In this document: positions 1 to 20,705 of the stretch, in pieces | Layout: each line of letters begins with the position of its first letter | Position numbering within the stretch: the first letter of the stretch is position 1 | Source of the DNA: a virus | IMG/VR virus record: IMGVR_UViG_3300036406_001194 | Coordinates: 1-20,705 of that record | Reading direction: 5' to 3' (one strand) | DNA length: 20,705 nt | Made by a program: the position numbers and the translations under genes | The notes under the pieces: model-generated | What the model was told of the DNA's origin: nothing | The model's input: the letters and a program-made list of their open reading frames with translations, nothing else | Databases searched by the model: none

Positions 1-168
1 TCTAAAAATAATACTGGATCAATCTTTATTGGATCATCTGCTGTTACAACAGCTAACGGCATGGAAATCATTGGCCCCGATAGATTAGAGATTCAACTGG
101 ATGCCTCTGATTATTATTTAATCAGTGATACAGCAGGACAATTGGTTGAGATTTTGGAGATCGATTAA
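1..168 (+). CDS. C-terminal end of a phage structural protein (partial)
   Basis: The first 55 codons read open from the window edge to a TAA at 166-168, and the next gene starts at the following base. The visible residues include NTGSIFIGSS, TTANGMEI and a terminal SDTAGQLVEILEID. This pattern (small beta-rich domain with TGS-I-IGSS and a closing D-ag-v-I) resembles small virion decoration or fibre-base domains of tailed phages, but the assignment is by general resemblance only. It shares strand and spacing with the tail genes downstream. The N-terminus is outside the window, so length and start are unknown. Confidence 0.6.
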   Translation, partial: SKNNTGSIFIGSSAVTTANGMEIIGPDRLEIQLDASDYYLISDTAGQLVEILEID

Positions 169-2445
169 ATGAAAAACATCACAATTATACTAGCTTTTAT
201 ATTTTCCATTAATTCGTGGGCAGTAGCTCCCTACGGAATTAAGGGTCAAGCACAGTCAGGAACTTTATATTCAAATATACATCAATTTCCTAACAACCAA
301 GTAACCAATACTGGTGGGATTAATGCGTTAGTTGAGACTGGAAATAAAAACATTTTAATTAACCCATCATTTGAGCATTTAACATTCTCAACAGGATGGA
401 CTAACTCAGCAGGTACATTTACTGAAGAGACTGTCATTGATATTGATGGTCTAAAGTCAGCCAAACTAGTCCTATCCTCTCAAACAATGTCACTTACTCA
501 AAGCTCAACACTTTACGCTGCGCAATTTGCTGATGGTGTTCAAGGTCTCGCAAGTGTTAGAGTTAAGTCTGATGTAGCTCTTAAGGTATGCGCCATTCAA
601 GCTGGAGTTGTGTCAAGCTCATTGTGTGTCGACGTTCAAGCTAACAACAAATGGGGACTTTATAAGGTTCCATTTATTCTAGGTGCTACAAGTAACGGTA
701 TCTCGATTGCTTCAACAGGAGCGGTATCAGGTACTGTTTACATTGATGATGCTTTTGTGGGTGCGGTTGATCTTTCTGCTACTGTAGATGCGTCTAGGAT
801 TGCTGGTGAATCTTACTTTGAAGGTGTGGCAGGGTGTTCTTGGAATCGAACTTCAACTTCTGTTGGTCAATTTACAGCATCAGCTGCTTGCCCTGGGCCA
901 ACAATTGCTAGATCATCCATGGGTTTATGGCAAACAACCGACACAGACCTTCCTGTTCAGACAATAAATAACCTTCCTGCAGGAAAATATAAAGCAACAT
1001 TTATACTAAATCAGCAATATGTAACAACTGCCCAATCAACTACGATGACCATTTTTGACGGATTAACTTCTTGCGAAAGTCAAAGTGGGAATAATGGCAC
1101 ATCCGCCATGGCGACCGTAGTTTCTTGTGTTTTCGAATACTCATCAAGCGGAAATAGAAGCTTTGAAGTTAGGGCAGCCTCAGTTTCTGGGACTGTTATT
1201 GTTGCAAACAGCCAGTCATCACCTAGAATGTCCACCAAATTCATACTAGAATACTTTGGATCAAGCACAACCTACTCATCAAACAATGCTGATACTGATT
1301 GGGCGGCTTGTAACTTCTCAACTCTTGCATGGAACGGCTTAGGAACTGTGTCGGGAGTAGATATTAAGTGTAAGAGACAAGGTGGTGACCTACTTATGTC
1401 TGGAAGGTTTGCATCCGGGGTAGCTGTAGCAGCAGAAGTGCGTATCCCTATGCCTCTTTGGAATGGAGTTCAATTAAACATTAGAAGCTCTTTCACCTCC
1501 CTCAGCAATATTCTTGGAGGGGCTTCAAGAAACGTATCCTCTGCCGGAAATAACGACTTTTCACTTTTCACTATCGCATCTCAACCGACCTACCTAGTGG
1601 TTGGCGTATATAACAACATTGGGGAAGCACCACTTTCAGCGCAACAAGGAACACAAATTCTAGCTTCAGGCCAAGTGGTTAGTATGAACGCCCGCATCCC
1701 TATCGAAGGATGGCAAAACTCAAACATTATCATCGGTCAATTCAATGGCCTCGAGTCGTGTACTGACAGTTATGAATGTGAATCTCTGTTTACCGCACAA
1801 ATTAGTTCAACAGGTGTTGTTAGCGGAGAAAATATTGACTGGATTAATGGAAACTGCTCTATGACTCTTGGCGCTGCTAGTTGTACTTTAAAAACAGGCC
1901 TCGCTGGATCGGGGAGTAATTTAACAAATGCTATGAATTGCGGGGTTACAGGTGTTGCGGCAACTAGAATACCGATAATAGCATCTTCTGGATCGTCTAC
2001 TGTAGTTTTTGTATTAGAGAATACCGTAGGGGCGTCAACTGCATCCAACATGAGTGTTTATTGCCAAAAACAAGGCGTTGATTACATCGGTAAGACAGCC
2101 AAGGCAGTAGCGAGTGATCAGAATATTAGGACTCCGGGTATTGTAAAATCTGTACTGTACTCAGCAGAACTTTCAGCCTCTGGTGTAGTATCGAGCGAGC
2201 GTGGTGATTTTATTAATGGGAATTGCACAAATGCCGCACCCTCTATTTGCACATTTAACTCTGGAGCATTTGCATCGACTCCAAACTGCTCTGTAACAAG
2301 TAACGGTGGAACGCTTGGAACTTTCTGTCAGTTTGGCGCAAAACCATCTACAAGTAGCGCAAGCATTACCTGTGCGAATGATAGTGGAGGCAACTTCACC
2401 ACATCATTAATTAAAACAATTATCTGTCATGGGGAAGCTCCATAA
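169..2445 (+). CDS. Secreted tail-fibre-like / adhesin-like protein with Sec signal peptide
   Basis: A 758-residue protein. Residues 1-18 form a Sec signal peptide (Lys3, hydrophobic core, then SWA before VAPYG as a likely signal peptidase I site), which is rare for a gene in a tail operon. Residues about 60-200 hold a carbohydrate-binding-like jelly-roll (NPSFE near the start, then GWTNS). Residues about 205-365 look like a second one. Residues about 372-525 resemble the tail-fibre domain with DW at the start, GTVSGVDIKCKRQGGDLLMSG in its core and IPIEGW at the end. Two cysteine-containing repeats follow, near 538-598 and 660-708 (STGVVSGE / ASGVVSSER, then INGNC). Many cysteines fit folding in the periplasm. 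The stop overlaps the next ATG (TAATG). It could be a receptor-binding fibre, a secreted adhesin or a surface-modifying protein. Exact role unknown. Confidence 0.75.
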   Translation: MKNITIILAFIFSINSWAVAPYGIKGQAQSGTLYSNIHQFPNNQVTNTGGINALVETGNKNILINPSFEHLTFSTGWTNSAGTFTEETVIDIDGLKSAKLVLSSQTMSLTQSSTLYAAQFADGVQGLASVRVKSDVALKVCAIQAGVVSSSLCVDVQANNKWGLYKVPFILGATSNGISIASTGAVSGTVYIDDAFVGAVDLSATVDASRIAGESYFEGVAGCSWNRTSTSVGQFTASAACPGPTIARSSMGLWQTTDTDLPVQTINNLPAGKYKATFILNQQYVTTAQSTTMTIFDGLTSCESQSGNNGTSAMATVVSCVFEYSSSGNRSFEVRAASVSGTVIVANSQSSPRMSTKFILEYFGSSTTYSSNNADTDWAACNFSTLAWNGLGTVSGVDIKCKRQGGDLLMSGRFASGVAVAAEVRIPMPLWNGVQLNIRSSFTSLSNILGGASRNVSSAGNNDFSLFTIASQPTYLVVGVYNNIGEAPLSAQQGTQILASGQVVSMNARIPIEGWQNSNIIIGQFNGLESCTDSYECESLFTAQISSTGVVSGENIDWINGNCSMTLGAASCTLKTGLAGSGSNLTNAMNCGVTGVAATRIPIIASSGSSTVVFVLENTVGASTASNMSVYCQKQGVDYIGKTAKAVASDQNIRTPGIVKSVLYSAELSASGVVSSERGDFINGNCTNAAPSICTFNSGAFASTPNCSVTSNGGTLGTFCQFGAKPSTSSASITCANDSGGNFTTSLIKTIICHGEAP

Positions 2446-2912
2446 TGAAAAAACTATTAGTTAAAATTAAAGTTATCGACATTCCTTACTCCCCAGCTGT
2501 TCCTGCTGTTCCTGAAAAATGGACTAAGGAAGATCAAGAAGTATTTGAACAACCAATGATCGAAGTTGATGGCGCAATGATTGCCGATCAATCTTGGACA
2601 CATCATCCACATATTCATGAAATTTTAGAACAGCCTGAAGTATCTCATGAAGAAATCATTGCTCAGACTCAAGGATCAGTAGAAGAACTAGAAGTCTGGC
2701 TTGCTGGTGATCAGCATAAGTATCCTGAAGGTTATTGGGTAGAATGGATCGACATCTCATCACAGGTAGAGCAAGAGCGCATTAATGCTGAATCATTAAA
2801 GTATCTAGCTGATACAGATTGGCTCATTATACGTGAAGTAGACGCTGGTGTTGCTTGTCCTCTTGAGATTAAGATTACCAGGCAGCAAATGAGAGATAGA
2901 ATTGTGAGATAA
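2445..2912 (+). CDS. Tail-fibre-assembly-like protein
   Basis: A 155-residue acidic protein whose start overlaps the stop of the fibre-like gene by one base, so the two are probably translated together. The C-terminal third (YLADTDWLIIREVDAGVACP, then a basic run of R and K) matches the usual ending of phage tail-fibre-assembly chaperones, where a YL-sTDWyv-RE-d-G--iP pattern precedes an R/A-rich tail. The N-terminal half contains PAVPAVP and repeated EQP/HPH segments with no recognised domain. Inference: a chaperone or accessory protein for the preceding fibre-like protein. The motif and neighbourhood support this, but family membership was not tested. Confidence 0.6.
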   Translation: MKKLLVKIKVIDIPYSPAVPAVPEKWTKEDQEVFEQPMIEVDGAMIADQSWTHHPHIHEILEQPEVSHEEIIAQTQGSVEELEVWLAGDQHKYPEGYWVEWIDISSQVEQERINAESLKYLADTDWLIIREVDAGVACPLEIKITRQQMRDRIVR

Positions 2913-2914
2913 CA

Positions 2915-3082
2915 ATGAACAATGATCAAGAATGGCGAGCGCATTTATTTAACGAGATTAAAGAACTCAGGAAAGATGTGGCCGAAGTTAAGTCAGAAAT
3001 GATGACTTTAAAACTCAAGGTGGCTGGGTTTAGTTCCTTTGTTGGTGCGATTATTTCATATATTGGAAATAAACTATTATGA
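2915..3082 (+). CDS. Small XhlA-like coiled-coil membrane protein
   Basis: A 55-residue protein too short for most ORF callers. Residues 4-34 form a charged heptad-like helix (EWRAHLFNEIKELRKDVAEV), followed by a single membrane segment at about 36-50 (VAGFSSFVGAIISYIG) and a short basic end. This layout is that of the XhlA/haemolysin-type phage proteins that act with holins, although here it sits among tail genes and not in the lysis cassette at 6390-7534. The start lies 2 bases after the previous stop, and its TGA overlaps the next ATG (ATGA at 3079-3082), so it is translationally coupled on both sides. The membrane topology is well supported. The lysis role is inference. Confidence 0.7.
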   Translation: MNNDQEWRAHLFNEIKELRKDVAEVKSEMMTLKLKVAGFSSFVGAIISYIGNKLL

Positions 3083-5514
3083 GTATGCAACTGTCTGTTA
3101 CAGCACAGGCACTTATAAATGAAATAGGGATCAATCCACAGATCATTCTAGAAATTGAAGGTCTTGATCTTATATTTGGAGCACTTCCAATCTTAAAAAC
3201 TGCTCGATGGGATGATGAATCTCCTGATGCTATTTGGGACGGTGGGGCAACCTGGGATGGTAAATTCGAAGACATTAGATCAAGAGACTGGATTTCTCTA
3301 AACGAAACAACCACAAATATCACTCAACAAATTGCACCAGACAAGGGATCAACTAGCTCAATTTCTACAGTTAATATCTGCATAATTGACGTGAATAACG
3401 AAGTATCTAAAGCGATTGCATTTGATAGCATCTCAGACATTCTAGGAAGGAAAGCGACTTTTAGTATAGGATTTGCTCAAGGTGCTCATCCTGAAGATTC
3501 TAATCCAATATTTCGTGGCGTAGTGGTTGATTTCTATTCTGAAGCTGGGAAGATAATGATTTCCCTAGCGTCTCCTGAGGTGTTTAAAAGGCAGCTATTC
3601 TTAGAGAAATTTCAGACTGAAACGACCGCAGCATTAACAAACTCACAAACAATTATTCCTGTCGCATCCACGGCCGGAATTTATCCTGCTCAGGATGCCT
3701 TAAATTCATTCATCAGAATTGATGATGAAATCATGAAGATTATAAGCATTGACTCTGATACGCAGGTGACGGTTATTAGAGCACAGCTTAACACGTTGGC
3801 CAATCCGCATGATGATGAGGCATCCGCTGACACATTCTACACACTAACAGGTAAGCCATTAGACTTGGCACTTAAAGTAATGTTATCAAGCGAAGGTAAT
3901 GCTTATTTTGAGTCTCTTGATGTTCCCAAAAGCATTGAGTTTGTTTCTCTAACAGAGCAGATTCAAAACGCTCTAATTTTTGATTATTACGACATAAAAG
4001 AAAAAACAGGACTGACTATAGGTGACAGCATCCAGCTTGATTCTACGCTTAATACAGGAACCTACACGATTGACTTCTTTGGATCACTACCTAGCGGTGG
4101 TTCTTATATTGTTTTAAATGAGTCACTTAATCTTGAAGTTGAATACACCGGAACATTCAAATACAAGTCAAAATACAACACTTTGAGCACTGGTCTAGAA
4201 ATGCTTACAAGTGAAGTTGACGTTGATCAGTTTGAGCTTATTGATCTTCAGTACGGAAACAATTTTGTTAATTACGAAATCTATATTAAAGACTCAATTG
4301 ATAATGCAAAAGACTTTATTGACTCACAGATCTTCTTTCCACAGGGCCTTTATTCAATCCCACGGAAAGCAAGATCATCAGTTAAATTCGTTGCTCCTCC
4401 TTTTTCATCTGACATCGTTCCTTATATTGGAATAGATAATGTTTTAAATGCGAGCAAGATAAAGCAGAGAAGATCGGTACACAAGTACCATTATAATACT
4501 TTCGTTTATAGATATAACGTCGATTCAATCGAAGATAAGTATCTTGCTGGTAAAGTTATCATTTCGGCCGATTCCATAGACAGAATACCAGTAGGTAAAA
4601 AGCAGTTAAGAATTGAATCTGATGGATTAAGAAACACTCCTGACACATCAAATATGATCAGTAATGTTGGGCAAAGGCAGCTTGATCGGTATCAGTATGC
4701 GCCAGTCTATTACGATGACATTGAAGTTAATTATAAGACTGGTTATGCTTTAGAAGTTGGGGATGTTGTTCCATTTGGTGGATCAGATTTAAAGATTTCT
4801 GATCTTCAGACAGGATCACAAGGAACTAAGTTCGAGCTTTTCGAGATTATTAACAAATCTCTAAACGTAAAAAATGGAAACATTAAGCTATCTTTAGTTT
4901 CTACAGCTTTTGATATTGCCTCACGATATGCGGTGGTTGCTCTGTCTAGCATTCTTGGTGAAGGTTCTACAATAAACAGAATCAAGATAGAAAGATTTTT
5001 AGATACTGAAGAATACTTCCAAGAATCTGATAAGTGGCTAGACTATGAGTGGCAGATCGTTGCCGTAAGATCACCTGACTACACTTACTATCATGAAGTT
5101 GAGTTTAAGGGTGTTGATCCTTCAGATAACGGATTTCTTCTTTTAGAGGAGAATCTGCCTACTCCACCACTTGCTGGCTATATTATTGAACCTGCTGATT
5201 ATTCTAATGAGGCGATTGTAAATGACAGGTTTAAGATTGAGTTTGCTCATTTTAACGCTGAGGCAGTAATTACAAACGCCATTAGTCAGACTATTTTAGA
5301 GGTGAATGATGCTTCAAAATTGGTTGTCGGGTCATTTATAGTGGTTAACTCAAAGGATTACGCTAGAGACAGTTTTGGGAAGAAGCTTAAAATTGACTCG
5401 ATTGTTGGGAATCAGGTAACATTGAACACAAGCATAGGGTTCTTGCCGTTAGTTGGGGACTTAGTAAATAACTCCAATTACCAGGATAATGGAACTCCTT
5501 ACGTTTTCATTTAG
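3079..5514 (+). CDS. Large tail / baseplate-hub-like protein
   Basis: An 811-residue, beta-rich protein with no signal peptide. The N-terminal 200 residues (LEIEGLDLIFG, repeated WDGG/WDGK tryptophans, ILGRKATFSIGFAQG, IFRGVVVDF, then ISLASPE) look like the hub domain of siphovirus tail-tip or baseplate proteins, where a segment about strand pairing (FRG-vvd) is typical. A central part (GKKQLRIESDGLR, then YYDDIEVNYKTGYALEVGDV) resembles the second hub barrel, and the C-terminal 150 residues appear to be a separate receptor-proximal domain. Position between the fibre-like gene and the small virion proteins fits a tail-tip component. Start chosen at the ATG overlapping the previous stop; a second ATG lies two codons later. 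Confidence 0.65.
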   Translation: MSMQLSVTAQALINEIGINPQIILEIEGLDLIFGALPILKTARWDDESPDAIWDGGATWDGKFEDIRSRDWISLNETTTNITQQIAPDKGSTSSISTVNICIIDVNNEVSKAIAFDSISDILGRKATFSIGFAQGAHPEDSNPIFRGVVVDFYSEAGKIMISLASPEVFKRQLFLEKFQTETTAALTNSQTIIPVASTAGIYPAQDALNSFIRIDDEIMKIISIDSDTQVTVIRAQLNTLANPHDDEASADTFYTLTGKPLDLALKVMLSSEGNAYFESLDVPKSIEFVSLTEQIQNALIFDYYDIKEKTGLTIGDSIQLDSTLNTGTYTIDFFGSLPSGGSYIVLNESLNLEVEYTGTFKYKSKYNTLSTGLEMLTSEVDVDQFELIDLQYGNNFVNYEIYIKDSIDNAKDFIDSQIFFPQGLYSIPRKARSSVKFVAPPFSSDIVPYIGIDNVLNASKIKQRRSVHKYHYNTFVYRYNVDSIEDKYLAGKVIISADSIDRIPVGKKQLRIESDGLRNTPDTSNMISNVGQRQLDRYQYAPVYYDDIEVNYKTGYALEVGDVVPFGGSDLKISDLQTGSQGTKFELFEIINKSLNVKNGNIKLSLVSTAFDIASRYAVVALSSILGEGSTINRIKIERFLDTEEYFQESDKWLDYEWQIVAVRSPDYTYYHEVEFKGVDPSDNGFLLLEENLPTPPLAGYIIEPADYSNEAIVNDRFKIEFAHFNAEAVITNAISQTILEVNDASKLVVGSFIVVNSKDYARDSFGKKLKIDSIVGNQVTLNTSIGFLPLVGDLVNNSNYQDNGTPYVFI

Positions 5515-5520
5515 GAAATT

Positions 5521-6069
5521 ATGGCAAAATCAGACATCGTAACACCGGCAAGAGAGATTTTTCGAGTTGGTGACATCAGCTATAAAAGATCAGTTTCAGA
5601 AGCGACCTTTAATAGAGTTGCTCAAACTAATAACTTTATTGCTACGTATCAAAACGACATAAAAGAGTGGAAACTTAATGGGTCTTATTCTGTTGCGACC
5701 GGGATTACCTTTTTTGATGGTGTAGCTTCATTTTTTACTAAGTCTGAAATCGTTGGGATATTCTTTTATAATGGGACTCAGGGCGCTTCGGGGATTACTA
5801 CTTTTGACCTTCGTTGGATTAATAGTGCTGGTGTTGATCAGGGGAGCATCTTTAGTGTTACTCCAAAGATTGCATCGACAGCTTCAAATAATGCGATAGG
5901 TTTTAAAAACCTAGTAAGTGGAACAAATGTTGCCCCTACAGGTGTCACATTGCCTACATTTAGCAAGACACAATTTCTTGAAGGTGAATCAGTTTATTTG
6001 GTTCTTACATCAGCAATGGTTAGTGCGCTAAATTGTGGTTTAACGATATTCTACAGACCAATTAGTTAA
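5521..6069 (+). CDS. Hypothetical virion-associated protein
   Basis: A 182-residue protein starting 6 bases after the tail gene stop with AGGA just upstream. From about residue 60 it is rich in G, T, S, F and aromatic residues (GVASFFTKSEIVGIFFYNGT, TFDLRWINSAG), with the look of a beta-sandwich, and it ends in LTIFYRPIS. The N-terminal 55 residues are more polar and may be an attachment segment. Similar FYNGTxG-SG-T-FDLRW patterns occur in small tail-fibre or decoration proteins, but no defined family was recognised. It belongs to the tail operon by strand and spacing. No signal peptide or cysteine cluster. Confidence 0.55.
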   Translation: MAKSDIVTPAREIFRVGDISYKRSVSEATFNRVAQTNNFIATYQNDIKEWKLNGSYSVATGITFFDGVASFFTKSEIVGIFFYNGTQGASGITTFDLRWINSAGVDQGSIFSVTPKIASTASNNAIGFKNLVSGTNVAPTGVTLPTFSKTQFLEGESVYLVLTSAMVSALNCGLTIFYRPIS

Positions 6070-6099
6070 GAATAATTAATTTTTACAGGGTGGTATTTT

Positions 6100-6393
6100 A
6101 TTTCAACTTTTTACGGCGGGCCACAATTAGTTTTAGTCACAAGCATTTCAACAAGCACTGGAACAAGCTCTTATACCGTTCCGGCAGGTCATTGGGCAGA
6201 GGTTTGGTTTTTGACAAACCAAGATTCAGGGGGGTTTTCTTCTGGCACTGCATCTGTGAATGGGGTAGTTGTTGTTTCTGGGCCAAACGGATCTAAAGAA
6301 TTTGGAATGGTTGCAAGTGGTGGATCTATATCAGTTACGGGTTTTGGTAGTTTTTATAGCTACGCAGGAATAAAGGTCTACAAAAACCCATGA
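6100..6393 (+). CDS. Small virion-like protein, apparent AUU start
   Basis: The frame is open from 6076 to a TGA at 6391-6393, and its product from 6100 is about 97 residues: STFYGGPQLVLVTSIS, TSSYTVPAGHWAEVW, then glycine-rich strands ending in SYAGIKVYKNP. The whole length reads like a compact virion beta-protein, so coding is likely well upstream of the only standard start in frame (TTG at 6211, which would remove 37 good residues). No ATG, GTG or TTG lies between 6076 and 6211. ATT at 6100 is preceded by AGGGTGG about 6 bases away. The stop overlaps the endolysin ATG. An AUU start is inference. Alternatives are the late TTG or a mutation that destroyed an ATG. Confidence 0.55.
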   Translation: MSTFYGGPQLVLVTSISTSTGTSSYTVPAGHWAEVWFLTNQDSGGFSSGTASVNGVVVVSGPNGSKEFGMVASGGSISVTGFGSFYSYAGIKVYKNP

Positions 6394-6779
6394 TCACAGT
6401 CACAGAATACTTAATGAATCGAGACAAAGACTTTCCGCTTGATATGCTTCAAGCCAGAAACATGGCGGAACTTTTATCAAGAGTAAATTGGCTATTTGGC
6501 ACTCTTGAGTTACATGCCAAGGTTAGTTCTGGATACAGACCATCGGCGATAAATAAGAAGATTGGTGGTGCAAAGATGAGCACCCACACAGTATGCGCAG
6601 GCATTGATCTTGTAGATCCAGATGGGTTTCTTGCAGCAAAGATGCTTGATCATTTAGACTTACTAGAAGAATGTGGATTATGGTTAGAAGATCCAAGATA
6701 TACAAAATCAAAGAATAATCCAGGTGGGTGGATACACTTGGACATAAAGCAAAGAAAAAATAGGGTTTTTGTCCCTTAA
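6390..6779 (+). CDS. Endolysin, M15-type peptidase
   Basis: A 129-residue protein of the peptidase M15 fold (VanX/VanY, L-Ala-D-Glu or D-Ala-D-Ala peptidases), which cleaves cross-links or stem peptides in peptidoglycan. The zinc-site motifs are all present: SGYRP (about residues 47-51), STHTVCAGIDL (His and Asp ligands, about 64-74) and WIHLD (final His, about 115-119). No signal peptide, so release needs a holin. The start overlaps the previous stop (ATGA). The gene opens the lysis cassette and its stop overlaps the strong AAGGAG ribosome site of the next gene. Length is normal for single-domain phage M15 endolysins. Exact bond cleaved is not decidable here. Confidence 0.88.
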   Translation: MITVTEYLMNRDKDFPLDMLQARNMAELLSRVNWLFGTLELHAKVSSGYRPSAINKKIGGAKMSTHTVCAGIDLVDPDGFLAAKMLDHLDLLEECGLWLEDPRYTKSKNNPGGWIHLDIKQRKNRVFVP

Positions 6780-6789
6780 GGAGATAATC

Positions 6790-6942
6790 ATGGAAGTTAT
6801 TATTGCAAACAAGGAAGTCGTTCTAGGTTTATTGTGGGCATTATCAGAGGTGCTAGCACTTGTCCCACAGGTTAAAGCTAACTCTGTATTTCAGCTTGTA
6901 GTTGGTATACTTAAGAAAGTTAAAGAAGTTGTTGCTAAATAA
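6790..6942 (+). CDS. Small holin-like membrane protein
   Basis: A 50-residue protein missed by length cut-offs. It has a very good ribosome site (AAGGAG at 6777-6782, inside the endolysin stop) and its TAA overlaps the next ATG. The chain is mostly hydrophobic: NKEVVLGLLWALSEVLALVP, then a second amphipathic helix QLVVGILKKVKEVV with a basic end. Position right after an endolysin lacking a signal peptide makes it the best holin candidate in the window, although the hydrophobic segment carries Glu20 and is short. Alternative: an accessory lysis peptide, with the 55-residue protein at 2915 as holin partner. Confidence 0.7.
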   Translation: MEVIIANKEVVLGLLWALSEVLALVPQVKANSVFQLVVGILKKVKEVVAK

Positions 6943-7202
6943 TGTCCCAAGCAATCGCTTTAATTATCGCATTAGCAAAAGCTCTCCCAATCATTGATAA
7001 GTGGCTGGGAGAGTTGTTTGCCGCCTACCAGGTTCAGAAGAAAAAAGAAATTCAGGAAGCAACAGAAAGAGCAATCAATGAGGCAATTAAAAACCAAGAT
7101 CAAAGACCTATTGAAAGTCTTCAAATATCTGGCAAGCCGTCCGGTTTGGGAAGTATTCGTGATTCTCTTCCTGGTGTCATGCGTGACAAGGGAAAGGATT
7201 AA
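6942..7202 (+). CDS. Putative i-spanin-like / lysis accessory protein
   Basis: An 86-residue protein. Residues 2-28 form a hydrophobic to amphipathic helix (AIALIIALAKALPIIDKWLG), residues 29-58 a charged helix suited to a coiled coil (QVQKKKEIQEATERAINEAI), and the last 25 residues are polar with glycines. This is the order expected of an inner-membrane spanin, and a lipoprotein frame is nested in its 3' half, as in Rz/Rz1. Caveats: Lys13, Asp19 and Lys20 interrupt the membrane segment, and it is shorter than most i-spanins. The start is the ATG overlapping the previous stop (TAATG). Confidence 0.6.
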   Translation: MSQAIALIIALAKALPIIDKWLGELFAAYQVQKKKEIQEATERAINEAIKNQDQRPIESLQISGKPSGLGSIRDSLPGVMRDKGKD

Positions 7203-7461
7203 TGGGTATTTGTGGATTAATAATACCCCAATACCGCAAGAGATTTGCGATAGAGAACCGCTATTAAAAGATTATGGACTTTATAGAAGACTCTCCACCG
7301 GGAACTTTGAATTTATTTCGTTCTGTGATCAAAAAGTTAACCAATTCTATTCAATGCACAAAGATGATCTAGCTAGGATAATAAATGGAACCAAAAAAGT
7401 GTCTAACGAAAAAGCAGCAGCTCGAATATTGGCTCCAGCTTTACCTACAAGCAAAGACTAG
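7078..7461 (+). CDS. Putative o-spanin lipoprotein (Rz1-like)
   Basis: A 127-residue protein beginning inside the preceding gene in another frame. After a basic start (MRQLKTKIKD) there is a hydrophobic run (WEVFVILFLVSC) ending in a lipobox-like LVSC with Cys35, consistent with signal peptidase II processing and outer-membrane anchoring. The mature part is about 93 residues and holds two further cysteines (EICDRE, SFCDQK). Nesting of a lipoprotein within an i-spanin-like gene is the classic Rz/Rz1 arrangement and implies a Gram-negative host. The n-region is long and the ribosome site is weak (AGAAAGAG). An upstream TTG at 6994 is possible but would add a non-hydrophobic arginine-rich segment. 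Confidence 0.65.
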   Translation: MRQLKTKIKDLLKVFKYLASRPVWEVFVILFLVSCVTRERINGYLWINNTPIPQEICDREPLLKDYGLYRRLSTGNFEFISFCDQKVNQFYSMHKDDLARIINGTKKVSNEKAAARILAPALPTSKD

Positions 7462-7534
7462 CGGTGATACTAAGAAGATGAAGCTTTATGAGGCAATTAT
7501 CATCAAGCTTGGGGCAACTATTCCGAAGCTATAA
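7385..7534 (+). CDS. Hypothetical 49-residue protein
   Basis: This short ORF begins inside the o-spanin-like gene in another frame and ends 17 bases inside the 3' end of the opposite-strand VRR-NUC gene. Its product begins MEPKKCLTKKQQLEYWLQLY and continues as a predicted helical hairpin with a K/T linker, ending KLGATIPKL. TAGGA precedes the ATG by about 6 bases. The sequence looks protein-like (Q, L, Y, K helix) and fills the gap between o-spanin stop and operon end. It continues the pattern of three lysis-region genes in staggered frames. No family was recognised. Confidence 0.5.
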   Translation: MEPKKCLTKKQQLEYWLQLYLQAKTSGDTKKMKLYEAIIIKLGATIPKL

Positions 7535-7913
7535 CACCGTAAAGAATAAGCTGATCCTCAACCGTATCAATCGAATCAGCAAAAAAAGCAATCCCACCCA
7601 AAGACTTAACACGGTTTACAAAATTGATTTGATCTTCAGACGCAAGTTTCTCTAACTCTTCCTGAGTTCGGTATTTAAATTGCATGGTCTTTTTAGAGAT
7701 ATATGGCTTTTTAACTTCGATTGCCAGAAACTTTCCGTCAATGACTCCCAAGATGTCACTAACGCCATTAATGTGATGAACATTTCGGGATTTCCGAAAG
7801 ACCTTTCTCCCGGGATCGAATATTCCTTGGCTGTGATTTTTCCAGGCAAAGATTTTCTTATTTGCCAGATAAGTAAGTATCTGATTCTCAATGATTTTCT
7901 CTGTTATTGACAC
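7518..7913 (-). CDS. VRR-NUC family nuclease (PD-(D/E)XK)
   Basis: A 131-residue single-domain nuclease. The motifs fit the VRR-NUC group of restriction-like nucleases: Glu10 and Gln11 in the first helix, GVSDILGV with catalytic Asp53, then AIEVKKP with Glu66 and Lys68, and DQINFVNRVKSLGG, where the Q and the G-G-AFFADS end are typical. Phage members are thought to act on branched DNA, like Holliday-junction resolvases. It is last in the leftward recombination operon, in keeping with such a role. The start is GTG at 7913 with AAGGA six bases upstream. No ATG fits. Confidence 0.88.
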   Translation of the reverse strand: MSITEKIIENQILTYLANKKIFAWKNHSQGIFDPGRKVFRKSRNVHHINGVSDILGVIDGKFLAIEVKKPYISKKTMQFKYRTQEELEKLASEDQINFVNRVKSLGGIAFFADSIDTVEDQLILYGVIASE

Positions 7914-7938
7914 AATACTTCCTTAGTTGAGATGATAA

Positions 7939-7960
7939 GGAGGTGGTGTCCTACCCCTCC
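7939..7960 (-). other. Strong GC-rich hairpin in the leader of the VRR-NUC gene
   Basis: In the gap between two leftward genes, GGAGG (7939-7943) pairs with CCTCC (7956-7960) and GGT (7945-7947) with ACC (7953-7955). One base is bulged and the loop has five bases. In the leftward mRNA this eight-pair stem sits about 25 bases before the VRR-NUC start codon. It may shape translation or processing of that message, or end part of the transcripts. There is no T-run after it, so it is not a standard terminator. Confidence 0.5.
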
Positions 7961-7962
7961 AT

Positions 7963-8007
7963 ATCCGTCCGAAGAGGTCATTGAACACGGATGCTCTTTG
8001 ACCTCTT
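7963..8007 (-). other. Possible H-type pseudoknot or hairpin after the metallopeptidase gene
   Basis: AAGAGGTCA (7972-7980) pairs perfectly with TGACCTCTT (7999-8007). The 18-base loop contains ACGGAT (7987-7992), which is complementary to ATCCGT (7963-7968) outside the stem. The order of the four segments is that of a pseudoknot. The 9-pair stem starts four bases after the stop of the metallopeptidase gene at 8011. It could protect the upstream message's 3' end or reduce read-through. Stem: seen directly. Pseudoknot: inference from a 6-base match that could be chance. Confidence 0.4.
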
Positions 8008-8010
8008 TAA

Positions 8011-8445
8011 TTAACCATAAATTTCTTGAATAACCCTAGCAAAGATTGACGACGAAAGATAGGGCACAGTTTTAAGATTAAACTCCGTGACTCGATTACC
8101 ATTGTGGGAATACCCACATAAATGTGTGGCTTCGTGGAAAATTGTTTCTACTCGGTCAATATAAGGCAAATATAGCTTTCTAGTATTCAGATAAATTGTA
8201 GTCCCTTCAGCATATCCGATTGCCTTAGAGAATGGATTGATTGATTTATAAGGAACAATCTTAATATCTAAATGATCCATTATGCTTGGAAGTCTATGGG
8301 CAACAACACTAGGAGAGTCATCAGTAAAATTAAAATTAGACACATTTCTCAGTCTATTTAGAAACTCTTCATCTCGGTAGTGCTTCATTACAATAGATGC
8401 TGCATGTCTGGTGTTTTGATCGTTTACTTCACAATATATTTTCAT
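8011..8445 (-). CDS. Metallopeptidase with metzincin motif (HExxHxxGxxH)
   Basis: A 144-residue cytoplasmic protein with HEATHLCGYSH at residues 104-114. His104, His108 and His114 are the predicted zinc ligands, Glu105 the catalytic base and Gly111 the turn residue. The upstream strand TTIYLNTRKLYL fits the edge strand before the active helix. A downstream methionine for a Met-turn is not evident, so fold assignment stays open. There is no signal peptide. The first 50 residues are charged with no recognised domain. Its location inside a DNA-recombination operon suggests action on a host or phage cytoplasmic protein. Start at ATG 8445 with GGAA upstream. Confidence 0.7.
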   Translation of the reverse strand: MKIYCEVNDQNTRHAASIVMKHYRDEEFLNRLRNVSNFNFTDDSPSVVAHRLPSIMDHLDIKIVPYKSINPFSKAIGYAEGTTIYLNTRKLYLPYIDRVETIFHEATHLCGYSHNGNRVTEFNLKTVPYLSSSIFARVIQEIYG

Positions 8446-8446
8446 T

Positions 8447-8527
8447 CTACATTCCTATCGGCGTATGCCAGGCCACTATGATTGAAAAAATAAGCATAAT
8501 AATAAAATATAGAATCATGAATCTCAT
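8447..8527 (-). CDS. Tiny membrane peptide (26 residues)
   Basis: Between two leftward genes a 26-codon ORF fills the whole gap: its ATG overlaps the stop of the preceding gene (ATGA at 8524-8527) and its TAG ends two bases before the next ATG. The product is almost wholly hydrophobic (FMILYFIIMLIFSIIVAW), enough for one membrane pass. It follows another one-pass protein (8524-8682), so the pair may act together at the inner membrane. Overlap geometry and lack of other content support it; no homologue is recognised. Confidence 0.45.
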   Translation of the reverse strand: MRFMILYFIIMLIFSIIVAWHTPIGM

Positions 8528-8682
8528 TCTGCTCTCACTATTCTGAGGCATTGCTGAAGCTTCATATTAGCGTGAATCCTATCAAAGTGAGCAGACTCAA
8601 CACCATCTTTAAACCCTATATGCTTTCCAGACTCATATCCAAGCCAGAAAACACCAATAAAAACCCCAATCTTAAAATACAT
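8524..8682 (-). CDS. Small single-pass membrane protein
   Basis: A 52-residue protein: YFKIGVFIGVFWLGYESG forms one membrane segment at the N-terminus, followed by a polar tail (KHIGFKDGVES, then a cysteine near QQCLR). I chose the ATG at 8682, which overlaps the end of the upstream gene by 11 bases and has AAGG nine bases upstream. A TTG at 8712 is possible but would put ten polar residues before the membrane segment. The function is unknown. The Nin-Cout or Nout-Cin orientation cannot be fixed. Confidence 0.6.
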   Translation of the reverse strand: MYFKIGVFIGVFWLGYESGKHIGFKDGVESAHFDRIHANMKLQQCLRIVRAE

Positions 8683-9043
8683 ACTTAATTGCCTTATCTG
8701 GATCTTGTTCAAGAATCAAATCTGAATTGAATGGTCTGCACAGTGGCTTGCCTGACGTTGATATACCAACATATGACCAGTCTGATTCGTCTTCAATCAT
8801 AACAAACAAAGAACCCACATAGGAGGATGATTGCATTAGATCCCTGATAGTTTTTGGGTCGTTCTCACGATGCTTAAAGGCAAATGTCTCAATTAATGCT
8901 GGAACGATATACACAGGCACTTGGCGCATCGAGAACAGAAAATCTCTGATTTCTGTTGATGTTGTTCGAAAGCTAGTTAAAAGCTCCGAGAATTGGTTTG
9001 GATTTTCTTGAATTTCTTTTGCTAGATGGTGAAGCGTTTTCAT
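8672..9043 (-). CDS. Hypothetical phage protein
   Basis: A 123-residue cytoplasmic protein. The start is the ATG at 9043, preceded by AAAGGGG, which is better than the upstream TTG/ATG choices deep inside the exonuclease gene. It still overlaps the exonuclease 3' end by 71 bases. Residues 1-45 are helical (MKTLHHLAKEIQENPNQF), then SMRQVPVYIVPALIETFAFK, and the second half has a strand-rich pattern (GSLFVMIEDESDWSYVGIS). No known family was recognised. Its neighbours, a DnaQ-type exonuclease and small membrane proteins, give no firm hint. Confidence 0.65.
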   Translation of the reverse strand: MKTLHHLAKEIQENPNQFSELLTSFRTTSTEIRDFLFSMRQVPVYIVPALIETFAFKHRENDPKTIRDLMQSSSYVGSLFVMIEDESDWSYVGISTSGKPLCRPFNSDLILEQDPDKAIKYVF

Positions 9044-9617
9044 TAATACCCCTTTCGTAGTTATAAATTTCTTCCCTATTTGTATGTGGAAGAAGTTGTT
9101 TAATAATCTCAACTGTGGCCCGACAATCTGATTCAGCATCATGATGAGTTAATCGAATCCCAAGTTGTTTACAAATATTATCGAGCGAATGCCCATCAAA
9201 TGTAAAGCGATTTTGTGTCTTAGCAAGTGAATGACTTGAATATGGTTTAAGCTTATTGATTGTCCAATAAGCCGCATCACCCATGTTAAGCATGTTCATT
9301 CTAAGTACCGCATAGTCATAAGGGACGATCTTCCCATACATCTTAGAGTTTGAATGACACCAAATCTCAGATGCGCCGGATAAGTTAATCCAATCGACTA
9401 AACTCTGATAAACTTCACTAAACTTCTTATACTTTGATGCCTGTCTTCGAGTGATTCCATGAATTTGCTTGGCTTCATCTGACCACAAAAAGGGATTGCA
9501 TTGTATTAACCTAGTATCAACTACGTTAAACTTATCATCTAAGAGACAAAAGAATCCTGTGATAATCTCAGCATCAAAGACATTGAGGCCCGTGGTTTCT
9601 AGGTCAAAAACTATCAA
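8973..9617 (-). CDS. DnaQ-like 3'-5' exonuclease (DEDDh)
   Basis: A 214-residue exonuclease of the DEDDh group (DnaQ epsilon, RNase T, oligoribonuclease relatives), which removes nucleotides from 3' ends using two metal ions. Seen: Exo I motif FDLETTG with Asp5 and Glu7, Exo II with Asp101 in VPYDYAVL, and Exo III HDAESDCRA with His159 and Asp164. The C-terminal 35 residues are a basic, serine-rich tail (SSKRNSRKSK) that may bind DNA. It starts at TTG 9617, overlapping the ssb stop (TTGA), with AAGGA upstream, so it is coupled to ssb. Likely trims DNA ends during phage replication or recombination. Confidence 0.87.
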   Translation of the reverse strand: MIVFDLETTGLNVFDAEIITGFFCLLDDKFNVVDTRLIQCNPFLWSDEAKQIHGITRRQASKYKKFSEVYQSLVDWINLSGASEIWCHSNSKMYGKIVPYDYAVLRMNMLNMGDAAYWTINKLKPYSSHSLAKTQNRFTFDGHSLDNICKQLGIRLTHHDAESDCRATVEIIKQLLPHTNREEIYNYERGINENASPSSKRNSRKSKPILGAFN

Positions 9618-9928
9618 GCCACTTCCTTATTGCCTAAGAAGCTGAATTGCTCAACGATAAACTGGAACCTATCAACTCCATTCTGATCCTTGTAAGTATC
9701 AATCTGGCAATCAAGATAAACTAATTTACCTTCAGTTACATATTTGCCAAGGATTTCAGCACTAGAGGCATATGCAACAATGGGAAGGAAAGAAACTTTA
9801 TCTTTGCCATCCTTCTGAGGGCGCCAGACTCTCAGAGAAAACTTGAGCATGGCCTTACCTGTTTTGGTTTGTTTCATTTCTAGATTGTACGCAGCTCCGA
9901 GAAGAGTTGCCTTACTTACAGCGATCAT
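9614..9928 (-). CDS. ssb: Single-stranded DNA-binding protein
   Basis: A 104-residue OB-fold protein. The pattern matches bacterial-type SSB: an N-terminal strand with SKATLLG, then TGKAMLKFSLRVW, a charged loop, FLPIVAYASSAEILGKYVTEG, and KLVYLDCQIDTYKD-NG-DRFQFIVEQF for the final strands. It is shorter than host SSBs and lacks the acidic C-terminal tail that recruits host proteins, ending in NKEVA. It would coat ssDNA for ERF-mediated annealing. Start ATG at 9928 has AAGGG nine bases upstream; the hexamer array lies 22 bases further upstream. Its stop overlaps the exonuclease start. Confidence 0.88.
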   Translation of the reverse strand: MIAVSKATLLGAAYNLEMKQTKTGKAMLKFSLRVWRPQKDGKDKVSFLPIVAYASSAEILGKYVTEGKLVYLDCQIDTYKDQNGVDRFQFIVEQFSFLGNKEVA

Positions 9929-9944
9929 ATAAACCCTTTTATTG

Positions 9945-10100
9945 TTATTTAGACCAAGACACAGACCCAGACCAAGACCTAGACCCAGACCCAGACCTAG
10001 ACCAAGACCTAGACCCAGACCAAGACCTAGACCAAGACCAAGACCAAGACCTAGACCCAGACCCAGACCCAGACCATTTTTGTTTTTTTCCTCTAATCAT
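9945..10100 (-). CDS. Possible 51-residue Trp/Gly/Arg-Ser repeat peptide
   Basis: Across the hexamer array on the leftward strand, an ATG at 10100 overlaps the stop of the Sm-like gene (ATGA at 10097-10100) and reads MIRGKKQK, then 21 dipeptides ending in Ser (WS, GS or RS; one unit gives VS), then Lys and TAA. The overlap geometry is that of every real gene pair in this operon, but the ribosome site is poor and the peptide is pure repeat. It may be real, a leader peptide, or chance. Confidence 0.25.
   Translation of the reverse strand: MIRGKKQKWSGSGSGSRSWSWSWSRSWSGSRSWSRSGSGSRSWSGSVSWSK
9951..10076. repeat. Hexanucleotide tandem array, 21 units of AGACCN
   Basis: Twenty-one head-to-tail 6-base units on the plus strand, each AGACC followed by A, C or T (never G); the second unit alone has a different fifth base. 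The units are unbroken. On the leftward (message) strand it reads NGGTCT and is rich in GG and GGG. The array lies between the Sm-like gene and ssb, 22 bases before the ssb ATG. In frame GGT-CTN it stays open into ssb, but no start codon other than CTG is present. Possible roles include a binding-site array, a structured leader with G-quadruplex potential, or a slippage-driven length switch. Confidence 0.97.
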
Positions 10101-10363
10101 TTTAATTCACCAAAACTTTCAATGCAGTTTTTTTGGATGTAAAACGCTGGCACATTAAGACTTTGTTCGTCCTTGTATTTCTTCTCGGTAAATGCTCCTG
10201 TCTCATAAACAATAGCAGGATTACTTATCAAGACGCATGTTTCACTGACACCGATAAGTTCACCAACATAAATGTAATTAAGACAAAAGAAAGTTACTCG
10301 TTTACCCATAAGTTTTAGCATACCTTCATTTTCGACTTCAGTTACTTGTACAACCTTTTTCAT
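10097..10363 (-). CDS. Phage Sm-like beta-barrel protein (hypothetical)
   Basis: An 88-residue protein with the pattern of a common small phage family: a first strand block (KRVTFFCLNYIYVGELIGVS), then a strand with CVLISNPAIVYETG, a variable loop (KKYKDEQSLNV) and a closing strand ending in the acidic/aromatic segment FYIQKNCIESFG. In other phages this layout (t-htG-l-vtd-elvL-daawi-dtGr then a final beta strand) is predicted to be an Sm/LSm-like fold. It lies between ERF and ssb, so it probably takes part in early DNA or RNA handling. Start ATG at 10363 with AAAGGA. Function not known. Confidence 0.6.
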   Translation of the reverse strand: MKKVVQVTEVENEGMLKLMGKRVTFFCLNYIYVGELIGVSETCVLISNPAIVYETGAFTEKKYKDEQSLNVPAFYIQKNCIESFGELK

Positions 10364-10365
10364 GT

Positions 10366-10938
10366 TTAGTTCCTTTTATTATTTTGAGCAATCAACTCTG
10401 ATGCTTCTTGTTTAGATATGTCGTCATTAAACTTAACACCCATCTTCTTAAGCGCATTCTTCTGAGCATCGGAAGCAAGTCCTACCATTGGTCTCTGCTG
10501 GCCAATGCCATCAACCTGAAATGTAGGCTTAGGCTGTTCTGGCTTTTTAGGAAGTGAAATTTCAGGGCGAGAAACTGAATTTCCATCATCATCTTCTTCA
10601 GTTGTTGAGATTCCCAATAAGGCTTGAAGTTGATAACGCTTGTAATATGTAATAAGCGAGCCGAATTTCTGTGGATCAGGGTTATGAGGAAGAATCATTT
10701 CCGATGTAATCTCTTCTCCAGTGGTATGAATGATCTTGGTGATTAAAATTGTCTTATCACCGTCAACACGCATGGACTGAATCAGAGCAAGATCAACACT
10801 GGCTAGGAGTGGTCTTACAGCATCTAGGATTCCAGACAGGGTTAAATAATCAGATTTAAAAAATGGATTCTGAGCGTCTTTGGCGATTGGTTTTAGGTTG
10901 GCGTGAAACTTTACGAGTGATTGGTTTAAGTTCTTCAT
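10366..10938 (-). CDS. ERF-family single-strand annealing recombinase
   Basis: A 190-residue member of the ERF superfamily, which anneals complementary single strands during phage recombination. Diagnostic segments: AQNPFFKSDYLTLSGILDAV (about 22-41), then VDLALIQSM, and the family hallmark QKFGSLITYYKRYQLQALLG near 90-109, followed by the acidic EEDDDGN. The C-terminal 50 residues form a second small helical part (SDAQKNALKKMGVKFNDDI) resembling the C-terminal extension often seen in phage ERF proteins. Neighbours ssb and the exonuclease complete a recombination module. Start ATG at 10938 has GGAG upstream and overlaps the zinc-ribbon gene by 83 bases. Confidence 0.9.
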   Translation of the reverse strand: MKNLNQSLVKFHANLKPIAKDAQNPFFKSDYLTLSGILDAVRPLLASVDLALIQSMRVDGDKTILITKIIHTTGEEITSEMILPHNPDPQKFGSLITYYKRYQLQALLGISTTEEDDDGNSVSRPEISLPKKPEQPKPTFQVDGIGQQRPMVGLASDAQKNALKKMGVKFNDDISKQEASELIAQNNKRN

Positions 10939-11074
10939 TTAATAACTCCATTGCTCTGTCGAGCGGTTTAGTAATTGATCTGCATTTGCATTTCGTTTGA
11001 GAAACTACTTCGTCGTCTTTGTAAAGTAAATCAAATTCTGAGCGACATTTAGGACATATTAAGATTTCTTGCAT
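10856..11074 (-). CDS. Small zinc-ribbon-like protein
   Basis: A 72-residue protein with two cysteine knuckles: CPKC at residues 7-10 and CKC at 29-31, spaced as a zinc ribbon. Its second half is a basic helix (DRAMELLNEELKPITRK) ending in an arginine-rich tail (RQPKTNRQRR). The 3' 83 bases overlap the ERF gene in another frame, and the 5' end overlaps the upstream gene by 16 bases. The ribosome site is weak (ATAAGA), so translation probably depends on coupling. Role unknown; nucleic-acid binding is likely from charge and zinc motif. Confidence 0.62.
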   Translation of the reverse strand: MQEILICPKCRSEFDLLYKDDEVVSQTKCKCRSITKPLDRAMELLNEELKPITRKVSRQPKTNRQRRSESIF

Positions 11075-11406
11075 TTTGTAATCTTATTAGCATTGTTATT
11101 AATTTTTACAATCTCAATTATTTCAGAAAATCTTTTTGTCATCATGTCACCATGAGAATTTTTAGTAAAAATAAGATCATTGTTGGGGCCGACAAAATCC
11201 AAGGTTAGCCAATTATTGCAAACTGTGAATTTAGAAAAGTATTTATAGGCAATCCATCCTATCCAATAATCACGAAATGTTTCATTTTCACGTTGTTCTT
11301 TTGTTGGATAGCAACGACCATTTAAAAAAAATCTAATTGTCTTTTGAAGATGAAAAACCAACGACCTAAGAATTACAAAAAAATAAATTTTTAAGACATC
11401 ATTCAT
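11059..11406 (-). CDS. Hypothetical early protein (first gene of leftward operon)
   Basis: A 115-residue protein with no recognised domain. It starts with an uncharged run containing hydrophobic and aromatic residues (YFFVILRSLVFHLQ), then a polar part with RCYPTKEQREN, DYWIGWIAYKYF and SKFTVCNNW, and a basic, asparagine-rich end. The first segment could be a membrane-associated helix. It has a strong ribosome site (AAAGGGG) and is the first gene downstream of the divergent promoter region, so it should be made early and in quantity. First-position phage early genes often act on the host, but nothing here shows a function. Confidence 0.6.
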   Translation of the reverse strand: MNDVLKIYFFVILRSLVFHLQKTIRFFLNGRCYPTKEQRENETFRDYWIGWIAYKYFSKFTVCNNWLTLDFVGPNNDLIFTKNSHGDMMTKRFSEIIEIVKINNNANKITKCKKS

Positions 11407-11416
11407 TTAATACCCC

Positions 11417-11446
11417 TTTGGTTTAGTAGACCAAAACCATACTAAA
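11417..11446. promoter_or_regulatory. Operator-like palindromes overlapping the leftward promoter
   Basis: Two overlapping dyads. TTTGGT-7-ACCAAA (11417-11435, centre at G11426) is nearly a perfect 19-base palindrome, and TTTAGTA-11-TACTAAA (11422-11446) is a perfect inverted repeat. A third TTTAGTA is at 11494-11500 and a near copy (ATTAGTA) at 11521-11527. The first dyad also overlaps the ribosome site of the leftward gene at 11406, so it could act as a DNA operator or as an RNA hairpin. The XRE repressor at 14897 is an obvious candidate binder. Confidence 0.6.
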
Positions 11447-11464
11447 ATAATCTTAATAAGTAAA
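11436..11464 (-). promoter_or_regulatory. Candidate leftward early promoter
   Basis: On the minus strand TTTACT (-35, plus-strand 11459-11464) and TATGGT (-10, 11436-11441) are separated by exactly 17 bases. Each matches four of six sigma-70 consensus bases. The predicted RNA start is near 11429, about 20 bases before the ATG at 11406. The TTTAGTA inverted repeat covers the -10. Assigned from sequence pattern only. Confidence 0.45.
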
Positions 11465-11496
11465 CAAAAACCAAGCAGATAGGTAAATAATAATTT

Positions 11497-11531
11497 AGTA
11501 CGATATTAAGACAGTTCCATATTAGTACTGT
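11497..11531. promoter_or_regulatory. Second dyad group in the divergent region
   Basis: AGTAC (11497-11501) pairs with GTACT (11525-11529), and ACAGT (11511-11515) with ACTGT (11527-11531), with spacers of 23 and 11 bases. The inner pair is flanked by further imperfect symmetry (ATTAAG before, TTAATT after). These may be repressor or activator half-sites for the rightward promoter. Weak by themselves, but clustered with the TTTAGTA repeats in a short region. Confidence 0.4.
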
Positions 11532-11549
11532 TAATTCAGCATTTTAGGG

Positions 11550-11578
11550 TTTACATTTGCAATTTATTTGAGGATAAA
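11550..11578 (+). promoter_or_regulatory. Candidate rightward promoter (weak)
   Basis: TTTACA at 11550-11555 and GATAAA at 11573-11578 are 17 bases apart and match sigma-70 boxes at five and four positions. It would produce an RNA beginning near 11585 and a leader of about 124 bases. If correct, the 5' arm of the outer stem proposed for the leader (11573-11582) would not be in the transcript, so promoter and full leader fold exclude each other. Confidence 0.35.
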
Positions 11579-11694
11579 AACTTATCTTAAGCGATCGCAC
11601 CGCTACAAATATTTTATTCACAATGATGGGAAACCATCTTTCCTCTCTACCTGGGTGCGACTTTCCGAATGGATTGCCGGGTAGAGTTTTTATC
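11573..11694 (+). promoter_or_regulatory. Structured leader with terminator-like hairpin (attenuator candidate)
   Basis: Upstream of the rightward replication operon are four complementary pairs: GATAAAAACT (11573-11582) with AGTTTTTATC (11685-11694); TCGCACC (11595-11601) with GGTGCGA (11654-11660); GATGG-GAAA-CCATC (11625-11638, GNRA tetraloop); and CTCTACCTGG (11645-11654) with CCGGGTAGAG (11677-11686), ten pairs with one G-T wobble, followed at once by TTTTT (11687-11691). The last looks like an intrinsic terminator 17 bases before the start codon. Segment GGTGCGA lies at the edge of its loop, so pairing with TCGCACC would give a pseudoknot or compete with it. Attenuation or antitermination control is inferred. 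Confidence 0.55.
11645..11691 (+). terminator. Intrinsic-terminator-like hairpin in the leader
   Basis: A ten-pair stem (CTCTACCTGG / CCGGGTAGAG), a 22-base loop with an inner TCC-GAAT-GGA mini-stem, and five T residues directly after it. It lies before the gene at 11709 and not after a gene, so it would cut early transcription unless it is relieved. Reversed, no T-run follows, so it works rightward only. Confidence 0.55.
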
Positions 11695-11708
11695 TTGAGA
11701 GGTGATTT

Positions 11709-12482
11709 ATGGCATCGGGAAAAAAGAATTATTTTAGACATTCAAACACTGCATTTGATGATGAAAAAATACAAAAGTGCATAGAACTTTTAGGGTATGA
11801 GGGTTATGCCTATTATTTTATTCTTTTAGAAGTTTTGGCTAAACAGTGCGAAAATTCTTTCAAGAATCCTATAACAATTCACACACAAAGTTTACGAAAT
11901 GTTTGGAGAAAGCAGGATAAAAGTTGCATAAAAGTAGTAAAAAAGTTGGAAGAAAGTGGTCTCTTTGTTGCTACTTTTAGGGAAAGTTTTGTTGATTTCT
12001 ATATACCTAACCTATCAAAATATATGGGAAAATATGAAACCAAAATTCATTCAAATTCCCCTAATAAAAGAAAAGAAAAAGAAATAAAAGAAAAAGAAAG
12101 TAAAATAAAAGAAAATAAAGAAAATACTTCAGCCAAATCAGAAACATCGACAAGCGATGTTCGGGAGGTTTATAAAAGATCCTACTACCTGCGTTATGGA
12201 ATTTACCCAGTTTGGTCAGTAAAAGAAAATTCTTTAGCAAAAAAACTTGTTGCCAGTATTGGCCTAGATGAGGCAAAACAACTTGCAGAGTATTACCCAA
12301 ACTACAGGGATCGATTCCATGAACAGAAAAAACACCCATTTGCCCTACTTGTTTCGCAAGTCGATCAGGTTAGAGTTGCCAGTAATGGTAGAACAGCATT
12401 GCCTGACTATGGGAATCCGTACACCAAAAAACTTAAAGAACTTGAGCGTCTTGAAAAATTAAATGAGGTAAAAAATGTCTAA
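11709..12482 (+). CDS. Replisome organiser / DnaT-like replication initiation protein (DUF4373-like)
   Basis: A 257-residue protein. The N-terminal 110 residues (NYFRHSNTAFDDEKIQKCIE, LGYEGYAYYFILLEVLAKQC, then a helix set ending VDFYIPNL) match the Lin1244/Lin1753-like domain (DUF4373) found in phage replication organisers that bind origin DNA. Residues 118-150 are a low-complexity K/E linker from adenine-rich DNA. The C-terminal part (VYKRSYYLRYGIYPVW, then YYPNYRDRFHEQKKHPFALL) is like the DnaD/replication-protein C-terminal helical domain. SD GAGGTG. The stop overlaps the next gene by 8 bases. Likely works with the loader downstream and a host helicase. Confidence 0.75.
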   Translation: MASGKKNYFRHSNTAFDDEKIQKCIELLGYEGYAYYFILLEVLAKQCENSFKNPITIHTQSLRNVWRKQDKSCIKVVKKLEESGLFVATFRESFVDFYIPNLSKYMGKYETKIHSNSPNKRKEKEIKEKESKIKENKENTSAKSETSTSDVREVYKRSYYLRYGIYPVWSVKENSLAKKLVASIGLDEAKQLAEYYPNYRDRFHEQKKHPFALLVSQVDQVRVASNGRTALPDYGNPYTKKLKELERLEKLNEVKNV

Positions 12483-12981
12483 GGAAAAGCTATCAATGCA
12501 GCAAATAATTTATAATTTCGGATTGATGTTTAATCAGCAACCAACATCAGAAAGAATTGAAATTTATGCAGATGTATTGCTTCCGCTTGGTGAAGATGTT
12601 GTAAAGCTTGCGTTTGAAAGAATTATTCGATCAGGGTCGGCATTTTTTCCATCGGTAGCAGAAATCTATGAAGCAATAAATCCAAAAAAACCAGATGTGT
12701 CGGCCATAGTTGCAAATGAAATTATTAAACTCCTAAGAATTTATGGGCCTCATGCCGAACAAGATTTAATTAAAAATGCAAGTCCATTAGCGAAAAGCGT
12801 ATTGGTGCACATAGGCTCAACTGAGTCATTAAGAGCTTCAGAAAATACCGACATGATCAGGGCGCAGCTTGAAAGATTGGCAAAAAGTATTTCGCAGAAA
12901 ATGGAATATGAATCTAATCAGTCACAAAATGTTATTGATTTTAAATCACAGGGATTAAGAAAGAAAATCATGAATTTTTGA
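12475..12981 (+). CDS. G39P-like helicase loader
   Basis: A 168-residue protein. Residues 1-70 match the helical domain of phage SPP1 G39P and relatives (IEIYADVLLPLGEDVVKLAF, RIIRSGSAFFPSVAEIYEAI), which contact the replicative helicase and deliver it to an origin complex; the FFPSVAEI segment is the clearest. The remainder is helical with a basic C-terminus (SQGLRKKIMNF). It directly follows the organiser, overlapping it by eight bases, as do loader and organiser genes in SPP1-like phages. No Walker motif, so it is not a DnaC-type ATPase loader. Confidence 0.72.
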   Translation: MSKEKLSMQQIIYNFGLMFNQQPTSERIEIYADVLLPLGEDVVKLAFERIIRSGSAFFPSVAEIYEAINPKKPDVSAIVANEIIKLLRIYGPHAEQDLIKNASPLAKSVLVHIGSTESLRASENTDMIRAQLERLAKSISQKMEYESNQSQNVIDFKSQGLRKKIMNF

Positions 12982-12998
12982 CTTCCTTATACAAACCT

Positions 12999-13026
12999 GT
13001 AACCATTCTTATATGGAAAAGGTTAC
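12999..13026 (+). other. Inverted repeat spanning the exonuclease start codon
   Basis: GTAACC (12999-13004) and GGTTAC (13021-13026) are complementary with a 16-base spacer holding the ATG at 13013-13015. No Shine-Dalgarno sequence precedes that ATG. As RNA it would place the start codon in a hairpin loop; as DNA it could be an operator. Six bases only. Confidence 0.3.
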
Positions 13027-13984
13027 GTTCCACGATCTGGTTGTTAAGCTAAAGGAACTTGCTCGGGAGCTTGGTAAAACACCTACCCTAAGAGAATTTG
13101 TTCATACTGGCATTTCTAAAAGGCAAATTGCTAAATATAAATATTCTAAGATTGTTGATGCTGCAGGACTAGAACAGAATCCTTCACCCCATACAAGTGA
13201 AGCAGTCCAGGTAATAGCACAAGCTCCAAAAGTTCTCATCTTTGACTTAGAAGTTGCTCCTGCCATTGCCTACACTTACAACTTTAGAGAAGCGTTCATA
13301 AATCCAGAAAACATTATTCAGATGCCATACATATTATCTTATGCAGCAAAGTGGCTTGATAGTGATGAAATCTTTTATGGTGACACCAGGAACACACCTA
13401 AAAACGACAAGCATTTACTTGATGAGCTGGGAGAGTTAATTAATGAGGCCCATTGGGTAGTCGGTCATAATATGAAGAAATTTGATTTACCTACAGCTAA
13501 GGGAAGGATGATTATTGAGGAAATGCTGCCAGTAAAGGACATATCCGTATTTGACACCTTCAAAATAGCGTTTAAACACTTCAAATTTCCATTTTATAAG
13601 CTAGGGGAGCTTGCCAAGTACCTTAAGTGTGAAAAAGAGAAATTGAGCCATTCTCGCTTCCCTGGGACGTCATTGTTCACAGAGGCCGATAAAGGAAACC
13701 CAGAAGCGTTCATTGAAATGGAAGAATATTGCAAAATGGACGTCATCGTAACTGAAGAGGTATTTAAAAAGCTAATGCCATGGGAACCGTCAATAAATTT
13801 TGGATCTAATTTCCAGAAAGCTATATGTGTCTGCGGAGGTGAAAAATTCTACAAGAATGGCATTAAATATCTTAAATCGGGAGTTTTCCAAATATGGCGG
13901 TGCGTGAATAAGAAATGCGGCAAGCACTTTGTCGGTAAAGATAATTTGTTGCATAAAGACATTAGAAAGCAATTATTGAAATAG
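13013..13984 (+). CDS. DEDDy 3'-5' exonuclease with N-terminal HNH-associated repeat and C-terminal zinc knuckles
   Basis: A 323-residue protein in three parts. Residues 8-57 (ELARELGKTPTLREF, then DAAGLEQNPS) match the helical repeat common beside HNH nucleases. Residues 72-255 form an RNase H-like exonuclease of the DEDDy group: Asp78 and Glu80 in LIFDLEVAP, Asp158 in GHNMKKFDLP, and Tyr239 with Asp243 in EYCKMDV. Residues 270-305 hold four cysteines (CVC, then C297 and C302), a small zinc ribbon. The exonuclease block is like those of PolB-type proofreading domains found alone in phages. There is no Shine-Dalgarno sequence ahead of the ATG. It likely processes phage or host DNA; substrate unknown. 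Confidence 0.75.
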   Translation: MEKVTFHDLVVKLKELARELGKTPTLREFVHTGISKRQIAKYKYSKIVDAAGLEQNPSPHTSEAVQVIAQAPKVLIFDLEVAPAIAYTYNFREAFINPENIIQMPYILSYAAKWLDSDEIFYGDTRNTPKNDKHLLDELGELINEAHWVVGHNMKKFDLPTAKGRMIIEEMLPVKDISVFDTFKIAFKHFKFPFYKLGELAKYLKCEKEKLSHSRFPGTSLFTEADKGNPEAFIEMEEYCKMDVIVTEEVFKKLMPWEPSINFGSNFQKAICVCGGEKFYKNGIKYLKSGVFQIWRCVNKKCGKHFVGKDNLLHKDIRKQLLK

Positions 13985-14016
13985 TCGGGTTTAATTTCCG
14001 TTTCGATTTCTCACGA

Positions 14017-14039
14017 TCATGCAAAAATAAAAGGCATGA
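14017..14039 (+). other. Inverted repeat overlapping a start codon
   Basis: TCATGC (14017-14022) pairs with GCATGA (14034-14039) across an 11-base A-rich loop. The right arm contains the start codon at 14036, and the only SD-like AAGG lies in loop and stem one base from the ATG. RNA folding would hide the start of the HExxH peptidase gene. Six base pairs; could be chance. Confidence 0.3.
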
Positions 14040-14359
14040 GAAAACTACCAAAATCAGTTTTAATCTTTGGCCGCAAAATACCCATTAAAAATATCCCAGG
14101 AAAAAAGATAATTGAACTTTACCCAGAATTTACCCAATCACCATTAGGCCTATGGGATAGCTCTAAAAGAGAAATAATAATTAATTCAGATTTCCCAATA
14201 GAAGATCAGAAGTACACATTAAAGCATGAAATGGCGCATAGCTCTTTCACGTTTACCGGAATAGATTTAATCATTGATCCGGCCCTTCAGGAAATAATTG
14301 TCCAAACTGTTGCAACACTAATTGAAGACATTCTTAATCAGGCACAGATTCTAAAATGA
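14036..14359 (+). CDS. HExxH zinc metallopeptidase-like protein
   Basis: A 107-residue protein. The active-site helix LKHEMAHSSF (residues about 61-70) contains HExxH, and a following helix with LQEIIVQT offers a Glu likely to be the third zinc ligand. This arrangement fits small phage ImmA/IrrE- or SprT-like peptidases. The N-terminal 55 residues are beta-like and bring the substrate strand (REIIINSDF) before the motif. It is the second putative metallopeptidase in the window. It overlaps the next gene by ATGA. Substrate unknown; the position next to an XRE regulator would fit repressor cleavage, but distance and context are weak. Confidence 0.65.
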   Translation: MRKLPKSVLIFGRKIPIKNIPGKKIIELYPEFTQSPLGLWDSSKREIIINSDFPIEDQKYTLKHEMAHSSFTFTGIDLIIDPALQEIIVQTVATLIEDILNQAQILK

Positions 14360-14607
14360 ATGTTTTGTTCATGAATACTTGCTATCTCCCAACTCATGAG
14401 GAACTTATAAGACTTGATAACGTCCAAAGACAGATAGCTGGCTGGAGAGCTGAACTTGCTAGGGAATGGCAACTTAAAAGATTTACTCCAGGTGAAATTT
14501 ATCTATCAAAGCAAAGATTTCATAATGGAATAAGGAATAATTGGAAAGTATTCTCAGGATTTAAAGAAGAAAATAAAGAAGTTTACATTTCAGAAGCATC
14601 ATCTTAA
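14356..14607 (+). CDS. Hypothetical early protein
   Basis: An 83-residue protein with ATGA overlap to the peptidase gene. It begins with NTCYLPTHEELIRLDNVQ, then a long amphipathic helix RQIAGWRAELAREWQLK, then a shorter polar part (TPGEIYLSKQRFHN) and an acidic C-terminus. One cysteine only. No family recognised and nothing in the sequence shows a catalytic site. It is followed by a 31-base gap with the strong AAAGAGG ribosome site of the next gene. Confidence 0.55.
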   Translation: MNVLFMNTCYLPTHEELIRLDNVQRQIAGWRAELAREWQLKRFTPGEIYLSKQRFHNGIRNNWKVFSGFKEENKEVYISEASS

Positions 14608-14638
14608 ATTGTTTTTCCACACATAAAAGAGGTACAAA

Positions 14639-14800
14639 ATGGATTTAATTCAAGCATTGAAAATTGTTACTTCATACGAACCCACCTTAGAATTGAAGCT
14701 TTATTTACTTACTGAAATTGGACTTAATAGCACAAGTGATGAGTTATTTTCAGCAACAGAAGAGGTTCGAAATGAATTGGCTAGTGAAGAAAAGATTTAG
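14639..14800 (+). CDS. Hypothetical small acidic protein
   Basis: A 53-residue ORF with a strong ribosome site (AAAGAGGT five bases before ATG). The product is helical and acidic: MDLIQALKIVTSYEPTLELK, then LYLLTEIG and a glutamate-rich end (EEVRNELASEEKI). Its 3' end overlaps the next gene by 29 bases in a different frame. The ribosome site and continuous coupling with its neighbour make it real. Function unknown; an antirepressor or protein-binding role would be guesswork. Confidence 0.62.
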   Translation: MDLIQALKIVTSYEPTLELKLYLLTEIGLNSTSDELFSATEEVRNELASEEKI

Positions 14801-14900
14801 AAAATCTGGATCATCCGTCTATGAGGTATCAGATGGCAATAAAACATTGATAATCTTTGGTTATAAGCAACTTTTAACATTTTTTAGGAGCGTAAAATGA
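14772..14900 (+). CDS. Hypothetical small basic protein
   Basis: A 42-residue basic protein (MNWLVKKRFRKSG, then VYEVSDGNKTLIIFGYKQ). I start it at ATG 14772, which has AGAGG six bases upstream, and not at the TTG 54 bases earlier. The opposite charge to the preceding acidic protein, and overlapping genes, may mean the two work together. The stop overlaps the ATG of the XRE gene (ATGA). Confidence 0.5.
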   Translation: MNWLVKKRFRKSGSSVYEVSDGNKTLIIFGYKQLLTFFRSVK

Positions 14901-15157
14901 ACGTTAAGGCAGACGCTATTGCTGATTTCATTAGAATTACAAGAGAATCGAAAAACATATCACAAAAAGAATTATCCGCTAAACTTGGTCTTGCCGACAA
15001 TGGCCAGTACATAAGTAATGTCGAGAGAAAAAAATCTCAATTTCCAATTAAAAGAATAAAGGATTTATCCCAAGCATTAGACGTTGGAGTTGAATCGCTA
15101 GTTAACCTCATGGTTGATGATTATAGAAATGCACTTTTAAAAGAGATTTCAAAATGA
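14897..15157 (+). CDS. XRE/Cro-CI family DNA-binding regulator
   Basis: An 86-residue single-domain regulator. The HTH_3 fold is clear: FIRITRESKNISQKELSAKL (helices 1-2), then LGLADNGQYISNVERKK (recognition helix 3 with the characteristic S-VERxK), then helix 4-5 RIKDLSQALDVGVESL. No dimerisation or protease domain follows. It is a likely Cro-like repressor of the early promoters; the dyads at 11417-11531 and 17339-17353 are the sites that could be tested for binding. It is embedded in an operon, so it may regulate its own expression through the upstream region. Confidence 0.85.
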   Translation: MNVKADAIADFIRITRESKNISQKELSAKLGLADNGQYISNVERKKSQFPIKRIKDLSQALDVGVESLVNLMVDDYRNALLKEISK

Positions 15158-15537
15158 ATTTAAGGCAAAGCTTGTCATTCCCTGAGCTCTTGGTAGGAAG
15201 TGATGGTTCAGTTTACAAGAATGGGCAAAGACTTCCGTTAAATTATAATCATGGCACTACAATCCGTGGCCCTGTGGTTACTTATTTACATAACGGCAAA
15301 GGCAAACAAGTCTCAGTTATAAGACTGGTGTTTGAAGCACATGTTAAAAAAGCTAAAATAGAACCAGCTGACTATGTAGAATTCATAGACGGTAATGAAT
15401 TAAATGTAAAAGCTGATAATCTAGTCAAAGGAAGAAGATATTCAAAGCTACCAGTTAAGAAGGTGAAGAAAGAGAAGCAAAAAAGAGAAGAAGAATATTC
15501 AACATGGCTCAATGGGCATTGTGAAGTTTACTGCTAG
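15154..15537 (+). CDS. Degenerate HNH-like / NUMOD4-like DNA-binding protein
   Basis: A 127-residue protein. Residues 10-65 (VGSDGSVYKNGQRLPL, then VSVIRLVFEAHV) resemble the strand-turn part of phage HNH homing nucleases with a NUMOD4-like start. The next block, VEFIDGNELNVKADNL, matches the HNH core HIDGN-xN---NLE, but the first catalytic His is replaced by Phe. Thus it probably binds DNA without cutting. The C-terminal 30 residues are very basic (KVKKEKQKREEE) and end in a Cys pair region (HCEVYC). Start overlaps XRE stop. Loss of catalytic His is seen; a regulatory role is inferred. Confidence 0.55.
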   Translation: MNLRQSLSFPELLVGSDGSVYKNGQRLPLNYNHGTTIRGPVVTYLHNGKGKQVSVIRLVFEAHVKKAKIEPADYVEFIDGNELNVKADNLVKGRRYSKLPVKKVKKEKQKREEEYSTWLNGHCEVYC

Positions 15538-15547
15538 GAGGTGTTAA

Positions 15548-15928
15548 ATGAATGACATTGAAGCTTTTGAGAAGTGGTTGAGCGACGCAAGTAATCACTA
15601 CGCAGACGCATTAGCTTATGAATTTGAAAGACATTTATGTTTTGAATCTTGGCAAGCCGCTTGTGAGTATAAGCAGAAAGAGATTGATGAGTTAGACGAA
15701 ATTTCAGAATACCTTGCTGATGGCTATAATCATGTTAAAGCTGAAAATGCTTTTCTAAAAGAAAACATCAACGGAACTAAAATGAAACAGATGAATGATC
15801 GAATAGAAGATTTGTTAGCTGAAAACAAAAAGCTCCGTGAAGCCATTAAATACGCTCTTGAGTGGAGCGGAGATGTCAATGCTTGGAACAGACTCAACGA
15901 AGCACTAAAAGAATTGGGTAGCAAATGA
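15548..15928 (+). CDS. Coiled-coil phage protein (paralogue A)
   Basis: A 126-residue helical protein with good ribosome site AGGAGG. It starts with FEKWL, and SWQAACEYKQKEIDEL is followed by a long coiled coil (LLAENKKLREAIKYAL) and the end LNEALKELGSK. The next gene (15925-16275) is clearly homologous: AWQAAIEYQQKEIEE and NKKLCKALEL match. DNA identity is high in the AWQAA part. Such F-KW/WQAA proteins are common hypothetical early genes of phages. Overlap ATGA with the paralogue. Confidence 0.65.
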   Translation: MNDIEAFEKWLSDASNHYADALAYEFERHLCFESWQAACEYKQKEIDELDEISEYLADGYNHVKAENAFLKENINGTKMKQMNDRIEDLLAENKKLREAIKYALEWSGDVNAWNRLNEALKELGSK

Positions 15929-16275
15929 ATGATAAAGACAAAGACTTAGAATCTTTTAAAAAATGGATTGAAAACGATACTCTTCAGCCAATGGAAGTTA
16001 ATTGTTATAGAGCCATGACTGAAGATTTGCGAGTAATGTTTTCAATGGAAAGAGCTTGGCAAGCCGCTATCGAGTATCAGCAAAAAGAGATTGAAGAAGA
16101 TGAAGATCGTCTTAGAAATCACATGAATAGCATTGGATATAGAGAGTTAAAAAAACTTCAAGATCAAAACAAAAAGCTTTGTAAAGCTTTAGAGTTATGT
16201 AAGCAAGAAGCTACGAGACCGGCTTATGTTATAACCATCTGTAAAGAAGCACTAAAAGAAGCAGGTGAAGAATGA
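15925..16275 (+). CDS. Coiled-coil phage protein (paralogue B)
   Basis: A 116-residue protein, tandem duplicate of the preceding gene: LESFKKWIEN, RAWQAAIEYQQKEIEEDE, then LQDQNKKLCKALEL and KEALKEAGEE. The shared segments at DNA level include ttggcaagccgct in both. It is slightly shorter in the coiled coil. The stop overlaps the next start. Role unknown; the coiled coil suggests homo- or hetero-dimers with paralogue A. Confidence 0.62.
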   Translation: MNDKDKDLESFKKWIENDTLQPMEVNCYRAMTEDLRVMFSMERAWQAAIEYQQKEIEEDEDRLRNHMNSIGYRELKKLQDQNKKLCKALELCKQEATRPAYVITICKEALKEAGEE

Positions 16276-16550
16276 GTATTGATTTAATTATAGAGGAATT
16301 TTTAAAAACTAATCCTAAAAAAAGATTCCCAGATAAATCTTGGAAGGTTTGTAACCCGGAAAAATATGATGCAGCAATAAAGCTTTACGAAATGGGATAC
16401 GCAATAGCAGACATAGCAAAACACATTGGTTGCACATACGATACGCTTAGAAAAACATTTGCGAAAGCCAAAGTTTTTAGGCCAAAGCATTACAGACAAA
16501 AGCATAAAATATTGACTAGAGAAGCACTAAAAAAAGTATGTGAAGAATGA
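16272..16550 (+). CDS. Small HTH DNA-binding protein
   Basis: A 92-residue basic protein. The middle (AIKLYEMGYAIADIAKHIG, then CTYDTLRKTF) is a classic resolvase/terminase-type helix-turn-helix with gly/ala turn, the segment EMG-a-adIAk-lGc--dTl. The ends are basic (KHYRQKHKILT). It might regulate late genes or recognise packaging or origin DNA. ATGA overlap with both neighbours. HTH seen; role unknown. Confidence 0.62.
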   Translation: MSIDLIIEEFLKTNPKKRFPDKSWKVCNPEKYDAAIKLYEMGYAIADIAKHIGCTYDTLRKTFAKAKVFRPKHYRQKHKILTREALKKVCEE

Positions 16551-16759
16551 AAAAGCTTACAGATGAACAAAAACTTAAGGCATATAAAATGTACTTTAAA
16601 AAGTTTTTCAAAAAAGCAACTTGCTCAGTTTGCCAAACTTCTGTAAATGTCCGTAGGGATGATACATGTGGAATATGGTTTTGTTATCCTTGCTTTAAAG
16701 CTGATTTAATGAAAGACACTAAAGCACTAAGAGCTATTTTAAAAGAAGCAGGTGAATAG
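16547..16759 (+). CDS. Small zinc-ribbon protein
   Basis: A 70-residue protein with CSVC (residues 26-29) and CGIWFCYPC (three Cys near 41-49), spaced like a treble-clef or zinc ribbon of the CxxC---CxxC type. A basic amphipathic helix (LKAYKMYFKKFFKK) precedes it and the C-terminus is the shared LKEAGE segment. The stop is TAG, and a GTG start of the next ORF overlaps it (TAGTG). Nucleic-acid or protein binding likely; no family assigned. Confidence 0.6.
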   Translation: MKKLTDEQKLKAYKMYFKKFFKKATCSVCQTSVNVRRDDTCGIWFCYPCFKADLMKDTKALRAILKEAGE

Positions 16760-16914
16760 TGATTTATTTAAATAAAAATTCAGACGAAATTTTAATTATT
16801 AATTGGGAATCACCTTTTTTTGTTCATATTCAGGCCAAAGATGTTCATGGAATTATGATAATTACGGAATGGGAAGCTACTAAAAAACATTATGAGCTTA
16901 TAGGTGAACTATGA
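16759..16914 (+). CDS. Hypothetical 51-residue protein (GTG start)
   Basis: The ORF begins at GTG 16759, overlapping the preceding TAG, with AGGTG at the right distance (inside the preceding gene end). Product: MIYLNKNSDEILIINWESPF, then HIQAKDVHGIMIITEWEATK and an end in ELIGEL. Strand-rich, acidic and compact. It ends AGGTGAAC TATGA, so its end is again the ribosome site plus overlap for the next ORF. No family recognised. Confidence 0.5.
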   Translation: MIYLNKNSDEILIINWESPFFVHIQAKDVHGIMIITEWEATKKHYELIGEL

Positions 16915-16997
16915 AATACGTATTTGCTCCGATAATACTGGTATTAACAATCTTGTGGGATATTTTAACCTGGCTTAAAAATAAGATTTTGTATTAA
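16911..16997 (+). CDS. Tiny membrane protein (28 residues)
   Basis: A 28-residue ORF with ATGA overlap to the preceding gene and AGGTG upstream. Nearly all of it is a membrane segment (YVFAPIILVLTILWDILTWL) followed by KNKILY as basic anchor. Orientation by positive-inside would be C-terminus in the cytoplasm. Function unknown; too short for homology by eye. Confidence 0.5.
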   Translation: MKYVFAPIILVLTILWDILTWLKNKILY

Positions 16998-17050
16998 GTA
17001 CCGATTAAAAGTAACACCACCGTATAGGCCGTATCATTTTTAGGTAAATT

Positions 17051-17317
17051 ATGAAAAACTACAAATCAGATCAGCCGTGTATTGTATGCGGACAAAATCA
17101 AGACAATATGGTCACATATCACCACATCTATAGTCGAAAAGCTTTTCCCGAGTTTGAATGTTCTGCGTGGAACATGATTCCAGTATGTCAGCCATGCCAT
17201 TGTCTATTTCACTCACAAGGCAACCAATCAATGATGAAAAAATACATTACAGTTAGAACTTGGATGGAATTAAATGGTTGGGAAGTATTCAACGGCAAGT
17301 TAATTCACAAAGATTGA
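17051..17317 (+). CDS. HNH endonuclease-like protein
   Basis: An 88-residue zinc-stabilised HNH nuclease. CxxC (Cys10, Cys13) and C46/C49 form the zinc site, and the ββα-metal core is HHIYSRKAFPEFEC, then SAWNMIPVC, then HCLFH (His24, His25, Asn41, His50, His54). This HHI-SRG-f-E---WN-i-vC-p-H resembles small phage HNH proteins that sit next to terminase genes and are often needed for packaging cleavage. Gene lies just ahead of the packaging genes, which supports that. Start ATG 17051 with AGGT upstream. Activity is inferred from motif only. Confidence 0.75.
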   Translation: MKNYKSDQPCIVCGQNQDNMVTYHHIYSRKAFPEFECSAWNMIPVCQPCHCLFHSQGNQSMMKKYITVRTWMELNGWEVFNGKLIHKD

Positions 17318-17338
17318 TATAAACCCTATTGACTAACC

Positions 17339-17353
17339 ATGTAAGTATTACAT
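17339..17353. promoter_or_regulatory. Perfect inverted repeat ATGTAA-3-TTACAT upstream of packaging genes
   Basis: ATGTAA (17339-17344), GTA, TTACAT (17348-17353). It lies 5 bases after a TTGACT box (17329-17334), which has no convincing -10 at normal spacing. It is followed by two hairpins (17367-17379, GAGTC-GGT-GACTC; 17391-17399, CCC-GGT-GGG) that precede and include the ribosome site of the gene at 17403. The group looks like a control point for packaging genes. Confidence 0.45.
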
Positions 17354-17402
17354 AGCCTGATGGTAAGAGTCGGTGACTCGCAACATTCTACCCGGTGGGA
17401 AG

Positions 17403-17582
17403 ATGCAAGAAATTGGTGCTATTAATGCCGTTCTGTCGGCAATCAAGACTCGTGTAGACGGTTCAGTCTCAATTACAATAGAAGCAAATCCATCGGAAAT
17501 TGAAGTTATTAATAAGCTAATGCAGTCTTACTTACTTGATAAGAGATTGTTCACCGTTGCTTTCATAGGAGTTGATGAGTGA
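17403..17582 (+). CDS. Hypothetical small phage protein before terminase
   Basis: A 59-residue protein from ATG 17403 (GGTGGG upstream); a GTG at 17373 would add ten residues in the hairpin region. Sequence MQEIGAINAVLSAIKTRVDG, then VSITIEANPSEIEVINKLMQ and LLDKRLFTVAFIGVDE shows alternating helix-strand order. Position just ahead of terminase suggests a late-gene regulator or packaging helper, but no family was recognised. Its TGA overlaps the GTG start of the small terminase gene (GTGA). Confidence 0.55.
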   Translation: MQEIGAINAVLSAIKTRVDGSVSITIEANPSEIEVINKLMQSYLLDKRLFTVAFIGVDE

Positions 17583-17974
17583 ATAATTCGGACAATATTA
17601 AAACAAAGGGTTATAAATACAGGGACGAGTTTTGCCAGATGTTAATTGATCACCTTAAAGAAGGAAGAACGATTGATACTTTTGGTGCAACTGTTGGAGT
17701 TGTTAGGTCTACAATTTACGAGTGGATTGGCTCCATTCCAGAATTTAAGGAAGCATTTGATATTGGTTGCCAACTTGCACAAGACTGGCATGAAGTTAGG
17801 TTAAACGCTAAAATCTCAGGCAAACCAACACCAGGAATTGATTCCAAAAAGATAGATACAACAGCACTTATCTTTGCCCTTAAGACAAGATTTCATAAGA
17901 CCTATGGTGATAAGCAAGATGTTCAGACTAATGGTGAGATCAAGATCTCATTAAATTATGAAGGTCAAAAATGA
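17579..17974 (+). CDS. Terminase small subunit-like protein
   Basis: A 131-residue protein with GTG start at 17579. The helix-turn-helix part is clear: FCQMLIDHLKEGRTIDTFGA, then TVGVVRSTIYEWIGSIPEFK. The order (helix, turn, recognition helix with S-ST-Y-W, then P-F) and the segment TTALIFALKTRFHKTYGDKQ at residues 94-113 match phage terminase small subunits. It would recognise the packaging site and hand DNA to the large subunit. The large subunit gene is not next but separated by an HNH gene. Confidence 0.8.
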   Translation: MNNSDNIKTKGYKYRDEFCQMLIDHLKEGRTIDTFGATVGVVRSTIYEWIGSIPEFKEAFDIGCQLAQDWHEVRLNAKISGKPTPGIDSKKIDTTALIFALKTRFHKTYGDKQDVQTNGEIKISLNYEGQK

Positions 17975-18465
17975 GAAAAAGTTGCAAATCAGGAATATTT
18001 TTTGAAGGTAAGCCGGTTCATTTTAATTCTGATAACTACCCCTGTATTTGGAATAGTGAAACTAAAAAAATTTCAACCATTCATAAATATGTATGGCAAA
18101 GGGCAAACGGGAATATACCTGTTGGTTTAACTATAAATCATATAGATGGAAATAAAATGAATTGGGATTTAACAAATCTTGAACTTTTAACTCAAAAAGA
18201 AAATGTCAGACATGCATGGAAAATTGGTTTATGTAAACCAAAAAAGGGTCAGAATCATGGAAGGGCAATTCTTGATGATATAAAAGTTTTAACTATTTTA
18301 ACAATGCCAAAAAGAAAGCCAAATGGTCATAGACCCGGGTGGAGTCATATTGAACTTGGAAAAATATTTAAAGTTAGTACGACAAGAATCTCAGAAATAA
18401 GGGCAGGAAGAGAATGGAAACATATCCACAAATTACTAAATGACTCCACTATTCCAGGAGTTTGA
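17971..18465 (+). CDS. HNH homing-endonuclease-like gene between terminase genes
   Basis: A 164-residue free-standing HNH nuclease. Core: IHKYVWQRANGNIPVG, then INHIDGNKMNWDLTNLELL with catalytic His in HIDGN, then KENVRHAW. The C-terminal 50 residues (WSHIELGKIFKVSTTRISEIR) form an HTH typical of homing nucleases. It overlaps small terminase by ATGA and large terminase by 26 bases. Low GC relative to flanking late genes. Homing endonucleases often sit at conserved phage genes such as terminase. Whether it still cuts DNA cannot be told by eye. Confidence 0.85.
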   Translation: MRKSCKSGIFFEGKPVHFNSDNYPCIWNSETKKISTIHKYVWQRANGNIPVGLTINHIDGNKMNWDLTNLELLTQKENVRHAWKIGLCKPKKGQNHGRAILDDIKVLTILTMPKRKPNGHRPGWSHIELGKIFKVSTTRISEIRAGREWKHIHKLLNDSTIPGV

Positions 18466-19795
18466 TCCAAGACTAGTTCCGTGGCAAATTGAAGCAATAT
18501 CGTATTATAATAATTTTAATTACGACTCAGGAATACTTGAGATGCTAATGAGTGGCTCTATAGGATCAGCCAAAAGTATTTGTGCATCACATATAATTGG
18601 CATTCATGCAATAAAAAATAAAAAATCAAGACAGCTAATATTACGCCGAGCACTTAAAGATCTAAAAAGAACATTGTGGCAAACTATTTTGTCTCACATT
18701 GCTGATATTCCTCATGCAATTAAGGAATATAATAAATCAGAAATGAGAATTACTTTAATAAATGGATCAGAAATTATTGGTGATTCATATGATAGTGGGG
18801 AGCTTGAAAAATTTAGATCACTTGAATTAAGTGGCGTAATTATAGAAGAAGCATCTGAATCAAATAAACAATTATATGATGCAGTTAAAATGAGAATTGG
18901 AAGATTAAATTCGGTAAAAGAAAACTATCTTTTGTGTTTAACAAATCCAGATGAACCATCGCATTATCTTTATAAAGAATTTATAGAAAAAAATGATAAA
19001 TCAAAAAAAGTATTTTATTCATTAACTGAGCAAAACCCATTCCTGCCACCTTGGTACATTGAAAATCTTAAAAAAGATCTTGATCCAATGATGGCGAAAA
19101 GGATGCTTCAAGGGCAATGGGTAAGCATACAGGGGCAAACTCCTTACTATGCATACAACCCAGAAAAGCAATTCCTTAAAAACACTAAGTACAAAATAAA
19201 CCCGAATCTGCCACTAGATTTTTTCCATGACTTTAACATCGGGTCAGGTAAGCCAATGTCATCTGGCTATGCGCAAGTAATTAATGGGGTCTTTCATATA
19301 GGGAAATGCTTTATAGTTGAGGGATTTAATACGCAACAAATAATTGATGAGATGATTTTTGATGGATGTCTTGAAACTGTTAGAGAAATAAGGGTATTTG
19401 GAGACAGAAACGGTAAAAATAGAGACTCAAGAAGCAATCGAACAGATTACGAAATAATCCAGAAAACTCTCCAGAATTATGTGCAAAAAAATCAATCGAC
19501 GCTTAAGGTTACTATGCACGTTCCCAATGAAAATCCACCAATAAGGGCTAGGCAGAACATAGTAAATGCTCATTGTCTTAATGAAGCTGGTGAGGTTAGA
19601 CTTTATGTATATCAGGACGCTGCCAAGGTTGATGAAGGGCTAAGGCTTACAAAAATCAAAAAAGGCTCGTCATACCAAGAAGATGATAACAATGATTATC
19701 AACACATAGTTTCTGGGCTTGGTTATTACATACATGAGTACAAAACTCATACTGAAAAGATTGGAACTTTAAAACCTTTCACGGGAAGAAGATAA
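18440..19795 (+). CDS. Terminase large subunit
   Basis: A 451-residue packaging motor. ATPase: Walker A-like SGSIGSAKS (residues 38-46) and Walker B VIIEEASE (133-140), then the C-motif region LCLTNPDEP. Nuclease (RNase H fold): FFHDFNIGSGKP with Asp264, VFGDRNGKNRDSR with Asp322, and EDDNNDY (414-420). Length is normal. The ATG at 18440 lies inside the HNH gene and has no good Shine-Dalgarno sequence, so it may be coupled to the HNH gene. Base composition of the first 195 codons is far more AT-rich than the rest. The next gene starts 2 bases after the stop. Confidence 0.93.
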   Translation: MTPLFQEFDPRLVPWQIEAISYYNNFNYDSGILEMLMSGSIGSAKSICASHIIGIHAIKNKKSRQLILRRALKDLKRTLWQTILSHIADIPHAIKEYNKSEMRITLINGSEIIGDSYDSGELEKFRSLELSGVIIEEASESNKQLYDAVKMRIGRLNSVKENYLLCLTNPDEPSHYLYKEFIEKNDKSKKVFYSLTEQNPFLPPWYIENLKKDLDPMMAKRMLQGQWVSIQGQTPYYAYNPEKQFLKNTKYKINPNLPLDFFHDFNIGSGKPMSSGYAQVINGVFHIGKCFIVEGFNTQQIIDEMIFDGCLETVREIRVFGDRNGKNRDSRSNRTDYEIIQKTLQNYVQKNQSTLKVTMHVPNENPPIRARQNIVNAHCLNEAGEVRLYVYQDAAKVDEGLRLTKIKKGSSYQEDDNNDYQHIVSGLGYYIHEYKTHTEKIGTLKPFTGRR

Positions 19796-19797
19796 TC

Positions 19798-20705
19798 ATG
19801 GAAGAAAAGTTATTAGATATTTCTTACAGAAAGCAAATCATTCGAGAAATCAAGTCGGATGAGAATATTCAGCGCAAAATAGTTTCCTACAAAAAACAAA
19901 ATATGCAGGAAGATAACTTTTACCAGTACGTGAAAGAATATCTTGAGTCAAAACTAGATTCTAACACCGTTTCTGAGATGTCTATTTTTGCATCAATTAA
20001 TCTTCAGAGGCGTATCTCTAAGGCAGAAGCGAGCTTGTATAAAAAGCCACCATCAAGAAGTGTATTCATAGGGGCAGATAAGGTTGAGGAACTTGATACG
20101 ATTTTTTCTGACCTTGACGTTAATACCGTACTAAGAACGGCAAATGAGTCCTATAAGTATGAAGGACAGTGCGCTATTCAATGTTACCCACAGGACGGTA
20201 AACTAAACTTAAGGGTTCTTTTACCTCATCATTTTGATGTTGTGCCAAATGAAATGAATCCAGAGATCCCAGAAATATATATTGTTTCTAATTTTGATAA
20301 CACTCAACGAGATTACATTAGACGAGAAGACCGCAGGACTGGATTCTCTCAAGGTGATAAGTACAGAGACTCAATCAACCAAGCAATTTCTGATTATGAT
20401 GACCAGGAACTTGCCAAAGAGCGATTCTATGTCTGGTCTAAATCATTTAACTTTGTAATGGATGGACTAGGAAATATTCTTGATAAGGATACTGAATCGG
20501 TCATTATTACCCAATTCGAGGTAAATGACCCAAATATTATGTCACCACTTGCCGAGTATCAGTGCCTACCTTTTATTGATGTTAGTTCAGGTAAAAACTT
20601 TGAGTTCTGGGTGAGAGGTTGGGATTCGCTATTTGATGCGACTATCCTTTATAACGTCATTCTAACCTCAGAGTTTCAGACTGTAGAAATGCAGGGTCAT
20701 GCCCA
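19798..20705 (+). CDS. Portal-like protein (partial, runs off window)
   Basis: At least 302 codons from ATG 19798 with no stop by the end of the window. It begins EEKLLDISYRKQIIREIKSD, has IFASINLQRRISKAEASLYK (about 62-81), a mid part with YEGQCAIQCYPQDGK, LNLRVLLPHHFDVVPNE, IPEIYIVSN and FYVWSKSFNFV, then FEFWVRGWDSLFDATILYNV and VEMQGHA. Location right after terminase large subunit and the pattern of a helical N-terminus then stem-like segments (the final QGxA near the cut) are those of phage portal proteins. The preceding GGGAAG acts as ribosome site. Confidence 0.75.
   Translation, partial: MEEKLLDISYRKQIIREIKSDENIQRKIVSYKKQNMQEDNFYQYVKEYLESKLDSNTVSEMSIFASINLQRRISKAEASLYKKPPSRSVFIGADKVEELDTIFSDLDVNTVLRTANESYKYEGQCAIQCYPQDGKLNLRVLLPHHFDVVPNEMNPEIPEIYIVSNFDNTQRDYIRREDRRTGFSQGDKYRDSINQAISDYDDQELAKERFYVWSKSFNFVMDGLGNILDKDTESVIITQFEVNDPNIMSPLAEYQCLPFIDVSSGKNFEFWVRGWDSLFDATILYNVILTSEFQTVEMQGHA

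Follow-up and report, generated by a model that had tools for sequence, protein, structure and literature searches.

The intergenic stretch ahead of the rightward replication operon of phage record G000 (20,705 bases, analysed at full length and here called the window) carries a compact RNA element whose core consists of three hairpins (HP1, HP2 and HP3) and a kissing helix; as judged by compensatory changes among relatives, this core is a real RNA element and is kept in at least eight related phage leaders. The element was previously uncatalogued and is absent from Rfam. With moderate confidence we interpret it as a cis-acting untranslated leader that would attenuate transcription of the replication operon, with termination predicted at HP3.

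Locus and components of the leader

The recombination genes of the phage (exonuclease, SSB and Erf) run leftward from ~11,400, and the rightward operon begins with its first gene at 11,709; the element lies between them, ahead of this gene. The product of the first rightward gene matched the Pfam family PF14297 (E 3e-7) and phrog_2562, a replication initiation protein (E 3e-9); behind the gene, hereafter rep, come a 168-aa ORF and a gene resembling a DNA polymerase exonuclease subunit, with the terminase gene farther along. On the leftward side, a tandem low-complexity repeat at 9950-10100, between the SSB gene and the next leftward ORF, encodes DPDQDLDPD-like or RPRPRP sequence on the + strand and reads GGTCTG-like on the minus strand. 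The features of the leader region are as follows.

11550..11578, + strand: predicted sigma-70-like promoter TTTACA-17-GATAAA, with a predicted transcription start at ~11585
11590..11604, + strand: HP1, AGCG-ATCGCAC-CGCT, its 7-nt loop being the kissing strand; covarying
11595..11601, + strand: kissing strand TCGCACC in the HP1 loop, pairing with 11654-11660
11625..11638, + strand: HP2, GATGG-GAAA-CCATC; two-sided changes at 4/5 pairs
11645..11686, + strand: HP3, terminator-like, 10-bp stem and 22-nt loop, -17.3 kcal/mol; two-sided changes at 5/10 pairs
11654..11660, + strand: GGTGCGA, the kissing partner, which begins at the last G of the HP3 5' arm; covarying
11664..11673, + strand: HP4, TCC-GAAT-GGA, a small hairpin within the HP3 loop, from comparison of members
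11687..11691, + strand: U-tract TTTTT directly after HP3
11698..11702, + strand: Shine-Dalgarno-like AGAGG, 6 bases ahead of ATG 11709, from sequence
11709..12482, + strand: Lin1244/DUF4373-type replication initiation gene (257 aa), the first gene behind the leader

The main parts named in a preliminary description of this DNA are present as described: the GNRA hairpin (HP2), the 10-pair stem with TTTTT 17 bases ahead of ATG 11709 (HP3, with arms CTCTACCTGG at 11645-11654 and CCGGGTAGAG at 11677-11686), and the 7-base complementarity TCGCACC/GGTGCGA. The 4-bp stem of HP1 (AGCG/CGCT) and HP4 are additions to that description; its 10-base outer pair GGATAAAAAC/GTTTTTATC was abandoned. The 5' strand of this pair (11573-11582) starts with the predicted -10 box (11573-11578) and runs a few bases past it, and is therefore probably not transcribed; moreover, the pair is absent from L004, the nearest divergent relative, which keeps TTTACA-17-TATAAG. 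The promoter itself scores 9/12 in the window, a value that is equalled by 15% of shuffles and not significant alone; its support comes instead from conservation, the same -35 box and spacing recurring in relatives with the -10 boxes GATAAA (L007), TATAAG (L004), TATTGT (L105) and CATAAA (L008).

Covariation among related leaders

Folding of the window leader alone gave a z-score of -1.78, with 8/200 shuffles as stable; since this single-sequence statistic is modest, relatives were needed as a test. Divergent phages were gathered via the exonuclease gene, and an alignment of the rep proteins was used to find further rep genes and their leaders. In L004 the leader and the rep gene behind it are both diverged, with the kissing strands CTGCACC/GGTGCAG (two pairs changed on both sides) and the HP3 arms CTCTACTTGG/CCAGGTAGAG; the leaders of L071, L081 and L082 follow the same plan in different letters, and those of L063, L064 and L065 share this plan too. 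A covariance model built from the window, L004 and L081 recovered the L105 leader, previously unused in the analysis and thus an independent fourth member, at E 8.9e-11, and weakly L082 and L071 at E ~0.02. The L105 leader carries the GNRA hairpin, the kissing helix and TCTTTTTATTT, and has a small ORF between the element and the rep gene. All members lie upstream of Lin1244/DUF4373-type replication-initiation genes. Among 50 unrelated loci chosen only for shared GCGATCGCACC..GGTGCGA letters (viral-contig DNA search matches besides the window's own phage), the covariance models found no matches.

In a model-made alignment of six members, 98.1% of the cells were paired and 20/28 pairs showed two-sided changes, compared with a mean of 8.3 in a shuffle control that reached this count in 0/500 cases; slid-alignment controls stayed at or below 47.5% paired. 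A hand alignment of eight members, in which L071, L082, L063 and L065 were placed by hand, had 179/184 cells paired and two-sided changes at 21/23 positions, not all of which are independent events, as the window, L004 and L081 share ancestry. The compensatory changes on which the preliminary description had made its proposal depend are therefore present in relatives, and they indicate a real element despite the weak folding statistic. Chance folding of AT-rich intergenic DNA, the reading to which the low z-score would point, is contradicted by these counts and by the independent match to L105, and is extremely improbable.

The kissing helix is, from these alignments, the best-supported part of the element. 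TCGCACC lies in the HP1 loop, so that the contact is a loop-loop (kissing) one; its counterparts elsewhere read CTGCACC, AACGACC, GTCGCT and CTAGCAA, each with a matching partner. Two-sided changes were seen at 5/6 kissing pairs in the six-member alignment, which is a fair test because the underlying covariance model carried no pseudoknot; over the eight hand-aligned members all six pairs covary, and 6-8 Watson-Crick pairs connect the HP1 loop to the 5' side of the HP3 loop in 8/8. Among the hairpins, HP1 is 100% paired in the six-member alignment, with two-sided changes at 3/4 pairs; the eight members show one broken cell, stems of 3-5 bp and loops of 6-9 nt. HP2 keeps a GNRA loop (GAAA or GCAA) in six of the eight, and HP3 is 98% paired over six members, with stems of 9-13 bp over eight. 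HP4 has 3-6 bp in the window, L081, L105, L071 and L082, is broken in L004 and is absent from L063 and L065.

A descriptor combining HP1, kissing helix, HP3 and T-rich tail also fits the leaders of L004, L065, L081 and L082; it is matched by 1.0% of dinucleotide shuffles of the window leader and by 0.3-2.5% of shuffles for the five leaders, a first, looser motif scan having been too permissive to be useful. The Lin1244 leaders of L068, L072, L075, L076, L078 and L079 showed no such element. In L073 (2870-3000), the GC-rich leader of a Lin1244-type gene has a 9-bp terminator followed by 8 U, and an 8-bp pairing TGATCACC/GGTGGTCA from the 5' end of the leader to the terminator loop, which uses an HP1 arm and not the HP1 loop; it is a possible divergent member of the same kind and is not counted among the eight.

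The preliminary statement that the leader matches no known class holds for Rfam 15: at the gathering score the window had no matches, at permissive E-values it had chance-level matches only, and the relatives searched had none. Searches of GenBank phages and PLSDB found no relatives of the leader or of rep, except two Porphyromonas phage matches of 35 residues; two bacterial genome scans gave no matches. The STAXI pseudoknots (PMC2864571) were considered and set aside; they are tandem repeats and do not fit.

Predicted attenuation and alternative readings

In the window, the T-run stands behind HP3 on the + strand only (a minus-strand hairpin would have AGGAAAG behind it), which makes HP3 a plausible intrinsic terminator between the promoter and rep. 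In nine leaders the HP3 energies range from -14.0 to -23.6 kcal/mol, and in 9/9 there are 5-8 T among the first eight bases behind it, with a late start, AATATTTT, in L063 and L065. A GC-containing hairpin with a U-tract between promoter and first gene, the arrangement characteristic of attenuators, is thus found here, the T-rich tail in all nine leaders and a promoter-like site noted in the window, L004 and L105. Points against termination are the A-T content at the base of the HP3 stem, the 22-nt loop, the modest U-tract in the window, L004 and L081, and the late U-tract of L063 and L065. A simple terminator scan missed HP3 because of its 22-nt loop. The preliminary reading of a structured leader with a terminator before a replication operon is borne out by the Lin1244 rep gene downstream, the covarying fold and the recurrent U-tract. 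Its further suggestion of a put-type antiterminator did not stand. Put RNAs have two hairpins, lack a terminator of their own and enable RNA polymerase to read through terminators far downstream; processive antitermination of the put or EAR kind in the long rightward operon would suit the position directly behind the predicted promoter of an operon that includes the terminase gene, but the element ends in its own terminator-like hairpin with U-tract and no Rfam family matches, so that this function is very unlikely.

The preliminary description had left open whether the 7-base pairing forms a pseudoknot or competes with the terminator. The loop-loop contact is supported by covariation; competition is not, since the kissing helix shares a single pair with HP3, the innermost (the last base of the HP3 5' arm), and is compatible with it. 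Attenuation is the best reading of a U-tract hairpin between promoter and rep; a non-systematic look revealed no conserved alternative antiterminator stem. Comparison places the structure on this strand. Under the attenuation model, a leader RNA of ~105 nt would extend from a predicted start near 11585 to 11691, HP3 and the U-tract acting as an intrinsic terminator just before the rep ribosome binding site. In the nascent RNA, the HP1 loop would capture the sequence directly behind the HP3 5' arm; because the overlap with HP3 is limited to one pair, we infer that this contact should pre-organise HP3 and promote termination, not counteract it. Anything that disrupts or covers the kissing contact would then set the level of read-through, and hence of rep expression; candidates are the Rep protein, a phage factor, and an RNA that is either antisense or derived from the leader itself. 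The element probably decides how often the operon is transcribed. Leader-peptide attenuation was rejected: ATG 11623 has no Shine-Dalgarno sequence, and its frame and sequence differ between the window and L004, so that the lack of a conserved leader peptide argues against control by ribosomes. The element is compact and covaries in several phage lineages, and its kissing helix is swappable, which makes the mechanism directly testable with natural variants.

Proximity to the start codon, 6-20 bases behind the element, raises a different possibility, that Rep or a small molecule binds the fold and acts via access to the ribosome binding site. The GNRA loop kept in six of the eight members would be in keeping with such a translational or ligand/protein-binding element, as would a 5-bp closing pair in the window and L004, TCTTA (11585-11589)/TGAGA (11696-11700), which extends into the Shine-Dalgarno AGAGG and shows a two-sided change at one pair in L004. 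However, this closing pair is absent from the other members; an anti-Shine-Dalgarno pairing of the HP1 strand (CACC/GGTG), possible in the window, L004 and L073, is not conserved and was discarded; the L105 element precedes a different small ORF and not rep; and the U-tract is the more constant feature. Pseudoknot riboswitches with a terminator platform also combine a pseudoknot and a terminator in a 5' leader, but they differ in having a conserved unpaired core; here no strongly conserved unpaired nucleotides are seen and the pairs covary freely, giving no evidence of a ligand pocket. We regard control at the level of translation or ligand binding as quite unlikely.

The terminated leader could also be the product itself, a small trans-acting RNA of ~105 nt that uses its HP1 loop to pair with HP3 loops of other nascent leaders in copy-number-like or immunity-like feedback, for which the CI RNA of phage P4 is a precedent (PMC4825925). 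Both complementary strands lie within one transcript closely flanked by the predicted promoter and terminator, and the loops (TCGCACC, CTGCACC, AACGACC, GTCGCT, CTAGCAA) vary among lineages as specificity loops do. Yet the short spacing of ~55 nt favours pairing in cis, and CTGCACC is common to L004, L081 and L105, so that specificity is not very diverse; action in trans seems rather unlikely.

To our knowledge, few RNA-only attenuators of phage replication genes have been found, P4 being the textbook case. C4 antisense RNA (RF01695) of P1/P7-like phages is a further example of phage cis-encoded complementarity in a regulatory leader, a trait shared by the present element; it differs in gene and layout, and its Rfam family is not matched here. 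Phages and plasmids control replication genes by termination in the leader, as P4 (PMC4825925) and pIP501 (PMC4981023) illustrate. Processing of an untranslated leader yields the P4 CI RNA, which pairs with sequences upstream and downstream and thereby causes premature termination of the replication genes (PMC4825925). Both P4 immunity (CI RNA, seqA/seqC) and the present case, where termination before the replication gene is predicted, involve the untranslated leader of a phage replication operon and complementarity within one transcript, with a hairpin loop carrying one of the segments; in the present leader, the HP1 loop was indeed found to have its complement farther along. In P4, however, the leader is long, and the CI RNA is a distinct processed molecule that acts in trans at two sites, whereas here a single loop-loop helix forms inside ~105 nt and the terminator hairpin contains one of its strands; only one complementary pair was seen in the window leader, not two target sites flanking a separate RNA. 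In plasmid pIP501, premature termination occurs in a 329-bp replication-initiator leader, and loop-loop contacts decide attenuation (PMC4981023). The repR/RNAIII system of pIP501 and repC of pT181 share premature termination in a replication-initiator leader with the present element, where it is predicted, but in the plasmids an opposing promoter supplies the antisense RNA that the loops contact, whereas here a single RNA holds both loops. A scan for an opposing promoter gave a weak minus-strand site at 11841-11812 only, promoter-like matches overall staying below the shuffle mean, and no convincing one was seen. Since the two flanking targets of P4 are lacking and the antisense promoter of the plasmids has no clear match, the element is likened and not assigned to these systems; by analogy, it most likely works like P4/pIP501 attenuation and is a different RNA.

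RNA modules behind related promoters

The block at 11496-11582 is 86-87% identical in L007 and L008; the similarity ends exactly there, and the sequence beyond differs. Two other conserved RNAs occur at this place in related phages.

Type B, ~230-250 nt: L005 4310-4600; L006 4655-4890; L007 4686-4920; L009 4040-4260
Type B, further copies: L095 ~4480-4740; L098 4655-4880; L102 ~4670-4880; L104 ~4420-4660
Type C, ~330 nt: L008 90-420; also L097 and L101, upstream of the exonuclease gene

Type B is recognised by GGGATT..TTTCGCC, CGGCTCCGAAAAGCAT and a pyrimidine-rich 3' end; it is probably structured, with two-sided changes at 10/15 predicted consensus pairs. Type C carries the letters GGGAACGTGAAAA..GAGAGAAACAGGCGCA..GAGCGAGAAAGAACC. 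Neither type matched Rfam in the copies searched (for type C, L008 and L101). L007 and L062 derive from a single contig, and the L062 terminase shares 99% identity with that of the window; even so, L007 carries type B here and lacks a Lin1244 gene at this position. Because related phages carry type B or C at the same place, the comparison shows that at least three RNA modules, the kissing leader among them, follow related promoters. A further proposition, quite unlikely, is that RNA-based modules for control or replication are exchanged at the stretch behind the promoter, which would hold either the kissing leader with its Lin1244 rep (type A), or type B or C without it. If types B and C did replace the function or control of Rep, for example as origin transcripts or immunity RNAs, they would represent an unknown class of RNA-driven phage replication modules; the occupation of this place by different conserved RNAs in other phages suggests that RNA controls phage replication at a wider level, as yet unexplored.

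Inverted repeats resembling operators, TAGTACGATATTA / TAATATCGTACTA, precede the conserved promoter in the window (11496-11540) and in L097, L098 and L101; a phage repressor, for instance the HTH protein encoded at 14897-15157, might bind them.
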